From NCBI GenBank assembly GCA_902500785.1, contig CABVRW010000016.1, forward strand, positions 1 to 64,000: 64,000 nt of DNA, in the 5' to 3' direction. Both the position numbers and the translations under genes were made by a program. Every line of letters begins with the position of its first letter. Positions within the stretch are counted from its first letter, which is position 1. This document shows positions 1-64,000 of the stretch, one piece after another. Below the pieces are notes generated by a model. It was given only the letters and a program-made list of their open reading frames with translations, was not told where the DNA came from and did not search any database. Source of the DNA: an uncultured Nitrospira sp. GTDB lineage: Bacteria > Nitrospirota > Nitrospiria > Nitrospirales > Nitrospiraceae.

Positions 1-423
1 TATCCCCGCAGCCCCAAAGTGCTTCTTGGCGGCATTGCCCATTTGGGGCGCTTCATCGACAAGGTTCGTCTGCGGCATGCGGGCCAGATTCAGGATTACA
101 ACTACATCACGGTGGGGTTTGATAAGTACCTGATCGATTTTTTGCAGATCGATGTGAAGGCCTTCGAGCAGCAGGTGCTGGCGGGTGGAAGCGATGAGTC
201 GTTACTGACTTGGGTCAACACTCACGGCCGCAAGCATTCGGATGAAGAGATTGCCGAGTGGTCGAAGGGCATTCTCACTGGAGGGCCGAAAGACGAGGCG
301 GCGAAGCAGCGGTTTCAAGGTCGTCTCCAAGACATTGCGACTAAGCGCGGCCTGCCGGTGGCCTCTCTGCCCCCTGCCACCACTTGGGTCGACGTGATCG
401 AAATCGACGAAGGTCGAATGTAA
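1..423 (+). CDS. DUF5069 family protein, 5' truncated
   Basis: The reading frame is open from the first base of the window to TAA at 421-423, so the start lies upstream. The visible N-terminus reads YPRSPKVLLGGIAHLGRFID, which matches the opening block of DUF5069 proteins (PRSP..LGG..HL.R.IDK). A conserved YNY motif and a short soluble alpha-helical body follow. The family has no established biochemical function. No signal peptide or membrane segment is visible in the part present. The first in-frame GTG at 19 cuts through the conserved block and is probably not the true start. Confidence 0.75.
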   Translation, partial: YPRSPKVLLGGIAHLGRFIDKVRLRHAGQIQDYNYITVGFDKYLIDFLQIDVKAFEQQVLAGGSDESLLTWVNTHGRKHSDEEIAEWSKGILTGGPKDEAAKQRFQGRLQDIATKRGLPVASLPPATTWVDVIEIDEGRM

Positions 424-453
424 GGTCTGGAGGTCTGCGCGCCTGGTGAGGTT

Positions 454-1092
454 TTACCGTACTTCGGTCCACCCAGTCGATTGTGACTTGAAGATGACGG
501 TGCGCGATGAGGTGCGGACGACCATGCCGTTCTGACTGCCGTCGACGGACAGGACTCGTTCCTCTGGGGTCCAGGCGATATTGAAGAAGCCGCCGGTATA
601 GGTGGAGAACCCCAGGGCGCGTTCGTTGGTGATCGCGACGGCGACGTGTCCATGGCCACTGAGCTGAGCGACCTTCTCACTGGGACCCAGTGACACCGTC
701 GTCCAGTGCCCGCGCGTTTCTTGAAAGCCGTACACCTGCTGATTGCTGTGCGCCAGTATCAGAAACGGCAGCAATTGGTGCCGCCCGATCCGTTCTTCGA
801 CTCCCATCGACACTTCACGCCATTGCCGTAAGCCGGCAGAAAATCCTAACAACCTGGTCGAGGTTTGGACAAACCCCGTATGTCCTCGCGCTCCGGAGGT
901 CACGACGGACTCTCCCGGTTGCAGCGATTCCTCGACGCCGCCACCTGCGGCCGACCAGGCAATGACTTTGTCGGCGGTCGGAGTCACGGTCACTTGGCCA
1001 CCCCCTCTTTGGCCCTCAGAGGGGGCAGTGATCAAGAGCTGCCCACCCAGCATTGTCCCGAGGAGCACCATTGCATTGAGCCATCGCCGCAT
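454..1092 (-). CDS. Exported protein of unknown function
   Basis: A 212-residue protein with an N-terminal signal peptide (about residues 1-28, hydrophobic core VLLGTMLGG) and a periplasmic or extracellular body. The body has repeated short beta-strand-like units, with recurring G.S....W and LGFS blocks near residues 82, 120 and 160, which suggests a small propeller- or barrel-like fold. No catalytic motif was recognised. It is convergent with the DUF5069 gene and separated by 30 bp. The length and codon pattern look genuine, but the function is unknown. Confidence 0.6.
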   Translation of the reverse strand: MRRWLNAMVLLGTMLGGQLLITAPSEGQRGGGQVTVTPTADKVIAWSAAGGGVEESLQPGESVVTSGARGHTGFVQTSTRLLGFSAGLRQWREVSMGVEERIGRHQLLPFLILAHSNQQVYGFQETRGHWTTVSLGPSEKVAQLSGHGHVAVAITNERALGFSTYTGGFFNIAWTPEERVLSVDGSQNGMVVRTSSRTVIFKSQSTGWTEVR

Positions 1093-1210
1093 GAGATCCC
1101 TCTCGAGCCACTGCGCGTTAAACTAACACAGCGCGACGGATAAACGCAGGCGCTCTGTGCCAATCATCAAGCTGTGTCAGATTCAGACAATCCGGTGGAG
1201 CAGAGAAGAG

Positions 1211-1249
1211 AGGGAAAAACGGGCAGAACCATCGCGCGATGGTTCTGCC
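1211..1249 (-). terminator. Rho-independent terminator of the FKBP gene
   Basis: Positions 1222-1249 form a perfect 28-bp palindrome with arms GGCAGAACCATCG and CGATGGTTCTGCC around a CG centre. On the minus strand it is followed by CGTTTTTCCC. It lies 20-60 bp downstream of the stop codon of the minus-strand FKBP gene. Confidence 0.8.
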
Positions 1250-1269
1250 TGGACTCGCCGATGATGGGT

Positions 1270-1764
1270 CTATGCTCGCGGCTTCACCGCGAGAACGACG
1301 ACATCCAACACGATTTGTTTTCCGGCGAGGGGATGGTTGAAGTCGATCACCGCCGAATCGTCCGCCAGCGAAATGACTGTAAAGGGACGGCCATCTGGAG
1401 TCGAGGTGACTTCGCCCGTCGTAATATTCTGCGGAAGTTGGGCGCGGGGAATGGTGGTTTTCTTACTGGCGTCGTATTGACCGAAGGCATGGTCCGCATC
1501 CAGTTCGATCCGCTTCTTGTCGCCCTCATGCAAGCCGGTGAGAGCCTGTTCCAGGCCCGGTATCAGTTCCTTCGCCCCATGGGTATATTCGCTTTTATGC
1601 GGAGGAATGATGAGACGGTCAGTGGGCACGCTGATCGTCATCTCAAGCGTCACCTTTGATCCGTCCTCTATCAAGGGCGGATTCGATTGCGCGTGAAGCG
1701 GACCGCTCAGAATTGTGCAGCCTAAGAAGACGGCGGCCAGGCATAGAACCGATGATCGTGACAT
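1270..1764 (-). CDS. Exported SlyD-like FKBP-type peptidyl-prolyl isomerase
   Basis: A 164-residue protein with a signal peptide (about residues 1-25) followed by an FKBP domain of the SlyD type. Visible family blocks are VTLEMTISVP, a GLE.AL.G...GD segment, FGQYD and the C-terminal NHPLAGK motif that closes the SlyD fold. It should catalyse prolyl isomerisation and assist folding outside the cytoplasm. The metal-binding His-rich tail of E. coli SlyD is absent. I chose the ATG at 1764 because AGGTG sits 6 bases upstream; longer starts (to 1788) lack a ribosome site. A strong terminator follows. Confidence 0.85.
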   Translation of the reverse strand: MSRSSVLCLAAVFLGCTILSGPLHAQSNPPLIEDGSKVTLEMTISVPTDRLIIPPHKSEYTHGAKELIPGLEQALTGLHEGDKKRIELDADHAFGQYDASKKTTIPRAQLPQNITTGEVTSTPDGRPFTVISLADDSAVIDFNHPLAGKQIVLDVVVLAVKPRA

Positions 1765-1833
1765 GGAGCACCTCATTGTTTCGACCAATTATCCTGGTTC
1801 TTGGTGTAACATTTTTCGATTCCGAGCGCAAAG

Positions 1834-2124
1834 CTAAGGTGAGGGAGCATCGACCCGGACGATTTTAGTCACTCGGTCGTCCAGATCCAGTTCCACGCTG
1901 CAGGTATCACCTTTTCGCAGCCCTTTCAAGATATCAGTCGAGCTGGCAGTCAGTGTCCAGACTTCACCCTCCGTGGTTCTGAACGTGAGACTGGGAGCTG
2001 ACTCATCGACCGCCTCGATGATCACGCGAGTATAGGCCAGCGACGCCAGGCTGATTTCGGGCGTTGCAAAAGGCGTGGCTATTCCGGATAGAACAAGAAA
2101 GCCGGTCAGGATGAACGGTCTCAT
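1834..2124 (-). CDS. Small exported protein, function unknown
   Basis: A 96-residue product with a signal peptide (MRPFILTGFLVLSG...). The mature part is a small beta-rich domain containing a TTEGEVWTL strand and a D-rich segment DLDDRVTKI. The ATG at 2124 is preceded by GGAGGTG at ideal spacing, so the upstream in-frame ATG at 2175 is rejected. It lies 69 bp upstream of the FKBP gene on the same strand and could be co-transcribed with it. No family was recognised. Confidence 0.6.
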   Translation of the reverse strand: MRPFILTGFLVLSGIATPFATPEISLASLAYTRVIIEAVDESAPSLTFRTTEGEVWTLTASSTDILKGLRKGDTCSVELDLDDRVTKIVRVDAPSP

Positions 2125-2298
2125 CGTGTCACCTCCTTTTGATACGAGAGATGAAGCGCTCTGTTCTTCTGCCATTCAAGCAACGAGCCTGGATTGTATA
2201 ATGAATACTTCTCACCAGGATCCATCGAAGTTCTCTGCGTTTATAGACCGGACAGCTTGAAAAATTAGTACAGAGGACATACCGTTCCCGCGCGCATC

Positions 2299-3552
2299 TT
2301 GTCCATGGAGGACAAAGTGTCCCAGGAAGCGTTCGTTGTTTTTGCTCAGTCCCGACCGAGCATGTCGCAGGGTAAAACAATCTCTATGCGTCGGAACCAT
2401 CGCTGGATCACCATCACATTGGTCTTGACCGCGATCATCATGCTTCCCCTGGTCGGCCCATGGCTGGCGGGTCGATCTATTCAGCCGTATCTCGAGTTTC
2501 CCCCGATCACCCACGCTGTCACGCATGAACCATTTTCCTGGTTCCTGTTCTCCGGTCTGGCGTTGCTGATCGCCTGTGCGATTGGAATTGGTCTCGCGTG
2601 CCGTTCGCCCCTCACACCTCGTGAAGTTCTTTCGAAATCAGCAGTGGACAGTTTCCCCTGGTGGGGCTGGCTGGCAGTTATCTGGACGCTCCTCGCGTGG
2701 GTTCTGGCCTGGACCAGGTTCGAATGGATGCGCCCATTTCAATCCCTGACGTTTACGCCGTTGTGGCTGGGGTACATTGTCGTGGTGAACGCGCTGACGT
2801 GTCGCCGCATTGGCCGTTGCATGATGCTCCATCGTCCCCGCTATTTTCTGCCGCTGTTTCCGTTGAGTGCCGCCTTCTGGTGGTCGTTCGAATATCTGAA
2901 TCGCTTTGTGCAAAATTGGCACTATCTAGGCGGCCAAGAACTGACCGCATGGGAATACGTGTGGCAAGCCACCTTGCCTTTCGCGACCGTCCTTCCCGCC
3001 GTGCTTGGCACGGCCGAATTGTTGTCTGTCTCTCTACGAATTCCAACGGGTCTCGAGGCTGGCCTCTCAGCGGATTCCATCCATCGCGTCAGGTGGGGGT
3101 GGGGTCTATTCGTTGGGGCGGCCGGCGGACTTCTGGGACTGGGACTATGGCCGGACTATTTGTTCTTTCTGGTGTGGGTGGCGCCGCTAGTGCTGATCAC
3201 CGGGCTGCAGATGGTGCGTGGTGAATCGACGATTTTCGCTAAGGCCGCGCGCGGCGATTGGCGCACGCTCTGGGCGGTGGCTCTGGCGGCGCTGATGTGC
3301 GGATTCTTTTGGGAGCTATGGAATTTTTACAGTCTGGCCCATTGGGAATATACGGTGCCGTTCGTGCAACGATTTGAATTGTTTCATATGCCGCTGCTGG
3401 GCTATGCCGGATATCTCCCGTTTGGATTGGAATGCCTGGCCGTGGCGGACTTGTGCCTCACGCGAAAATTTTCCGGCGGCGCAGCCTATTACCGTGCGCG
3501 CGCGGCAGGTACCGATTTAGCGCAACGAAAGCCGACGGTGGCGGAGCGTTGA
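2299..3552 (+). CDS. Multi-pass membrane protein of unknown function
   Basis: Up to 417 residues, with about ten hydrophobic segments spaced along the chain (for example LVLTAIIMLPLVGPWLAG, LALLIACAIGIGLAC and a late GFFWELWNFYSLAHWEY block). Conserved-looking aromatic motifs WWSFEYLNRF and FHMPLLGYAGYLPFG suggest an integral membrane enzyme or transporter, but no family was recognised. The start is uncertain: the first codon is TTG, and ATGs at 2305, 2362 and 2386 are alternatives; the last starts right before the first charged/hydrophobic block. The 3' end overlaps the convergent FGE-like gene by 64 bp. Confidence 0.65.
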   Translation: MSMEDKVSQEAFVVFAQSRPSMSQGKTISMRRNHRWITITLVLTAIIMLPLVGPWLAGRSIQPYLEFPPITHAVTHEPFSWFLFSGLALLIACAIGIGLACRSPLTPREVLSKSAVDSFPWWGWLAVIWTLLAWVLAWTRFEWMRPFQSLTFTPLWLGYIVVVNALTCRRIGRCMMLHRPRYFLPLFPLSAAFWWSFEYLNRFVQNWHYLGGQELTAWEYVWQATLPFATVLPAVLGTAELLSVSLRIPTGLEAGLSADSIHRVRWGWGLFVGAAGGLLGLGLWPDYLFFLVWVAPLVLITGLQMVRGESTIFAKAARGDWRTLWAVALAALMCGFFWELWNFYSLAHWEYTVPFVQRFELFHMPLLGYAGYLPFGLECLAVADLCLTRKFSGGAAYYRARAAGTDLAQRKPTVAER

Positions 3553-4433
3553 TCGGACCGCGCGCCGCTGCGGGTGGCCGTCCTCAGCATGATCCGCTTG
3601 CTCTTCCAGGACCCCCCACGCAGGCCCTTGTAACGACCGCTGGTCGGCCCGGGCGGGTTGCGCTCAGGCATGTAGGCATAATAGTCGAAACCGAACCAGT
3701 CATTGACCCACTCGGCCACGTTACCCGCCATGTGATGCACTCCGTAGTAACTCTTTCCCGCTTCCCCGTTGCCGACGGCGGCCAGGATGGGAATTTCGTG
3801 CACATGATGTTGATCGAACATGGCCAGCGAGCTGTCCGGCAGCTGTTGCCCCCATGGGTAGAGATTCCCGTCCGGCCCACGCGCCGCTTTTTCCCATTCC
3901 GCCTCAGTCGGGAGCCGCTTGCCCTCTGCGCGACAGAAGCCGTCCGCTTCTTTCCACGTGACATAGAGGGCCGGCCATTGCGCCAAGGTCTGGTCGTCGA
4001 CGGAATGGACCGTAATCACGTGCCAGATGAGTTTCTGCAGTTCCACAGGGGGATGAAGTTTGCGTGTGTGAAGATAGGCTAAGTACTCACTCAAGCTCGC
4101 TTCGTCGCGATCGATCTCGTAGGTGTCCAACCACACTCGGTGCTGCGGCAGTTCCGTGTCATCGAACTGCGTCTCCTTGCCGTAGGGATCGTCATCCACT
4201 CGTACGCTACCCAGCAAGAACGGTCCTTCGGGGATTTGAATGGTCGGCGAGCCCACGGCAAGTGCGGTGATTGACCTCAGGTGTTTGGCCAGCTCGGCGG
4301 AGGGCGGTGGGCTGGGAGGGCGACCGGCGGCAGAAACGGTCTCGCTGATTGACGCGCAGGCGAAGGCCAGGATCACGACGCGCGCGTAGCGTGGAACGGC
4401 GGCCATTCCCGAGAAAAACGAGGGAGCAGACAT
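3489..4433 (-). CDS. Exported FGE/SUMF1-fold protein lacking the catalytic Cys pair
   Basis: A 314-residue protein with a signal peptide (about 1-36) and a formylglycine-generating-enzyme-sulfatase domain. Visible blocks are GPFLLGS, PQHRVWLDTYEIDR, CRAEGKRLPTEAEWEKAARG, YPWG, HHMAGNVAEWVNDW, LRGGSW and a terminal GFRCAKS. In true FGE the segment after GGS(Y/W) carries two active-site Cys. Here it reads GGSWKSKRIML, so both are replaced and sulfatase maturation activity is not expected. A binding or structural role is likelier. Its ATG overlaps the stop of the upstream lipoprotein gene as TAATG, implying translational coupling. Confidence 0.85.
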   Translation of the reverse strand: MSAPSFFSGMAAVPRYARVVILAFACASISETVSAAGRPPSPPPSAELAKHLRSITALAVGSPTIQIPEGPFLLGSVRVDDDPYGKETQFDDTELPQHRVWLDTYEIDRDEASLSEYLAYLHTRKLHPPVELQKLIWHVITVHSVDDQTLAQWPALYVTWKEADGFCRAEGKRLPTEAEWEKAARGPDGNLYPWGQQLPDSSLAMFDQHHVHEIPILAAVGNGEAGKSYYGVHHMAGNVAEWVNDWFGFDYYAYMPERNPPGPTSGRYKGLRGGSWKSKRIMLRTATRSGARSDQRSATVGFRCAKSVPAARAR

Positions 4434-5188
4434 TACAGCTTGCTCGGAGAGGCGACGGCTTTTCCGATTTCGGCGATGAGCCGGCGTTCGATCTCAGCAG
4501 TTTCCTCCGCACCCACCGGGAGGACGCGACCCCCTTGCACCAGCCTCTCGAAGTCGGCTTTCACACTCAGCCGGGTCACGTTGGAAGGCAGGGCTTGGAG
4601 GGACACCACATATTGGTTGCGGGAGCCTGAGGTCTCCAACGAGGTCGGGGTGGAGACTTTGCGTTCGGTGACGTAGATCGCTTTGAGGTCTGTTTTGATG
4701 CTGACCTTCACGCGGTAGCCGTTTCTGGCCAAGGCCTCTTCCGCGGCTTTTCCGACGGCTGCCAGCGGACGTGGGAGATCCTCCACCTGCGAGCCCTTTT
4801 CCTCGACGCGGATATTGTCGGTGGCCTGAGCCGCCTTCGCGGCGGTCCGCTGAATTTCTCCTGACAGCTTTTTCGACTCGGCCAGTTGGGAGTCAAGTTT
4901 CGTCCCGAGCGCCTTGGCCTCCGCTTGCAGCGCTTTCGCCTCGGCCTGGGCATGTTCCGCCTGCTTCTTGGCGTCCCGCAATTCCTGGTTGAGTAGATCG
5001 ATCTGCTGCTGCATGACCTTGTTGCCGTCCTGCAGCGAATTCATGACCGATTCCTGCTTCGCTAGTTGCTTGCGGAGACTTTCGTTCTCTTGTCGAAAGG
5101 GTGACTCGTCCGGTGTGCATCCGACACACCACGATAGTACCGCGAGGATGAAGAGAGGTGCGAGCGATCGCTGGGGAGGCTTGATCAT
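4433..5188 (-). CDS. Coiled-coil lipoprotein, function unknown
   Basis: A 251-residue protein with a lipoprotein signal ending in CVGC (Cys24). A strongly heptad-patterned Glu/Gln/Ala/Lys-rich coiled coil spans about residues 32-125. The C-terminal beta-rich domain (about 140-250) contains NGYRVKVSIKTDLKAIYVTERK and VTRLSVKADFERL strands. It is probably anchored in the outer or inner membrane leaflet facing the periplasm. It is the first gene of a two-gene operon, coupled to the FGE-like gene by a TAATG stop/start overlap. No named family was recognised. Confidence 0.7.
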   Translation of the reverse strand: MIKPPQRSLAPLFILAVLSWCVGCTPDESPFRQENESLRKQLAKQESVMNSLQDGNKVMQQQIDLLNQELRDAKKQAEHAQAEAKALQAEAKALGTKLDSQLAESKKLSGEIQRTAAKAAQATDNIRVEEKGSQVEDLPRPLAAVGKAAEEALARNGYRVKVSIKTDLKAIYVTERKVSTPTSLETSGSRNQYVVSLQALPSNVTRLSVKADFERLVQGGRVLPVGAEETAEIERRLIAEIGKAVASPSKL

Positions 5189-5298
5189 AGTTTGGGTAGA
5201 GTCATCAGACCAATACCAGAGTTTGGCCCCCCTTGTCCATCTTCAATCATGTTCCCGACGGTTTGACCCATAGGGAAACAAGCGGCTATTCTGTGACC

Positions 5299-5958
5299 AT
5301 GGCGTTTTGGCGCGGGATGGTTTTGGCCTTCAGTCTGGTGCTGCTTCAGCCGGTGACGGCCGCGGTGTTTGCCGCGACATTGTCGGAGCAGTCGGAGTCT
5401 GTGCCCGCCGACGAGTATCCGTTGTATGACCTGGCGGTCGATGCCAAATTTCTCACTTCCTACACCAGACTCGTACTCATTGAACGAACCACAACGACAC
5501 GCCTGCATCCGGACGAGCCGCAGTTGCCGACCGTGGAGTGGTTTGCCGAGCAGGCATTGTTTGATGGCCGGTTGCCCCAGGATCTCATTCGAGATTTCGT
5601 GGGCAAAGCTCAGCGCGCGTTCCGATTAGATACTCGTTTTGCTTTTGGCGTGCGCTACCGGTTCGTCTCCGGTGAGGGAGAGACCGAGATCGAGGCCGCC
5701 GTTCCGATTGTTCCTGCTGCCTGGTCGGTGCAGGACGGTGGAGGTCCTCCCGAGACCCTCGACCGGTTGGCCTTTTCTCGCGTGGGGTTGACCGTACGGG
5801 GCGACCAGGCATTGCTCTATGTGGCGAATCAGCGTCCTGATGGGACCGGTGCCGGATTTTTGTTCTGGTGCGTTCGCCGCCCGAAAGGCTGGGAGCTGTA
5901 CGACACGGAAGTGCTGTGGGTCTCGCAACCGGACCAGAATCCTTCGGGACGCCGTTAG
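5299..5958 (+). CDS. Exported protein of unknown function
   Basis: A 219-residue protein from the ATG at 5299, with a signal peptide (MAFWRGMVLAFSLVLLQPVTAAVFAA). The mature domain is mixed alpha/beta with no recognised catalytic motif. An upstream in-frame start at 5233 would place 22 polar residues before the signal sequence, so 5299 is preferred. It is divergent from the coiled-coil lipoprotein gene and lies 52 bp before the MBL hydrolase gene on the same strand, so it may share that transcript. Confidence 0.6.
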   Translation: MAFWRGMVLAFSLVLLQPVTAAVFAATLSEQSESVPADEYPLYDLAVDAKFLTSYTRLVLIERTTTTRLHPDEPQLPTVEWFAEQALFDGRLPQDLIRDFVGKAQRAFRLDTRFAFGVRYRFVSGEGETEIEAAVPIVPAAWSVQDGGGPPETLDRLAFSRVGLTVRGDQALLYVANQRPDGTGAGFLFWCVRRPKGWELYDTEVLWVSQPDQNPSGRR

Positions 5959-6010
5959 CAGTGATCGTTTCGTGCGTGAGGGAATTCGTCCGATTCACTG
6001 AGGAGCGTGC

Positions 6011-6640
6011 ATGATTCGCAAGACATTTTCCGTTCCGCCGCTCGGCTGTAATTGCTCGATCATCGGAGACCCGGTCACCAAACAGGCGATCGTGGTTGAT
6101 CCGGGCGGAGCGCCCGAGCGCATTCTCCAGGAAGTGCGCGCAATGGGTTTGACGGTGGTGAGCATTCTGCATACCCATGCGCATTTCGATCACTTTCTCG
6201 CGTCGGGGGCGATGAAGCAGACGACCGGCGCCGTCCTCTGCCTGCATCCCGATGACCTTCCGCTGTGGGACATGTTGGAGACGCAATGCCGCATGTTCGG
6301 GGTGCCCTATGTGCCGGCGCCGCCGCCCGACTATTGGTTGAAAGACGATGAGCGGTTATCGGTCGGTGAGATCGAAGGGGTCGCCTTACATACGCCTGGA
6401 CATACGCCCGGCTCCATGAGTTTTCATTTTCCCGCAGCGAAGCTCTTATTGGCGGGGGATACGCTGTTTCGGGGCGGGATCGGCCGCACCGACCTTTGGG
6501 GCGGCGATTTCGATGTCATCGAACAATCCATTCGGGAACGCCTGTACACGCTTGATGAACAGACCGCCGTGGTGACCGGGCATGGAGCCGAGACGGAGAT
6601 CGGCAGGGAGCGTGAGACGAATGCTTTTGTGCGGGCGTAG
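6011..6640 (+). CDS. MBL-fold metallo-hydrolase (glyoxalase II-like)
   Basis: A 209-residue cytosolic metallo-beta-lactamase-fold hydrolase. The zinc motif HTHAHFDH occupies residues 54-61. Further ligands are visible in TPGHTPGS (about residue 130), GDTLF (about 150) and TGHG (about 190). This set matches the YcbL/GloB-like branch of thiolester hydrolases. The protein is shorter than classical GloB (about 255 residues) and lacks its C-terminal helical substrate domain, so the YcbL-like type is likelier. Substrate is not predictable from sequence alone. Confidence 0.9.
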   Translation: MIRKTFSVPPLGCNCSIIGDPVTKQAIVVDPGGAPERILQEVRAMGLTVVSILHTHAHFDHFLASGAMKQTTGAVLCLHPDDLPLWDMLETQCRMFGVPYVPAPPPDYWLKDDERLSVGEIEGVALHTPGHTPGSMSFHFPAAKLLLAGDTLFRGGIGRTDLWGGDFDVIEQSIRERLYTLDEQTAVVTGHGAETEIGRERETNAFVRA

Positions 6641-6687
6641 TCGACCGGCCGGAAGTCAGGCCTCGATACCAACCACAGGAGGACACC

Positions 6688-7203
6688 ATGAGTGCGACGA
6701 GACGATGGTGGTCAGTGCTTTCGCTCCTCTCGCTGCTGTTGACGGTTCCCACATCCGGTCCACCGGCGCGTGCGGATGAAGCAAACCCCTCACCGCAGGT
6801 CACCGTCGATGAGGTGCATGTCCGGCTCTCCGACCACGGTCCGGTGGTTCTGCTCTCGGCGGAAGGCAAAACCATTCCCATCTTTGTCGACCATACGGTG
6901 GCCGGATCGATTCAGGGGGCCCTGACAGGGGTGAAGCTGTCACGTCCTCTTTCGCACGACTTGATGCATACGATTCTCGAGGCGCTCGGCGGCCGTGTGG
7001 TCCGGACCGTGATTACACTCAAGGCGGGAACCTACTATGGCAGTTTGACCGTGGCGTTTCAGGGGCAGGAGAAGGTGTTCGATAGCCGTTCCTCAGACTC
7101 CATCGCCCTGGCCATTCACTTCCACGCACCCATTCTCGTGGCGCGGGACACGTTGGATGCCGCTGGTACGTCGGTGCGTGAGCCCAAGCCTGAATCTCTG
7201 TAG
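6688..7203 (+). CDS. DUF151 bifunctional-nuclease-family protein with signal peptide
   Basis: A 171-residue protein. Residues 1-30 form a signal peptide (LLSLLLTVPTSGPPARA). The rest is a DUF151/BFN domain: a V.LS....VVLL block, then IPIFVD, a long LSRPLSHDLM...LEALG helix, V..TVI..L..GTYYG, and the terminal RSSDSIALAIH block typical of the family. Characterised members have nuclease activity, but many bacterial copies are cytosolic. An exported copy is unusual. ATG at 6688 has AGGAGG upstream. It lies 47 bp after the MBL hydrolase gene. Confidence 0.85.
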   Translation: MSATRRWWSVLSLLSLLLTVPTSGPPARADEANPSPQVTVDEVHVRLSDHGPVVLLSAEGKTIPIFVDHTVAGSIQGALTGVKLSRPLSHDLMHTILEALGGRVVRTVITLKAGTYYGSLTVAFQGQEKVFDSRSSDSIALAIHFHAPILVARDTLDAAGTSVREPKPESL

Positions 7204-7367
7204 GTGTCCTGGGCACTGCCCCTGCCGGACAAGGCAGATCGCCCTGCCTCCGCCGGACCTCTCCCGCCAAAAAACAGGCAGTGCTGGCCTTCTGAGGGGT
7301 TCTGACCTATCGTAGGTCTGATGGGCAGAAGCCTGGTTCTCGACCCGACTCGGAGGCCGAAGCGGCG

Positions 7368-7691
7368 ATGAAAAATCAACGCAAACATGAGCGTGTCCGC
7401 GTTCAGTTTCGCAGTCATTTCTCGATGAAAGGCAAGATGCTGGCCGGCGACGGGGATCTGACCGATCTGTCTCCCGGTGGCTGTCGCATCCTCACCTCGA
7501 TCCAGGTCTTGGTCGGCGCTGAAGTGGAATTGTGCATTTTCCCCGGTGACAACGCGAACCCCATCCTTATCGACGGCGCCACCGTGCGGTGGTGTCGACC
7601 GAATGAATTCGGTCTGTCCTTCACGAAGATCCGTGGTCCCGTCCAGCGTCAACTCACCGATGTCTGGCGAAAACTCGCCAAACCAGCCTAG
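7368..7691 (+). CDS. PilZ-domain protein
   Basis: A 107-residue single-domain protein. It starts with the basic stretch KHERVRVQFRSHF, equivalent to the RxxxR c-di-GMP-binding motif. It continues with the second PilZ motif, seen as DLSPGGCRI (consensus D/N-x-S-x-x-G), followed by beta-barrel strands. It probably binds cyclic di-GMP as a stand-alone adaptor. The arginines in the first motif are not spaced exactly as in the strict consensus, so ligand binding is an inference. It is convergent with trpS. Confidence 0.8.
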   Translation: MKNQRKHERVRVQFRSHFSMKGKMLAGDGDLTDLSPGGCRILTSIQVLVGAEVELCIFPGDNANPILIDGATVRWCRPNEFGLSFTKIRGPVQRQLTDVWRKLAKPA

Positions 7692-7734
7692 CCGCGTTTA
7701 TTGGAAGAGCGTCCGCACCGGTGCGCAGGCGAGC

Positions 7735-8724
7735 CTAAATCTTCATGGCGTCGCGCACTTCGGCCATGGTTTGGGATGCGACCGCGGTGGCCCGGCGGCG
7801 ACCTTCCTCGGCAATCTCATCCAGGCGAGACGGATTCTGTGTGAGCGTGGCGCGGGCTTCCCAGATAGGCGCGAGGCGTTCCACCACTCGATCAGCCACC
7901 AGCTTTTTGCAATCGATACATCCGATAGCGGCGGTCCGGCACTCTCGATTGATCTGCTCGATCACCGGCAGTGGCGAGAATATTTTGTGAAAATCGTACA
8001 CTGGACACACATCGGGATTCCCGGGATCGGTGCGACGCACGCGGGCCGGGTCCGTGATCATGGTCTTCAGTTTCTGACGGACGACCGGTTCCGTATCCGA
8101 GAGGTTGATCGCGTTGCCGTAACTCTTGCTCATCTTGCGCCCATCCGTACCCAGGACTTTCGGGAACTTGGTGAGATGCTCCTGGGGGTCGGGAAACACC
8201 GGGCGATAGAGGCTGTTGAAGCGGCGCGCGAGTTCGCGCGTGAGTTCGAGGTGCGGCAGTTGGTCTTTGCCGACCGGCACCAAATCCGGCTTGTACAGGA
8301 GGATGTCCGCCGCCTGCAGGACCGGGTAGCCGAGAAACCCGTACGTGCTTAGGTCGCGTTCCTTGATCTCTTCCTGTTTCTCCTTGTAGGTCGGATTCCG
8401 CTCCAGCCAGGACACGGGAATGATCATGGAGAACAACAGATGGAGGATGGCGTGGTCCGGTACCTGCGACTGGACGAAGACGGTGGCGCGTTTCGGGTCG
8501 ATGCCGGCCGCCAGCCAATCGATGAGTAATTCCCGCACGAATTCACGAATGCGGCTGGTGTCGGCATAGTTGCTAGAGAGCGCATGCCAATCCGCCACGA
8601 AGAAGAAACAGTCGTAGTGCTCCTGCAGCGCTTTCCAGTTGTCCAGTGCGCCCAACCAATTGCCGAGATGGAGCAAGCCGCTCGGCTGCATCCCGCTGAG
8701 TACCCGTTTCCGGCCCGTCGTCAT
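7735..8724 (-). CDS. trpS: Tryptophanyl-tRNA synthetase
   Basis: A 329-residue class I aminoacyl-tRNA synthetase, full length for bacterial TrpRS. The HIGH-equivalent is HLGN at residues 19-22 (within GLLHLGNWLGAL) and KMSKS is at 197-201. The family landmarks MQPSG and GxDQLPHLELTRELARRFN are both present. It charges tRNA-Trp in the cytosol. It lies 95 bp downstream of the LpoA-like gene on the same strand and may be co-transcribed with it. A 12-bp palindrome follows the stop but has no T-run. Confidence 0.97.
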   Translation of the reverse strand: MTTGRKRVLSGMQPSGLLHLGNWLGALDNWKALQEHYDCFFFVADWHALSSNYADTSRIREFVRELLIDWLAAGIDPKRATVFVQSQVPDHAILHLLFSMIIPVSWLERNPTYKEKQEEIKERDLSTYGFLGYPVLQAADILLYKPDLVPVGKDQLPHLELTRELARRFNSLYRPVFPDPQEHLTKFPKVLGTDGRKMSKSYGNAINLSDTEPVVRQKLKTMITDPARVRRTDPGNPDVCPVYDFHKIFSPLPVIEQINRECRTAAIGCIDCKKLVADRVVERLAPIWEARATLTQNPSRLDEIAEEGRRRATAVASQTMAEVRDAMKI

Positions 8725-8819
8725 GCGATCACCCCTGTGTGCTTCATGCGGTTCTGGTGAGACCGTTGTTTGTGGAGGCAGTGTCTCCCTGGTTGCCGTT
8801 CGGACTGCGGCGCTGCGCG

Positions 8820-10814
8820 CTATTCCAGGGGGACGAATTTACCCTGTTTGACTTGAATGAGAAAGACGTGGCGATTGAGGATGCCGTCGGGGCTGAATCC
8901 GCTCGGGCCGCTCAAGGTCGGCAGGTCGTGCTGCATGATCAAGTAGTCGCGGATGCCCTCTCCGGTGGTCGCGCCGCGCTTGATGGCTTCTACGGCCAAT
9001 CGGGCGGCGTCATAACCCTGGGCGGCGAACAATGAGGGGGTGGCTTGAAATCGCTTGCGATACCGCTCCACGAATTCCTGCACGACGGGACTGGCGCTGT
9101 CTGCGAAGAACCCGTCGACGAAGACACTGCCCTCGATGCTGCGGTCAGCCACGCGCGCGAAGTCGGGAGTGTTCCAGCCGTTGGCGCCGAGCAGCGGAAC
9201 GGCGATATCGTAGAAGGCCAGCTGCGCCGCCAACAGCCCCACATCGAGTGAGCGTCCTGGGATGAAGAGCGCGTCGAATCCCGGCGAATAGAGCAGGCGC
9301 TTGCGCTTCTTGCCGATCGGTTTGCCGGCCGCCTTCGCCGGATCATTTTCGACCAGCACCTCAACGCCGTATTTCTTCAGGTCTTCGGCCTTGAGTCTAG
9401 CAATCACCGCACGAAAGTCCGTATCGCCTTCCTTATAGGCTTCGCTCGTGATGACTTCTCCATCTTGCTGCTGGATTTCTTGCGCGAACAGGCGCGCCAG
9501 GTCCCGGCCATAGGCGGTATCGGGATGGAGAATGGCGACGCGTTGGTACTGCTGCTCTCGGATCGCATAGTCCGCCATGCGTTTGGCTTGGTGTCCGTAG
9601 GTGAGGGCCGTGCTGAAGACGTACGTCCCAAACCGCCGAAGGTTCAGGGCTGTCGCACTGGGTGTGATCAGCGGAATGCTCGTCCGTTCGGCCAATTCAG
9701 CCATGACCGGCAGGTTCTTCGACAGGAGCGGGCCGATGACGGCGAGGGGGCGATCGTCGGACAACACGCGCGAGAGTTCATCGAGAAATGTTGCGCGGTC
9801 GGATTCCGTATCTTTGACGATCAAGCCGATCGATGGGGCTTCGCCGCCGTCTTTTGAGCGTTCCAGGGCGAGTTGAATACCGTTCAACACCTCGGTTCCG
9901 AAAGGAGCTAGTTTTCCGGACATGGGAAAGATGGCGGCGATGGAGTAGGGATGCGATTTAAACTTCGTCCTGACGATCGACTGGAGCTCGGCGGCTTTTG
10001 CGGCATAGGGATGGGTGGGAAACCGGTTCAAGAATAGGCGAAGGTCCCGCTCGACCAGATGATCTTCTCCGGCGGCGGTATGGAGCTCAATGAGTCTGAT
10101 GGAGGCCACGTCCCCTGGAAATGTTCTCGGGTAGACTTCGCGGACTCGCACGAGCGTCCGGACATCGAGCTGCTCGTTGACGAGTTGTCGGATCTGGCCC
10201 TCGGTTTCGCGGGCCTGGTCGTCGACATCCAGCGGCATCTCATCCAGCCAGGCTTGGATGGCTCGGAGAAAGTCTTTCTTCTGCGCCTGGAATTCCCCTG
10301 TGAGCCGCAACGCGTCGCGCTTGACGCCAGGATCCGCGGACAGGCTGCGGACTTCCGAGAGCAGCGGAAGCGCCAGATCGAGATTGCCCGCCCGCGCATG
10401 CGTTCTGGCGAGCAGGAGTTTGGCTCGATCGACGAGCTCTGACGCAGGAAATTCGCCGAGCAGCTGATTGATGTAGCGAACCGTTTCCGCGTGCTCCTTC
10501 ATGCCGAACATCGCGGCGGCCATCAGCAGATAGGCGTCGTCGAGGAGGTCCGGAGCGGGGCTGCTTTCGATGAATCGTCGCAGCATGACCGCCGCGGCTT
10601 CTGGCTGTTCAGAATCGATCAGGCGTTTGGCTTGGTCGAGGGAGGACTGCCCGGTGGCAGCGGGTGATTTCGCCTGGCCTGAACGGGGCGGCGCTGGAGT
10701 CTTGGGTGTGGGGGCTGCCTCGCCGAACGTGACAAGACCCGCGAGGAACGCCACCGCGAGGGCGACGCTGCACGCGCGGAGACGCGGGGCGCGAGGTACT
10801 GATCGAGAAACCAT
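8820..10814 (-). CDS. LpoA-like TPR plus periplasmic-binding-fold protein
   Basis: A 664-residue exported protein. A signal peptide covers about 1-33 and a Pro/Ala-rich linker follows. TPR-like helices span about 55-260 (including LLDDAYLLMAAAMFGMKEHAETVRYINQLL). A type I periplasmic-binding domain of the branched-chain amino acid receptor type spans about 275-664 (IAAIFPMSGKLAPFGTEVLNGI, AVIGPLLSKN, ILHPDTAYGRDLA). This architecture matches LpoA, the activator of PBP1A. It could also be an orphan ABC substrate-binding protein, but no ABC partners are adjacent, which favours the peptidoglycan role. Confidence 0.75.
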   Translation of the reverse strand: MVSRSVPRAPRLRACSVALAVAFLAGLVTFGEAAPTPKTPAPPRSGQAKSPAATGQSSLDQAKRLIDSEQPEAAAVMLRRFIESSPAPDLLDDAYLLMAAAMFGMKEHAETVRYINQLLGEFPASELVDRAKLLLARTHARAGNLDLALPLLSEVRSLSADPGVKRDALRLTGEFQAQKKDFLRAIQAWLDEMPLDVDDQARETEGQIRQLVNEQLDVRTLVRVREVYPRTFPGDVASIRLIELHTAAGEDHLVERDLRLFLNRFPTHPYAAKAAELQSIVRTKFKSHPYSIAAIFPMSGKLAPFGTEVLNGIQLALERSKDGGEAPSIGLIVKDTESDRATFLDELSRVLSDDRPLAVIGPLLSKNLPVMAELAERTSIPLITPSATALNLRRFGTYVFSTALTYGHQAKRMADYAIREQQYQRVAILHPDTAYGRDLARLFAQEIQQQDGEVITSEAYKEGDTDFRAVIARLKAEDLKKYGVEVLVENDPAKAAGKPIGKKRKRLLYSPGFDALFIPGRSLDVGLLAAQLAFYDIAVPLLGANGWNTPDFARVADRSIEGSVFVDGFFADSASPVVQEFVERYRKRFQATPSLFAAQGYDAARLAVEAIKRGATTGEGIRDYLIMQHDLPTLSGPSGFSPDGILNRHVFLIQVKQGKFVPLE

Positions 10815-10977
10815 TGACTCCTAGGCGTGGCGAGCGCTCTCGCCGCAAGTGAGGTTACTATAGGAAACAGGTGCGGGGGTGTCAAGGTAAGTCGAGGACG
10901 TTGCGTTGTGTTCGGAAGGATGCTTGGCTATAGTCGGTCCTGCTTGGTCCTGGTCGCGTCCACCAAGGGTGTTTTCC

Positions 10978-11928
10978 ATGAACAGTGAGTCAGAGGCACT
11001 GTCTTCGCCGGTCTCGGAGCGACTCCCATTGGAGCCGTTCATCGACCGCTACTGGGACCATCTGCGCATCGCGCGCGGCTTGTCGCGCAATACACTGCTG
11101 GCCTATCGGCGGGATGTCGCGACCTTCCAGCAGTATCTTCGTGAGCAGCGCGTCTATGACGTTCGCGAGATGTCTCCGCCGCTGCTTTCGGGATTTCTCG
11201 AACACTTGCATCGATCCGGCCTGGCGTCCTCGTCCCGCGCACGATCGCTCGCCGCGGTTCGGAGCCTGTGCCGCTTTCTGAAGCAGGAAGGAATGATCAC
11301 CGCCAATCCGACCGTGAGCCTGCGTAGTACCGCGCAGGCGCGCCGGTTGCCGAAAACGCTCAGTCTGGAAGAGGTGACGCGTCTACTGGATCTGCCGCAT
11401 CGTCCCCTGCCGGAAGCGTATCGCGATGGGGCGATGGTGGAGGTGCTGTATGCCGCCGGTTTGCGTGTCTCGGAATTAATCGGGCTCCGGATCGATCAGT
11501 GCAATCTCGACGTTGGATATGTCCGCATCACGGGGAAGGGCGATAAACAGCGCGTGGTTCCGATCGGGCGACCGGCGGTGGCGGCGTTGCAGACGTATCT
11601 GCTCGCTGCTCGACCGGCGTTGTTGAAGCAGCGGTCATCACGATTCGTTTTCGTGACCCGTCGCGGCACGCCGCTCACCAGGCAGGCCTTCTGGAAATTG
11701 CTTCGGGCGCGTGCACAGCGGGCCGGAATCGCCAGGATTCCCTCGCCTCATATGTTGCGACATTCCTTTGCCACGCATCTGCTGCGAGGAGGGGCTGATT
11801 TGCGGTCCGTCCAGGCGATGTTGGGACATGCCGACATTGCGACGACGCAAATCTATACGCATCTGGATGCGTCACAGTTGAAAAAAGTCCACACTGCGTG
11901 CTTCCCGCGCAACAGATCCCGTCGTTGA
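10978..11928 (+). CDS. xerD: Tyrosine recombinase XerC/XerD
   Basis: A 316-residue site-specific tyrosine recombinase that resolves chromosome dimers at dif. The SAM-like N-terminal DNA-binding domain covers about 20-105. The catalytic domain carries R163, K187, H258, R261, H284 and Y293 in the expected contexts (AAGLRVSEL, PHMLRHSFATHLL, LGHADIATTQIYTH). TRQAFWKLL resembles XerD more than XerC, but separating the two needs a phylogeny. The ATG at 10978 is chosen because the recombinase fold starts directly after it; the upstream in-frame ATG at 10906 adds an unrelated 24 residues. Confidence 0.9.
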   Translation: MNSESEALSSPVSERLPLEPFIDRYWDHLRIARGLSRNTLLAYRRDVATFQQYLREQRVYDVREMSPPLLSGFLEHLHRSGLASSSRARSLAAVRSLCRFLKQEGMITANPTVSLRSTAQARRLPKTLSLEEVTRLLDLPHRPLPEAYRDGAMVEVLYAAGLRVSELIGLRIDQCNLDVGYVRITGKGDKQRVVPIGRPAVAALQTYLLAARPALLKQRSSRFVFVTRRGTPLTRQAFWKLLRARAQRAGIARIPSPHMLRHSFATHLLRGGADLRSVQAMLGHADIATTQIYTHLDASQLKKVHTACFPRNRSRR

Positions 11929-11983
11929 GCGGCTAATCGGGTCGTGCGCAAGAGACGTCGTACGCTCGCCGGCAATTCCTCAG

Positions 11984-12012
11984 AGAATCTTGCAAGAACA
12001 ATGCATGATTCT
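11984..12012 (+). repeat. Inverted repeat between xer gene and tRNA promoter
   Basis: Arms AGAATCTTGCA (11984-11994) and TGCATGATTCT (12002-12012) pair over 11 bp with one mismatch and a 7-nt loop. There is no T-run, and the hairpin ends 3 bp before the -35 box at 12016. It may end the xer transcript inefficiently or act as an operator. Confidence 0.4.
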
Positions 12013-12015
12013 TGG

Positions 12016-12044
12016 TTGACACTTCTTTGTGGAGTTGATAGCAT
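12016..12044 (+). promoter_or_regulatory. Sigma-70-type promoter for the tRNA genes
   Basis: TTGACA at 12016-12021 and TAGCAT at 12039-12044 are separated by 17 bp. The predicted start is about 20 bp before the first tRNA at 12075. Confidence 0.7.
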
Positions 12045-12074
12045 CCAAAAAATCTGCCGAGAGCGAGAAAAATC

Positions 12075-12150
12075 GGGCGGATAGCTCAATTGGGAGAGCG
12101 CTGCCCTTACAAGGCAGAGGTCACAGGTTCGATCCCTGTTCCGCCTACCA
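12075..12150 (+). tRNA. tRNA-Val (anticodon TAC)
   Basis: A 76-nt cloverleaf. The 7-bp acceptor stem GGGCGGA/TCCGCCT has a terminal G-T pair, and CCA is encoded. The anticodon loop CTTACAA is flanked by CTGCC/GGCAG, giving anticodon TAC. The T arm is ACAGG-TTCGATC-CCTGT. Confidence 0.95.
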
Positions 12151-12284
12151 ATTAAGAAATACAGGGAATTGCGCGTAAGGCATTGCCTTATCCATTAGTA
12201 GTGATGTACAAGAGTACACTCTACCGTATTTAGACTGTTTGATTCTGAAGATCTGAATTCTTCTTCCGCCATCTTGGGTTGCGT

Positions 12285-12362
12285 GGGGCCGTCGTTCAGC
12301 CTGGTTAGGACGCCAGATTGTCAATCTGGAAGTCGCGGGTTCAAATCCCGTCGGCCCCGCCA
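12285..12362 (+). tRNA. tRNA-Asp (anticodon GTC)
   Basis: A 78-nt cloverleaf with acceptor stem GGGGCCG/CGGCCCC, discriminator G and encoded CCA. The anticodon loop TTGTCAA is flanked by CCAGA/TCTGG, giving GTC. The T arm is CGGG-TTCAAAT-CCCG. It lies 134 bp after tRNA-Val and is probably on the same transcript. Confidence 0.95.
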
Positions 12363-12434
12363 TTCCCCCAGCTTTTGGTACAATCCATGCTACCGTTTTC
12401 ATTCGACGCCATGTGAAGGGAAAGGTCTAGGCTC

Positions 12435-13154
12435 ATGTTCCAATCAGGGGTAATGGGGTTGGTGGGCTCGCTCGGGGCGGTGTCGAAAATCGTGCTCTTG
12501 ATGCTCTTTGCCGCCTCGATTCTTTCCTGGGGTGTCATCTTCTACAAATGGCGAAGTTTCAAGGCGGCTGATCGCGAAGATCAACGATTCTTCAATGCGT
12601 TTACGAAGATTCGCGACCTCGATGAATTGTATCGGCAATCGAAGCGTGCGGAAGGCAGCCCGAGCGCGCGGGTGTTTCAAGGCATTATGGATCGCGTGGT
12701 GACGGTGTCGGTCGATGGCGCAGTGAGTAACTCTCTGATGGGCGGCGCGTCGAAGGATCCGGTGGCCACCATCGATCACCAATACATGGACAAGACCGTT
12801 GCCTATCTTGTGCAGAATCAAGTGTCGCACCTGGAATCATATCTGCCGGTGCTGGCCACCACAGGGAATATCACCCCCTTCATCGGGTTGTTAGGGACGG
12901 TGCTGGGCATCATCGACTCGTTTCGCGAGATTGGGACCCAGGGAACCGCCAGTATCGCGGCCGTGGCGCCCGGCGTGTCGGAAGCGTTGGTGGCGACGGC
13001 CGCCGGATTGTTCACCGCCATTCCCGCGGTCATCTTTTACAACTACTATCTGACGCGTATTCGTAAGACCGTGTTTCGGATTGAATCGTTCACGGTTGAG
13101 GCTATGCGTTCGTTACAGACTCGATTGAAGCAGACGACGGTGGGGGCGCAGTGA
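12435..13154 (+). CDS. tolQ: TolQ, MotA/TolQ/ExbB proton channel protein
   Basis: A 239-residue inner-membrane protein with three transmembrane segments (about 15-37, 140-165, 180-205). The family core is present: LPVLATTGNITPFIGLLGTVLGI followed by VAPGVSEALVATAAGLFTAIPAV. With TolR it forms the proton-driven motor that energises TolA. It opens the tol-pal block, and its TGA overlaps the tolR ATG as TGATG. Gene order tolQ-tolR-tolA-tolB-pal identifies it as TolQ rather than ExbB. Confidence 0.93.
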   Translation: MFQSGVMGLVGSLGAVSKIVLLMLFAASILSWGVIFYKWRSFKAADREDQRFFNAFTKIRDLDELYRQSKRAEGSPSARVFQGIMDRVVTVSVDGAVSNSLMGGASKDPVATIDHQYMDKTVAYLVQNQVSHLESYLPVLATTGNITPFIGLLGTVLGIIDSFREIGTQGTASIAAVAPGVSEALVATAAGLFTAIPAVIFYNYYLTRIRKTVFRIESFTVEAMRSLQTRLKQTTVGAQ

Positions 13155-13606
13155 TGCTGTCCGAAACCCGCCATAGGCGGTTCATGGCGGAGATCAATGT
13201 GATTCCGCTCGTGGACGTGGTGTTGGTGCTGCTCGTGATTTTCATGGTGACCGCGCCCATGCTGTATCGCGGGATGGATATCAATCTTCCTAAATCTGCA
13301 AGCAATACGATTAAGCCTGAAGCGAGAGCCGTTTTGTCCATTGAGCGCGATCAACGATTGTATTTGGATAAGGACGCGGTCAGCGTGGTTCAACTCGAGC
13401 GAAAGCTGCGGGCGTTGAAAGATCAAAGCCCGGAGGTGTCGCTGTATTTGCGCGCCGATCGGGACGTGCCCTATGGGATCGTGGTGCAGGTGATGGATAG
13501 TGTCAAGAAAGCCGGGATCGAGAAGCTTGGTATGGTGACGGAGCCTACAGGTGCCGAACGCGTGAGTGAGTCGGTCGCGACCCCCACGCAGCCACGCAAA
13601 AGGTAG
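13154..13606 (+). CDS. tolR: TolR, ExbD/TolR family protein
   Basis: A 150-residue inner-membrane protein. It has a short cytoplasmic N-terminus (AEINVIPLVDVVLVLL) with the family's essential membrane Asp within PLVDV, one transmembrane helix, and a periplasmic ExbD domain (KSASNTIKPEARAVLSIERD...). It pairs with TolQ to convert the proton gradient into force on TolA. ATG at 13154 overlaps the tolQ stop. A GTG at 13151 is an alternative start one codon earlier. Confidence 0.93.
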   Translation: MLSETRHRRFMAEINVIPLVDVVLVLLVIFMVTAPMLYRGMDINLPKSASNTIKPEARAVLSIERDQRLYLDKDAVSVVQLERKLRALKDQSPEVSLYLRADRDVPYGIVVQVMDSVKKAGIEKLGMVTEPTGAERVSESVATPTQPRKR

Positions 13607-13648
13607 TGGCGCCGCGACTCGCGCGCCACACGGTCGATATCGCAAGTC

Positions 13649-14869
13649 ATGACGTTCCAAGCCCTGCCAAGACATCCCGCGCTGTTCCTGATCGGGAATT
13701 CTGGTGAAGCCGGAAGCGGCCGTTTGCGCAAGACCGTCGTCGTCTCTCTCCTGCTGCACCTCTGTCTGCTGTCAGTAATTATGGGCGCCAAGTTCTTTAA
13801 GAAAACAGAACGCCCGCTGTCGGCGGTGGAAGTATCGTTGGTCACGCTGCCGGCCGTGGAAGCGAAACCTGAACCCAAGATTGAGAAGTCGGTTCCCCGT
13901 CCTACGCCGAAGCCGGTTCAGGCGGCTCCGATTCCCGTGCCTCCCAAACCGGTGCAGGCCCCGCCTCCGACTCCACCTCCGGTTCGGGCCGCTCCGGTGG
14001 CCAAATCGGCGCCTCCGGCGCCTGCTCCAGCTCCGGCGCCCCAGTTGCAAGCCCCCGTGTTGGCGGCACCACAGCCGATTCCGCAGGCAGCGAAGTCGCC
14101 CTCTTCCGCCCCCATGACAAAGCGAGCGGATGTGCTGCGGGACGTGATGAAGGATATTGAGTTGCCGCCGAATGCACCGCAATACGGTGATCTGGCGCCG
14201 ATGAAGCCGGCAGAGATCAGGAAGTCTGCTCGGCCGAAAGTGGGTGGACCGGAGCGGTCGGATCTGGATGCGATGCTCAAGAAACTGAATGTGCCGGAGA
14301 TGGCTGCCGCCCAGGTCGGAGCCCCGCAGGAGCCTCCCAAGCCGGCTATTACCCCGACGAAACGCGCCTCTCTGTCGGAAGAAATGAACGACGACCTCGA
14401 TCGTGAACTGCAGGATCTGAAGAAGCTGCCGGCCCTCCCATCGCCTAAATCGACTGAGCCGGTGCGAGAAGTGAAGCCGATGTTCCGCGAACCGCAGCCT
14501 CTCGCGAGCGCCCCTCCCGTGACTGCCAGCGTCTCTCGAGCCAAGCCCGATACTCGGATGCGAGTGGCGGGCATGCCGGGATCGAATCAGTACCTGGCCC
14601 GGGTACAAGCGCGGATCAGCGGGTTTTGGACGGCGCCGCCGGTCGATCTTTCCGGAAAAGCCTTAACGGTGACCGTGCGGTTCCGACTGGAGCGCGATGG
14701 TCGGGTCGGGAGCGTGATCATCGAGCAGTCTTCCGGCAATGATTATTATGATATGGCGGCGCAGCGGGCCGTGCAGAGCGCGATTCCATTGCCGCCCTTT
14801 CCTCCCGATTTGAAGGATACGTATTTTGATGCTCACTTCACTTTTGCCGTAGGCGAGGCTGCAGGATGA
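13649..14869 (+). CDS. tolA: TolA-like energy transducer with TonB C-terminal domain
   Basis: A 406-residue protein. The N-terminal cytoplasmic tail is followed by one transmembrane helix (about 30-50, VVSLLLHLCLLSVIMG). A Pro/Ala-rich periplasmic spacer spans about 65-155 with many P.P.P repeats. A charged linker and a TonB/TolA C-terminal domain follow at about 312-402 (YLARVQARISGFW, VTVRFRLERDGRVGSVIIEQSSG, PLPPFPPDL). It should link the TolQR motor to TolB/Pal. The Pro-rich spacer resembles TonB, whereas E. coli TolA is Ala/Lys helical; the tol context decides the call. Confidence 0.85.
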   Translation: MTFQALPRHPALFLIGNSGEAGSGRLRKTVVVSLLLHLCLLSVIMGAKFFKKTERPLSAVEVSLVTLPAVEAKPEPKIEKSVPRPTPKPVQAAPIPVPPKPVQAPPPTPPPVRAAPVAKSAPPAPAPAPAPQLQAPVLAAPQPIPQAAKSPSSAPMTKRADVLRDVMKDIELPPNAPQYGDLAPMKPAEIRKSARPKVGGPERSDLDAMLKKLNVPEMAAAQVGAPQEPPKPAITPTKRASLSEEMNDDLDRELQDLKKLPALPSPKSTEPVREVKPMFREPQPLASAPPVTASVSRAKPDTRMRVAGMPGSNQYLARVQARISGFWTAPPVDLSGKALTVTVRFRLERDGRVGSVIIEQSSGNDYYDMAAQRAVQSAIPLPPFPPDLKDTYFDAHFTFAVGEAAG

Positions 14870-16197
14870 ATCGGATGATCATCGGTCTTATGATTGCCCT
14901 CTGTGTCGTGGTGGGAGCCGGACTCTTCGGAATTCTGGACTCCCGCGCGACCGACGTCTTTCTTGAAGCGACCCGACCGGATTTTCAGAAAATTCCCATC
15001 GGGGTGTTCGGCTTTCAGAATGGCGGCGGTCCCGAATGGTTGGGCGGTCGTATTGAGGAAGTGCTGAAGGCCGATCTCCAACGCTCGCTGGTGTTTTCGT
15101 TGGTGGACTTGCCCGGAATCGGGGTGAAGACGCGCGAAGTGACGACTGCCGACAAGGCGGTATTTAAGCAGGCCGCTGAGAACGGGGTCTCCGTTCTGGT
15201 ATGGGGGAAATCAGGCCAGAAGAACGGCAGCAAAGACAGCGAATTATTGATGGACGGGTTCGTGTATGACAGCGGCAGCGACGAAGTGGTGGGCGGGAAG
15301 CGTTATGTGGGCACGACCTCGGTCGTGCGCTTGATGGCGCATCGGTTTGCCGATGAATTGGTGTTTCGCTATACCGGAGAACCGGGTATCGCCAGAACGA
15401 AGATTGTATATGTCGCTGAGCATGGCAATGCACGCGAGCTGTTCGTGATGGACTATGATGGGTACGAGCCCAAACAGATCACGGCGGACGGCTTCCTGAA
15501 TCTCATGCCGCGGTGGTCGCCGGATCGCCGGTTCATTGTGTTCACGGCCTATCGGAGCCGGAATACCCAAGACATCGACATTCTTGAACTTGCGACCGGC
15601 AAACGATGGACGCTGGTTTCGATGGCGGGGTTGAACATTACTCCTGCGTTGTCACCCGATGGAAATTTTCTGGCGTTCGCCAGCAGTCAGGACGGGAATT
15701 CCGAGATCTACAAACTCGATACGCGGACCAAGACCTCGCAGCGATTGACGGTCAATCAGGGCGGCGATTTATCGCCGACCTGGTCTCCCACCGGACGAGA
15801 GATGGCGTTTACGTCCGACCGCGGCGGGGCTCCTCAGGTATTTATCATGAGTGGCGACGGGTCCAATGTCCGTCGCTTAACCTATGAGGGTGACTATAAC
15901 GCCGCCCCGGCATGGTCGCCCCGCGGGAACTGGATCGCCTATGTGTGCCGAACCCCTCAGCGCTTGTATAAGCTCTGTATTGTGTCACCTGACGGGCAGA
16001 AGCGGGTTCAGGTCACGACGGGGCCTGGTATCGACGACTCGCCGTCCTGGTCTCCTGACGGCCGGCATCTGACGTTCAGCTCGACCGTCGATGGGAAGAG
16101 CCATATTTATATGGTGGATACGGACGGGAAAGGGTTGGAGCGCATCACGTTCGGCGGTACCCACAATAGTTCGCCATCCTGGTCGCCGGCGCTATAG
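14866..16197 (+). CDS. tolB: TolB, periplasmic beta-propeller of the Tol-Pal system
   Basis: A 443-residue exported protein. The signal segment covers about 1-28. An N-terminal alpha/beta domain spans about 35-165 (IPIGVFGFQN.GGPEWLG...VLKADLQRS). A six-bladed propeller follows, with repeated WSPDGR-type blocks (RWSPDRRFIVFTAYR, TWSPTGREMAFTSDRGG, AWSPRGNWIAY, SWSPDGRHLTFSS, SWSPAL). It binds Pal and TolA during outer-membrane constriction. Its ATG overlaps the tolA TGA (ATGA). Confidence 0.95.
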   Translation: MNRMIIGLMIALCVVVGAGLFGILDSRATDVFLEATRPDFQKIPIGVFGFQNGGGPEWLGGRIEEVLKADLQRSLVFSLVDLPGIGVKTREVTTADKAVFKQAAENGVSVLVWGKSGQKNGSKDSELLMDGFVYDSGSDEVVGGKRYVGTTSVVRLMAHRFADELVFRYTGEPGIARTKIVYVAEHGNARELFVMDYDGYEPKQITADGFLNLMPRWSPDRRFIVFTAYRSRNTQDIDILELATGKRWTLVSMAGLNITPALSPDGNFLAFASSQDGNSEIYKLDTRTKTSQRLTVNQGGDLSPTWSPTGREMAFTSDRGGAPQVFIMSGDGSNVRRLTYEGDYNAAPAWSPRGNWIAYVCRTPQRLYKLCIVSPDGQKRVQVTTGPGIDDSPSWSPDGRHLTFSSTVDGKSHIYMVDTDGKGLERITFGGTHNSSPSWSPAL

Positions 16198-16266
16198 GGA
16201 CGATTTGCATGCAATTGTCAGTGTCTACGATAGAGTAACCATTCACCAGCCATGAGGAGTAACGAT

Positions 16267-17046
16267 ATGAGGATAAGGGTAGCGACAATGGGCCTGACAG
16301 TGGCAGTCGGGATTCTGTTGGTCATTCAGGGAGGTTGTTCGAAGAAATCGATTCAGTCGGGTGGCGACGCGCAGTCTTCGGAACGCGGCATGGCGAAATC
16401 GGGCGGACCCGCTCCGGCTCCGCTCGGTTCGAGTGGCGAACTGGGATCGACCGGTGGACTGGGGTCCGCCGGTGGAATGGATGCGCCCAGTGCCACCTTC
16501 CCGGACTTGTCTCTCTCAAGCAAACCAGATGATTTGGAGAGCGGCGGTTTGCGCGGATTCGATTCGGTGTCCGGCGGCAAGGCTCCATCTGAAGAACGGC
16601 TGGGCGGTGCCGGCACCATGTTGGCCAAGGTGGAGCCGTCTGAAAGCACGGCGCGTCAGATCGAAGACATCCGTCGCGAACAAGCCAAGGAGCAGGCGGC
16701 GTCGGCGGAGGCCGGTTTGAGCGATGTGTTTTTCGGCTACGATAGCTGGACGATTACGGAGGAAGGACGGCAATCCCTGACGCAGGATGCCCAATGGATC
16801 AAGGCGCATGCGGGAGCGTTGGTCAAGATCGAAGGCCATTGTGATGAGCGTGGCACACTGGCGTACAATCTGGTCTTGGGGGAAAAACGCGCCAAGGCCG
16901 TGCGAAACTATCTGGTCGAGCTTGGTGTGGGAGCCAATCGGTTGGCGGTGGTGTCCTACGGGAAAGAGCGGCCCTTCTGCAATGAACGCAATGAAAGTTG
17001 TTATCAGCAGAACCGGCGCGGGCATGTGGTCGTCCGGTCGAAATAA
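16267..17046 (+). CDS. pal: Pal, peptidoglycan-associated lipoprotein
   Basis: A 259-residue outer-membrane lipoprotein. The lipobox ends IQGGC (Cys24). A Gly/Ser-rich linker follows (about 25-100, with GGLGSAGG-like repeats). The OmpA-like peptidoglycan-binding domain spans about 150-255 and shows VFFGYDSWTITEEG and EGHCDERGTLAYNLVLGEKRA. It tethers the outer membrane to peptidoglycan and binds TolB. The ATG at 16267 is preferred because GAGGAG lies 7 bases upstream; the ATG at 16252 is 5 codons earlier. The Gly-rich linker is longer than in E. coli Pal. Confidence 0.93.
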   Translation: MRIRVATMGLTVAVGILLVIQGGCSKKSIQSGGDAQSSERGMAKSGGPAPAPLGSSGELGSTGGLGSAGGMDAPSATFPDLSLSSKPDDLESGGLRGFDSVSGGKAPSEERLGGAGTMLAKVEPSESTARQIEDIRREQAKEQAASAEAGLSDVFFGYDSWTITEEGRQSLTQDAQWIKAHAGALVKIEGHCDERGTLAYNLVLGEKRAKAVRNYLVELGVGANRLAVVSYGKERPFCNERNESCYQQNRRGHVVVRSK

Positions 17047-17071
17047 CTGTTCTGATCAGGGATGATGTGAC

Positions 17072-18772
17072 ATGATTCTCCGGAGTAACGCCGATTCAGG
17101 GAGACCTGTCATGGACAGTGCATGGCCATATCGAAGTGAAATCGTGAACCAACCGCTGGGCGGGCGCCTGGTACAGGCCGGCGGCAAGGTTGTGCCTGTC
17201 CGGCTCGGCATCCTCGTGCTGGTCGCGTCAGGGCTGACCTTGTTGTCGGGATGTGTGGCGCAGCAGGCTGACCTCAAACAGACTGAACGCGAACTGCAGC
17301 GTCGTATCAAGCAAACGACGGAAGAGCAGGCTCAGACCAGGGCCCGTCAAAACCAGGAAATCGTGTCTCTGCGGGAGCAAGACATCCCTTCCTTGCGGGG
17401 TGACGTCGATAAGGCTATTCACCGGACCCAGAGCTTGGAGGCGCGACAAGATGACCTGTTGGCCAGAATGGCTACGCAGGAGTCGAAGCTCGACCGCCGT
17501 ATCACCGAAAGTGAGAAGCGTTCCAGCGAGGATAACAAGCGATTGGGGTGGGTCGAGAAGCAGCTGGTAGATCAGGATGCCCTGCTGAAGGGCGAGCGGG
17601 ATCGGAGCCGGTCGGAACTCGCGGCCGTGACGGCTCGCCTGGATCAAGTCGCCGCTCGTACCGACGCCATGCAGAAAAATGTGCTGGAGGCCATGCAGAA
17701 GACGACGACGGTGCTCGCCCAAAAAGTTGATTCGCGTCTCGATGAGCAACAGAAGGCGTTGCACGGCCTTGAGACTCGATCCCAGAATGTGGCGCAGCTC
17801 GATTCGCAGAACAAGGTCTTGGCGGACCAAGTCTCCAGGTTCAACCAGGCGTTGGTGGATTTCAAGCAGGCGTTGGGCAACTTGGGTGAACGTGTCGTGC
17901 AGCAGGACCAAGCTGTGAAGAATCTGGCCGCTTCGCTGGAGCAGGACACGGCGGCCTTGGGCAAACGAACGGATGCACTGGCCGGAAAGATCGACGCAGA
18001 CAACAAGGTGACGGCCGAGCATTTGAACGAAGTGAACCGGAGCGTGGCGTCGGTGGCGAAGGCCTTGGAGAATGCCGGTGGAAAATTTGTGTCCCGTGAG
18101 GATGACCATGAACGCCGCATTGATGAGACGACGCGAGAACTGACGAACGTTCAGGCGCAAATTCAGACACTTGACAAGAACATGGAAAACCAACATGCGT
18201 TCTTAAAGCAGGTCGAGCAACACCTCTCGGCGCTTCGCGCCAGCGCCTCGCAACGAGTCGAGCAGGCTCCGACTGTCGCCGAAGTGACGCCGCTTCCTCA
18301 GGGGCAGGCGAAGGCGCAGACTGAGGTGACCTCGCCGATGGCATCCATCGGGTCCGGTTCCCGATCAGAAAGCCGAAGCGCTGCGCTGATGGCGGATCGC
18401 GAGTCTTACGAACGGACGTTGTCCCGTTTTAAAGAAGGCGATTTGGAGGGTGCACGCCAAGGATTTGCGGAATTTATTGTGCAGCATCCTCATTCAGACC
18501 TGGCTCCCAACGCCCGGTTTTGGTTGGGGGAGTCCTATTATGGGAAAAAGGATTTTTCGCGCGCCATCGACGCGTACGATCAAGTGCAGTTGAATCATCC
18601 GGCCAGCGAAAAGGTACCGGCCGCCCTCCTCAAAAAGGGGTATGCCTATCTGGCGCTGAAAGACCGAAAGAAAGCCGCCTCGGCGCTGAAGCAGGTCATC
18701 GACCTGTATCCGAGATCTCCGGAAGCCAATAAGGCGATGGACAAATTGAATCAGTTAAAGGAGTTGCACTAA
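17072..18772 (+). CDS. CpoB/YbgF-like protein with extended coiled coil
   Basis: Up to 566 residues. A lipoprotein-type signal ends LLSGC (Cys61 from this start). A very long predicted coiled coil runs about 70-430, rich in Gln/Asp/Leu heptads (ERELQRRIKQ, RLDQVAARTDAMQ). The C-terminal TPR domain (about 445-560) contains FRFWLGESYYG-type CpoB motifs (NARFWLGESYYGKKDFSRAI). CpoB coordinates peptidoglycan synthesis with Tol-driven constriction. The start is unsure: GTG at 17192 would give a normal 20-residue lipoprotein signal. E. coli CpoB is about 260 residues, so the coiled coil here is greatly enlarged. Confidence 0.75.
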   Translation: MILRSNADSGRPVMDSAWPYRSEIVNQPLGGRLVQAGGKVVPVRLGILVLVASGLTLLSGCVAQQADLKQTERELQRRIKQTTEEQAQTRARQNQEIVSLREQDIPSLRGDVDKAIHRTQSLEARQDDLLARMATQESKLDRRITESEKRSSEDNKRLGWVEKQLVDQDALLKGERDRSRSELAAVTARLDQVAARTDAMQKNVLEAMQKTTTVLAQKVDSRLDEQQKALHGLETRSQNVAQLDSQNKVLADQVSRFNQALVDFKQALGNLGERVVQQDQAVKNLAASLEQDTAALGKRTDALAGKIDADNKVTAEHLNEVNRSVASVAKALENAGGKFVSREDDHERRIDETTRELTNVQAQIQTLDKNMENQHAFLKQVEQHLSALRASASQRVEQAPTVAEVTPLPQGQAKAQTEVTSPMASIGSGSRSESRSAALMADRESYERTLSRFKEGDLEGARQGFAEFIVQHPHSDLAPNARFWLGESYYGKKDFSRAIDAYDQVQLNHPASEKVPAALLKKGYAYLALKDRKKAASALKQVIDLYPRSPEANKAMDKLNQLKELH

Positions 18773-18774
18773 CG

Positions 18775-19554
18775 ATGAAGCTCCGACTCGTGACGTCATT
18801 GCAGGTGGGTGCAGGGCTGGTTTGCGGGCTGGTAGTGGCAGGTTGCGCAAAGCACGCCGATTTCTTGGAGATCCGGGATCAGATGTCCATCATTGCTCGG
18901 ACCCAGGATCAGGAACAGAAGCGATTCGAAGCGATGCAGCGCCGGCTGGAATCACTCGAACGGGTTCGGGAGCCGGAGGGCGGGAAGCTGCGATTCGACG
19001 ATACGGTCGTTCGTCTTCAAAAGCTAGAGGGTCGCCTGGCAAAGATTGAGGAAGCACAGTTTGCTCAATCCGCCACCATTCGGTCGGATCTCGCGCTCGC
19101 GGAAGCGAGTCGTCAGGCCCGTGTATCGAGGCCGTCGGGACCGATTGAGCCGCCGCCCATCATGCCCGGGGTGCCATCTATTACGCCGACGTCCGCATTC
19201 AACTTGGCCTACAATGACTACCTCAACGGCAAGTTTGATCTCGCAGTCAGTGGGTTTCAGCGCTTCATCAAGGACTTCCCCTCGACCTCGCTGACGCCGA
19301 ACGCGCATTATTGGCTTGGAGAATCGTACTACGGCCAGAAGGATTATATTCGGGCGATGCAGTCTTTCGAACACGTCGTGAACGAATATGCGGGCAATGA
19401 GAAGGTGCCTGCCGCGCTTTTTAAGCTGGGCTTGTCGGCGGCGGAAACCGGCGATACCGCGAAATCGAGGAAGTACCTCAAGCGTGTCATCGAGGAATAC
19501 TCGACCTCGGATGAGGCCAAGCTCGCGAAGGCGAAAATGGCCGAAATTCGATGA
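18775..19554 (+). CDS. cpoB: CpoB/YbgF tol-pal system TPR lipoprotein
   Basis: A 259-residue protein with lipobox VAGC (Cys24). A short trimeric-type coiled coil covers about 30-110. A TPR domain covers about 140-258 with the YbgF signature AFNLAYNDYLNGKFDLAVSGFQRFI and NAHYWLGESYYGQKDY. Its length and layout match canonical CpoB. It begins 2 bp after the preceding, larger paralogue, so the two arose by tandem duplication or recruit different partners. The lipid anchor differs from the soluble periplasmic E. coli protein. Confidence 0.85.
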   Translation: MKLRLVTSLQVGAGLVCGLVVAGCAKHADFLEIRDQMSIIARTQDQEQKRFEAMQRRLESLERVREPEGGKLRFDDTVVRLQKLEGRLAKIEEAQFAQSATIRSDLALAEASRQARVSRPSGPIEPPPIMPGVPSITPTSAFNLAYNDYLNGKFDLAVSGFQRFIKDFPSTSLTPNAHYWLGESYYGQKDYIRAMQSFEHVVNEYAGNEKVPAALFKLGLSAAETGDTAKSRKYLKRVIEEYSTSDEAKLAKAKMAEIR

Positions 19555-19626
19555 CCCTGGGTCTGCCGCGCGATCCTCTCTCCATCCGCTCATCCTCGAT
19601 TGGAACCTCAGGGGGCGTTTCTTCCC

Positions 19627-21426
19627 ATGGACATAGCGAGTAGGGTGGGAAAGATTCAGGTTCTTCCAAGCGATGTCATCGGTCGCATTGCGGCGGGAGA
19701 GGTGGTGGAACGCCCGGCGGCGGTGGTGAAAGAGCTGGTCGAAAATAGCCTGGACGCCGGCAGTCGCACGATTACCGTCGAGATCAAAGACGGGGGACTT
19801 GGGTTGATTCGCGTCACCGATGACGGAGAAGGGATGTCCCGCGGCGATGCCTCGTTGGCTTTTGAGCGGCACGCTACGAGTAAATTGCACACCGACCAGC
19901 AGCTGGGGGCCATTCGGACGATGGGCTTCCGCGGGGAGGCGTTGCCGAGCATCGCCGCCGTGTCGAAAGTGCGGCTCATGACACTGTCTCGCCACGATCA
20001 GGTGGGAACTCAGCTTTGGCTCACGGCGGGAACCATCACGCGGGTGGAGGATGCGGCGGCGATTCCCGGGACATCCATCGAGGTCTCGGAGCTGTTTTAC
20101 AATACGCCGGCCCGCAGGAAGTTTCTCAAGTCGACCACGACGGAGTTCTCCCATATCAGCCATGTCGTGCAGCAGGCTGCGTTAGCCTCGCCGCAGGTGC
20201 ATGTGCGCTTGCATCATAATGGATATGAGGTCTTTGCCCTCCCCGCCGTTTCCTCTCCGCGCGACCGTGTGCTGCAAGTCTATCGCGCGGCATTCGGCGA
20301 TCGCGCGTTGCCCGTCGATATCGATCAGAATGGCCTGTCTCTAAAGGGGTTCATCATTGATCCGGTGCGGGCGCGCACCGGGCGTACGCCGCAGGAGTTA
20401 TTCGTCAATCGCCGGCCCGTTAAAAACAGCACCGTGCAACATGCCGTCATCGATGGCTACAGTTCCTTTCTTGCGAAGGGCCATGTTCCGCTTTTTGTGC
20501 TGTTTCTTGACGTCGAGCCGCAGCGGGTGGACGTCAACGTCCATCCGACCAAACGAGAAGTCCGGTTTGCCGATACCGAACAGGTGCATCAGTTGGTCCG
20601 TTCCGCCGTGCGGCAGACGCTCGGCCGTGCGCAGCTTGAATCGTCGATGGCAGGGACCGCCCATGCTCACCTGAGCGGCGAGGGCTCATCCATCGCGTCA
20701 TCGCCCGTTGAGTCGATAGGCATCGAATCGGGAGCGGAGCCGTATCGATCAGTCGGACGCATGCACGCCTCTGCTGCGCCCAATCCAACGGGTGCGCGGC
20801 AAACCTCTTTTGTCGGGGAGGGGAGCACGTCCTACGCGTCGAGTGAGGCTCTGGACATTCTGCCGCTCGGCCAAATGAACCGCACGTTTTTGATTGCGCA
20901 CGTGGGCGATGAGCTACAGGTGATCGATCAACATACGGCGCATGAGCGGGTATTGTTTGAGCGTCTCTTGCGAGCCTGGCACGACCGGAGTTTGCCGGCT
21001 CAACCGCTCCTGTTGCCGGAACCATTGGAGTTGCCGGTTCAACAAGCCCTCAGCCTCCATCGTCATCTGGAGGAATTGGAGCGGCTCGGGTTACTCATCG
21101 AACCATTCGGGCCGTCCACCTTTTTGATCCGCAGTCTGCCGGTCATGTTGGGGCATCCGGACCTGGCGGCGCTGGTTCAAGATCTGATTGAAGATCTTGA
21201 GCAGTGGGATTCGATCTCCTCGCTCGAAACGAAGGTCCGGCCTATCCTTGCGTCGCTGGCTTGCCATGGGGCCGTTCGAGCGGGCAGGACGATGGCGCTT
21301 CCCGAGATCAAGCAATTGGTGCAGGATTGGGTTGCGGAGGGACTGATCATGACCTGTCCGCACGGTCGTCGCGTGGCGTTTCGTCTATCCGGCGATGAAC
21401 TGGCTCGTTTGTTCGACCGCGCATAG
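19627..21426 (+). CDS. mutL: DNA mismatch repair protein MutL
   Basis: A 599-residue protein. The GHKL ATPase domain is at 1-330, with VVERPAAVVKELVENSLDAG, DDGEGM and GFRGEAL. A variable linker spans about 340-410. The C-terminal dimerisation domain carries the endonuclease motif DQHTAHERVLFE (consensus DQHA-x2-E-x4-E), plus ACHGAVRAG and CPHGR. The motif predicts a nicking MutL, as in bacteria lacking MutH. ATG at 19627 is chosen; the TTG at 19600 adds nine residues upstream. It is followed 17 bp later by miaA. Confidence 0.96.
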   Translation: MDIASRVGKIQVLPSDVIGRIAAGEVVERPAAVVKELVENSLDAGSRTITVEIKDGGLGLIRVTDDGEGMSRGDASLAFERHATSKLHTDQQLGAIRTMGFRGEALPSIAAVSKVRLMTLSRHDQVGTQLWLTAGTITRVEDAAAIPGTSIEVSELFYNTPARRKFLKSTTTEFSHISHVVQQAALASPQVHVRLHHNGYEVFALPAVSSPRDRVLQVYRAAFGDRALPVDIDQNGLSLKGFIIDPVRARTGRTPQELFVNRRPVKNSTVQHAVIDGYSSFLAKGHVPLFVLFLDVEPQRVDVNVHPTKREVRFADTEQVHQLVRSAVRQTLGRAQLESSMAGTAHAHLSGEGSSIASSPVESIGIESGAEPYRSVGRMHASAAPNPTGARQTSFVGEGSTSYASSEALDILPLGQMNRTFLIAHVGDELQVIDQHTAHERVLFERLLRAWHDRSLPAQPLLLPEPLELPVQQALSLHRHLEELERLGLLIEPFGPSTFLIRSLPVMLGHPDLAALVQDLIEDLEQWDSISSLETKVRPILASLACHGAVRAGRTMALPEIKQLVQDWVAEGLIMTCPHGRRVAFRLSGDELARLFDRA

Positions 21427-21443
21427 GAAGGGGGAGTGCGGCC

Positions 21444-22475
21444 ATGGTGCGGCTGTCGGAATCGCAGGCATCGTCGCGGCCGCTGGTGGTGCTGGTCGGA
21501 CCAACGGCGGTCGGAAAGAGCGAGATCGGACTTCGCCTGGCGCGCGCGCTGGACACGGACCTGTTGGCGGCAGACTCGCGCCAGGTCTATCGCGGGATGG
21601 ATATTGCGACCGACAAGCCGACGCCGGAACAGCGACAAGGCGTGCCGCATCATCTCATCGATCTGGTCGATCCCGACGAGTCGTTTAATGCCGGTCAGTA
21701 TCGTCACCTGGCGCTGCAGGAAATCGAACGGCTGTATGGCGAAGGACGGGTGCCGTTGATCGTTGGTGGCACGGGACTGTACGTTCGGACCTTGATTCAT
21801 GGTTTGTGTGACGCCCCGCGGGCAGATCAGGCCTATCGTGCGTTGTTGTTGCAGGAGGCCCGCGCGCAGGGGGGCTATTTTTTGCACCATGAATTGACGC
21901 GTGTCGATCCTGAACTGGCCGACCGGCTCCATCCTCATGACGAAGTCAAAATTGTGCGAGCGCTCGAAGTGCACCATCTGTCTGGGCGACGCCTGTCGGA
22001 TATGCAGCGGCAGCATCGTTTCGCCGAGCAATCGTTTTCGGTGCTCATGATCGGACTGAATCGGGATCGCGCACAGCTTTACCGCCGCATCGACGACCGA
22101 GTGGAAACAATGTTTGCACGAGGTGTCGTTGAGGAAACCGAACGGCTCCTGGCGAACGGGTATGGGCGAGAGTTGGGTGCGATGAAGGGACTGGGGTATC
22201 AGCAGGTCGCGGGATATCTGGCGGGCGACTACGACCGGGCTGAAGCCCTTCGCCTGCTGAAGCGTGATACTAGGCATTTTGCTAAACGGCAGCTGACATG
22301 GTTTCGGAAGGAGCCAGGCCTGCGCTGGTGTGCGCTCAGTGAACACGAGAGTTCGGAAGATATTGCCGGGCGGTTACTGAAGATGATTCGTTCGTTTATG
22401 CGGGCCACCGCGCATGGACGGCCGGCGGATAGTTCGCGTGCGCCCCTCACCATGGAAACGGAATCGACTGCATGA
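21444..22475 (+). CDS. miaA: tRNA dimethylallyltransferase MiaA
   Basis: A 343-residue enzyme that adds a dimethylallyl group to A37 of tRNAs reading UNN codons. The P-loop GPTAVGKS lies at about residues 19-26. DSRQVYRGMDIATDKPT and GGTGLYVRTLIHGL are diagnostic. The tail past residue 310 is extended and low in conservation. Its TGA overlaps the mtnP ATG by 4 bp, so the genes are translationally coupled. The mutL-miaA order is common in bacteria. Confidence 0.96.
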   Translation: MVRLSESQASSRPLVVLVGPTAVGKSEIGLRLARALDTDLLAADSRQVYRGMDIATDKPTPEQRQGVPHHLIDLVDPDESFNAGQYRHLALQEIERLYGEGRVPLIVGGTGLYVRTLIHGLCDAPRADQAYRALLLQEARAQGGYFLHHELTRVDPELADRLHPHDEVKIVRALEVHHLSGRRLSDMQRQHRFAEQSFSVLMIGLNRDRAQLYRRIDDRVETMFARGVVEETERLLANGYGRELGAMKGLGYQQVAGYLAGDYDRAEALRLLKRDTRHFAKRQLTWFRKEPGLRWCALSEHESSEDIAGRLLKMIRSFMRATAHGRPADSSRAPLTMETESTA

Positions 22476-23371
22476 AAAACACTACAACGGCCGATCAGGC
22501 CGCAATCGGTATTCTCGGCGGCAGCGGGTTGTACGACATTGACGGGTTAGAGCGGGTCCGGGAGGTGCGCGTCCGCACCCCGTTCGGGACTCCATCAGAT
22601 GCCGTTTTCATCGGTTGGCTGGGTGGTATCCGGGTTGCGTTTCTTTCTCGACACGGGCGAGGGCACCGAATCAATCCCAGCAGCATTAACTATCGCGCCA
22701 ATCTCTACGCGTTGAAATCATTGGGGGTCACACAAGTGATTTCCGTCAGCGCCGTCGGTAGCATGAAGGAATCCATCCGGCCCGGAGATGTGGTCTTGCC
22801 GGATCAGTTCATCGATCTGACGAAGCGTCGGGTGTCGACCTTTTTTGACGAGGGCATCGTGGCGCATGTCGGGTTCGGAGAGCCGGTCTGCTCGTCGGTG
22901 GCGGAAGTTTTGGAGCAAGCGGGGCGATCCGTCGGAGCGAGACTTCACCGTGGTGGGACGTATGTGTGTATGGAAGGGCCTCAGTTTTCGACCAAGGCTG
23001 AGTCACGATTGTATCGCCAGTGGGGGGTCGATGTGATCGGCATGACCAACATGCCGGAAGCCAAGCTCGCCCGCGAGGCCGAGCTTTGTTACGCGACGGT
23101 CGCGTTGGCGACGGACTACGACTGCTGGCATGACACTGAAGAAGCCGTGACCGTCGAGGCCATTTTGGCCACGCTGCACAAGAACGTGGCTCTCGCCAAA
23201 CAGTTGTTGAAGGCGGCGGTGCCCAAGCTGGCGCCAGGTCGGTCCTGTGCCTGCCATCAGGCGCTTCGAAACGCCATCGTGACCGCGCCGGATCGCATTT
23301 CTACCACGACGAAGAAACGGCTGAGATTATTGATTGCTCCCTATATGCAAACGCGGAAAGGAAGACGGTGA
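22472..23371 (+). CDS. mtnP: S-methyl-5'-thioadenosine phosphorylase
   Basis: A 299-residue phosphorylase that splits methylthioadenosine to adenine and methylthioribose-1-phosphate in methionine salvage. The N-terminal IGILGGSGLY phosphate-binding loop, the RHGRGH block, the YVCMEGPQFSTKAES motif and GMTNMPEAKLAREAELCYA are all present and typical of the MTAP branch of the PNP family. Its ATG overlaps the miaA stop. No mtnA, mtnB or mtnC is in the window, so the rest of the pathway must be elsewhere or absent. Confidence 0.94.
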   Translation: MKNTTTADQAAIGILGGSGLYDIDGLERVREVRVRTPFGTPSDAVFIGWLGGIRVAFLSRHGRGHRINPSSINYRANLYALKSLGVTQVISVSAVGSMKESIRPGDVVLPDQFIDLTKRRVSTFFDEGIVAHVGFGEPVCSSVAEVLEQAGRSVGARLHRGGTYVCMEGPQFSTKAESRLYRQWGVDVIGMTNMPEAKLAREAELCYATVALATDYDCWHDTEEAVTVEAILATLHKNVALAKQLLKAAVPKLAPGRSCACHQALRNAIVTAPDRISTTTKKRLRLLIAPYMQTRKGRR

Positions 23372-23374
23372 GAC

Positions 23375-24292
23375 ATGGGTAAATTACTGGTCGTGGGATC
23401 GGTGGCGTTGGATACCGTGAAAACGCCGTTCGGCGAGGTGAGCGAGGTGCTCGGAGGATCGGCCACCTACTTTTCGACGGCGGCGAGTTATTTCACGTCG
23501 GTCGATCTCATTGCGGTCGTCGGGGAGGATTTCCCGGACCAACATATGGCGTTCCTAAAGAGCCGGAAGATCGATTTGGCAGGGTTGGAGCGACGCCCCG
23601 GTGCAACGTTCCGCTGGAAGGGGGCCTATTCTCACCAATTGAACGAAGCGCAGACGCTCGATACCCGACTGAACGTGTTCGAGACCTTTCGCCCGAAGAT
23701 TCCCGCTCAGTACAGTTCTCCGGATGTGCTCTTTCTGGGAAATATCGACCCAAATTTGCAGCTGGATGTCTTGCAGCAGGTGAAGCGGCCGGCTTTGGTC
23801 GCCTGTGACACGATGAACTTCTGGATCAACGGCAAGCGCGATGCGCTCTGGAATGTGCTGCAACACATCGACATTCTCATTATCAACGACGGCGAAGCGC
23901 GTGCCTTGGGGGAGGACACGAACCTGGTCAAAGTCGCGGCGAAAATCCTTGCGCGAGGGCCCAAACACCTGATCGTCAAGCGTGGGGAATATGGCGTGCT
24001 GATGTTTAACGACAAGCAAGTGTTCGGGGCGCCGGCTTTTCCGCTGGACGACGTTAGAGATCCCACCGGTGCGGGCGATACCTTCGCCGGAGGATTTCTC
24101 GGGTATCTGGCCGCGACGGGAAACCGCTCTCCCGAGGCGATGCGCCAAGCCATCATCTTCGGCAGCGTCATGGCCTCGTTTACAGTGGAAGCCTTTAGCC
24201 TTGACCGATTGAGGATCCTAGATTACAAAGAGATTGAGGCCCGCTTCAAAGAGTTCAAGCGGCTCACTCATTTCGAGGACATCGGGGCATGA
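23375..24292 (+). CDS. PfkB/ribokinase-family carbohydrate kinase
   Basis: A 305-residue sugar or nucleoside kinase. The PfkB signature 2 is visible as DPTGAGDTFAGGF (about 229-241), with the catalytic Asp in GAGD. The N-terminal VVGSVALDTVKTPFG and the GGSATYFSTAAS block match the substrate lid region. It begins 3 bp after mtnP, which suggests a role near purine or pentose salvage, such as phosphorylating a ribose derivative. The exact substrate cannot be read from sequence. Confidence 0.88.
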   Translation: MGKLLVVGSVALDTVKTPFGEVSEVLGGSATYFSTAASYFTSVDLIAVVGEDFPDQHMAFLKSRKIDLAGLERRPGATFRWKGAYSHQLNEAQTLDTRLNVFETFRPKIPAQYSSPDVLFLGNIDPNLQLDVLQQVKRPALVACDTMNFWINGKRDALWNVLQHIDILIINDGEARALGEDTNLVKVAAKILARGPKHLIVKRGEYGVLMFNDKQVFGAPAFPLDDVRDPTGAGDTFAGGFLGYLAATGNRSPEAMRQAIIFGSVMASFTVEAFSLDRLRILDYKEIEARFKEFKRLTHFEDIGA

Positions 24293-24990
24293 TGATCAGT
24301 TGCCAAGAGCAGAGCCGGACAGGGCACAGGACTCGCTCCGGTAACGGATTGCGCTGGCTGGTGGTGGTGCTGGGTCTGTTCGTGCTGGGCGGCTGCGCCA
24401 ATGAAGAGAATTTGCGCAAGTCGAAAGGGTTTTACCAAGAGGGAATCGCGCGGCTGAGTTCCGATCAACAGCAGGCCTATGTGTCGTTTCAAAAAGCCGT
24501 GAAACTGAATCCTGACAATAAGGAAGCGCACTACGGATTAGGGCATATCTATTCCTCGCAGGGACGATTCAAGCTGGCCGAAGAATCCTTCCGTGAGGCG
24601 ATTCGCATTGATGCGGACTACGCTGAGGCGAACACCTATCTCGGGCAAGTACTCGCCAGTCAGGATCGTTGGAAAGAAGCCATTGCCGTGTATCGTCAGG
24701 CCCTCAGCAATCCGCTGTATTCGACACCGGATCTGGCACGGTTTCACTTGGGGAAAGCGTTGATGCACGAAGGCGACTTGCAAGGGGCGATGGAGGTGTT
24801 GGAAGACGCGACGACCGTCACGCCGCCGAATGTCCCTCCCGCCATGCTTCAGTTGGAGTTGGCGCGCGTCTATCACAGGCTCGGATTCGATGTGCGGGCC
24901 CGTGAGGCGCTCTCGAAGGTCACGACGCTAGACAAGGGCGGAGAACAGGCCTCCGCGGCGCAGGAATTGCTCAGTCAGCTCAAACCATAG
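24289..24990 (+). CDS. PilF/PilW-like TPR lipoprotein
   Basis: A 233-residue protein. A positively charged N-terminus and hydrophobic helix end in the lipobox LGGC (Cys36). About five TPR motifs follow (AYVSFQKAVKLNPDNKEAHYGLGHIY and repeats), with the PilF/PilW-like NPLYSTPDLARFHLGKAL block. PilF helps PilQ secretin assembly in type IV pili. Location just upstream of a RodZ-like gene matches the pilF-rodZ order known in proteobacteria. No pilus genes are adjacent, so the pilus role is inference. Its ATG overlaps the kinase stop. Confidence 0.7.
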   Translation: MMISCQEQSRTGHRTRSGNGLRWLVVVLGLFVLGGCANEENLRKSKGFYQEGIARLSSDQQQAYVSFQKAVKLNPDNKEAHYGLGHIYSSQGRFKLAEESFREAIRIDADYAEANTYLGQVLASQDRWKEAIAVYRQALSNPLYSTPDLARFHLGKALMHEGDLQGAMEVLEDATTVTPPNVPPAMLQLELARVYHRLGFDVRAREALSKVTTLDKGGEQASAAQELLSQLKP

Positions 24991-24999
24991 GCGGATATC

Positions 25000-25950
25000 A
25001 TGGAATCAGTGGGTGATTTTTTTCGGCAGGTGCGTGAAACCAAAGGCCTGACGGTCGATGAAGTGGCCTCGAAGACCCGCATTCGCACGGATTTCGTCAA
25101 AGCGCTCGAAGAGGGCAACTTCGCCAAGCTGCCCGACCAAGTGTTCGCGCGCGGGTTTGTGCGGTCCTACGCGCGGTCACTGGGGCTCGACGAAGAAGAT
25201 GCGATTCATCGGTTTGTTCAGTCCGCGGGTGCGTTTTATGAGAAACAGGGTGAACGGGAGCGGTTGAGGCAGCGGCAGGTCGAAGAGGAGCGGCGACGGA
25301 AGGCCAATCGCAAAGCGGTCGGTATTGCCATCGCCGTGGCGATCGCGACATTGGTGTTCTTGCTGAGCCGGGAACAGTCCTCGACATTAGTGCGACGAGC
25401 GGGTTCGGACGCACAGCCGTCGAGTAAGAGGAGTGCGCCGTTTGCCAAGGATACGCGCGAGGCGCCGCGTCAGGGACTCGAACTTCCGCCTCCCCTGGTG
25501 CCGTCAACCAAATCGGTTGAGCCCGCGGCTATCCCCTCGAAGCCTGTCCAGGAAAAGGTCGCCGCCCCGGTGCCGCCCCCTCCCGTCGCTCCGACCAAGG
25601 CGCCGGTGCAGTCTGAACAGGTTGCCACCCAGTCCTCTTCCTTCGCGGGGTCTGCGGGATCCGATGGCCCGCTGGCAGGGCTGTCGGTGGACGGGCCGGC
25701 CGGCCCCGAGGGCCCGCTCGTGCTCGACCTCGATGCCACTGAGCTGAGCTGGGTGGTGGTGCAGGTCGATTCAGGCAGTCCCCAGGAAGCGTTGCTCCGC
25801 CCTGGCGAAAAAGCGCAGTGGAAGGCACAGGATCAGTTTACGGTCACGCTCGGTAACGCCGGGGGAGTCCGCGCCGAATTGAACGGCAAGCCCCAGAAGG
25901 CGTTTGGTCCGAGTGGAAAGGTCGTGCGCGACGTCGTGCTCAAGCGCTGA
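25000..25950 (+). CDS. RodZ-like HTH membrane protein (DUF4115)
   Basis: A 316-residue protein. The N-terminal HTH_25 domain spans about 5-75 (GDFFRQVRETKGLTVDEVASKTRIRTDFV, QVFARGFVRSYAR). A charged segment is followed by one transmembrane helix (about 106-125, VGIAIAVAIATLVFLLS), a Pro/Ala-rich linker (150-220), and a C-terminal DUF4115 domain (about 240-315). This is the layout of RodZ, which anchors MreB and shapes the cell. No mreB is nearby. The Pro-rich linker contains repeated PLAG/GPEGP-type segments. Confidence 0.85.
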   Translation: MESVGDFFRQVRETKGLTVDEVASKTRIRTDFVKALEEGNFAKLPDQVFARGFVRSYARSLGLDEEDAIHRFVQSAGAFYEKQGERERLRQRQVEEERRRKANRKAVGIAIAVAIATLVFLLSREQSSTLVRRAGSDAQPSSKRSAPFAKDTREAPRQGLELPPPLVPSTKSVEPAAIPSKPVQEKVAAPVPPPPVAPTKAPVQSEQVATQSSSFAGSAGSDGPLAGLSVDGPAGPEGPLVLDLDATELSWVVVQVDSGSPQEALLRPGEKAQWKAQDQFTVTLGNAGGVRAELNGKPQKAFGPSGKVVRDVVLKR

Positions 25951-26202
25951 GTCGTTTGCGTAGACCGGTGTCCTAGTGCCCGCCCCCGGTTTGACTACTT
26001 GTGATCGCGCTCCTCATCCTCGCCATCCTGCCGAATGAGTGTCGTGACGCCAGCCCGGCGGTGCTGTATACGCACAGGAATGAGGCGGGTCGGGGAACGC
26101 TGGGGCGCAAAGGTGTCACGGATGAATAGTCGTACGTATCTGCCTCCTGCCTGATCAATTCAGAACTGCCTGAATTCTTGCCGTTTTCTTCGCTGCTACT
26201 CC

Positions 26203-26218
26203 TGGCACGCCCCTTGAG
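26203..26218 (+). promoter_or_regulatory. Sigma-54-like element with a degenerate -12 box
   Basis: The 16-mer TGGCACGCCCCTTGAG has a perfect -24 half (TGGCACG) and correct spacing. The -12 half is TTGA instead of TTGC. It lies 185 bp upstream of the cytochrome c ATG. The altered C of the -12 GC pair makes activity doubtful. Confidence 0.3.
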
Positions 26219-26271
26219 TTCCTATGCATTCAGGATAGGTGGAAAGGGTGCCGAACAGGCGAGTCGTTCCC

Positions 26272-26301
26272 TTGACAAGACAGAAAACGCGTTGCTATAG
26301 T
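26272..26301 (+). promoter_or_regulatory. Sigma-70-type promoter of the cytochrome c gene
   Basis: TTGACA (26272-26277) and TATAGT (26296-26301) are separated by 18 bp, near consensus at both boxes. The expected start is near 26308. Confidence 0.7.
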
Positions 26302-26402
26302 TCGCCTGCTTTATCGGCCTTGTAGTCTGTTTTCTTACTAAGTTGTCTCAGATAAGCGAGTCGTTGTTCACGCGGTGGGTTCAACACAAAGGAGGAGTTC
26401 TG

Positions 26403-26852
26403 ATGGGGTATCTGTCTAAGTTTTTTGGAGTGTGCGCGGCTGTCACATTGTTGTCTGTGACAGTGGTGGGTGCAGAAGAAAAGGATCCGACCAAGGCTCG
26501 CGTCCCGGCGGATCAAATGGCGGAAGCTAAGGCGATGAAGAATCCGGTTGCGTCGTCCCCGGAAAGCATTGCCAAGGGCAAGGCTCTCTATGAGGGCAAG
26601 GGCACCTGCTTTAATTGCCATGGGAAAGAAGGAAAAGGCGACGGACCTGCCGGCGCGATCCTGAATCCGAGCCCACGCAATTTCACCAACTGCAAGTTCC
26701 ACAAGAAGCGGAAAGATGGTGAGCTGTTCTGGGTGATCAAGAACGGCAGCGCGGGCACCGGTATGGTGTCCCTGGTCCCTGCCGCGATCACCGAGGAAGA
26801 AGCTTGGACGATCATCAATTATGAGCGCAGCTTCTGCAAGGGTGGAGAATAG
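26403..26852 (+). CDS. Exported monohaem cytochrome c
   Basis: A 149-residue protein with a signal peptide cut near residue 24. A single CFNCH haem motif is at 69-73. A plausible axial Met is M121 in TGMVSLVP. The fold is a small class I cytochrome (about 100 residues) with extra Cys at 97 and 145. It should carry electrons in the periplasm. AAAGGAGG lies 8-15 bases before the ATG, and the gene has its own near-consensus promoter and a very strong terminator, all typical of an abundant protein. It is monocistronic. Confidence 0.92.
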   Translation: MGYLSKFFGVCAAVTLLSVTVVGAEEKDPTKARVPADQMAEAKAMKNPVASSPESIAKGKALYEGKGTCFNCHGKEGKGDGPAGAILNPSPRNFTNCKFHKKRKDGELFWVIKNGSAGTGMVSLVPAAITEEEAWTIINYERSFCKGGE

Positions 26853-26886
26853 TAGTCGCGACATTCAGCTCATCGGCTGAATTCTT

Positions 26887-26926
26887 GGGGGCGGCAAGGG
26901 TATCTTTGCCGCCCCCATTTTTTTGC
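26887..26926 (+). terminator. Rho-independent terminator of the cytochrome c gene
   Basis: An 11-bp perfect stem, GGGGGCGGCAA (26887-26897) with TTGCCGCCCCC (26906-26916), and an 8-nt loop are followed by A and seven T. It lies 35 bp after the stop. Confidence 0.93.
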
Positions 26927-27051
26927 TTTCGTGATCGGTGCAAGCTTGAGCTGAGGAGGGGGGCGAAGGTGATGAGTTTCTCTCCTCAGACGTTTCTGGA
27001 TGAGGCGTGATGTGATTCATTCCAGAGCGGTGGAGGGATTGGGTTGTTTGG

Positions 27052-28944
27052 TCAGGGTTGGCCGGTCGCAGGGATGGTCGATGGTTTCGTGAGCACCACG
27101 TCAAGGCTTTTATCCTGGGCGCGCAGCGCCGGTAGGACCTGCGGTTGTTGCTCCTGTTTGAAGTTGCTCTTGGCCGCCGTCGGCACCTTCCGATTCACGA
27201 AGGTCGTCACCTCGCCGATCGTCACTTCGCCGTTTCCATTGAGGTCGGCTTCACCACGCAGGCCCCGCAAGAGGTAATAGGTGAATAACCCGTGTCGTAA
27301 CGTGTCTGATTCCAGACTCTTTCCAAAACCCGTTGTCGCGATCACATGAAGGACTTTCCCTGTCGTTCCCGGCCATTTCGGTGTCGGTACCTTCGCCCGC
27401 CCGTCGACGCCACTCTTGAGAACGGTTCCGTCGAATATAAACAGCACGTGCTTCGCTTTCAATCTTCCCAGGGCCATCTCCAGATCTTTCAGCGGATACA
27501 GACGGGTGGTCGATGCTAAGGCACCATCGTAGGGGATGAGGAATGTTTCCCCGGCCGGTGAGACGGTGGCGTGCCCGGCAAAGTAAACCATTACGACTGA
27601 GTCCGGGGTAATTCTTGACGGCAGCCAATCGAGCAAGGCTTCCTCAATGTCCGGGCGCAACGCGCTCCAGTCCTGCAAGAGCCGAACGTTATTTCTGGGT
27701 AATCCGCCCAGCGATTGGAGGTAGGTGGCGACCATTTCGGCATCGAGGGCGGCATGCTTACGTGGGTGAATCTGCGGGTCTCGGTAGCTACTGAGGCCGA
27801 TCGAAATCAGGTAGTCCTCCGGTCGTTGAAATCCGGCTGTCACAGCAGGAGCCTGGTCTATGTCGTCGGTTCTGAGGCCGGTCGGCTGCACCGACGCGAG
27901 CAATGTTTGCGGCGAGGGAACCGGCTGCCCGGACCCGCTCACCAACGAGACGTGGAACTCCGCCTGCTGTGGGCGCAGGGATTGCGGCAGCGTGGCGATG
28001 AACTCCAAGGACTTGGAACCGCCTGCTTGGATGGCACCGGTCGATAATGTCGTAGCCGGGAATTGCGTGATTAAAGTCGGCGGGCCGGCCAGCTGAACGG
28101 AGATATCTTGCACGGTCTGGGAACTGGTGTTGACGACGTCTACTCGCACGCGGATGCGTTCACCGCCCTCGAGGATCAGATTGCTGTTTTCATCCAGAAG
28201 CGTGGCTTTGAAGGACAGGGCGTGAGCCGGCATCGGAGCAGGGACGGTCGTAGCCGGAAGCGAGGTCGTCTTCGAGGCTGCATCGGCAGCGGCGACAGAT
28301 GGTCCGGCCGGCGATACCGCAGCGGCAGGGGCTAAGAGCACTCGTGCTTCCTGCATAAACTGTGAGGCCAACATTGTAGACGTGTTTTGCACCAGGGGGT
28401 CTACCAGATAGTCGCATCGTTGCTGAGTCAGCTCGAGTTGCAGACGCTCTTTTCGCGTGGCTTGTAATGGACGTTCAGCCAGCAGCGTGCCTGAGGCATC
28501 GTAGAACTCGGCGAAGGCATCCAAGTTGAGTTCGGCCGGCGCGCGATCGTAGAGGCCATCGGATTGAATTTTCAATCGAGGGTCCAGCATACGTATCCGC
28601 ACGGTCACGTCCGGTTTGGCCTCGGCTGTATGACCGCCTGGAACGACCACGGCACGAAATGTTTGGTGGGCGGCTTGCACCAGCATGTCTTCAAGGGTTG
28701 AGCCGATGGAGAGCGGTCGGATCTTGCTGCAATTATCGATGTATTCGGTCTTGGCTTGCGACAGCGACGGGTCGATGTCCATTCGAACGATGAGGGGGAC
28801 CGGAGGGCCGAGGTCCGGCAAGGCCTGCTGGGAAAAGCGTGACTTAATGGTTTCGCAGCCTGCGGAGCCCAGCACATGAATGAAAAGCATTCCGAGAATG
28901 AGTGCGCGGTTCGTCTTCAAGCCAAGGCCTCCTCTACGTCGCAT
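27052..28944 (-). CDS. Caspase-fold lipoprotein lacking a catalytic Cys
   Basis: A 630-residue lipoprotein (lipobox GSAGC, Cys30). An N-terminal region (about 45-205) resembles exported lipoprotein domains. A beta-sandwich, CARDB-like domain spans about 245-350. A C14/caspase-like domain spans about 376-590. The His block is YFAGHATVS (H458). The strand that normally ends in D-x-C reads LFIFDGTVLKSG (505-512), with no Cys, and the whole caspase domain has no Cys. An EF-hand-like loop DLNGNGEVTIGE covers 567-578. It is likely a pseudo-protease with a binding or scaffolding role at the envelope. Confidence 0.8.
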   Translation of the reverse strand: MRRRGGLGLKTNRALILGMLFIHVLGSAGCETIKSRFSQQALPDLGPPVPLIVRMDIDPSLSQAKTEYIDNCSKIRPLSIGSTLEDMLVQAAHQTFRAVVVPGGHTAEAKPDVTVRIRMLDPRLKIQSDGLYDRAPAELNLDAFAEFYDASGTLLAERPLQATRKERLQLELTQQRCDYLVDPLVQNTSTMLASQFMQEARVLLAPAAAVSPAGPSVAAADAASKTTSLPATTVPAPMPAHALSFKATLLDENSNLILEGGERIRVRVDVVNTSSQTVQDISVQLAGPPTLITQFPATTLSTGAIQAGGSKSLEFIATLPQSLRPQQAEFHVSLVSGSGQPVPSPQTLLASVQPTGLRTDDIDQAPAVTAGFQRPEDYLISIGLSSYRDPQIHPRKHAALDAEMVATYLQSLGGLPRNNVRLLQDWSALRPDIEEALLDWLPSRITPDSVVMVYFAGHATVSPAGETFLIPYDGALASTTRLYPLKDLEMALGRLKAKHVLFIFDGTVLKSGVDGRAKVPTPKWPGTTGKVLHVIATTGFGKSLESDTLRHGLFTYYLLRGLRGEADLNGNGEVTIGEVTTFVNRKVPTAAKSNFKQEQQPQVLPALRAQDKSLDVVLTKPSTIPATGQP

Positions 28945-29055
28945 TTCGAAGAGGGAACGGTACAGGAACGGAGGAGCCTTTGCAACCGAACGCCCGGTCC
29001 GGGTTGCGGCCCTGATGGGGCTCGTTTATTCTAACCGCCGCGCACCTATCGGATT

Positions 29056-30816
29056 GTGAATGAGAAGGGCTGCGGAGTCATCGTGTTGGTGCTGGGACTT
29101 TCCAATATGAGAGATGCGGCGGCGGCGCTCGTCTCCGACGGTCGCATCGTGGCGGCGGCCGAGGAGGAACGATTCGTTCGCCAGAAACATGTAACGGCAC
29201 TGCCGGTGCAAGCGATTCGTTATTGCCTGCGCGAGGCCGGAGTCGCTCTTTGGGACGTTGAGGCGATTGCCGTACCCTGGAAATATTGGCAGGTTGGGCG
29301 GCGCGCCTGGCTGGCGCTGACGTCGATGATGCGGTCTCCTCAACTCTTTCGGGTCAAGGGGACCCGGTCGCTGGAGCGTATGAGCCGGGAGTGGATGGAA
29401 TTGGGCCGACTGCGTGAGGCACTGACACGTCGAGTGGGCGTGGGTGCAACCAAGCCGGTGTTTCTCGATCACCATCTCTGCCACGCGGCCAGTTCGTTTT
29501 TGGTGTCGCCCTTCGAGCGGTCGGCTATTCTCGTGGTGGATGGCGCGTCTGAGGCCGATACCACTCTGATGGCTGTCGGCGAAGGCAATCAGATCACCGT
29601 GCTCGATCGCACCCCGCTGCCCCATTCGCTGGGGCAGTTCTATGGGGCGATGACCGCGTTCCTCGGGTTTCGCCCGGACCAGGATGAATACATTGTGATG
29701 GGCCTCGCGTCTTCCGGGGAGCCGACGTTTGCTTCGGCCCTGCGCCGGGACATTGTGCGGTTGCTTCCTCGGGGCCGATTCGAATTGAATGTTCGTCTCC
29801 TCGACTTTCATCTCGCCCGGGCCGGCTTCTTTGTGGAGGAGTTGGTGCGCCTGTTCGGTCCTCAGCGGCGTTCGTGCGAGGAGATCACGCAACGGCATCG
29901 CGACCTTGCCGCCAGCGCTCAAGTCGTTCTGGAAGAGACGTTGTTGCATCTCGGTCGCCATGTGCGCACGCTCACACAGGCGGAGTCGCTCTGTCTGGCG
30001 GGCGGGGTCGCCTATAACTGCGTGGCCAATGGCCGTTTGCGTGCCGAACTCGGGTTCAAGGCTGTCTATGTGCCGCCGGCCGCCGGCGATTCCGGAGCCG
30101 CGCTCGGGGCGGCTCTGTGGTGGACGGCAAGACGTGGAGAGGCCACGACAAGACCCCTGTTGCCCGATGCGTATTGGGGGCCGCAATTCGACGAGGCCAC
30201 TTGTCGAATCGCATTATCGCAAGCGGGTCTCGTCGCCGAGTCCCTGACCGATGCGCAGTTGTACGAACGCGTCGCAGCAGAACTCGCCCGCGGCCGCCTG
30301 GTGTTCTGGTATCAAGGTCGGATGGAATGGGGACCGCGCGCGCTCGGGAATCGCAGTCTGCTGGCGGATCCCCGACGGGAAGACATGCGGGAGTTGATCA
30401 ACAGCAAAGTGAAATGTCGGGAAGCGTTTCGTCCCTTCGCCCCTTCGGTCCTCGATGATCGTGCGCAAGAATTTTTCGATCTGCCGGCCCCGTCACCATT
30501 CATGCAGTTCACCGTGCGGGTGAAGGCCTCTGCCAAAGGAATCCTCCCGGCCGTGACGCATGTCGATGGAACGGCACGGGTCCAGACCGTCACGCGTGAG
30601 GCCAACCCACGATTCTATGATCTCCTGGCCACCTTCGGGCGCCTCACCGGAGTCCCGGTGCTGCTCAATACCTCGTTCAATGTGCAGGAGCCGATCGTCT
30701 GTAGTCCCGACGAGGCCGTGCGTTGTTTTCAGCGGACCCAGGTCGAGTGGTTGGTCCTCGGCAATTTACTGGTGGGACGATCTTCTTCACCGTCTATTCC
30801 GAATCATGCGTGCTGA
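29056..30816 (+). CDS. NodU/CmcH-family carbamoyltransferase
   Basis: Up to 586 residues. The N-terminal actin-like Kae1/TobZ-type domain (1-360) shows GLSNMRDAAAALVSDGRI, EEERFVRQKH, DHHLCHAASSF, VVDGASEADTT and LCLAGGVAYNCVANG. The C-terminal domain has YQGRMEWGPRALGNRSLLADPR and VLLNTSFNVQEPIV. Family members transfer carbamoyl from carbamoyl phosphate to sugar or antibiotic hydroxyls. The GTG start is unproven; GTG codons at 29083 and 29089 are alternatives. It overlaps the following membrane-protein gene by 11 bp, so the pair may modify a surface glycan together. Confidence 0.88.
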   Translation: MNEKGCGVIVLVLGLSNMRDAAAALVSDGRIVAAAEEERFVRQKHVTALPVQAIRYCLREAGVALWDVEAIAVPWKYWQVGRRAWLALTSMMRSPQLFRVKGTRSLERMSREWMELGRLREALTRRVGVGATKPVFLDHHLCHAASSFLVSPFERSAILVVDGASEADTTLMAVGEGNQITVLDRTPLPHSLGQFYGAMTAFLGFRPDQDEYIVMGLASSGEPTFASALRRDIVRLLPRGRFELNVRLLDFHLARAGFFVEELVRLFGPQRRSCEEITQRHRDLAASAQVVLEETLLHLGRHVRTLTQAESLCLAGGVAYNCVANGRLRAELGFKAVYVPPAAGDSGAALGAALWWTARRGEATTRPLLPDAYWGPQFDEATCRIALSQAGLVAESLTDAQLYERVAAELARGRLVFWYQGRMEWGPRALGNRSLLADPRREDMRELINSKVKCREAFRPFAPSVLDDRAQEFFDLPAPSPFMQFTVRVKASAKGILPAVTHVDGTARVQTVTREANPRFYDLLATFGRLTGVPVLLNTSFNVQEPIVCSPDEAVRCFQRTQVEWLVLGNLLVGRSSSPSIPNHAC

Positions 30817-32347
30817 GGCGGCCCATGTCTCAAGTTCTCTTTCTTTGCCTCTTGTCGGATTTTTGCTCGAACTCCTGCTGGCCGGATTTGTCCTGAATCT
30901 CACCCTTCAACCGCTCGTGGAACCGGATCTGGGATGGCATCTTCGTGCCGGGCTGGATGTAATCGCCGAGGGATGGCGGTTGCCGGACACCGATCCCTAT
31001 TCCCATACGATGCCGGAGTGGCATTGGGTCGAGCATGCCTGGTTGACCGATGGTGTGTTGGGCGTGATCTATCGCGGGATGGGACCGTTCGGTGGGGTGG
31101 GGCTGATTCTGTTCTTCGGCGGCGTGACGGCGCTGGCCTGGTGGGTGGCCGCATTGCCGGCCGCGGTGCATCGAATCTATCGATGGGTCGCCATGGTAGC
31201 GAGTCTCTGGGTGGCGTTGCCCTTCCTTGGCGCCCGCACGCAACTGGTCAGTCTTCTCGGTATCGCGATCCTGCTATGGGGGTGGCGCCGCATTCAGCAA
31301 GGGCAGCGGATATGGATCTACGGACTTCCTCCGCTGTTCCTGCTGTGGGCGAACCTGCACGGCGGATTCACGGCGGGGCTCTTTCTGTCCGCCCTCCTGC
31401 TCTCCCTGTCTGGCCTGGTGAAGGTGTGGGCCGGGCGGCCGGCGGTCGAGGCGTTGCTCGATGAGCCGGTGCTGAGCTGGGAGGATCTTCGTCGCTGGGC
31501 GATTGCGTTGGGACTTGCGACGGCAGTGACTTGTCTGAATCCTTACGGATGGCGCCTCTATCTTGAGATCTACGAGTCCCTGACCGATCGATTTATGGTT
31601 GAGACCCTGCGGGAATGGCAGCCGGTATCTTTCCGTGGGTGGGCCGGTCAGGCCTATGGGTTCTACTTGGCAGGCGTCGCCTGTCTAGTGGGCGGATGGT
31701 ATCGCCGGGTGGAGCCGGTTCGATGGGCCATGCTGGCGGTCATGTTGGGGTTGTCGTTATTGCATTGGCGAAACGTCTCCCTGTTCTTGATCGTGAGCCT
31801 CTCGCTGGTGGCGGAGTTGCTGGCGCTGGCGGCGTCGTCCTGTACCCGGTGGATGCCGACGTTGAGAACCCATGCGGCCCTGACGCTGGGTGGGTTGACG
31901 ATTGGGACCGCCGGTGCCCTCTCTGCCTTGGGGACGGAACATCTGGAGCATGTCTGGTTATCGGGCCACGCGCCGGACGTGTATTTTGAACAGACGGAAT
32001 ATCCCATCGAAGCGGTGCGGTGGATTAGGAGTCATCGGGACGAGGTCGGAACCAGGCTCTACAATGATTACGGGTACGGCGGGTTTCTATTGTGGCAGCT
32101 CCCCGGCGAGAGAATTTTTATCGATGGCCGGATGCCGGCCTGGCACCTCAAGGATCGGCGCATCTTTCAGGATTATGCGGATCTGAATCGCGAGGATTCG
32201 CCCCGGTTGGCGGTGTTGGATCGGTATGCGGTCGATTGGGCGCTGATCCAACGAGGCAGCGCACTTGCGTTGGCATTGGCAGCGCATCCCGCATGGCGGA
32301 CAGTCTATGCCGATGCCAAGGTGGTGATTGTGCGTCGGCAGGGGTGA
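30806..32347 (+). CDS. Large polytopic membrane protein, GT-C-like
   Basis: A 513-residue protein with about 11 hydrophobic helices. The first periplasmic loop carries EPDLGWHLRAGLDVIAEG and DTDPYSHTMP, an acidic block reminiscent of GT-C glycosyltransferases and widespread in uncharacterised bacterial membrane proteins. The C-terminal soluble domain (about 390-513) contains YNDYGYGGFLLWQLPGERIF and IDGR. Start ATG at 30806 is chosen since it sits 11 bp inside the carbamoyltransferase gene; longer in-frame ORF to 30560 overlaps that gene fully. Likely uses lipid-linked sugars, but this is inference. Confidence 0.75.
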   Translation: MRAEAAHVSSSLSLPLVGFLLELLLAGFVLNLTLQPLVEPDLGWHLRAGLDVIAEGWRLPDTDPYSHTMPEWHWVEHAWLTDGVLGVIYRGMGPFGGVGLILFFGGVTALAWWVAALPAAVHRIYRWVAMVASLWVALPFLGARTQLVSLLGIAILLWGWRRIQQGQRIWIYGLPPLFLLWANLHGGFTAGLFLSALLLSLSGLVKVWAGRPAVEALLDEPVLSWEDLRRWAIALGLATAVTCLNPYGWRLYLEIYESLTDRFMVETLREWQPVSFRGWAGQAYGFYLAGVACLVGGWYRRVEPVRWAMLAVMLGLSLLHWRNVSLFLIVSLSLVAELLALAASSCTRWMPTLRTHAALTLGGLTIGTAGALSALGTEHLEHVWLSGHAPDVYFEQTEYPIEAVRWIRSHRDEVGTRLYNDYGYGGFLLWQLPGERIFIDGRMPAWHLKDRRIFQDYADLNREDSPRLAVLDRYAVDWALIQRGSALALALAAHPAWRTVYADAKVVIVRRQG

Positions 32348-32454
32348 TCGGCCGGATTTGCATTCGTCGGCAGGCTGTGGGCTCTTCTGGTGCAGGCAGG
32401 GCGCATGAGCTGATCGCAGCGTGCTGCGCCATACCCGAGTGTGTCCGCAACTTG

Positions 32455-33270
32455 TTAGAAGTGAGTCGGTTCGATGGAGGCTAAGGCCGGCTCGGCGCTG
32501 TTCAGTGCGGGTCGACAACGAGGCATGTACAGCCCTTGGGTGTCACGCTTTCGGATGGCCAAGAGTTCACGCAACATGACCAGTCCGTCGCGCCATGGCC
32601 GGACCTTCGATCCTGGCTGGTCGATCCAATTGACCGGGAGTTCTGCAATCCGATAGCCGCGCTGCCGGGCGATATATAGCAATTCAAGATCGAATGCGTA
32701 GCCGTCGACGCAGGCGACCGAGAACAGGTCCTGAGCGACAGGTCGACGAAAGAGCTTGAACCCGCATTGGGTGTCGGCAATGTGTCGAAGGCCAAGGTGC
32801 TGGACGAGGCTGTTGAAGACGGTTCCTAGTACGCTTCGATACCACCGTGCCCGGACGGTGAAGATCGGATTGTGAGAAGCCAGCGCCCGTGACCCGATGG
32901 CGAGATCCGCTCCGGCCGTGAGTGCCGATTCCAGGCGCGCCAGTTCTTCGATCGCCGTGGCCCCATCCGCGTCCACAAACAATTGAAAGGTGCCTCGTGC
33001 GGCCTGCATGCCGCGGCGGACAGCCGCTCCCTTGCCTGCATTGCAGGTCAATTGAATGAGTCGCACCTGAGGGGAGTGATGCGCCACCAGCTCGACAGCC
33101 TGGGCGGTCCGGTCTTGACTGCCGTCATCCACGACGAGGACTTCATAGGACCGGCCACTCTGATCCAGGTAGGCGACAACACGCTGCAAAAAAAGCGGAA
33201 GGCGACGGGCCTCGTTATAGGCTGGAATGACCACGGTAAGGTAGGGTGCCTGAGTCGAGCACGGTGTCAC
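32455..33270 (-). CDS. GT2 glycosyltransferase, dolichyl/polyprenyl-phosphate glucosyltransferase type
   Basis: A 271-residue family 2 glycosyltransferase. Visible motifs are LTVVIPAYNEARRLP, the UDP-binding VVDDGSQDRT, the DxD motif in FVDADGAT, AIGSRA, DTQCGFKLFRR and GYRIAELPVNW. These are typical of DPG-synthase/ALG5-like enzymes that load a sugar onto a polyprenyl phosphate. There is no C-terminal membrane helix pair, unlike GtrB-type proteins. The GTG at 33270 is chosen because the fold begins at once after it; an ORF up to 33417 exists. It converges with the membrane protein at 30806-32347, which could use its product. Confidence 0.85.
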   Translation of the reverse strand: MTPCSTQAPYLTVVIPAYNEARRLPLFLQRVVAYLDQSGRSYEVLVVDDGSQDRTAQAVELVAHHSPQVRLIQLTCNAGKGAAVRRGMQAARGTFQLFVDADGATAIEELARLESALTAGADLAIGSRALASHNPIFTVRARWYRSVLGTVFNSLVQHLGLRHIADTQCGFKLFRRPVAQDLFSVACVDGYAFDLELLYIARQRGYRIAELPVNWIDQPGSKVRPWRDGLVMLRELLAIRKRDTQGLYMPRCRPALNSAEPALASIEPTHF

Positions 33271-33463
33271 GATTGGACAGCCTCGTGTCGGAGAGTGACG
33301 CGACCGATCCGCCTGGTGATGACGAATGGTGGACCACGGTATCTGAGCGACGATCGAAAAGCAAGCAGTGAGTGACGGGTCTTGACAGACCCATCGAGCG
33401 GGGGCGATCGTGATCACACATGCCCTCGGTCTCCGTGGCGTACGTCTGTCCGGGAGGGTTGCG

Positions 33464-34237
33464 ATGGGGCGGAACCCGAGTTGGTTGGTGTCCCTGGCGG
33501 GTCTTCTGTGGTTGGTTGGGTGCGCGGTCCCGACTCCGCCGAGTCGGCTGGCTCAGTACGTGGACGCTGTTGCGGCAGTCGAAGCAGTGAGCCCGGGGCT
33601 TCCGTCGCAACGCCCGGTTCGAGCCGCCCTGGTCGTCTTAGCCGATCGGTCGGATCCCGAGGCGGCACCGAGCTTGCCTGAAGAAGCTCAGAGACGGCTT
33701 GTTGAGCACCTTGGTACGCAGATCAACCACGGATTCCCCGTCCTGATTGAACGGGTGGTGAATCTGGGGGAGGTCCCGCCTGGACAAACCCCTCCAGACT
33801 GGACCAAGGTTGCCAGACAACAGGGTGTGGACCATGTGTTGGTCGTGGTCCTGTCGAGTACGGAACAGGAATATCCGGTCTCATTGTTTCTTGGCTGGAC
33901 GACCCATCGGCAGCCGGGGTTCCGGCGCGATAACTGGTCCTTGGCTGAAGCGGCCCTGGTTGATGGGCGAACGGGTCGGCCGCTTCTCCGCGCGGAGGGG
34001 CGAGCCATGGCGACCTTGGACAGCCCCACGGCGCCCGGGATTTCGCAGTGGTATCCGGTCGTGTATCTCCGGCCGCAGGATCCGGAGCGACGTGTCTGGC
34101 CGCCGAGTTATGAAGGCGCCCCTGTGACGCTCCGTGTGGTGTCGATGGAGCAGGCTGCCAAGCGATTGGCCGGGAATCTGCAGCGAGCCTGGGTCGAACA
34201 GCGGAATCTCGACCTGGCGTCGATGCCGAAGCCCTGA
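33464..34237 (+). CDS. Lipoprotein of unknown function
   Basis: A 257-residue lipoprotein (signal ending LVGC, Cys20). The mature part has an alpha/beta domain with the blocks VRAALVVLADRSDPE, GVDHVLVVVLSSTEQEYP and LAEAALVDGRTGRPLLRAEGRA. These resemble lipoproteins that report a small-molecule or envelope state, but no family was recognised. ATG at 33464 has GGGAGGG upstream, so the ORF start at 33410 is rejected. It is divergent from the glycosyltransferase gene and separated by 193 bp. Confidence 0.65.
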   Translation: MGRNPSWLVSLAGLLWLVGCAVPTPPSRLAQYVDAVAAVEAVSPGLPSQRPVRAALVVLADRSDPEAAPSLPEEAQRRLVEHLGTQINHGFPVLIERVVNLGEVPPGQTPPDWTKVARQQGVDHVLVVVLSSTEQEYPVSLFLGWTTHRQPGFRRDNWSLAEAALVDGRTGRPLLRAEGRAMATLDSPTAPGISQWYPVVYLRPQDPERRVWPPSYEGAPVTLRVVSMEQAAKRLAGNLQRAWVEQRNLDLASMPKP

Positions 34238-34307
34238 ATGCCGCGCCATTGTGACGCGGAACTGACTGAGGGATGCGGTCATGAGCCCTGTCCTGTTTTT
34301 TCCTCTT

Positions 34308-34337
34308 TGAAGGCGATTCTGTGATTAGTGTAGAATG
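34308..34337 (+). promoter_or_regulatory. Candidate promoter of the htrA gene
   Basis: TTGAAG (34308-34313) and TAGAAT (34332-34337) are separated by 18 bp, with a start expected about 55 bp before the ATG at 34398. An extracytoplasmic-stress promoter of another type cannot be excluded by eye. Confidence 0.45.
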
Positions 34338-34397
34338 ATTCGTTCAACGATGGCGCGGAGGATGGTCCCTCAATTTCAGTCTTCCAGAGGAGTACAC

Positions 34398-35933
34398 ATG
34401 ACGTATCGACATCGGCGCAGGAAAGTACTGTCCATGCTAGCAGTGATCACCATGGTTGCTGCCATGTTCTTAGCCGGTGGATTGCAGGCCGGTTATCAGG
34501 CTGAGGCGGCGGGGGTACCCCCGGCGTTCGCTCAAGGGTTTTCAGAGATCGTCAAGGCGGTCACGCCAGCGGTCGTCAATATTGCGGTCACTGGTGGAGG
34601 GGAGAGCCGACGCGAAGGCCGTCGCCAACTTCCTCCGGGTGGTCCATTCGGTGGTCCGCCTTCTGGTCCTGGCGATGAACCCCCCGGCATGGAGCCTCCC
34701 GGCGGTCCTGGTGGACCTCCCGGCCCTCCAGGTGGTGGTCCGCATCGTCCCGAGCAGAGCGCCGGTTCCGGTGTGGTCCTGGATCCGAACGGATATATCG
34801 TGACGAATAACCATGTGGTCGAAGGTGCGACCCAAATCACGGTGACACTGTCGGACCGTCGTGAATTTCCAGCCAAGATCATCGGAACCGATCCCAAGAC
34901 GGATTTGGCCATCATCAAGATTGAAGCCAAAGATCTTACCTCTATGAAGTGGGCGGATTACGACGAGCTGCATGTGGGCGATCTGGTCCTCGCGGTGGGC
35001 AGCCCGTTCGGGCTCAGTTCAACCGTCACCCTCGGTATTATCAGCGCCTTGGGTCGAGGGAACGTGGGGATCGCCGATTATGAAGACTTCATTCAGACCG
35101 ATGCCGCCATCAATCCCGGCAATTCAGGTGGCGCCTTAGTCAATATGGAAGGCAAACTCATCGGCATCAATACGGCGATCTTCTCCCGCACGGGCGGATC
35201 GGAGGGTATCGGCTTCGCCATTCCGAGCAGTATCGCCACGGATATCGTTGAGAGTTTGACGAAGACCGGCAAAGTGGTGCGCGGGTGGATGGGTGTGGCG
35301 ATTCAGGAAATTACCCCGGCGCTGGCGAAATCCTTCAAGTTGCCCGAGCAACGCAAGGGCGTGCTCATCAGCGACGTGAATGAGAATGGGCCCTCTCATA
35401 CCGCAGGAATGCGGCGGGGCGATGTGGTTGTTGCATTCAACGGCAAAGAGGTGCAGAGCGTCAGTCAGCTGCGGAACCTGGTGGCTCGCATGGCGGTCGG
35501 TAAGGACGCCGAGATCAAGATTTTGCGCGAAGGAAAAGAGCAAAGCTTGAAGGTCAAGGTCGCCGAGCGGCCATCGGATGAGGTACTGGCGAAGCGCGAG
35601 CCTGGTCCTGCTACCGCTCCGACTGAGACGGTAAAGCCACCGGACAATGTGCTGGCCGCGTTGCGTGTTCAGCTGCTCGATGCAGCCATGCAGAGCCAGC
35701 TGAATATTCCGGCGAAGACCAGCGGTGTGGTCGTCAGTTCCGTTGAGACCGGCAGTGCCGCTGAGTCGGCGGGCCTGCAGCGTGGCGATGTGATCCAGGA
35801 GATCAACCACGAAGTGGTCAAGAGCCTGGAGGACTTCCAAAAGGCGTCGGCCAAGGTGAAGAAGGACGAAATGGTCGTACTCTTGCTGAGTCGGCAGGGG
35901 AACAATCTGTTCGTAGCCGTCAACCCGAAGTAA
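34398..35933 (+). CDS. DegP/HtrA-type periplasmic serine protease
   Basis: A 511-residue exported protease-chaperone. The signal peptide covers about 1-38. The trypsin-like domain has H139 (TNNHVV), D169 (DPKTDLAII) and S243 (INPGNSGGAL). Two PDZ domains follow (about 300-395 and 415-508). Between the LA-loop region and the protease body lies a Pro/Gly-rich insert (about residues 78-118) made of PPG/GPP units, longer than in E. coli DegP. It should degrade or refold damaged envelope proteins. ATG 34398 has AGAGGAG upstream. A hairpin follows the stop. Confidence 0.93.
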   Translation: MTYRHRRRKVLSMLAVITMVAAMFLAGGLQAGYQAEAAGVPPAFAQGFSEIVKAVTPAVVNIAVTGGGESRREGRRQLPPGGPFGGPPSGPGDEPPGMEPPGGPGGPPGPPGGGPHRPEQSAGSGVVLDPNGYIVTNNHVVEGATQITVTLSDRREFPAKIIGTDPKTDLAIIKIEAKDLTSMKWADYDELHVGDLVLAVGSPFGLSSTVTLGIISALGRGNVGIADYEDFIQTDAAINPGNSGGALVNMEGKLIGINTAIFSRTGGSEGIGFAIPSSIATDIVESLTKTGKVVRGWMGVAIQEITPALAKSFKLPEQRKGVLISDVNENGPSHTAGMRRGDVVVAFNGKEVQSVSQLRNLVARMAVGKDAEIKILREGKEQSLKVKVAERPSDEVLAKREPGPATAPTETVKPPDNVLAALRVQLLDAAMQSQLNIPAKTSGVVVSSVETGSAAESAGLQRGDVIQEINHEVVKSLEDFQKASAKVKKDEMVVLLLSRQGNNLFVAVNPK

Positions 35934-35960
35934 GGCATTGGTGGGATGTGATCCGTTGAG

Positions 35961-35996
35961 TGAGTGACCAGGGGATTCTCCCCTGGGCTCATTTTC
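35961..35996 (+). terminator. Terminator-like hairpin after htrA
   Basis: TGAG-tga-CCAGGGGA pairs with TCCCCTGG-g-CTCA around a TTC loop (35961-35991) and is followed by TTTT. The T-run is short, so termination may be partial and allow read-through into tatC. Confidence 0.6.
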
Positions 35997-36023
35997 CGGA
36001 TCACTACCTCATCAGTTTTGTGA

Positions 36024-36974
36024 ATGCGCATGGCTGACGGGTTCAAGTTTCAAGAGTGGCTGCAAGATACGGTCTTCGAGCCACTTGAAGATAAAAAAAT
36101 GCCGGTCATGGAGCACCTGGTGGAGCTCCAAGTCCGGCTGACCCGTGCGGTCATCGTGACGGCGATTATTTTTGTCGGCACGTTTTTTTACGCCGACACA
36201 TTGGTGAAGTGGATTCGAGTCCCGCTCCAGAACATGTTCGTGCCGGGATCCCTGGCGTGGATTCCAACGGATCTTCCCACCGTGCCGTTCGTGTTTCTCG
36301 CTCCGGCCGAGGCGCTGTGGCAAAACGTCAAAGTGGCGGGCCTCTTTGCTCTGGTGTTGGGGACGCCGTATATTCTGGCGGAGTTCTGGCATTTTGTAGT
36401 GCCGGGATTGCATGCCCAGGAGCGGAAATTCGTCGGTCCATTTGTGATTTTAAGTACCCTGGCCTTCTATCTTGGGTTGTTGTTCTCATTTTTCTTTGTC
36501 CTTCCCTTTGCCTTGAATTTTTTGATTTCGTACGGGGTGAATGCGGGGTTCATTCCACAACTGTCTATTGCGCAATACGTCGGCTTCGCCCTGTGGTTCC
36601 TGCTGGTCTTTGGCCTCATCTTTGAAGTGCCGTTGGTGATTACCCTTCTGGCTAAACTCGGCTGGGTGGACGCCCCGCTGTTGAAGCGTTATCGCAAGTG
36701 GGCCTTCCTCGCGGCGTTTATCTTTGCCGCGATTCTGACGCCGACGCCAGACCCCTTCAATCAGTGTCTGATGGCTCTGCCGATGTATATTTTCTACGAA
36801 GTCGGCATCGTGAGCGCAGGAATTTTCAACAAGAAGAAGGCTGCCGATTCAGAGGAGACACTTGTTCCGGCGGTTGCCGGGGCGGGGCCTGGTATGGGGA
36901 AGACGGGTCCGTCCGTCTCGCCCGGTGGCGGCGATGGAGATTATGTCGGTGTGCCGACTGGCCGTCGAGGGTAA
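36024..36974 (+). CDS. tatC: Sec-independent translocase subunit TatC
   Basis: A 316-residue inner-membrane protein with six transmembrane segments and the TatC hallmark blocks MEHLVELQVRLTRAVI near residue 30, then PYILAEFWHFVVPGLHAQERK, and FIFAAILTPTPDPFNQCLMALP. It forms the receptor for twin-arginine signal peptides. The C-terminal tail beyond about 265 is a long, Gly/Pro-rich cytosolic extension (family length is usually about 250). tatA and tatB are not in the window. The ATG at 36030 is an equally good start. Confidence 0.94.
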   Translation: MRMADGFKFQEWLQDTVFEPLEDKKMPVMEHLVELQVRLTRAVIVTAIIFVGTFFYADTLVKWIRVPLQNMFVPGSLAWIPTDLPTVPFVFLAPAEALWQNVKVAGLFALVLGTPYILAEFWHFVVPGLHAQERKFVGPFVILSTLAFYLGLLFSFFFVLPFALNFLISYGVNAGFIPQLSIAQYVGFALWFLLVFGLIFEVPLVITLLAKLGWVDAPLLKRYRKWAFLAAFIFAAILTPTPDPFNQCLMALPMYIFYEVGIVSAGIFNKKKAADSEETLVPAVAGAGPGMGKTGPSVSPGGGDGDYVGVPTGRRG

Positions 36975-37054
36975 TGCAGGGCAGGATTCAGCAACACGAC
37001 GAAAGCGGACTTTCGTCCCACGCAGCATGATGCACGCTTTATGAGGAGTCTAGG

Positions 37055-38011
37055 ATGCCACGCGAGTTAAACGTCATTTCACAGCCCGGTTCCAGCAGCG
37101 GCGGAGATGCCTGTACCTATATGTGGGCCTGCGCCATTTGCGACGAGAATGAAACCTGCCAGAAAGACAAAGAAGGCCACAGCCGGTGGCTCGTCGCCAA
37201 ACGCATGGAACGAATCGAATATAAGGTCCTGGTCATGAGCAACAAGGGGGGAGTGGGGAAGAGCACGTGCACCACGAACCTCGCCGTCAGCCTTGCGCTG
37301 AAGGGGTGGCATGTCGGGATTTGCGACATGGATATTCATGGACCCAATATTCCGAAGATGGTCGGGGCGGAAGGTCAGAAACTGAAAATCAGCACATCGG
37401 GAGGGATCATTCCGTTTCAGGCCTACAACATGAAGATCGCGTCGATGTCGTTCCTGTTGCAGAATTCCGATGATCCGATCATCTGGCGCGACGCCTATAA
37501 ATACGAGTTCATCAATCAACTGCTCGGAGGGGTGGAATGGCAGGATCTGAATTTCCTGTTGATCGATCTTCCTCCCGGCACCGGAAACGAGTCGGTGACC
37601 ACTATTGATCTCTTGGGCGGTGTCAGCGGAGCCGTGATTATCACGACCCCGCAAGAGGTCGCGTTGCTCGATTCCCGCAAGTCCGTTACTTTCTGCAAGG
37701 ACAGTGAAGTGCCGATCATCGGTATCGTCGAGAACATGAGCGGACTTGAGTGCCCCCACTGCCACAAGGAAGTGAATGTGTTCCGCAAGGGCGGCGGCGA
37801 AGCATCGGCCAAGGATATGGGCGTTCCGTTCTTGGGCCGCATTCCGCTGGATCCCGATGTTGTGACACAGAGTGATGCGGGCGAGCCCTTTGCGCTCTTT
37901 AATTCCGACTCGGCGACCGCGCAGGCCTATCATGATATCGCCAACCAAGTCGAAACGTTCTGCAAGAAGAGCGGATCGCTGGTCAAGCTGGCGCCACGTC
38001 AGCAACATTGA
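37055..38011 (+). CDS. Mrp/NBP35-family ATPase, Fe-S cluster carrier
   Basis: A 318-residue cytosolic P-loop protein. The deviant Walker A SNKGGVGKST is at 62-71, followed by DMDIHGPNIPK and DLPPGTG. The bridging CxxC is C233-P-H-C236, the site of the shared cluster. The N-terminus carries a four-Cys set, C20, C26, C29 and C35 (C-x5-C-x2-C-x5-C). This resembles the N-terminal 4Fe-4S motif of eukaryotic NBP35 (C-x13-C-x2-C-x5-C), which most bacterial Mrp proteins lack. It should deliver Fe-S clusters, perhaps to molybdoenzymes, given the moeA and mobB genes next door. Confidence 0.9.
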   Translation: MPRELNVISQPGSSSGGDACTYMWACAICDENETCQKDKEGHSRWLVAKRMERIEYKVLVMSNKGGVGKSTCTTNLAVSLALKGWHVGICDMDIHGPNIPKMVGAEGQKLKISTSGGIIPFQAYNMKIASMSFLLQNSDDPIIWRDAYKYEFINQLLGGVEWQDLNFLLIDLPPGTGNESVTTIDLLGGVSGAVIITTPQEVALLDSRKSVTFCKDSEVPIIGIVENMSGLECPHCHKEVNVFRKGGGEASAKDMGVPFLGRIPLDPDVVTQSDAGEPFALFNSDSATAQAYHDIANQVETFCKKSGSLVKLAPRQQH

Positions 38012-38025
38012 TGGGACGGTAACCT

Positions 38026-39324
38026 GTGAAAGCTCCCGATGCGATAACCGGATTGACTCCGCTTCACGAGGCTCAGCGTATCGTGCTGGAAGCCGCTGTC
38101 CCGCTAGGGCTGGAAAAGATCTCGATTCTGGATACCCTGGGCCGCGTGCTCGGCGAAGATATCATCGCCGAACGCCATAATCCGCCGTGGGATAATTCCG
38201 CGATGGACGGTTTTGCGGTACGCGCAGAGGATATCAAGCAGGAACATGCGATTTCCAAGTCCGTCACGCTGGCCGTTATCGAAGATGTGCCCGCCGGGAA
38301 GATGCCGACCAAGTCTGTCGGGAAGGGGCAAGCCATTCGGATCATGACCGGTGCGCCGATCCCCGATGGGGCGGATGTCGTAATCAAGGTCGAAGACACA
38401 GAGCATACGCCCGATTCGGTGCGCGTGTTCAAGCCAGAACCTCGCGGGTCGAATATCCGGCCGCAGGGTGAGGATGTGAAAAAAGGCGAGTGCATCATTG
38501 CCAACGGTACCCACCTTCGTTCCGGCGAAGCGGGAATGCTGGCCATTCTGGCCAAGTCCTTCGTATTGGTGTATCAGCGTCCACGGGTCGCGATTTTGTC
38601 CACCGGCGATGAGCTGGCCGATCTCGACGAGCGGTTCAGCGAAGAAAAAATCATCAATTCGAACAGCTACGGCATTGCCGCTGCGGTACAAGAGGCCGGC
38701 GGAGTGCCGATCTTGTTGGGGATTGCGCGGGATACGCCCGCCGCGTTGAAAGAGAAAATTTCACATGGATTGAATGCCGACATTCTCGTGCTGTCCGGCG
38801 GCGTATCGATGGGGGACTACGACTTTACGAAGGCCGTGTTTCGGGATCTGGGTGCCGAGATGAATTTCTGGAAGCTGGCTATTCGGCCCGGTCAACCGCT
38901 GGCCTTCGGAAAGATTCAGGGGAAACTGGCGTTCGGGCTGCCTGGAAATCCCGTCTCATCGATGGTGACCTTCGAGCAATTGGTCAGGCCTGCCATGCTG
39001 AAGCTTGCCGGCGCGCGTGCGTATGGGCGCCCGCTGCTTGAGGCGGTGTTTCAGGAGACGTTTTCCAAGCGGACCGATCGTCGGCATTTCCTTCGCGGCG
39101 TCTTGTGGCGGGAGGACGGGGTGTTCAAAGTCAGGACGACCGGCGATCAGGGCTCCGGGATTCTGACCTCCATGGTGAAAGCCAATTGCCTGATCGATAT
39201 TCCCGTTGAGGTGGAGCGTATCAAGCCAGGCGATTTGGTGACCGTGCAACTTCTCAGCGGGTCGGTCTGGATGGAGCAGGTGGCTCCGGTCTCGTCGACA
39301 GATCATCGTTCGTCCTGCTGTTGA
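38026..39324 (+). CDS. moeA: Molybdopterin molybdenumtransferase MoeA
   Basis: A 432-residue enzyme that inserts molybdate into adenylated molybdopterin. Visible family blocks are PPWDNSAMDGFAVRAEDI, GAPIPDGADVVIKVEDT, RPQGEDVKKGE, the MPT-binding VLSGGVSMGDYDF and GLPGNPVSSMVTFEQLV. The start is GTG. The gene ends 20 bp before mobB and lies 14 bp after the Mrp-like gene, making a molybdenum-cofactor operon. Confidence 0.96.
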   Translation: MKAPDAITGLTPLHEAQRIVLEAAVPLGLEKISILDTLGRVLGEDIIAERHNPPWDNSAMDGFAVRAEDIKQEHAISKSVTLAVIEDVPAGKMPTKSVGKGQAIRIMTGAPIPDGADVVIKVEDTEHTPDSVRVFKPEPRGSNIRPQGEDVKKGECIIANGTHLRSGEAGMLAILAKSFVLVYQRPRVAILSTGDELADLDERFSEEKIINSNSYGIAAAVQEAGGVPILLGIARDTPAALKEKISHGLNADILVLSGGVSMGDYDFTKAVFRDLGAEMNFWKLAIRPGQPLAFGKIQGKLAFGLPGNPVSSMVTFEQLVRPAMLKLAGARAYGRPLLEAVFQETFSKRTDRRHFLRGVLWREDGVFKVRTTGDQGSGILTSMVKANCLIDIPVEVERIKPGDLVTVQLLSGSVWMEQVAPVSSTDHRSSCC

Positions 39325-39344
39325 GTTGCGAAAGGACTGTGTTC

Positions 39345-39854
39345 ATGTCCGTGCCCATTTTGTCTTTTGTCGGACGATCCAATAGCGGGAAGACCACGCT
39401 GATCGAACGTGTGATTCCTGAGCTGGTTCGGGCGGGGTATAAGGTGGCGACCGTGAAACATGCCGGTCATGGATTCGACTTGGATACGGAAGGAAAGGAC
39501 AGTTGGCGCCACAAGCAAGCCGGGGCAAGCAGTGTCGTGATCATCTCGAAGAGCAGCCTGGCGATGTTCGCCGATGTCTCGGATCACATGAATGTCGAGG
39601 ATGTCCGCGAACGGTATCTTGACGCGTCCTATGACTTGATCCTGGCCGAAGGCTGGCGGAGCGAAGGGTATCAAAAAATCGTCGTGGTTCGGGATCAGAT
39701 CGGCGAGGTTCCGGTCTCGCAGGACGGCTTGCTGGCCGTCGTGTCCAACAAGCCGGTCGAAACATCCGTGCCGCTGCTTGACCCCGATGATGTGGTTGCC
39801 GTGGCGGCGTTGATCATGCGGCACTTCCCCAAGCCCCAGCGGGACGATGCGTAA
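39345..39854 (+). CDS. mobB: Molybdopterin-guanine dinucleotide adapter protein MobB
   Basis: A 169-residue GTP-binding protein. The Walker A is VGRSNSGKTTL, near residue 10, and the MobB blocks KHAGHGFDLDTEGKDSWRH and DLILAEGWR are present. MobB assists attachment of GMP to molybdopterin with MobA; mobA is not in the window. The ATG at 39345 follows GAAAGGAC at good spacing; an ORF start at 39321 overlaps moeA. Its stop overlaps the start of the next cytochrome gene by 8 bp. Confidence 0.93.
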   Translation: MSVPILSFVGRSNSGKTTLIERVIPELVRAGYKVATVKHAGHGFDLDTEGKDSWRHKQAGASSVVIISKSSLAMFADVSDHMNVEDVRERYLDASYDLILAEGWRSEGYQKIVVVRDQIGEVPVSQDGLLAVVSNKPVETSVPLLDPDDVVAVAALIMRHFPKPQRDDA

Positions 39855-40551
39855 GTCCTCCGTCATTGTGCTCGGAGCGATCGTGGCCGGCGCAGTGGCT
39901 TTAGGGGGAGTTGCGGTTCCTCTCACCAACCATCCGAAGTTTTGTGCCAGCTGTCACACCATCAAGCCCGCCTATGAGCGCTGGCTGCAATCGTCCCATA
40001 AAGAGGTGGAGTGCGTGGCGTGCCATGTCAGGCCCGGCGTCGCCGGCTGGTTGCACGACAAGGCCTGGCATGGAACCAGGGATGTGGCGATCTACCTCTT
40101 CGGCAAGCCGACCGAGCCTCATAATTTACAAGCGCATGTTGATTCCGGCGTGTGTCTGGGTTGCCATCGTCACATCCTGCGCGTATCCGAGGTCGCGACG
40201 CGGGACCTGCCCCCACCAGTGAGAGATGTGGGATTGATCATGAGCCATCGCAAGCATATGGAGGCCTTTGGCCAACGCGGGCAAGGCGAGGGCTGTACGA
40301 CCTGTCACGCGGCCGTCGTTCATGAACAGCCGATCAAGGGCTATCCCATTGTGATTCCGCGCGGACACGTCTCGGCCGATAGCCAACCTTGGAAGCCCGA
40401 CCACCCGGAAGGGTCCGTCCTGCACAAACGGGCGCAGGCGGATTGCTTTCGTTGCCACGATAATAAGACCGAGTACGACGGTAGAGTCCTGAGCCGGAAG
40501 TGTGAGACGTGCCATCTGCCTGAGAAACTCACAGAGTTCTTATCGTTTTAA
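39847..40551 (+). CDS. Six-haem NapC/NirT-like cytochrome c
   Basis: A 234-residue protein with an N-terminal membrane anchor (about 5-27) and periplasmic haem domain. Six CxxCH motifs are present: CASCH, CVACH, CLGCH, CTTCH, CFRCH and CETCH. The first blocks (KFCASCHTIKPAYERWLQSSHKEVECVACH) match the NapC/NirT quinol-dehydrogenase family, which usually has four or five haems. It should pass electrons from quinol to a periplasmic reductase. Overlap with mobB suggests the partner is a molybdoenzyme, but none is in the window. Confidence 0.85.
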   Translation: MRKSSVIVLGAIVAGAVALGGVAVPLTNHPKFCASCHTIKPAYERWLQSSHKEVECVACHVRPGVAGWLHDKAWHGTRDVAIYLFGKPTEPHNLQAHVDSGVCLGCHRHILRVSEVATRDLPPPVRDVGLIMSHRKHMEAFGQRGQGEGCTTCHAAVVHEQPIKGYPIVIPRGHVSADSQPWKPDHPEGSVLHKRAQADCFRCHDNKTEYDGRVLSRKCETCHLPEKLTEFLSF

Positions 40552-40571
40552 TCCACGGGAACACCTGCTCC

Positions 40572-41300
40572 ATGTCATCTGCGGTCGTCGAAGTGCGCAA
40601 CCTGGCCAAACGCTTCGGCGGGTTCACGGCAGTGGACGGTGTCTCCTTCGACATCGGTCGTGGTGAGATCCTTGGCCTGTTAGGGCCGAACGGGGCGGGT
40701 AAAACGACGACGTTTCAGATGATGTTGGGATTGGTCACGCCTACCTCCGGTACAATCCGGATGTTTGGGCTCGACCTGCAGCAGCATCGGGAGGCGATTC
40801 TCCAGCAGGTGAATTTTTCCTCCACCTACATTTCGTTGCCCTATTCCCTGACGGTGGAGGAGAATCTCAGCGTCGTCGCTCGCCTGTATGGGATGTCCGA
40901 TATCGCCGGACGAATCGACGACATGGTGAAGAAGCTGGAGATGGGAGAGTGGCGGCACAAGCTGACGCGCAAACTCTCGTCGGGGCAAATGACGAGGCTG
41001 ACATTGGCAAAGGCACTGCTCACCAATCCCAAGGTGCTGCTGCTCGATGAACCGACGGCAAGTCTGGACCCGGATATCGCGCACAAAATCCGCGCGATTC
41101 TCCTTGAGGAACGGCAGGCTACCGGACTCAGCATTCTCTACACGTCGCACAACATGCGGGAGATGGAAGAAATGTCCGATCGCATTATCTTCCTGCAGCG
41201 CGGCAAAATTGTCGCAGAGGGAACGGCCAAGGAAATCGTGGCTCGATTCGGGCAGGCTGATCTGGAAGAGGTGTTTCTCAAATTAGCCCGTGAGCAGTAG
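40572..41300 (+). CDS. ABC transporter ATP-binding protein
   Basis: A 242-residue ABC ATPase with Walker A GPNGAGKTT (about residues 39-47), the signature KLSSGQMTRLTLAKAL and Walker B VLLLDEPTASLDPD, then the H-loop YTSHNM. The type matches ATPases of ABC-2 exporters (NodI/CcmA class). It is paired with the ABC-2 permease at 41763-42554, with a small membrane protein between. It lies 20 bp after the cytochrome gene, so it may belong to the same transcript. Confidence 0.92.
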   Translation: MSSAVVEVRNLAKRFGGFTAVDGVSFDIGRGEILGLLGPNGAGKTTTFQMMLGLVTPTSGTIRMFGLDLQQHREAILQQVNFSSTYISLPYSLTVEENLSVVARLYGMSDIAGRIDDMVKKLEMGEWRHKLTRKLSSGQMTRLTLAKALLTNPKVLLLDEPTASLDPDIAHKIRAILLEERQATGLSILYTSHNMREMEEMSDRIIFLQRGKIVAEGTAKEIVARFGQADLEEVFLKLAREQ

Positions 41301-41345
41301 TCACAGATCGGGGTGTTTCGATGTGGAAAGGGAGTACGGACAGTC

Positions 41346-41756
41346 ATGGTTGACGCAGGATTGTCGTTCGGAGCCGGCCTACTTATCGGCGGGCTGAGCC
41401 TCATGTTGGTCTGGGGATTGTTGTGGCTCGTCATCGGTGGTATCGGGTTGGTCCGGCAGACTTGTGGATGGGCGATATTCATGAGCAGTGTCAGTAGCAC
41501 GACCATTGCTGGTCTGTCGATGGCGGGCCTGTTCTGGGTCGTCGACGCTACGAGGCTGAGCAGCATCGCATTGCATCTCGGCCTCGCTGGAGTTCCCCTT
41601 GCTCTGCTCGCGGCCGGGTTCGGTCGCCTGGAGGACGGACGTCGGATCGGTCCGGCCTTCGTCGAGGGCAGCCGTCTGATGGGGCATCAACTGCTTGGGG
41701 TACACGAAGATGGGTGCGGGCATTGTCACGAGAAGCCCTGTGAGGAGAAGCTGTAG
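41346..41756 (+). CDS. Small membrane protein with Cys/His-rich tail
   Basis: A 136-residue protein with four hydrophobic segments (GLLIGGLSLMLVWGLLWLVIGG and three more). The polar tail ends GCGHCHEKPCEEKL, rich in Cys and His and able to bind metal. No family was recognised. The ATG at 41346 has an AGGGAG site upstream. It is sandwiched between an ABC ATPase gene and an ABC-2 permease gene with 6 bp to the latter, so an accessory role in that transporter is likely. Confidence 0.65.
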   Translation: MVDAGLSFGAGLLIGGLSLMLVWGLLWLVIGGIGLVRQTCGWAIFMSSVSSTTIAGLSMAGLFWVVDATRLSSIALHLGLAGVPLALLAAGFGRLEDGRRIGPAFVEGSRLMGHQLLGVHEDGCGHCHEKPCEEKL

Positions 41757-41762
41757 CCGGCG

Positions 41763-42554
41763 ATGGCCTATCATCGTATCGCAGCCCTGGTCATTCGCCA
41801 CTTGTATCTCTACCGTCGCAGCCTGCCGCGGCTCATGGAGATTATCTACTGGCCGTTTCTGGACCTGGTCGTCTGGGGGTTCATCACCGTCTATCTGGCG
41901 ACCTTCCAAGGGGAGATGCCAGCGGTGGTCACGTTCTTGCTGGGAGCGTTGATTCTCTGGGACGTGTTATTTCGATCGCAACAGGGCATCACGATTTCGT
42001 TTCTCGAAGAAATTTGGGCGCGCAATCTGATGAACTTGTTCGCCAGTCCCCTCACGCCGAGTGAATTTCTGGCGGCCACCATGGTGATGAGTCTGTTCAA
42101 GGTGATCGCGGTCTCAATCGTGATGTCGGTCTGCGCCTGGCTGTTTTATGGGTACAACGTCTTTATTATCGGACTGTGGCTCATTCCGTTCATTATGAAT
42201 CTCGTGCTGACCGGCTGGATCATCGGCGTGTTCACGACGTCGCTGATCATGCGGTTTGGGCAGGAGGCGGAAGTGTTGGCGTGGAGCATGGTCTTTTTGT
42301 TTCAGCCGATCTCCTGCGTGTTTTATCCCATGGAGGTCCTGCCGTCCTGGTTGAGAGCGGTGGCCTGGATCAATCCGGCCGCGCATGTGTTTGAGGGCAT
42401 GCGTGGCCTTCTGGCCACGCATGCGCCTCCCCTGACCAGTTTGAGCTTGGCCAGCGGATTGAATCTTGTGTGCCTTGGGGCGGTCATCTTCTGGTTTCAT
42501 CGCACCTTCAATGTGTGCAAGGATCGGGGATCGTTGGTACGAGTCGGGGAGTAG
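41763..42554 (+). CDS. ABC-2 type transporter permease
   Basis: A 263-residue integral membrane protein with six hydrophobic helices (LVVWGFITVYLATF, VVTFLLGALILWDVLF, MSLFKVIAVSIVMSVCAWLFYG and others). The conserved ABC-2 motif FQPISCVFYPMEVLPSWLRAVAWINPAAHVFEGMR is clear but quoted only in part here: FYPMEVLPSW and NPAAHVFEGMR. It forms the export pore with the ATPase at 40572-41300. NodJ and DrrB are distant relatives. The substrate is not predictable. Confidence 0.9.
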   Translation: MAYHRIAALVIRHLYLYRRSLPRLMEIIYWPFLDLVVWGFITVYLATFQGEMPAVVTFLLGALILWDVLFRSQQGITISFLEEIWARNLMNLFASPLTPSEFLAATMVMSLFKVIAVSIVMSVCAWLFYGYNVFIIGLWLIPFIMNLVLTGWIIGVFTTSLIMRFGQEAEVLAWSMVFLFQPISCVFYPMEVLPSWLRAVAWINPAAHVFEGMRGLLATHAPPLTSLSLASGLNLVCLGAVIFWFHRTFNVCKDRGSLVRVGE

Positions 42555-42589
42555 GCGAAATATTGTGTGCGGCAGGTGGGAGTCGTGAG

Positions 42590-43264
42590 ATGGACATTAC
42601 ATCAGGGCAAGTTATGCAGGCACGGTTGCCGTCCGGGCTCGATACGTTTTCCTTTCACAAGACGCCGGTCCTGGTCGTCGAGAATTTTTGGTCGGCTGAG
42701 GAGCGCGCCCAGTTTCGAGAGGCCATGGATCGGGCGAACTGGAATCAGTTGCAGGATTCGTCGTATCTCCGGCAGGATTTTCCCAATTCCGGGAACTGGG
42801 CGAAAGCCGAGATCGCCCCACCGCAAGGCCGACTTCTCTTAAGCCGCTTGGAACTGCCCTGCATTCAGCAATATGTCGAGTCGTTTCCAAACATCATCAG
42901 GCGTCACCTAGGGTTCAGCTATTATTCCTACGGTGCCGGGGACTGCCTCTTACTCCATGATGACACGGACCAAGGACGTCCGGTCGGCGCGAAGCCCCCG
43001 CCTCTTCGCCGTCTCGCACTGGTCAGTTATTTCCACGAAGAATGGGAATGCGATTGGGGTGGGGAACTGATGCTCTATTCAGCGACGGGTGAACGGCAAG
43101 GTGGAAAGCCGGATCTGGTCATCACGCATTGCATCCCTCCGAAGCCGGGATCCTTGGTCCTGTTTACCGTGCCGCGGTTTCATCGAGTGTCTCGGGTGGA
43201 CCAAACAGCCAGGGATCACAAGCGTCTCTCCATCGCCGGCTGGTTCATGACCGAACATGCTTGA
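42590..43264 (+). CDS. 2-oxoglutarate/Fe(II)-dependent oxygenase, prolyl-hydroxylase type
   Basis: A 224-residue dioxygenase. The iron triad is visible as H..D in LLLHDDTD (about residues 119-126) and a distal His in PRFHRVSRV. The 2-oxoglutarate-binding Arg is in KRLSIAGWF. The DWGGELMLY block is typical of 2OG-FeII oxygenases of the P4H fold. ATG at 42590 is chosen; the ORF upstream of it overlaps the permease gene. It begins 35 bp after the ABC permease and may modify what is exported or a protein of the transporter. Confidence 0.87.
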   Translation: MDITSGQVMQARLPSGLDTFSFHKTPVLVVENFWSAEERAQFREAMDRANWNQLQDSSYLRQDFPNSGNWAKAEIAPPQGRLLLSRLELPCIQQYVESFPNIIRRHLGFSYYSYGAGDCLLLHDDTDQGRPVGAKPPPLRRLALVSYFHEEWECDWGGELMLYSATGERQGGKPDLVITHCIPPKPGSLVLFTVPRFHRVSRVDQTARDHKRLSIAGWFMTEHA

Positions 43265-43392
43265 CCGGTGCGTCCGTGAGTTTCACCCGTATAACATCCG
43301 TTCCAAGTTGATGTGCGAATTGGTGGGTGGTGTTCCTGGCGAGGCAGAGGATTGGGACACTATGCTTTAGAAACCTGAACGTGACGAGCGGT

Positions 43393-43998
43393 CTACAGAT
43401 TTCGGTGGGCGGTCACGATCAGGATCTGGGCCGGTTTTCTGCTGTGGTTCCGCCAGCAATGATGGATTTCAGACGGAATACATGCGGCATCGCCCCGCTT
43501 GAGATTGTAGGCCTGTTCTTCCAATGTGAGTTCTACGGTTCCCTGAAGGACGACCGCCAACTGTTCAGCCCGTCGTACATACGGACGTGATCCGCTGGCG
43601 CCACCTGCTTCCAACGTAATGACCATGGGTTCCAGCTGACTGTCCTCGCTGATGGGCCCGATCGCTTCAATTTTGGCCCGAGACCATTCACTTTCCACGA
43701 CCGGCCGCGCATCGGCGCGAATGACAGCCGCGTGGGATGGACTGGTGGTCCCGAAAAACTCCCCGAGGGTCACGCCGAGTGCGAAGGCAATTCGTTCGGT
43801 GGAGGCAATCGATGGTGAGGCTTGCCGGAGTTCGACCTGTGAAATAAAACTCGGGGAGAAGCCACACTTGTCGGCGAGTGTTCGGATAGAGAGGTGCTGG
43901 TTCTTGCGGAGGCGACGGACAATCTCGCCGACATGAATATTTTTGGGGGTTGAGCCCGGGTGGCTCCGCAGCGAGGAATGGTTTTGTTTCTTTTCCAC
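43393..43998 (-). CDS. XRE-family regulator with cupin sensor domain
   Basis: A 201-residue transcription regulator. The N-terminal XRE helix-turn-helix spans about 23-80 (IVRRLRKNQHLSIRTLADKCGFSPSFISQVE). The C-terminal cupin_2 domain spans about 120-196 (QLAVVLQGTVELTLEEQAYNLKRGDAACIPSEIHHCWRN). The layout is that of PuuR/SutR-like regulators that sense small metabolites. The start is GTG. It is the last minus-strand gene of the cluster from 50.5 kb and may control it. Confidence 0.88.
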   Translation of the reverse strand: MEKKQNHSSLRSHPGSTPKNIHVGEIVRRLRKNQHLSIRTLADKCGFSPSFISQVELRQASPSIASTERIAFALGVTLGEFFGTTSPSHAAVIRADARPVVESEWSRAKIEAIGPISEDSQLEPMVITLEAGGASGSRPYVRRAEQLAVVLQGTVELTLEEQAYNLKRGDAACIPSEIHHCWRNHSRKPAQILIVTAHRNL

Positions 43999-44377
43999 TT
44001 GGTCCTGTCCTTAGGCGTCTTCGCTGGAAGCTGAGGTGACTCGTGTCGACTGTTTCCAGGCGAGCCGCAGATTTGGATGCACCAGGGAGGCGCATCTGAC
44101 CCACAGCGGAAGATTTCGGCCACGTCTTGGCAGAGACGGATGATCGAGCGCGTTTTGACCATGAGGAAGTGAACCCTCACCGGGCGCGTGGCCGGGGTTC
44201 AACGAATGCCGGTACGACGCGGTCTTCGCGCCGCGTATTGCGTGCTCCATCGTCATAAGCTGCGCTTGTCGGATCGCCATTGATGCAGTTCCAAGTCCGG
44301 TCCGAAGCGAGCGTCCTCTCGCGCCGCCCTGATCCTTCTTCCCGAGAGAACGTTGCAGCAGCGCATCGCTGATGCTG
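43999..44377 (-). other. Intergenic stretch between the Wzt-like gene and the XRE gene
   Basis: A 379-bp region. The overlapping short ORFs within it have no family features and read as shadows of non-coding sequence. It should hold the XRE gene's promoter, but no clear -35/-10 pair or hairpin was seen. Confidence 0.5.
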
Positions 44378-45664
44378 TCATACTGCTTGCCCTTGCTCCG
44401 GTGAATAGCGAGTTCTCCATTCCAGCAAGGGGCGAACGACTCCCGGCCATCGGCCGTGAAAATCCCCTCGTGCGGAATCTCCATCCCCGCTGTCGTCCAC
44501 ACGAAATCCGATGGCTCGGGGCACATGGACGTGCAGGCGAAACGGAGTTTCGGTCATCATGAGGGATGACACGGACATCATCCCCTCGGAAAGTAAATTC
44601 CCTGGAATTCTCGCAGTGGAAGTATATCGACCAGTCGGACGAGGAGTCCGCTGCCAGGCCGGGTCTCTGTCATGTGCGATAAACACCAGGACATCTTCGT
44701 CGTTATATAGATTGAAGACCGGCACAAAAATACGCCCGGCTTTCACGACATCGAATTCCACTTCGAGATCAATCGGTTTTCGTATATCGAATCGATCTGT
44801 CATGACCCCGGCCTCAGTCCGGACCCGCACGGCGCGCAGCCGGACCACGTCATTGCCCGGAGCCTGGCCGGGATCGGGCCATTCGACGGAGGGCTGGATG
44901 TGACCGGCATGCAGATAGTGATTGACCACCTCATGCGCCGGCCCGGCCTGCACCACTTCCCCCTTGTTCAGCAAAATCGCGCGAGAACACAACCGAGTGA
45001 TCGCCGGCATGTCGTGGGAGACCAGAATCACCGTCCGCCCATGTTTCCCCACATCTTCCATCTTCCCCATGCACTTCTTTTGAAACCGGACGTCCCCGAC
45101 CGCCAGCACCTCATCGACGATGAGAATGGCCGGATCCATATGAGCCAACACGGAGAACCCCAGCCGCACATACATGCCGCTGGAATAATGTTTGACCGGA
45201 GTGTCGATAAACTGCTCCACTTCGGCGAACGCGACGATTTCGTCGAATTTCCGGGCGATCTCCTGCCGCGTCATCCCGAGAATCGCCCCACTCATGAAGA
45301 CGTTGTCGCGACCGGTCAGTTCGGGATGGAAGCCCGTGCCCACTTCCAACAAACCGCAAAACCGGCCGTGAATGACCGCCCGCCCGGTGGTGGGTTCGGT
45401 GACCCGGGAGAGGATCTTCAGGAGCGTGCTCTTGCCCGAGCCGTTGGTGCCGATGACCCCGAAGACTTCGCCTTGCTTGATCTCAAACGAGACGTCGCGC
45501 AGCGCCCACAGGGTGTCCTGGGTCGGGGCGGCGGCCGGCCGGCGGCCGCTGAGACGGCGGAGGCCACGCGTCAAGGCTCCGGCGAGAGAGGCGTCCTGGG
45601 CATGTATCGCCCCCAGGCGATACCGCTTGGACAACCCGGTGACGCTGACGGCTGTGTCGCTCAT
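44378..45664 (-). CDS. Wzt-like ABC ATPase with C-terminal carbohydrate-binding domain
   Basis: A 428-residue protein. The ATPase half (about 1-250) has Walker A GTNGSGKST, the signature HYSSGMYVRLGFS and Walker B ILIVDEVLAVGD, with the long insertion typical of O-antigen and teichoic acid exporters (TagH/Wzt). The C-terminal half (about 265-428) is a Wzt_C-type beta-sandwich (VEFDVVKAGRIFVPVFNLYNDED, PGVVRPLLEW) that binds the glycan end. The partner permease Wzm is not in the window, so it must be elsewhere or lost. Confidence 0.9.
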   Translation of the reverse strand: MSDTAVSVTGLSKRYRLGAIHAQDASLAGALTRGLRRLSGRRPAAAPTQDTLWALRDVSFEIKQGEVFGVIGTNGSGKSTLLKILSRVTEPTTGRAVIHGRFCGLLEVGTGFHPELTGRDNVFMSGAILGMTRQEIARKFDEIVAFAEVEQFIDTPVKHYSSGMYVRLGFSVLAHMDPAILIVDEVLAVGDVRFQKKCMGKMEDVGKHGRTVILVSHDMPAITRLCSRAILLNKGEVVQAGPAHEVVNHYLHAGHIQPSVEWPDPGQAPGNDVVRLRAVRVRTEAGVMTDRFDIRKPIDLEVEFDVVKAGRIFVPVFNLYNDEDVLVFIAHDRDPAWQRTPRPTGRYTSTARIPGNLLSEGMMSVSSLMMTETPFRLHVHVPRAIGFRVDDSGDGDSARGDFHGRWPGVVRPLLEWRTRYSPEQGQAV

Positions 45665-45668
45665 CTAT

Positions 45669-45754
45669 ATCAACCTACGTTTGGCATCGCGGATGTGCTC
45701 GGCACGCGGTGTGTCCTGGCATGGAAGAGGTCGGCGTTGCCCTGTTAGGTTGAT
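45669..45754. repeat. Spaced inverted repeat upstream of the Wzt-like gene
   Basis: ATCAACCTA (45669-45677) and TAGGTTGAT (45746-45754) are exact inverted copies 68 bp apart, just 5 bp upstream of the Wzt-like start codon. They could be two operator half-sites. The 9-bp length makes chance occurrence possible. Confidence 0.3.
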
Positions 45755-45874
45755 CGACTCGAGCTTGAATGAACGCATGGGATATCGCTCCAATAATTCA
45801 GCATCCTGATATTCGTCTGGCCCGTGTCGCATAGGGGGAACTCCCCTTAGCCGGCTCGGGTGAGAGGCCGTGGG

Positions 45875-46111
45875 TTACCGCGCGCCCTTGTCCACCAGGA
45901 AGTGCTTGAGTTCCCCGATATTCTTCATCTCGGCCAACTCATTGCCTTTGAAGCGGATTCCGAAAGCCTGTTCGATGCCGAACATGAGATTGATATGGGC
46001 CACAGAGTCCCATCCTTCGATATCAGTCGCCGTCATCTCGTCGGTCAGCGTGAGAGTCTCGTTGTCGAATACCTGGCGAAACACTTCTTCCAGTCGATCG
46101 TGCAACTCCAT
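45875..46111 (-). CDS. Acyl carrier protein
   Basis: A 78-residue phosphopantetheine carrier. The modified Ser36 sits in EGWDSVAHINLM, with the typical four-helix pattern (LEEVFRQVFDNE, FGIRFKGNELAEMKNIGELKHFLVDKG). WDS rather than DSLD shows it is a discrete carrier from a specialised pathway rather than fatty-acid AcpP. It lies 154 bp downstream of the MaoC-SDR gene and in the same direction as an FkbH gene, whose products are usually loaded on such carriers. Confidence 0.92.
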   Translation of the reverse strand: MELHDRLEEVFRQVFDNETLTLTDEMTATDIEGWDSVAHINLMFGIEQAFGIRFKGNELAEMKNIGELKHFLVDKGAR

Positions 46112-46265
46112 TCATTCCCCCAGATCAGTGCGGTGTGTGATCACGTATCCATCAATATGTAGTCGGCAAGAAGACCCGGTTCCAGGTCGCCTGTTTTGTG
46201 AGCCTGCCTCAGACGGCCACATCATGCGTCCGGTTTGCTTCGTTCTGAGGTGGTTCCGCCGATAT

Positions 46266-47813
46266 CTAAAATGCCTCCAGTATCTGTACTCCCTGTGACG
46301 GCTCAGGGCAAGCCAGCCGATTGACGATCGCAGCGGCGGCCTGCTCGACCGGCATGGCTCCCTGCCGCCCCACGGTCGTGTTGGTCTGATCCGTCAATAA
46401 TTTTGGCGGCCTGACAATCAGACTATGGACCTGTGGGTAGTGAGCGGCCGCCCAGTGCATCAGTCCCTCGATCGCACATTTTGCCGTGACATAGTGGGGC
46501 CACTCCGGTGGAAGGTCTTTCACAAATGCCGAGGAAATAAACACGTTCCACCCGGAACGTGGGGCCAAGGCGCTGAGAAGGGCGGACATGGGTATGCCGG
46601 CCATCGCGACACTCTGTGCAAGGAAGTCCTGAAACTGGGCGAATTTCTCCGGTACGAACGGCAGGGGGCGAATAGGCGGCGACGCATTGCATATCAGTAG
46701 ATCGAGTCCACCGTACCGTTCGATAAGATTTTGCCGCACCGTTCGGCACCATTGGATATCCGAAGCATCTCCTTGAAGCAGCTCAATCGTTCCGAACGTG
46801 CTTCCAAGGCTCGTCCGAATCCGCTCCGCTTCCGTCGTGCACTGATGGTAGTTGAGAAACACTGTGCAGCCTTGTGAGGCCAACGCCTGAGTAATCGCAG
46901 CGCCGAGGCCTCGGCTGCCGCCGATAACCAATGCGATCTTTCCCTTCAGTTGTTCCGATCTCGGCAGCAGATCCGTGAGGCGACGGAGAGAGGGCTGCGG
47001 AGAATCCTGCCGTACGAAGGCCCACATTTCGGCGGCCGCGCAAACCGTGGGGCCGGCCGACAGCATGCCGGTGGTATGCAGCAGATCCAAGCGTTCGTCA
47101 AAGTCCTGAATGGTCACATCGTAGCGGAGCGGATTTTCCTGAGGGCCATCCTCAGGATGAAACGTGAGTTCCAAGCGCCAAAATACGGCGCGCTTTCCCG
47201 GCAGCTCCATCCCGACGACAAAACTTGCCCACATCATGGCTGAGATGTGCAGTGCGGTGGCGCCCTTTTGCGAAAGCTCCCAGCGACGAATCACTTCTGC
47301 CAATTCGGTGATCGCGGGCCCGTATGCGCCGGTCACGCGAGTTCCTGCGAGCAGGTTCTCTTTCTTCAGGTCTGCCGCTTCCGCGGAACAGGCCACCTCT
47401 TGCACGGGTGTTTCTCGTGCGTCCTCATGCCGAGGCACAAAGGTAAAAGTCGCCTTCAGCATCAGGCGGGTGGCATCATAGAATTTTACGACCGCGCGGT
47501 CTGTCGTTGGTTCGCTGACCTCCAGGCGGTAGGGAATTCCGACGGCGAGGGGATTGCGAAACTCAATCGAGATGCGCTGCAGCAGTCGATCGTGGCGATC
47601 GGAAAGCCGGCCGAGGGCCGCCAGCACGCCAAGCATCCCGAATACCACGGGCTCGCCGTAGGGTGTGGTCCGCGCATATTCCTCGGAGATATGCAGGGGA
47701 TTCCTATCCCGGCTGGCTGCGCTGAATTGTGCAAGATCCTGAGTTGTGAAAGAGACCGTAGTCTTGCGCGGCAGGGAGGATCGAGACCCAGGCGACGGTT
47801 CAGGGAGCCCCAT
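46266..47813 (-). CDS. MaoC/hotdog plus SDR fusion protein
   Basis: A 515-residue fusion. A MaoC-like hydratase domain covers about 20-135 with catalytic pair D36 and H41 (SRDRNPLH). A second hotdog-like domain spans about 165-270. A short-chain dehydrogenase covers about 290-515, with the cofactor loop GGSRGLG (298-304), NAS (376-378) and the catalytic Y441-x3-K445. It should reduce a beta-keto acyl group and add or remove water on one chain, probably on an ACP. It overlaps the FkbH gene by 14 bp, so the two proteins are made together. Confidence 0.85.
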   Translation of the reverse strand: MGLPEPSPGSRSSLPRKTTVSFTTQDLAQFSAASRDRNPLHISEEYARTTPYGEPVVFGMLGVLAALGRLSDRHDRLLQRISIEFRNPLAVGIPYRLEVSEPTTDRAVVKFYDATRLMLKATFTFVPRHEDARETPVQEVACSAEAADLKKENLLAGTRVTGAYGPAITELAEVIRRWELSQKGATALHISAMMWASFVVGMELPGKRAVFWRLELTFHPEDGPQENPLRYDVTIQDFDERLDLLHTTGMLSAGPTVCAAAEMWAFVRQDSPQPSLRRLTDLLPRSEQLKGKIALVIGGSRGLGAAITQALASQGCTVFLNYHQCTTEAERIRTSLGSTFGTIELLQGDASDIQWCRTVRQNLIERYGGLDLLICNASPPIRPLPFVPEKFAQFQDFLAQSVAMAGIPMSALLSALAPRSGWNVFISSAFVKDLPPEWPHYVTAKCAIEGLMHWAAAHYPQVHSLIVRPPKLLTDQTNTTVGRQGAMPVEQAAAAIVNRLACPEPSQGVQILEAF

Positions 47814-49797
47814 CAGCGATCTCCCAGGATTCGACGGTCTTCACAAACGTATTGGTAATCGGGCCTTTGACCCGGAGGTCATAGGTCCAGAGTTCAGGTC
47901 CGGCAGGGCTGTCGAGGCGCTCAAAGCCATGTTTGGCATAGGCATCCGCCGACATCGCATTCTTTTGCGTCGGAATGTAGGTTCCTCGGAGTGAGGTGCA
48001 CCCGAGCTGCGCTGCCCGTCGACAGAGATGCTCCAGCATCGTTGCCTCAACGGTCCGTCCGATGACCCGGCAGCTCATAAGCCAGCTGTCTATCTCCAGA
48101 ACGTCTTCGTGACGTTGCGCGATCATCACACTCACGAGCCCATGGTCGGTGTAGCGATCGCGTAACCGCAATGCCAAATGGACACACCTCGCATCCTGGA
48201 CGAAGGCTTCCAATTGCGACATGCCATGACGCCGGGTGGTGAGATTGAATTGGTTGGTTTTTCCGATGAGCTGGGCGATCCGCGGCAACTGCGACGCATC
48301 GAACGGTGTGACGATGGCCTGCATTCGAAGGCTGCGGTAGAAATCTTCGATGGATCCGGCAGCCGCTTCCAGCTCCTTGATCTGGGCTCTGGCGCGATAT
48401 TGGTCGGTCCGCTCATGATCTTCCGCGGTCAATGAGCTGGTTTCAAGCAGGAGATATTGCGACAGGGTCCTGACGTAATACGAGGGATCTTCCGGCATGG
48501 GGATGACATCAACCTCAGGCAGGAACTTGCGTACGATCTCGCGTTCGACAGGGTTGTCATCGACAAACACCAACGCATCCAAACCGATTTGCAGCGTTTT
48601 GGCGATTGTGCGGATATTGTCGGGCTTGGATTCCCAATTGGCGACGAAGAGGGCAATGTCTTGCATCTTCAGCCGCATCTCCGAATGCTTTTCGAAGGGT
48701 TGGAGGGCATCGGCGTGGTTGTTTTTTGAGCAGACTGCCAAGATGATGCCCTTGCGCTTGAGTTTCAGAAGATATTCCTGGAATGCTACAAACGCCTCGC
48801 CGTCCGCTCCGTGGCCTAATTTGATGCCCGCCAGTCCGTCTTCCGCAATCACACCGCCCCACAGCGTATTGTCCAAATCCAACACGAGGCATTTACGGCT
48901 TAACCCAAGATCCGCAGCGATCACTGTGGCGGTATGTCTGGCGAGCAAAGGGAGGGCCTCAAGTGCGACCGCTTGTTTCGACAGATGCCAATAGCGCGGA
49001 TCGCACCAACGCTGTTTTCCGATGAGCGCCGACAGGCGCTCGCAATCGACCAGGGATACCGCGTTCGCGGCCGCTTCACCCAACCGCGTATTGACCGCCT
49101 GTGCCATCATGTATTGAGAGCCGGGAAGCCTGGTTGCCAGATGGCCGATCGGTATCTCGCAGGGCAATGCAAAGTTATGCTGGACGATTCGTGCACGGGA
49201 GCGGTCGGCAACCATCTGCCAGAGGCCGGTCCAGCGACTCACTTCCTTGCGAACATCCTCTTCCGGGGTCTGGCTGAATTCGGGGAGATGGAGCTCTCCG
49301 TCGTGAACCGCCAGGACGACGATATCCGGAGCAAAGGCATAGAGCCCGCTCTTGGGGTCGATGATGTCTTGCTGATATTGCCCGTACTGGCTTTCATACA
49401 GACCGACTTGGATTCCGAGTCTCGCCGCCGCCAGGCACAACACCGGGCAAAATTGGGTCGTGGTGTAGCTGCCGAGGAGTGCAATTTTGATCGACCTGAC
49501 CGCCGGCCGCTCGGCTTTTAGGGCATTGCGTTGAAACAGGCCCCAGCCTGCTTGCCACGCTGTAAAGTCGTCGCCTGAATCAACAATGGAAAGAGCCCAT
49601 CGACAGGCCTCTGCATGATGCTCAATCTGTTCGTAGCTTCGTGCAAGCTTGAGGCACAGGTCGGCCGTCGGCGGAGTGGTCACCCCATCCAGATAGGCTT
49701 GGATCGCACGTTCGATCTGTCCCTTCTTGCGGAAGGCATCACCACGGGCCTCCGGGGTGGCAGAGGAACTCGAGTACGGTATCCGGGCTGTATTCAT
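47800..49797 (-). CDS. FkbH-like HAD protein with C-terminal GNAT-like domain
   Basis: A 665-residue protein. A helical N-terminus (about 15-85, TPR-like) leads to an SGNH-like region (about 100-290). The HAD domain follows, with the DxDxT motif at D307-L-D309-N-T311 (LDLDNTLWGGVI), CSKNN and FVDDNPVEREIV. The C-terminal domain (about 480-650) resembles a GNAT fold. FkbH enzymes take 1,3-bisphosphoglycerate and load glycerate on an ACP thiol. ATG at 49797 is used; the ORF to 50004 would overlap the next gene. Confidence 0.9.
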   Translation of the reverse strand: MNTARIPYSSSSATPEARGDAFRKKGQIERAIQAYLDGVTTPPTADLCLKLARSYEQIEHHAEACRWALSIVDSGDDFTAWQAGWGLFQRNALKAERPAVRSIKIALLGSYTTTQFCPVLCLAAARLGIQVGLYESQYGQYQQDIIDPKSGLYAFAPDIVVLAVHDGELHLPEFSQTPEEDVRKEVSRWTGLWQMVADRSRARIVQHNFALPCEIPIGHLATRLPGSQYMMAQAVNTRLGEAAANAVSLVDCERLSALIGKQRWCDPRYWHLSKQAVALEALPLLARHTATVIAADLGLSRKCLVLDLDNTLWGGVIAEDGLAGIKLGHGADGEAFVAFQEYLLKLKRKGIILAVCSKNNHADALQPFEKHSEMRLKMQDIALFVANWESKPDNIRTIAKTLQIGLDALVFVDDNPVEREIVRKFLPEVDVIPMPEDPSYYVRTLSQYLLLETSSLTAEDHERTDQYRARAQIKELEAAAGSIEDFYRSLRMQAIVTPFDASQLPRIAQLIGKTNQFNLTTRRHGMSQLEAFVQDARCVHLALRLRDRYTDHGLVSVMIAQRHEDVLEIDSWLMSCRVIGRTVEATMLEHLCRRAAQLGCTSLRGTYIPTQKNAMSADAYAKHGFERLDSPAGPELWTYDLRVKGPITNTFVKTVESWEIADGAP

Positions 49798-49918
49798 GAA
49801 GGGCGGTCTACTTTCCTCTATGCAGGTTGATCGGATGCGAGGATTCTCCGACAAGGACAATCCCCGGATGATGGACGAAGCAGGGTTCCTTCTTAGGTCA
49901 CTCTCTTGTCGGACGCGT

Positions 49919-50497
49919 TCATTTCTCTCGAACCACCTGCGGCGCGGTTCGCAACTGGATGACACGAGGGGCTTCAGCAAATACTCTCGCTCCGGCTGGG
50001 ACATCCGACATCACGACCGCGTTCGGTCCAATGACCGCACCGTCGCCGATCTTGACTCCGGCAAAGATCACCGCGCCGGGTCCAACTTCAACCCGTTGTC
50101 CGAGTTTTGGGCCCTTGTGCAGGGTTTTTTCCCCGCCATATCCCGCTCCGATCGTGGCGCCGTGGCGGATCAGGCAGTCGTCCCCGATCTCGGATTTCCA
50201 ATGAAAGACGATTCCATGTTGATGGACCAGCCATAGTCTTCGTCCGAGCGTGACCTCCAATGGAATTTCAATCCCATAATGATTCCGCACATAACGATAC
50301 ATCACATGGTAGAGGGTGAGCAGGACGGATTTGAGCACGCCGCTGCGCCGAGCCGAGAGCCAGGTGCCAAAGCGATGGATGGCGATCGCTCGAAAGCCAG
50401 GCATGGTCCAGTCGCGGCTGTTCACGGTCCAGTCTTCAAGGATCTGATTCCGTAGCTCTTGTAGCCCTTGATACAGCCTGACGAATGTCCCCAGCAT
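49919..50497 (-). CDS. Serine O-acetyltransferase-like hexapeptide transferase
   Basis: A 192-residue left-handed beta-helix acyltransferase. The SAT signature is HQHGIVFHWKSEIGDDCLIRHGATIGAGYGGEKTLHKGPKLG in the family, of which HGIVFHW, IRHGATIGAGYGG and KGPKLG are seen here. Its N-terminus is shorter than in CysE (about 270 residues). ATG at 50497 has AGGTG five bases upstream. In this cluster it could either make O-acetylserine or move an acyl group in a surface-glycan or small-molecule pathway. It is the first gene of the minus-strand run. Confidence 0.82.
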   Translation of the reverse strand: MLGTFVRLYQGLQELRNQILEDWTVNSRDWTMPGFRAIAIHRFGTWLSARRSGVLKSVLLTLYHVMYRYVRNHYGIEIPLEVTLGRRLWLVHQHGIVFHWKSEIGDDCLIRHGATIGAGYGGEKTLHKGPKLGQRVEVGPGAVIFAGVKIGDGAVIGPNAVVMSDVPAGARVFAEAPRVIQLRTAPQVVREK

Positions 50498-51364
50498 CGG
50501 CACCTCGGTCACGTGAATGAATATGGTTCGAACGTTCATGTGGTGCGGTCGCGGCCCTGGATTCTGTCGGGCGAGGAGGTCGACGGTGTCTGCGCAAGCC
50601 CTGGTATTGTGGAGGGCGTGGCCGGACCAATCATGACCGGTATCGGGTAACTGATTTTGGAGTATGCCGTATATAGGGAGCTAGGCGTCATGATGCGGTA
50701 GCCGTGCGCGCGAGTGAGCAAGGGGGGCATAGCTAGGCAGAATTCCTCCGGTTCGCGGCCGGTCATCAAGCCTAAGACATACTCTTAGAAACATGGGCTA
50801 TCTTAGCATATGTCCAGTACTACTGGACAAGGTAAAATCCATTTCACGGGAGTGAATCGGGTTGTCATTCTGAGTCTCCTCGTGCGCAAGGCCTTCCAGA
50901 GCCCGCCCATATGGCTCAGCAATGACTGGCCGTTGCACCATTGCCGGTCTGGCTGTTGATCGCGCATTGTGATGTGACCGTCGACTTCGATTCATGAGGG
51001 CGAACCCGCGGGGCGTGGGCGATGAAGGCGCCATGATTTGTTGTGCCGTATGGCCAGCCCCGTTCGGTCGAGTCCTGGAGAGTTCGTCATACGTGTCATG
51101 GTCCGATCGATGCCTATCGAGAGTGGGACGAGACCTATTTTCATGGCTTGTATGGCGGGGGGACGCATGGTACTATCCCGCGTCTCCCGCTGGGGCCTGG
51201 TGAGGGATGCGTTGAAATAGTTCAGGCCTGACTCGATGTTGCCTTGCCCGGGAATCTAATCGAAAGCCAGACCCAAGTCGCCCCGTTACGTCGCGTCTTC
51301 GGCCCGTCCTTTCCCTTTCTTTCCTTCGTTCAAGACAATGTCACTACCCAAGAGGAGGACCCAC
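50498..51364. other. 0.87-kb gene-poor region with operator-like palindromes
   Basis: No ORF here has family features or a good ribosome site. It holds two adjacent inverted repeats (50772-50788 and 50812-50828) and then the leader of the RRM gene. The minus-strand run from 50497 must have its promoter here, and the RRM gene's promoter lies in its right part. I see no tRNA, IS remnant or terminator. Confidence 0.6.
50772..50828. promoter_or_regulatory. Two adjacent palindromes, candidate operators
   Basis: CTAAGA-CATAC-TCTTAG (50772-50788) and GTCCAGTA-C-TACTGGAC (50812-50828, 8-bp perfect arms). A third TCTTAG is at 50801-50806. Spacing of about 40 bp between centres suggests a regulator acting on the promoter for the divergent genes. 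Confidence 0.45.
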
Positions 51365-51694
51365 ATGGGTTCTAAAATTTATGTTGGCGGGTTGCCCTAT
51401 TCGGCAACCGAACAGCAGTTAAGCGATTTGTTCGCGGTGCACGGGGCGGTTGAATCGGCCCGTATCATCACGGACAAGTTTACCGGCCAATCGAGAGGTT
51501 TCGGATTCGTCGAAATGGCCTCTTCAGACGAGGCGCAGAAGGCGATTTCGGCTCTCAATGGGACGGACATGGGTGGCCGGACATTGACGGTCAATGAAGC
51601 GCGTCCTCAGGAGCCCCGTTCAGGCGGTGGACCAGGGCGGAGCGGCGGCGGCGGGGGATTCGGAGATCGTGGTGGCAAGCGCGATCGCTGGTAA
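51365..51694 (+). CDS. RNA-recognition-motif protein, Gly-rich tail
   Basis: A 109-residue RNA-binding protein. RNP2 is IYVGGL (residues 5-10) and RNP1 is RGFGFVEM (44-51). The tail from about 80 is Gly/Arg-rich (GGGPGRSGGGGGFG), as in plant and cyanobacterial Rbp proteins. It probably acts as an RNA chaperone in the cytosol. ATG at 51365 is preceded by AAGAGGAGG; the ORF start at 51338 is rejected. The leader upstream is long and may be regulated. A strong terminator follows. Confidence 0.9.
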   Translation: MGSKIYVGGLPYSATEQQLSDLFAVHGAVESARIITDKFTGQSRGFGFVEMASSDEAQKAISALNGTDMGGRTLTVNEARPQEPRSGGGPGRSGGGGGFGDRGGKRDRW

Positions 51695-51717
51695 CGCCTG
51701 ATTTTGTATCAGCCCTT

Positions 51718-51752
51718 GGGGCAGCCATCCTGGTGGTGGCTGCCCCTTTTTT
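51718..51752 (+). terminator. Rho-independent terminator of the RRM gene
   Basis: A 10-bp perfect stem, GGGGCAGCCA (51718-51727) with TGGCTGCCCC (51737-51746), is followed by TTTTTT. It lies 24 bp after the stop. Confidence 0.9.
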
Positions 51753-51816
51753 ATGCCGTGAGAACGGTGGAGATGTTGGGGGGATGCCGAGCAGGGCAAG
51801 GACCGTAGGGGAGGGG

Positions 51817-52536
51817 TTAGTCGAGGAGCCGAAGGACCAGGTCGTCGAAATAGGTGACGGCATCGGATTTCGTCCAGAGCCCGATCCGTCCGTTGGAAAA
51901 CGTCTGGTCGCACACACGAAACAGCACCGCATTGTCGTAGAGCGCCTTGATCTCGCACCCACGTTGCACGATGCGCAATGTGTGCCACCCGGACGCAGGG
52001 AGCCTGCGGTCGATCTGCTTCACAATCTGCTGCATCCCCTTCACGACGCGGTAGAGGCGAATTTTTTGTTCCACCAGGCTGGCCCTCAGCAGGTAGTAGT
52101 TGCGGTCATCCGTCGCATGCCACAGCAGTCCGCCGCCGACATCGGCTTTTCCCGCCACGGCGAAGTAGGACACCTCGACATCGATGTCGGTCGTTTCCGT
52201 TCCCTCGATGAGGAGGATTTTGTATGTCTGATCCGCTCCTTTGTTCAGCAGTTGAGCGAGCACTTGTGAGGGGCTTTTCGCGCGGTCGGTGAGGAGGATT
52301 TTCCACTCGCCGGCCGGGCGACCGTCGAAGAGGGTGCCGATAGTGAACGAGCCGGGCAGCGATCCCGGAGCCGCACCGTCAAAGTCCCATTGTCGGGTCT
52401 GTGGTGAATCCGGATCTGCCGCCTCTGCTGAAAACGATGTGCCGGGCCACAGGCTGATCCAGCAGAACGCGGTCAGGATACCCGTTCTCACGTGCCTGTA
52501 TCTGTCGGTGGCGGGGGCCGCGTGATGGATGCGCAT
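51817..52536 (-). CDS. Exported laminin-G/concanavalin-like domain protein
   Basis: A 239-residue protein. The signal segment lies near residues 15-38. The mature beta-sandwich domain has GGGLLWHATDDRNYYLLRASLVE and WHTLRIVQRGCEIKALYDN and GRIGLWTKSDAVTYFDDLVL blocks, matching 3-keto-disaccharide hydrolase/LamG-like lectin folds. A carbohydrate-binding role is likely, but no catalytic residue can be named. It is convergent with the RRM gene. Confidence 0.65.
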   Translation of the reverse strand: MRIHHAAPATDRYRHVRTGILTAFCWISLWPGTSFSAEAADPDSPQTRQWDFDGAAPGSLPGSFTIGTLFDGRPAGEWKILLTDRAKSPSQVLAQLLNKGADQTYKILLIEGTETTDIDVEVSYFAVAGKADVGGGLLWHATDDRNYYLLRASLVEQKIRLYRVVKGMQQIVKQIDRRLPASGWHTLRIVQRGCEIKALYDNAVLFRVCDQTFSNGRIGLWTKSDAVTYFDDLVLRLLD

Positions 52537-52684
52537 CTATGTTCTCTGTACGATCGGAGGCGTAGAGAACTCTACCTCACCCGAGGCGTCGTCGGCGAGA
52601 GGCGAGTGAGATAATCGGATCAGGGCGGCGATGGTTGCTGGGTAGGTCGTCGGACACATGTGGAACCGCCGCGCAAGGCAAACG

Positions 52685-53581
52685 TTATGGCATCTCTAGT
52701 TCGCGGAGTTTGGCTTCGGCCTGTTCAAGCCACCGTCGATTGGCGGGTGTGTCGAGTTCAAGGCGAAGGTATTGTCTCAATTCCTGGGCCGCTTCCATAC
52801 GTTGGCCCATACCTGCCAGGGCATTGCCGAGGTTGAGGCGAATCTTCGCATCGTTGGGCCGTAAGTGCAGGGCGGTGCGGAACTCGCTGACAGCCGCTTC
52901 GGGCTGGCGTTTCTCCATCAACCCGAGACCGAGATTGAAGTGCGCGTTCACATTGTTCGGCTGCAGGCTCGCAGCGGTTCGATATTCGGCGATGGCCCCG
53001 TCGAGGTCGCCCATGGCCTTGAGCACCACGCCCAGATTGTTATGCGCGTTCACATCGGTGGGGTTATGGCGTAAGACCGTTTTAAATTCCGTCATGGCGC
53101 CTGCCACGTCCCCCATTTCTTTCAGCGCGACTCCGAGATCATTGTGGAGTTTCGGGTCGTCGGGGTTCAGTCGCAAGGCCTCTTTGAATTCAACCATCGC
53201 CGCGTCATTCCGTCCGACATCGAGCAGGGTGTTCGCTAAGTTGAGGTGGGCGGCGAAATAGTTCGGTTGAAGTCGGAGCGCATGTTTGAATTCATCGATG
53301 GCCTGTCCCAGGTCTCCCTTAAAGACAAAGGCCACTCCGAGATCATTGTGGCGCATCGCTTCCGCATCGGTGTCCACCGGTTGTTCAATCTTGTCGGTGG
53401 TCGAAAGAATCTGTTCTTCCTCCAACACCTGATTGTCTCCCATGTCGGATTTGGCGGTCGGTTTGTCCGGAGGGGCGGCCAGGGCCTGCACTGCGAAGAG
53501 CGTCGTGAGCCCGAGTATCATGAGCATGAAGGTGACAGAAATTTGGCGATCCAGGTGATGGCCGCGGACGTCGTCTCGCAT
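52685..53581 (-). CDS. TPR-repeat protein, exported
   Basis: A 298-residue protein with an N-terminal hydrophobic export segment (about 15-37). At least six consecutive TPR units of 34 residues follow from about residue 75 (for example LGVAFVFKGDLGQAIDEFKHALRLQPNYF and LGVVLKAMGDLDGAIAEYRTAASLQPNNV). The TPR repeats are unusually regular. ATG at 53581 is chosen because AAGGA lies 8 bases upstream; the ORF start at 53674 is weak. It binds protein partners, but which ones is unknown. It lies downstream of the efflux operon on the same strand. Confidence 0.8.
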   Translation of the reverse strand: MRDDVRGHHLDRQISVTFMLMILGLTTLFAVQALAAPPDKPTAKSDMGDNQVLEEEQILSTTDKIEQPVDTDAEAMRHNDLGVAFVFKGDLGQAIDEFKHALRLQPNYFAAHLNLANTLLDVGRNDAAMVEFKEALRLNPDDPKLHNDLGVALKEMGDVAGAMTEFKTVLRHNPTDVNAHNNLGVVLKAMGDLDGAIAEYRTAASLQPNNVNAHFNLGLGLMEKRQPEAAVSEFRTALHLRPNDAKIRLNLGNALAGMGQRMEAAQELRQYLRLELDTPANRRWLEQAEAKLRELEMP

Positions 53582-53812
53582 GGGAGGGTCCTTCCGAGCA
53601 GTCACACCTATAGTCCGGGGAGCGTGCGTGACCGGTGTCTGGTCCGCCGCTTGACCGAGGGCCTGAGAATACATCCCGTCAAATAGCCTTATCCGCGCAA
53701 GAAATTCAAGTTGAAAGTCCCCGGCGCCGTGGCAGCGGCTTCTTGAGCGATGACCGTAAGGCGTTCAATGTCCGCGCCGTCCACGAAAAGAAATAGCGGC
53801 GAGACCGATTCC

Positions 53813-55333
53813 TTAGCGGGCGGATGAGCCGAGCTGAGGTGCAGGGGGATTGTCACCCGGCGTATGCCATCCTCCGCCGAGCGCTTTATAGAGGCTGACC
53901 ATGTCGGTGAGGCGGGCACGCTCCGTTTGCGCACGCTGGGTGTCCGCCGCCAGCATCGTTCGCTGGGCATCGAGGACATCGAGGTAGTTGACCAACCCTT
54001 TCCGGTAGCGCACCTCCGCCAGACCCACGGCGGCCGTGGCCGCCGCCGCCTGCTCACGTTGGCGCGTGAGTTGTTCCGTGCGGGCCTGTATCGACACCAG
54101 CAGGTCCGCCACTTCGCGGAAGGCGAGCAGAATCGTTTGTTGGTATCCTTCCAACATTTGTTGATAGCGCGATTCGGCGGCATCCAGCCTCGCGACGTTG
54201 GTGCCGCCAAGGAAGATGGGCAGAGTGACCGATGGGCCGATACTGAAGTTCGCGCTGTTTCCCGTGAACCAGTTCGCGAACTCGACGCTTTGCAATCCAC
54301 CTTGACCCGTGATGGACAAGGTAGGGAAGAAATAGGCGCGCGCTTGACCGATGCGGGCATTAGCGGCCACGAGCGACGCCTCTGCTTGCAAGATATCGGG
54401 TCGCCGTTCCAACAATTGCGACGGAAGGCCCATAGGAATCTCCGGCTGTACGATGAGTTTCCGCAACGCCGCCGGTGCCAAGACCACGCTGCCCGGGGTC
54501 GATCCCGTCAACACTTCCAAACGGTGTACTTCGACGGCGCGCAGGCGAGTCAGATCCGGGATCTGTCCCGCGCTTTCCGCGACAAGGACTTCCGTTCGTT
54601 TCACGTCGAGATCGGAAGCCAGACCCACGGACGCCCGCTTGGTGATGATGTCGAGCGAATCCCGCCTCAGGGTGAGGGCGCGTTGGGCGATCTCCACTTG
54701 TTCGTCCAACTCACGGATACGAAAGTACGCTTGCCCGACGTCGCCGATCAGGGTCAGCGCGATCGCGCGGGCGTCCTGCTCAATGGCCTCTGCGTCTGCC
54801 GAGGCGGCTTCCAGCCCGCGGCGGATCCGTCCCCACACGTCAAGTTCCCAGCGGAGATCGGCCGCCCCGTTCCAGAGATCAAAGCTGCTGCCGGGCGTGG
54901 CGAAGACTTGCGGCCTTGGCTGCTCGCCCGTGGCTAAGCCCAATCCTGCCAATGTGTTCTTTGAGATGGAGATGTTGGTATAGCTGCCTTGTACGTTCAA
55001 TTGTGGATAGAGTCCGGCGCCCGCTGTCGTGACGGACGCGCGTCCCTCCAGCACGCGCGATACCGCGCGGCGGACGTCATGGTTCCGGGCGAGCGCGCGT
55101 TCAATGAACTGCGTTAGCTCCTGGTTGTGAAACGCCTGCCACCAGTCGGCTTCCGGCACCTTATTGGAGGCGCCGGGAGCCAGAGAGACGGAGGCCATGT
55201 GTGTCCAGTCGGCGGGCGTCTCAACCGGTGGACGATGATAGTTCTGGCCTTGCAGGCACCCGGTGCCGGCAAGCGCCAGCATCGCGAGCAGGGCTGAACG
55301 GATACGCTGTCCGTTGTACACGACCCGCTTCAT
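53813..55333 (-). CDS. TolC/NodT-type outer-membrane efflux lipoprotein
   Basis: A 506-residue outer-membrane channel. The signal ends AGTGC (Cys25), so it is lipidated, as in OprM/NodT. Two OEP (outer-membrane efflux protein) repeats cover about 70-260 and 280-480, with YPQLNVQGSYTN, RRPDILQAEASLVAANARIGQARAYFFPTLS and GLVNYLDVLDAQRT. It forms the exit duct for the DevBCA-type pump encoded upstream. Its start overlaps the adaptor gene by 4 bp. Confidence 0.92.
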   Translation of the reverse strand: MKRVVYNGQRIRSALLAMLALAGTGCLQGQNYHRPPVETPADWTHMASVSLAPGASNKVPEADWWQAFHNQELTQFIERALARNHDVRRAVSRVLEGRASVTTAGAGLYPQLNVQGSYTNISISKNTLAGLGLATGEQPRPQVFATPGSSFDLWNGAADLRWELDVWGRIRRGLEAASADAEAIEQDARAIALTLIGDVGQAYFRIRELDEQVEIAQRALTLRRDSLDIITKRASVGLASDLDVKRTEVLVAESAGQIPDLTRLRAVEVHRLEVLTGSTPGSVVLAPAALRKLIVQPEIPMGLPSQLLERRPDILQAEASLVAANARIGQARAYFFPTLSITGQGGLQSVEFANWFTGNSANFSIGPSVTLPIFLGGTNVARLDAAESRYQQMLEGYQQTILLAFREVADLLVSIQARTEQLTRQREQAAAATAAVGLAEVRYRKGLVNYLDVLDAQRTMLAADTQRAQTERARLTDMVSLYKALGGGWHTPGDNPPAPQLGSSAR

Positions 55334-56322
55334 CGCGCCGGCTCCTCGGCGGGATGTTCTCCGGTCTGTGTCTGTGCGGGTGCTTCGACGGTTGTGCGAT
55401 CGATGAACACGTCGACTTGTTGCCCGGCATAGATCGGAAATCTCGGCCGCTCAAAACGGTAGATGATCTGGAGGACACGCGTATCGACCCGTTCGCTGTT
55501 ATCCCCAGTCAGGGATTTTTTGGGAACAATATACGGCTCGATGCGAACAAAGGTCAGTGGAATCGCCCGGGACGTATTGCCTTTCAGGTAGGCGACGCCG
55601 GGCCGATCGGGAGCGACCAAGGGAGCATTGACCTCATCCACCTCCGCACGGACTTGGAGCTGCTGCATGTCACCCAGGAGCATGAGTGGTTCGGTCGCGC
55701 CGGTGGTCAGTGCGAACTCACCGGCCCGGACATTGACCTGCAAAATCGTCGCGGCGCGCGGCGCGCGCACCGTCAGGCGTTCCAGGAGCATGCGGGTTTC
55801 GTCCCGCTGAGCCATGACTTGTTTCAATGCGGCTTCGAAACGGCTCATGGCGCGTTTCGCCATTTCCAAGGCATACCAGGTTCGTTTGACGTCGTCTTCA
55901 CTGACCGCCCGGCTGTCGCGAACGGATTTCAGCCGTTTGAGTTGGGTGTCGAAATCGGCGATGCGGTATTTTTGTTCTTCGATTTGGGCCTCGGCTGGCG
56001 GAATCGCGGCCTGGCGAGCCACGAGTTGCGCGCGGAGGTCTCGATCGTCCAATTGCAGGAGCGGATCACCCTCATGAACCCGGTCTCCGACCGACACGAA
56101 TACTTTCGTCACGAGTCCGGCGGCCGGCGGGCCGATGCGGACGTTTTCGTTGGCCGCTTCGATGATGCCGGTTGCGGCGACAGTCGTTTCATAGGGGGAT
56201 CGGGGTGGGTCCACCAAGGGTGTCGGCATGGGCTGAGTTTTGCCACCGGTCAGGACGACCCAGGCGGCCAATACCACCCCGGCCCCGGCGAGCCAGACAC
56301 TAAAGCGATTGAGGATGGTCAT
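55330..56322 (-). CDS. HlyD/DevB-type membrane-fusion protein
   Basis: A 330-residue periplasmic adaptor. A single N-terminal membrane helix (about 8-26) is followed by a lipoyl/biotinyl half (IGPPAAGLVTKVFVSVGDRVHEGDPLLQLDD), a hairpin coiled coil (about 88-180), the second lipoyl half and a beta-barrel (LQVRAEVDEV). It links the DevC-like permease to the TolC-like channel. Both gene borders overlap by 4 bp, so all subunits are made in fixed order. Confidence 0.9.
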   Translation of the reverse strand: MTILNRFSVWLAGAGVVLAAWVVLTGGKTQPMPTPLVDPPRSPYETTVAATGIIEAANENVRIGPPAAGLVTKVFVSVGDRVHEGDPLLQLDDRDLRAQLVARQAAIPPAEAQIEEQKYRIADFDTQLKRLKSVRDSRAVSEDDVKRTWYALEMAKRAMSRFEAALKQVMAQRDETRMLLERLTVRAPRAATILQVNVRAGEFALTTGATEPLMLLGDMQQLQVRAEVDEVNAPLVAPDRPGVAYLKGNTSRAIPLTFVRIEPYIVPKKSLTGDNSERVDTRVLQIIYRFERPRFPIYAGQQVDVFIDRTTVEAPAQTQTGEHPAEEPAR

Positions 56323-57080
56323 GCGGTCGCCTCTCTCTGAATCGGATGAATGCCGACAATACGGCCGTCGGTCAATTCCGCCATTCGATCACCAAACTGA
56401 AACACTCGACTGTCATGGGTGACGACGATGACGCAGCGGTCGGGCGCTCGCCCCACGTCTCGAATCAATTCCATGATCTTCTGGCCATTGGGGCCGTCCA
56501 GGGCCGCGGTCGGTTCGTCGCACACCAGCAGCTGCGGCTCATTGACCAACGCCCGGGCGATGGCGACCCGCTGCTGCTGGCCGCCGGAGAGATTCCGGGG
56601 CAGAAACTCAGTCCGGTCGCCGAGGCCGACGCGTTCGAGCATCAGCCGCCCTCGCGAAATCGCCTCTTTCTTGCCGGTCCCCTGGATCAGCAGCGGGATG
56701 GCGACGTTCTCCGCGGCCGTCAAGGCGGGCAGGAGATTGAACTGCTGGTAGATGAACCCCATCGTTTGTCCGCGAAAACGGGTGCGTGTGCCCGGTGACA
56801 TCTTGGTCAGTGAGGCTCCGAGCACATCGAGGTCGCCGGCATCAATGTCTAAAATGCCGGCAATCGCCGACAACAAGGTCGTCTTCCCTCCGCCCGATTC
56901 ACCGACCAAGAGCAGCAACTCGCCGAAATACACGTCGAGGTCGATGCCCTTGAGCACCGTGACCGTGGTGTCGCCGGACCCGAATGACTTGACGAGTCCT
57001 CGAACCTGCACGGCGATGGGAGAGGCCTCTCGCGCGCCAGATCCATCTTGCGAGTGTGACGGACCAACCCTAGTCGTCAT
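56319..57080 (-). CDS. DevA/MacB-type ABC ATPase
   Basis: A 253-residue ATPase of the LolD/MacB/DevA class. Walker A GESGGGKTT, the Q-loop block IYQQFNLLPALTAAENV, the signature NLSGGQQQRVAIARAL and Walker B LLVCDEPTAALD are all present. A short N-terminal extension (about 25 residues) precedes the domain. It powers the pump formed with the FtsX-fold permease at 57077-58207. The start overlaps the permease stop by 4 bp. Confidence 0.94.
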   Translation of the reverse strand: MTTRVGPSHSQDGSGAREASPIAVQVRGLVKSFGSGDTTVTVLKGIDLDVYFGELLLLVGESGGGKTTLLSAIAGILDIDAGDLDVLGASLTKMSPGTRTRFRGQTMGFIYQQFNLLPALTAAENVAIPLLIQGTGKKEAISRGRLMLERVGLGDRTEFLPRNLSGGQQQRVAIARALVNEPQLLVCDEPTAALDGPNGQKIMELIRDVGRAPDRCVIVVTHDSRVFQFGDRMAELTDGRIVGIHPIQREATA

Positions 57081-58207
57081 CGAAAGACAATCGCCGGTTC
57101 AAGCCGGGCCAGTTTGATAATGCTGATGAGCGCCGACAACGTGCAAATCATGAGCAACGCGACAAAGACCAGCAGGAGCAGCGGCCAGGTTTCGACGAAC
57201 GGCAGCTGTCCCTCTTGCGCGGTCAGCAGGCCGAATATAGTGGCGAGCCCGATTCCTACCCCGTAGCCCGTGATCCCCACGGTAAAGGCTTGGAGCAGAA
57301 TCATGCGGGCCAGGGTGGAGGTGGAAGCCCCCATGGCTTTTAGCGCCCCGAACTGCCGCAGGTTTTCGACCGTGAACAGATAAAACGTCTGACCCGCGAT
57401 AGCCATGCCGACCACGAAACCTAACAGAATCGTCGTGCCGAAGTTGATGCCGATCCCGGTATTCTTCAGGACCCAGCCGATGGTTTTCCAGCCGAACGCG
57501 TCGGCGGTGAATGCGCCCAACCCCGTATGGTCGCGGATGCGTTGGATGACCTCTTCGACCGGCGCGTCGTCTTTGGCCTTGGCGAGGACGTAGGACAGGG
57601 TCCGCCGTTCCCGAGGCACGTATCGCAATGCGCGCTCGTAGGTGGTGTAGACGACCGGAATGTTAGTGAATGTTTTTTGGGTCTTGGCAATGGCCACGAC
57701 GCGGGCCAGTTTGTCGTTGAGTTCGAAGACCGTGCCGACCGCCATGACCTTCGGCCCGCCCATGCGTTCGACGGCCCATTGGTCGAGGGCCACGGCGTCC
57801 GGTTGCCGGAGGTCTTCGAATCGCCCGGCCAGCACTTCCGCGGGCTGGCCGATCAGGGTGGCAGAGTCCAGTCCCGTCAATGTGATCTGGTGATATTCTC
57901 CATTGGCGAGCCTGGCTCGCAACAGACCTTTATATAGAGGGACGGCCCATTCCACGCCGGAGATGCTGCGCACACGGTCGACGGTGGTGTCGGCGATCGG
58001 TTTGACCTCATCGACCTGCGCAATGCCGGGATCGGTGACCCAGATCGGCACGTTGAGATTACTGATACTGGATTGAGACCAGATCATGAGACCCCAGAAG
58101 ATGGAGCCTTGCTGGACGATCAGCATGACCGCAAAGGTTAAGCCGCAGAGCAGCATGAGATATTTCGCGCGATCGCCGTAGAGCATTCTGAGGGCGACGT
58201 AGTTCAT
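57077..58207 (-). CDS. DevC-like FtsX-fold ABC permease
   Basis: A 376-residue permease. One N-terminal helix (YLMLLCGLTFAVMLIV) is followed by a large periplasmic domain (about 45-255) and three C-terminal helices (NFGTTILLGFVVGMAIAGQTFYLF, TSTLARMILLQAFTVGITGYGVGIGLA, LLLLVFVALLMICTLSALISI). This is the MacB/DevC layout. The permease and ATPase are separate chains, as in DevBCA, which exports glycolipids in heterocysts. Substrate is unknown here. Confidence 0.9.
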   Translation of the reverse strand: MNYVALRMLYGDRAKYLMLLCGLTFAVMLIVQQGSIFWGLMIWSQSSISNLNVPIWVTDPGIAQVDEVKPIADTTVDRVRSISGVEWAVPLYKGLLRARLANGEYHQITLTGLDSATLIGQPAEVLAGRFEDLRQPDAVALDQWAVERMGGPKVMAVGTVFELNDKLARVVAIAKTQKTFTNIPVVYTTYERALRYVPRERRTLSYVLAKAKDDAPVEEVIQRIRDHTGLGAFTADAFGWKTIGWVLKNTGIGINFGTTILLGFVVGMAIAGQTFYLFTVENLRQFGALKAMGASTSTLARMILLQAFTVGITGYGVGIGLATIFGLLTAQEGQLPFVETWPLLLLVFVALLMICTLSALISIIKLARLEPAIVFR

Positions 58208-58620
58208 TCGTTGTCCTCATGGGCCAGAGTGGTCGGAGCATAGGCCACGACGCGCGGCAATTGCGGGAGGTTCACTTGATCATGCCGATGGAAAAAATAG
58301 GTGCAAATCCTGGCGATGGGGCAGCCATGGTGGAGCGCGACGGTCCAGAATCGCCGTACATGTTGGCCGTTCGGCTGTTGATCTTCATCCATGAGACGCA
58401 GTGGGCCGGGAAATGAATTGGCAAAGGTGATGCCTTTAGCGGCAAATCGCTCCACGAGTCCCTCGGTGAGAAAGTCGAGAATCTCTCCGCACCAAGAGAA
58501 GCGGCGCCCATCTCTGCTCGCCTCGCCGGAGGAGAGTAGCTCGGTCTCCCGTTCGGCGACATAGGCTTGAATCTCATGACCGACGATCTCGGGTGTCGGT
58601 GGCGGAGTCTCTTCTTTCAT
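58204..58620 (-). CDS. Small soluble protein of unknown function, first in efflux operon
   Basis: A 138-residue protein with no signal peptide or membrane helix. The sequence (EIQAYVAERETELL...WCGEILDFLTEGLVERFAAKG, ARICTYFFHRHDQVNLP) matches no family I know. Cys and His residues lie in the second half (LHHGCPIARICTYFFHRH). Its stop overlaps the permease start by 4 bp, so it is co-translated with the exporter. No Shine-Dalgarno is visible before the ATG, and a predicted sigma-54 start point lies about 3 nt upstream, suggesting a leaderless message. Confidence 0.7.
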   Translation of the reverse strand: MKEETPPPTPEIVGHEIQAYVAERETELLSSGEASRDGRRFSWCGEILDFLTEGLVERFAAKGITFANSFPGPLRLMDEDQQPNGQHVRRFWTVALHHGCPIARICTYFFHRHDQVNLPQLPRVVAYAPTTLAHEDNE

Positions 58621-58633
58621 GGAGGAGGTCTAG

Positions 58634-58649
58634 AGCAGGGGCGATGCCA
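58634..58649 (-). promoter_or_regulatory. Candidate sigma-54 promoter of the efflux operon
   Basis: On the minus strand the 16-mer TGGCATCGCCCCTGCT matches TGGCACG-N4-TTGCW, with the invariant GG and GC at exact spacing. The -24 box deviates from consensus at two positions, the -12 box at one. The expected start is near 58623. A sigma-54 activator gene lies directly upstream. Confidence 0.55.
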
Positions 58650-58780
58650 GGAGTGAGTTCCTCTTGATAACGACGATTAAGTGATTGAAAGCATGCGAGA
58701 ATATTTGAGTTATGAGGAAAGTCCCACCGACGGGATGATTAGGGGGAAGTGCCGAGATCTAGGCAGGAGGAGATGAGAGT

Positions 58781-58796
58781 TGCCCACATATGGGCA
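58781..58796. promoter_or_regulatory. Inverted repeat, candidate upstream activator site
   Basis: TGCCCA-CATA-TGGGCA. An identical site in opposite orientation lies at 60834-60849. This copy is centred about 165 bp upstream of the predicted sigma-54 start, a normal distance for an enhancer. It starts 1 bp beyond the activator's stop codon. Confidence 0.6.
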
Positions 58797-58797
58797 G

Positions 58798-60858
58798 TTA
58801 TGAGGGCAGTCTTGGAGGACGAGTGATTTCCAGCTTTTTCATGCGGTGTTGGAGGGTCGACCGTTTCATGCCTAATTTCTCGGCTGCCCCCTGCTTGCCC
58901 GCCAAGATCCAATTGGTTCGGGAGAGTGTTTCGACGATGTGAGCGCGTTCGGCCTCTGCCAGCGTGCGTGGCTCGGGAGCCTGCTCATCCTCACAACCTA
59001 GCCCATCCAATTCGTCGATGGTCAGAATCGATCCATGGCTCACGATGACGGCGCGCTCGATCACATGCTCGAGTTCGCGGACATTTCCGGGCCAGTCGTA
59101 TGCAGACAGAGCCTTGAGCGCTGCGCTGTTGATTCGTGTGAGGGACTTTCGGTGGCGGAGACTGTATTTTTGTGTAAAGTGGCGCGCCAGCAGCGGGATA
59201 TCCTCGCGCCGTTCCCGCAGAGCCGGCAGGCGGAGCGGAAACACATTGAGGCGATAGAACAGATCCGCGCGAAACGCGCCGCGTTTGATGGCTTGATCCA
59301 GATCGACGTTGGTGGCGGCCAGGACTCGCACATCGACACGAATGGTTTGGCTTCCACCGACCCGATTGAATTCTTGTGCCTCCAGCACGCGCAGGAGTTT
59401 CATTTGCAAATCGATCGGGAGTTCTCCCACCTCGTCCAGAAAAATCGTGCCTCCGTGCGCCAATTCAAAGCGGCCCAGTTTGCGGGAGGTCGCGTTGGTG
59501 AAGGCGCCCCTTTCATGACCGAAGAGTTCGGACTCGATGAGGGTGGGTGGAAGCGCGGCACAGTTCACCGTAATCAGCGCGTTCTGTTGGCGCGGCGAGA
59601 GTTGGTGAATAGCTTGCGCCACCAGTTCCTTGCCCGTACCGGTTTCTCCGGTAATGAGAACGGTGGAATCGGTGGGGGCCACCTGTTCAATGGCCTTGAG
59701 CGACTTCTGAAGCGCGGCGCTGTCGCCGACTAGGCTTTTCAGGTCCAGAGACGCGCCCATCTCGTTCCGAAGATAGACGTTCTCCTGCTCCAATTGATCC
59801 TTGAGCTGTCGGATCTCGTCGTACGCCGAGAGGTTGGCGATGGCGTGCGACAGATGAAAGCCGATTTGTTCCACCAGCGCCAGGTCGCGTTCGGAGAAGG
59901 CGTTTCGCCGTTTGCTCCCGATCGCCAGGAAGCCATAGGGCGCTCCATGCACCAGCAGTGGACAGAGCATGGCGGAGAACACGCCGAGTGATTCGAAATA
60001 ACCATGTTCCGCAAATCGCTCCTGGTTGTGTCCGGTCAAGAGCAGAGGTTTGCCCGTGGCCAGGATTTCGGCCGCCGCCATGCGTTCGAACGGAAATTGT
60101 CGCAACGCATTCTGGTCGACCGCCACGCCTTCGCAGGAGACGATTTCAAACCAGCGGTTGCGGGAGTCGCCGACAAATCGCACAAGACCGGTCACGTCGT
60201 GGTGAATGACCTCCCGGAGAATCGGTTGAATCGAATGGATCAGGTTGTTGAGGGTCATCGTGCCGAATATGACCTGGCTGTTGATCGCGACTAACGTGTT
60301 GCGTTCTTCGGCGGCTAAAACGGCGGTCAGGACCGGGGCGACGTGGAGACCCAACAGGTCGAAAAACACACGGTCCTCTTCAGAAAAAGTGTCGGGCCTT
60401 CCCGGCGACACGGCCGCCATGATGGCTAGCGTCTTGACCATCGCGCCGGCTCCGGACTCCGAAGGCATTCGGATCGGGGAGACCAGGACTGAGGTGCCCC
60501 GGCAGATTTGTGGATCGAGGGCCTGCGCCTCGGTCCAAGGAGAGGCGCTGAGGTCGTTCGTCACTATGGCCTGTCCGGCGAGCACCGCCGCTTCCTTGAT
60601 GGTTCCGGCTCCCGGCAATTGAGCGATGGGATAGGCGTGGGAGGCAGGGTCGCGTAAACTCTCCGATACAGGGGAGAACGCTGCGGTAGTTTCGCTGTAC
60701 AAGTAGAGGCCGATGACGTCGCAGCTCAGGACAGGTGCAAGCTCACGTTGGAGGCGTTCGTCGAACTCGCGGAGTGTTTTCGCCTGGAGCAGTGCACTGA
60801 GAATGCGAAAGTGATCCCGCGTAGTTGTCGTGGTGCCCATATGTGGGCACATTAGCAT
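58798..60858 (-). CDS. Sigma-54-dependent transcriptional activator, GAF-GAF-AAA-HTH
   Basis: Up to 686 residues. Two GAF domains (about 25-185 and 205-345) are followed by a short coiled coil, the AAA+ domain (about 375-610) and a Fis-type HTH (about 640-680). The Walker A is GETGTGKE (404-411) and Walker B is GTIFLDEVGE. The sigma-54-contacting loop reads GAFTNA (451-456) rather than the common GAFTGA. It resembles FhlA. The start is unsure: ATGs at 60858, 60852 and 60840 lie within or next to the inverted repeat at 60834-60849, and none has a strong ribosome site. Confidence 0.92.
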   Translation of the reverse strand: MLMCPHMGTTTTTRDHFRILSALLQAKTLREFDERLQRELAPVLSCDVIGLYLYSETTAAFSPVSESLRDPASHAYPIAQLPGAGTIKEAAVLAGQAIVTNDLSASPWTEAQALDPQICRGTSVLVSPIRMPSESGAGAMVKTLAIMAAVSPGRPDTFSEEDRVFFDLLGLHVAPVLTAVLAAEERNTLVAINSQVIFGTMTLNNLIHSIQPILREVIHHDVTGLVRFVGDSRNRWFEIVSCEGVAVDQNALRQFPFERMAAAEILATGKPLLLTGHNQERFAEHGYFESLGVFSAMLCPLLVHGAPYGFLAIGSKRRNAFSERDLALVEQIGFHLSHAIANLSAYDEIRQLKDQLEQENVYLRNEMGASLDLKSLVGDSAALQKSLKAIEQVAPTDSTVLITGETGTGKELVAQAIHQLSPRQQNALITVNCAALPPTLIESELFGHERGAFTNATSRKLGRFELAHGGTIFLDEVGELPIDLQMKLLRVLEAQEFNRVGGSQTIRVDVRVLAATNVDLDQAIKRGAFRADLFYRLNVFPLRLPALRERREDIPLLARHFTQKYSLRHRKSLTRINSAALKALSAYDWPGNVRELEHVIERAVIVSHGSILTIDELDGLGCEDEQAPEPRTLAEAERAHIVETLSRTNWILAGKQGAAEKLGMKRSTLQHRMKKLEITRPPRLPS
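60834..60849. promoter_or_regulatory. Inverted repeat at the activator gene start
   Basis: TGCCCA-TATG-TGGGCA, extended by one pair to GTGCCCATATGTGGGCAC (60833-60850). It is the reverse complement of the 58781-58796 site, base for base. It overlaps the possible start codons of the activator gene, so binding there could repress its own expression. Confidence 0.6.
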
Positions 60859-60927
60859 GTCTCAGTTATCAATGGAAAGCCGAAGAAGGCCGAGTGGCAA
60901 GGCCTGAATGGTCAGCCTGGCAGGTTG

Positions 60928-62397
60928 CTAGCGCTCACGATCGGTATGTCGTGCCTTGAGCGCATCCAGGCGAGGTTTGTCGAGCGTGACGTAGATGGTT
61001 TTTTCTTGGGTGACGGTCACCGCTCCTGGTGCTTGACCCTTCGCCTTTTTGACCCACTTACGGCGCGTATAGATGACGTCGCCCTTGCCGCTTTTTTTAA
61101 GATCGCTATAGAGCAGCGCCAGTGTGGCTGCGTCCCGTATCGTTTCGGGCGGCGGTTCGGTGCCTTTTTCCAGGCGCACGACGACATGTGAGCCCGGTGT
61201 GCCCCGAGCATGGAGCCAGAGGTCTTCGCTCTTGGCTAGGCTGAATGTCAATTCGTCGTTCTCGCGGGCGTTGCGTCCGACAAAGATCTGATGGCCGTCG
61301 GATGAGATGAAACGTCGAAACGGTCCGCGGTGTGTCTCGACGGCGGCTCTCTTCCGACCGGTACGCGAGATGGGGGACATCGTGGTTCGTGGTTCACGAT
61401 TCGGCGCCTGCCAGGTTCCATTCTTGATAGTCGCTAACTCGGTCTGCAGTTGCTGGACTTCCACCTCAATGGCCGCCACGCGCGGAGAAATTTCCCGCTG
61501 AGCCGATACGAACTTCCGATACTTGGCGAAGTAAGCATCCATGTTGGCCTGCGGCCCTTTGGTGGGATCGAGCGGAATGGTCAATTCCGGCAGTCGCTCA
61601 TCGTAATAATCCACGACCGAGGCGTTGGTCAGCCCTTTCTTGAGCAAGCCGAGATTGGCTTTCAACAGTTCGCCGTATCGTGCGTAGGGTTCGTATCGTC
61701 CGGCCTGTTCGAGATCGCGACGGAGCGCTGACATGCGGCGCAGGAGTTTCTTGAGGTGCTTCCGCAGAATCGACTCTCGCTCCCGGATCTGTGTGAGATG
61801 CGACAGCTCGGCTTCGCGATCCCGGTAGAGGGTCTCCAGTCTCGATGAGAGCGGGAAGGGATCGGACTCGGTCGGAGGCTGAGGCTTCGACTCGGGTCCG
61901 GGCGTGGCCACGTCGGACGGCGATGATCGCAACGGCGTCGGCGACGGTGCCTGATAGGCCTGGCCCACCCGGTCTCTATTGTGACGAAGCGTCGCGAGCA
62001 CGCGCGACTCTCCGTCGAGTAAAAGCAGGTCCGCATGACGACCGAACAGTTCTGCGATCAACGCGACTGGCCCGTCCCGACTCGTCAGGTCCAGTCGAAC
62101 GATGCGATCGCCGGGTATTTGTGCAAGGCCATCAATACGCGCGCCCTGTATCCGTGCCCGCAGCAGTTGGCAGAATGCCGGCGGGGTCGGCGGGTTGGGA
62201 AGACTCTCACCAACGAGGTGTATCCGTGCGGTTCCGTCGCGCACGGAACAGAGCAACCGACGAGTGTGCCCGGGGACACGAACCTCCAACAACAGAGAGG
62301 AGGAGGACGGTTGGAAGATTTTCTGGATCCAGCCTTCGGCCAGGGCCGGCGCCAGTTCTTGAACAATGCAACCAATTTCTGTCGCGGTCAGCGCCAT
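60928..62397 (-). CDS. RqcH/NFACT-family protein
   Basis: A 489-residue protein. The NFACT-N domain spans about 1-180 (MALTATEIGCIVQELAPAL..., then LTSRDGPVALIAELFGRHADLLLLD). A helical HhH and coiled-coil middle covers about 190-340. The NFACT-R (DUF814) domain is at about 365-485, with GRNARENDELTF and DLWLHARGTPGSHVVVR. Such proteins bind stalled 50S-peptidyl-tRNA complexes and add Ala tails (RqcH/Rqc2). ATG at 62397 starts the domain; the upstream ORF part is unlikely to be translated. Confidence 0.9.
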   Translation of the reverse strand: MALTATEIGCIVQELAPALAEGWIQKIFQPSSSSLLLEVRVPGHTRRLLCSVRDGTARIHLVGESLPNPPTPPAFCQLLRARIQGARIDGLAQIPGDRIVRLDLTSRDGPVALIAELFGRHADLLLLDGESRVLATLRHNRDRVGQAYQAPSPTPLRSSPSDVATPGPESKPQPPTESDPFPLSSRLETLYRDREAELSHLTQIRERESILRKHLKKLLRRMSALRRDLEQAGRYEPYARYGELLKANLGLLKKGLTNASVVDYYDERLPELTIPLDPTKGPQANMDAYFAKYRKFVSAQREISPRVAAIEVEVQQLQTELATIKNGTWQAPNREPRTTMSPISRTGRKRAAVETHRGPFRRFISSDGHQIFVGRNARENDELTFSLAKSEDLWLHARGTPGSHVVVRLEKGTEPPPETIRDAATLALLYSDLKKSGKGDVIYTRRKWVKKAKGQAPGAVTVTQEKTIYVTLDKPRLDALKARHTDRER

Positions 62398-62493
62398 TTT
62401 CGGTACGTCGCTCCCAGCCCGCCGGCATAGTGCCGAACTTTGATTTGCCACGGGCAGATAGGTTTTCAGCAGTGTTAGCCGATTCTACCCATT

Positions 62494-62511
62494 TTGGTCC
62501 CATGAGACCAA
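62494..62511. repeat. Inverted repeat in the rqcH/Zn-ribbon divergent region
   Basis: TTGGTC (62494-62499) and GACCAA (62506-62511) are separated by CCATGA. It lies 97 bp upstream of the RqcH start in the region between divergent genes and may be an operator. Confidence 0.3.
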
Positions 62512-62716
62512 TTCGGTCACAGCCGAGTCAATTTGTCACGAGAGGATCGGTTTTGGCGTGATGGCATCATTCGGCCGGCGAAAGAAATGACGTCGGCGAA
62601 TCGGTGGCATCTACATTGCTTCTTTCCAGGTCGGACGGTTGTTGAGTGGGTGATGTGGCAACGGATCTCTCAGGGCATGAAGGACATCTCAGAGACTGTC
62701 CGAAGGGAGGCGACTC

Positions 62717-62944
62717 ATGACGTGCACGCGATGTGAAGGACTGATGGTGACGGATGATTTGGTCGATCTTCAGGAAAGTTATCACCCCATGCGGCTTCGT
62801 GGGCATCGGTGCCTGAGTTGCGGCAATGTGGTGGATTCGTTGATCCAGTGCCATCGCATGGTGCAGAACTCCCATCTCCATCCTGTCCCTCTATTGGCTC
62901 CGGAGAAGCCGCTGCTCTTCGATCTCATCAGGCTGACGGCGTAG
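62717..62944 (+). CDS. Small zinc-ribbon protein
   Basis: A 75-residue protein with paired CxxC motifs, C3-T-R-C6 and C32-L-S-C35, forming a treble-clef or ribbon zinc site. ATG at 62717 has AAGGGAGGCG upstream. The tail is short and hydrophobic (PLLFDLIRLTA). No named family; such proteins are often small regulators or translation-associated factors. A GC-rich hairpin follows the stop. Confidence 0.75.
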   Translation: MTCTRCEGLMVTDDLVDLQESYHPMRLRGHRCLSCGNVVDSLIQCHRMVQNSHLHPVPLLAPEKPLLFDLIRLTA

Positions 62945-62945
62945 G

Positions 62946-62976
62946 CCCGCGCGAAACCGGCGCCGTTTCGCGCGGG
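62946..62976 (+). terminator. GC-rich hairpin after the Zn-ribbon gene
   Basis: A 12-bp perfect stem, CCCGCGCGAAAC (62946-62957) with GTTTCGCGCGGG (62965-62976), and a 7-nt loop begin 1 bp after the stop. No T-run follows, so it is not a classical intrinsic terminator. It could mark a Rho site or protect the 3' end. Confidence 0.45.
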
Positions 62977-63179
62977 TGTCCGTCGGAGCCAGGGATTTCC
63001 GCGCGTACTCCTCTGATCAGACTTGACCGCCTCGTGGACTCCTGCCCCGTACTGTCCCCTTTTGACTCAGCGCAAGCGACGCCCTTTGTCGGTCCGTCAG
63101 CGTGTTGGCTTGTCAGCCGTCGGGCACTCGCGTAGAGTGCGCGCGCGACACCTGATGTGTTCCGGAAAGGCGATGGATC

Positions 63180-64000
63180 ATGACGGTACTTGATGCGCCG
63201 ATACTCGAACGGCTGATGTCGGAATTCCGGCGCTCGATGCGCGGGTTGCTCACGGATGTCTGCCAGGATTTCGAACAACATTATGCCGACGCTGTGCGCA
63301 CCTTCGAATTGCCGATCGATTGGTTTCGCAGGCTGGAGCAGTCGTTCACATCTGCCGAATACAGCAATGGGAAGGTAGTCGGGTGGATCGAGTCGTTGAA
63401 CGATCTGCTGTATTTTGTCGATATCCTGGTTCAGGTACGGCGGGAGCGATCGCGTGGAGACATCGCCGAGCAGCTCCGCGGGGAGTTTAAAGAAAAATTC
63501 TACGAGCACGGCTATGTCGATGAGATTTTCCCCACAGGTCGGCCTGAACCCCGCCTGCTTCTCTCCCGCCTCACCGCGTTCTGTCGACGGCTGGCGCGGG
63601 AAATCACGCAAGAGTCTGTATGTCTCGCTCCTCACTTGGCCTGCGCGTGGGTGGCGCAGCAGCGAGGGGAGGCATGGCTGGTGCCCTGTGATTTGAATGC
63701 GAACGTTGAACGCGTCGAGCTGCCGTGGGTGTGTGTGGTGGGCACGGCGGGCTTGTCCTATGCCGCACATGGCCAGGTTCGTTCGGCGCTCATGCGTGCG
63801 GGAGGGCAGGCGGAATTTATGATCAGGGCATCCGGGATCGATCTTCTGGTCGACGATCGGGCCTATCCCATGGTCGAATGCGGTGCGGACGTGCGGTGGT
63901 ATTGGCGCCGCATCGAGCCCCTCTGCCTGCGAGAGAGTCAATACGGCCCGCTCGTTCTCGGGCCGACGCTGGTCTATGGAACGAACAAGGCGCCGGTGGC
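63180..64000 (+). CDS. Unknown protein, 3' truncated by the window edge
   Basis: An open frame of 273 full codons from ATG 63180 to the end, with no stop. GGAAAGG lies 9-15 bases upstream. The product begins MTVLDAPILERLMSEFRRSM and is soluble and mostly alpha-helical at first, with no signal peptide. Later parts contain beta strands (WLVPCDLNANVERVELPWVCVVG, IDLLVDDRAYPMVEC). I do not recognise a family. The antisense ORF at 62928-63941 is a shadow of it. Confidence 0.75.
   Translation, partial: MTVLDAPILERLMSEFRRSMRGLLTDVCQDFEQHYADAVRTFELPIDWFRRLEQSFTSAEYSNGKVVGWIESLNDLLYFVDILVQVRRERSRGDIAEQLRGEFKEKFYEHGYVDEIFPTGRPEPRLLLSRLTAFCRRLAREITQESVCLAPHLACAWVAQQRGEAWLVPCDLNANVERVELPWVCVVGTAGLSYAAHGQVRSALMRAGGQAEFMIRASGIDLLVDDRAYPMVECGADVRWYWRRIEPLCLRESQYGPLVLGPTLVYGTNKAPV

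Follow-up and report, generated by a model that had tools for sequence, protein, structure and literature searches.

A putative lipid-anchored pseudo-orthocaspase with a CARDB-like domain in Nitrospira

The window analysed here, a stretch of 64,000 nucleotides from an uncultured Nitrospira sp., carries on its minus strand a gene with an open frame of 630 codons (27052-28944). The original prediction was right about this frame, but the start that it assumed probably lies too far upstream. The sequence AGGAGG (28928..28933, minus strand), a probable ribosome-binding site, sits 7 bases 5' of a TTG at 28920, and the true start is probably this TTG rather than the ATG at 28944. A GGAGG-type site followed by TTG was present in 16/16 Nitrospira genus loci inspected, and an in-frame ATG equivalent to that at 28944 was absent from all 16; the comparison covered 16 of the 18 named genus loci, with L082 (which has a stop) and the truncated L089 omitted. 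In addition, the genus orthologues L011, L015 and L020 each carry an in-frame stop that separates the ATG place from the TTG place. Based on the conserved site, the TTG and these stops, the coding sequence probably extends over 27052..28920 and encodes 622 amino acids. The longer frame begins 8 codons before the TTG, and residue numbers follow this longer frame throughout; feature coordinates refer to the minus strand unless stated otherwise.

Relatives of the encoded protein are grouped here as orthologues (A), paralogues at a cytochrome locus (B) and homologues from sister families within the order (F2 and F3), and our alignment comprised 71 rows after 20 of 91 had been removed as duplicates, five of the 71 being distant. 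The orthologue was found in 29/29 genus genomes searched, where the G016 copy consists of two contig-end pieces and the G009 copy has a stop inside the linker region.

The protein begins with a predicted lipoprotein signal peptide (residues 9-29, 28858..28920), recognised by a lipobox-like pattern: the residues LGSAGC fit a PROSITE-type lipobox rule, and the same rule fits 53/66 related rows, several of the 13 rows missing it being shortened or ending with their contig. Cys30 (28855..28857), the expected lipidated cysteine at +1 of the mature protein, is conserved in 45/45 ungapped orthologue rows, with 6/51 gapped at this column. The position that follows the lipid Cys holds E, D or other residues and does not settle the membrane of residence.

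Residues 42-206 (28327..28821) form an N-terminal domain which, in the AlphaFold2 model and by fold search, has an ABC_trans_aux/CsgG/LptE/PelC-type lipoprotein fold. Folded separately, this domain reached a mean pLDDT of 91.6 and matched the DUF330 protein 2iqi with a VIA Z of 12.6 (rmsd 3.0 over 143 residues), followed by CsgG (Z 11.1), LptE and PelC (about 10), TraT (8.7) and PqiC (8.1-8.3). The predicted fold is therefore shared with the ABC_trans_aux (DUF330)/PqiC, CsgG, LptE, PelC and TraT proteins, whereas a significant sequence match to ABC_trans_aux-type lipoproteins is missing: Pfam ABC_trans_aux matches weakly (best E 0.12, 2/20 relatives), and the N-terminal profile, searched against PDB sequences, gave no match up to E 5. 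The only cysteines in the window protein are residues 30, 72 and 177, and the latter two are kept in every ungapped A, B and F2 row, so that a disulfide between Cys72 and Cys177 is possible. One alignment appeared to show a loss of C177 in F3, which we take to be a misalignment because 11/11 F3 proteins have a Cys pair, spaced 112-113.

The middle of the protein (residues 241-360, 27865..28224) is a putative CARDB-like beta-sandwich. This part of the original prediction holds through relatives only, in that Pfam CARDB (PF07705) matches 8/25 aligned relatives (best E 4e-4) but leaves the window protein itself unmatched. A profile of the CARDB-like part (A4) matches the dyad-bearing caspases L211, L212 and L215, and against PDB sequences the CARDB profile found a weak cupredoxin-like match (E 0.14). 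We set aside a match to a Mediator subunit (E 0.03) because it begins within the Ala/Pro-rich linker. The AlphaFold2 model of the whole protein (mean pLDDT 82.2, pTM 0.48) leaves the relative placing of the domains unsure. The protein is a predicted three-domain lipoprotein, PqiC/CsgG/LptE/PelC-type at its N-terminus, CARDB-like in the middle and caspase-like in its C-terminal part.

The caspase-fold domain (residues 372-622, 27079..27831) is supported by Pfam, Foldseek and VIA. Peptidase_C14 (PF00656) spans residues 382-604 with an E of 4.5e-10 and is the sole Pfam match of the window protein up to E 1. The predicted structure of the domain resembles metacaspase 4 (VIA Z 21.7, rmsd 3.3 over 221 residues), MALT1 (Z 21.1) and the bacterial protein GSU0716 (Z 20.8), and Foldseek also finds the fold. 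Structure prediction and fold comparison, with VIA Z values of about 21, thus bear out the caspase fold that had been proposed from the letters of the sequence.

The catalytic dyad of this fold has been replaced. The strand equivalent to the catalytic D-[SA]-C reads FDGTVLKSG, as had been noted before, with D505-G506-T507 (27424..27432, codons GAC-GGA-ACC) in the place of D-x-C and T507 in the Cys column; it is also true that residues 376-630 contain no Cys. A displaced Cys as nucleophile can be rejected since the domain is without any Cys. The alignment of homologues proposed as a check on the lost Cys gave the same answer across the clade, the column holding Cys in 0/74 Nitrospirota rows (51 A, 4 B, 8 F2 and 11 F3). 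Among the 51 A orthologues it is occupied by T (28), M (6), S (5), G (4), I (4), K (2), N (1) and A (1), in B by S (4/4) and in F2 by S (7/8) or A (1/8). The column of the catalytic His is held by His458 in the window (27571..27573, codon CAC), and the statement that H458 is kept is correct for the window sequence but not for the family: the A orthologues (n=51) have Q in 41 rows, H in 4, V in 4 and L in 2, and two of the four His-bearing rows are the window and its 96% twin. Elsewhere the column reads R in 4/4 B rows, N in 7 and S in 1 of the F2 rows (n=8), and H in 3 and Q in 8 of the F3 rows (n=11). Compared by codon with ten genus loci, the window shares its CAC with one of them, the 96% twin, and the nine others have CAG. 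By alignment and codon, a His at 458 is a feature of the window's own lineage. With a Cys column that is never Cys and a His that is mostly Gln, the family appears to be without a working dyad, and a p20-type domain with a replaced dyad, which defines a pseudo-orthocaspase, is what we find: H-T here and Q-T in most genus orthologues.

Outside the dyad, several positions are strongly kept. D401, D505 and H551 are conserved in 51/51 A rows, and by alignment D401 (27742..27744) and D505 match two Asp of the metacaspase basic-residue pocket as described by Klemencic et al. 2019 (PMC6426788). The D401 column holds D in 51/51 A, 4/4 B, 8/8 F2 and 0/3 F3 rows, and in 1/11 rows of a second F3 alignment; D505 is replaced by Glu in 1/4 B rows and by Asn in 1/11 F3 proteins. 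The motif HGLFTYY is missing from 11/11 F3 proteins. Given that F3 is without D401 and HGLFTYY and has in one protein exchanged D505 for Asn, binding in the pocket cannot be what these proteins do in general.

The caspase domain also contains an EF-hand-type loop, DLNGNGEVTIGE (residues 567-578, 27211..27246), which fits the EF-hand loop pattern. In the AlphaFold2 model the loop is flanked by predicted helices (553-565 and 576-595), and profile A2 matches EF-hand proteins at this place (E 2e-4). The loop residues D567, G572 and E578 are kept in 51/51 A, 4/4 B, 8/8 F2 and 10/11 F3 rows, one F3 protein being without the Gly, which amounts to 73/74 rows. The calcium-type loop of the original prediction does exist as a pattern, but we reject it as a distinguishing feature of the window protein because a pattern match finds the loop in 19/37 dyad-bearing Nitrospirota relatives as well (one unaligned protein was scored as lacking it). 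The distant loci L111 and L113-L116 all have the loop, yet they were retrieved with a pattern that holds the motif and hence are no control.

In the Nitrospiraceae the gene is part of a twelve-gene run (19600 to 34237 in the window), which was complete in 8/10 loci examined; the TPR gene is absent from one of the remaining loci and the right flank from the other. With families assigned by Pfam, the run includes miaA, an MTAP-like gene, pfkB, TPR, rodZ, cytochrome c, the pseudo-caspase, a carbamoyltransferase, a membrane protein and a glycosyltransferase, and it also takes in the lipoprotein-like open frame lp33410 (33410..34237, plus strand). In the sister family F3 an lp33410 homologue divergently adjoins the pseudo-caspase homologue in 10/12 contigs, the other two ending first. 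Gene order thus makes lp33410 the likely best candidate for a partner of the pseudo-caspase. We note that lp33410, which has no match in Pfam or NCBIfam, is conserved, and that its linkage with the pseudo-caspase is seen in two of the order's families. Shared ancestry of lp33410 and the N-terminal domain is unsupported (hhalign probability 0.2%).

A search across the phylum gave matches in 76/148 genomes. From its list we chose 20 regions, which yielded 37 matching dyad-bearing proteins, His and Cys both being present in 37/37 matching Nitrospirota proteins of these regions. A quick tree was built from 77 rows with 241 columns, the TPR caspase family described below being left out. In this tree all 35 pseudo rows group in a single clade (SH-aLRT 99), which lies within the dyad-bearing rows and has L211, L215, L212 and L213 as its closest neighbours. 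The tree requires five changes between His and not-His, the direction of which is not readable from it; it also warns of long branches and splits the five distant rows, and its deep order is unsure. These results suggest that the Cys was lost once for the window's clade, not for the phylum, in which the TPR family is a further Cys-less family. Like the window protein, the dyad-bearing caspases L211, L212 and L215 combine a CARDB-like with a caspase domain and, by eye, have a lipoprotein-like N-terminus; they differ in retaining GHG and DSCFSG and in N-terminal parts that the window's N-terminal profile does not match. A genome of the same family encodes L225, a dyad-bearing caspase that weakly matches the N-terminal domain (E 6e-5, in a small frame set). 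As a side observation, L212 (G182:C8:40100-60000) holds six dyad-bearing caspase frames with differing N-terminal parts in about 18 kb, and L211 holds four.

Searching the genome of the window with PF00656 revealed three places, namely the pseudo-caspase, a TPR protein on C42 (L034, G000:C42:20468-21148), in which the His is present and DAS replaces DSC, and a C11 protein with an intact GHG/DSCHSG and, by eye, no signal sequence. The B paralogue at C43 has neither dyad residue and no Pfam match; it was missed by PF00656, and three places are consequently a lower bound. By sequence, the window genome has three caspase homologues without the Cys: the pseudo-caspase, the B paralogue and the TPR protein. 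Detection with PF00656 varied further across the genus. A genome search at E 0.001 in 25 genus genomes detected the orthologue in just two, the window genome and that of the twin, G020, and in each of these it has the His. A direct protein scan at E 0.01 did better, matching 18/25 A2 members, five A2 members being dyad-bearing. Detection differs by method, which means that PF00656 counts are method-dependent. The TPR caspase family itself (L034, L151-L170) has, by eye, a signal-like N-terminus and C-terminal TPRs, and in the 21 loci examined its dyad columns hold His in 21/21 and, in the Cys place, Asn in 19 and Ser in 2. The B paralogue (L002, L072, L073) has UbiA as a neighbour, as Pfam shows for L072, and L073 also holds genes matching cytochrome bd subunit I, a c-type cytochrome and EB_dh.

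We consider it likely that the window protein is a pseudo-orthocaspase, predicted to be protease-dead and anchored in the envelope, which works by binding, as a scaffold or receptor, rather than by cutting. Its description as a lipid-anchored pseudo-protease is supported by the predicted fold, the Cys column that is never Cys and the lipobox-like signal, and the earlier suggestion of an envelope binding protein is plausible and strengthened by the outer-membrane-lipoprotein-type fold predicted for the N-terminal domain, although binding itself is putative. In such a protein the lipid on Cys30 would tether the chain to an envelope membrane, facing the periplasm, and the N-terminal domain, with its predicted lipoprotein-type fold, may assemble or dock it at the outer membrane, while the CARDB-like domain could act as a spacer or adhesion module. 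The caspase fold would then offer a docking surface, in which the acidic pocket, judged by D401 and D505, may accommodate a basic partner, either peptide or protein, and which Ca2+ bound to the EF-hand loop may stabilise. According to the tree, the clade would have lost its Cys once, from within dyad-bearing caspases, the nearest of which carry CARDB domains, and gene order points to the lipoprotein lp33410 as the likely partner. What counts against a dead scaffold is the His present in 4/51 A and 3/11 F3 rows.

We also considered that the protein functions in outer-membrane assembly through its N-terminal domain and CARDB, as a lipoprotein on which the caspase domain is left over and drifts. 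A homologue in G057 (L180:6306-7427), on one of the ten F3 contigs mentioned above, is a 374-codon frame with N-terminal and CARDB parts and without a caspase domain, still adjoining an lp33410 homologue, which indicates that the caspase domain is not needed in every species, and the F3 caspase domains occupy the longest inner branch of the pseudo-clade. Within the genus, however, constraint on the caspase domain is similar to that on the N-terminal domain (dN/dS 0.087-0.192 versus 0.039-0.258; Nei-Gojobori, 7 genus pairs), and the EF loop residues persist in nearly every row of the clade. These ratios show that the caspase domain is under purifying selection and that the gene is not decaying within the genus, and we regard the leftover explanation as rather unlikely.

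Alternatively, the protein could serve an active caspase as its decoy or its regulator. A precedent is c-FLIP, a metazoan pseudo-caspase and cytosolic adaptor with death-effector domains, which regulates caspase-8 as a decoy and, like the window protein, has a catalytically dead caspase fold that serves for binding. The retained caspase fold and pocket Asp would suit such a role, and the fold matches include chain B of the caspase-8:c-FLIPL complex entry, a chain that may be either protein. A comparable partner was, in contrast, not found for the window protein: the sole intact-dyad protein that PF00656 detects in the window genome, in a search that misses diverged homologues, is the C11 protein without a signal sequence by eye, and no dyad-bearing envelope caspase was seen there within this lower bound. 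A role like that of c-FLIP therefore seems improbable to us.

It is more doubtful still that the protein is an active peptidase with Thr507, or a Ser, as substitute nucleophile together with His458. Thr or Ser occupies the column in 28 and 5 of the 51 A rows and the window protein does have the His, yet Gln stands in the His column of 41/51 A rows, which leaves the Thr mostly without a His, and the Cys column itself is G, M, I, K, A or N in 18/51. Moreover, a 12-row alignment, judged by eye rather than on coordinates, showed no further Ser or Cys that is both invariant and close to the cleft. We thus reject a substitute nucleophile, as the column is unconserved and the His mostly Gln. That the Cys loss is a sequencing or assembly artefact, a doubt raised for 27410-27440, can be practically dismissed: the window genome is a 129-contig assembly, but the 96% twin, from another assembly, has identical residues, T507 recurs among the orthologues and Cys is absent in every row of the clade.

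Returning to a protein that binds rather than cuts, we tentatively propose, as an extension that we think doubtful, that the dead caspase fold is a calcium-loaded docking module in an outer-membrane lipoprotein complex with lp33410, kept throughout Nitrospira, and that the caspase fold is here mainly a non-catalytic part of the envelope. The window genome has three Cys-less caspase homologues with signal-like N-termini and one intact, apparently cytoplasmic caspase. The usual discussion of caspase homologues in bacteria treats them as cell-death proteases; if the docking module is real, the caspase fold in this nitrifier would be mainly non-catalytic and located in the envelope. A single loss of the nucleophile followed by purifying selection, in an important nitrite-oxidising genus, points to use of the fold beyond proteolysis, in the envelope, and the pseudo-clade and its dyad-bearing sisters within one phylum provide a clean set for testing non-cutting functions of the caspase fold.

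Finally, the window protein can be compared with known systems. Pseudo-orthocaspases make up 858 of 9,994 bacterial orthocaspases, most of them from Alphaproteobacteria and Cyanobacteria (Klemencic et al. 2019, PMC6426788), 57% intact dyads were reported for Nitrospirae in 2012 (PMC3501461), and deletion of a cyanobacterial pseudo-orthocaspase is reported to give higher oxidative-stress tolerance (PMC7889975). The main text of PMC6426788 has no word starting with Nitrospir, and among the matches listed in our literature search no paper addressed this architecture by its title or the start of its abstract. With the bacterial pseudo-orthocaspases described before (PMC6426788; SyOC of Synechocystis, PMC7889975) the window protein shares the p20-type fold, the substituted dyad and the pocket Asp. 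It differs in its dyad, since YS and YN are commonest in the cyanobacterial proteins whereas the window family is QT/HT and varied, and also in its lipid anchor, its lipoprotein-type N-terminal domain and CARDB. Only for the lipid-anchored architecture, if at all, can such proteins be called rarely described: pseudo-orthocaspases as such (PMC6426788) and weak dyad conservation in Nitrospirae (PMC3501461) were already known, and to these the window protein adds a variant with a lipid-anchored CARDB architecture.
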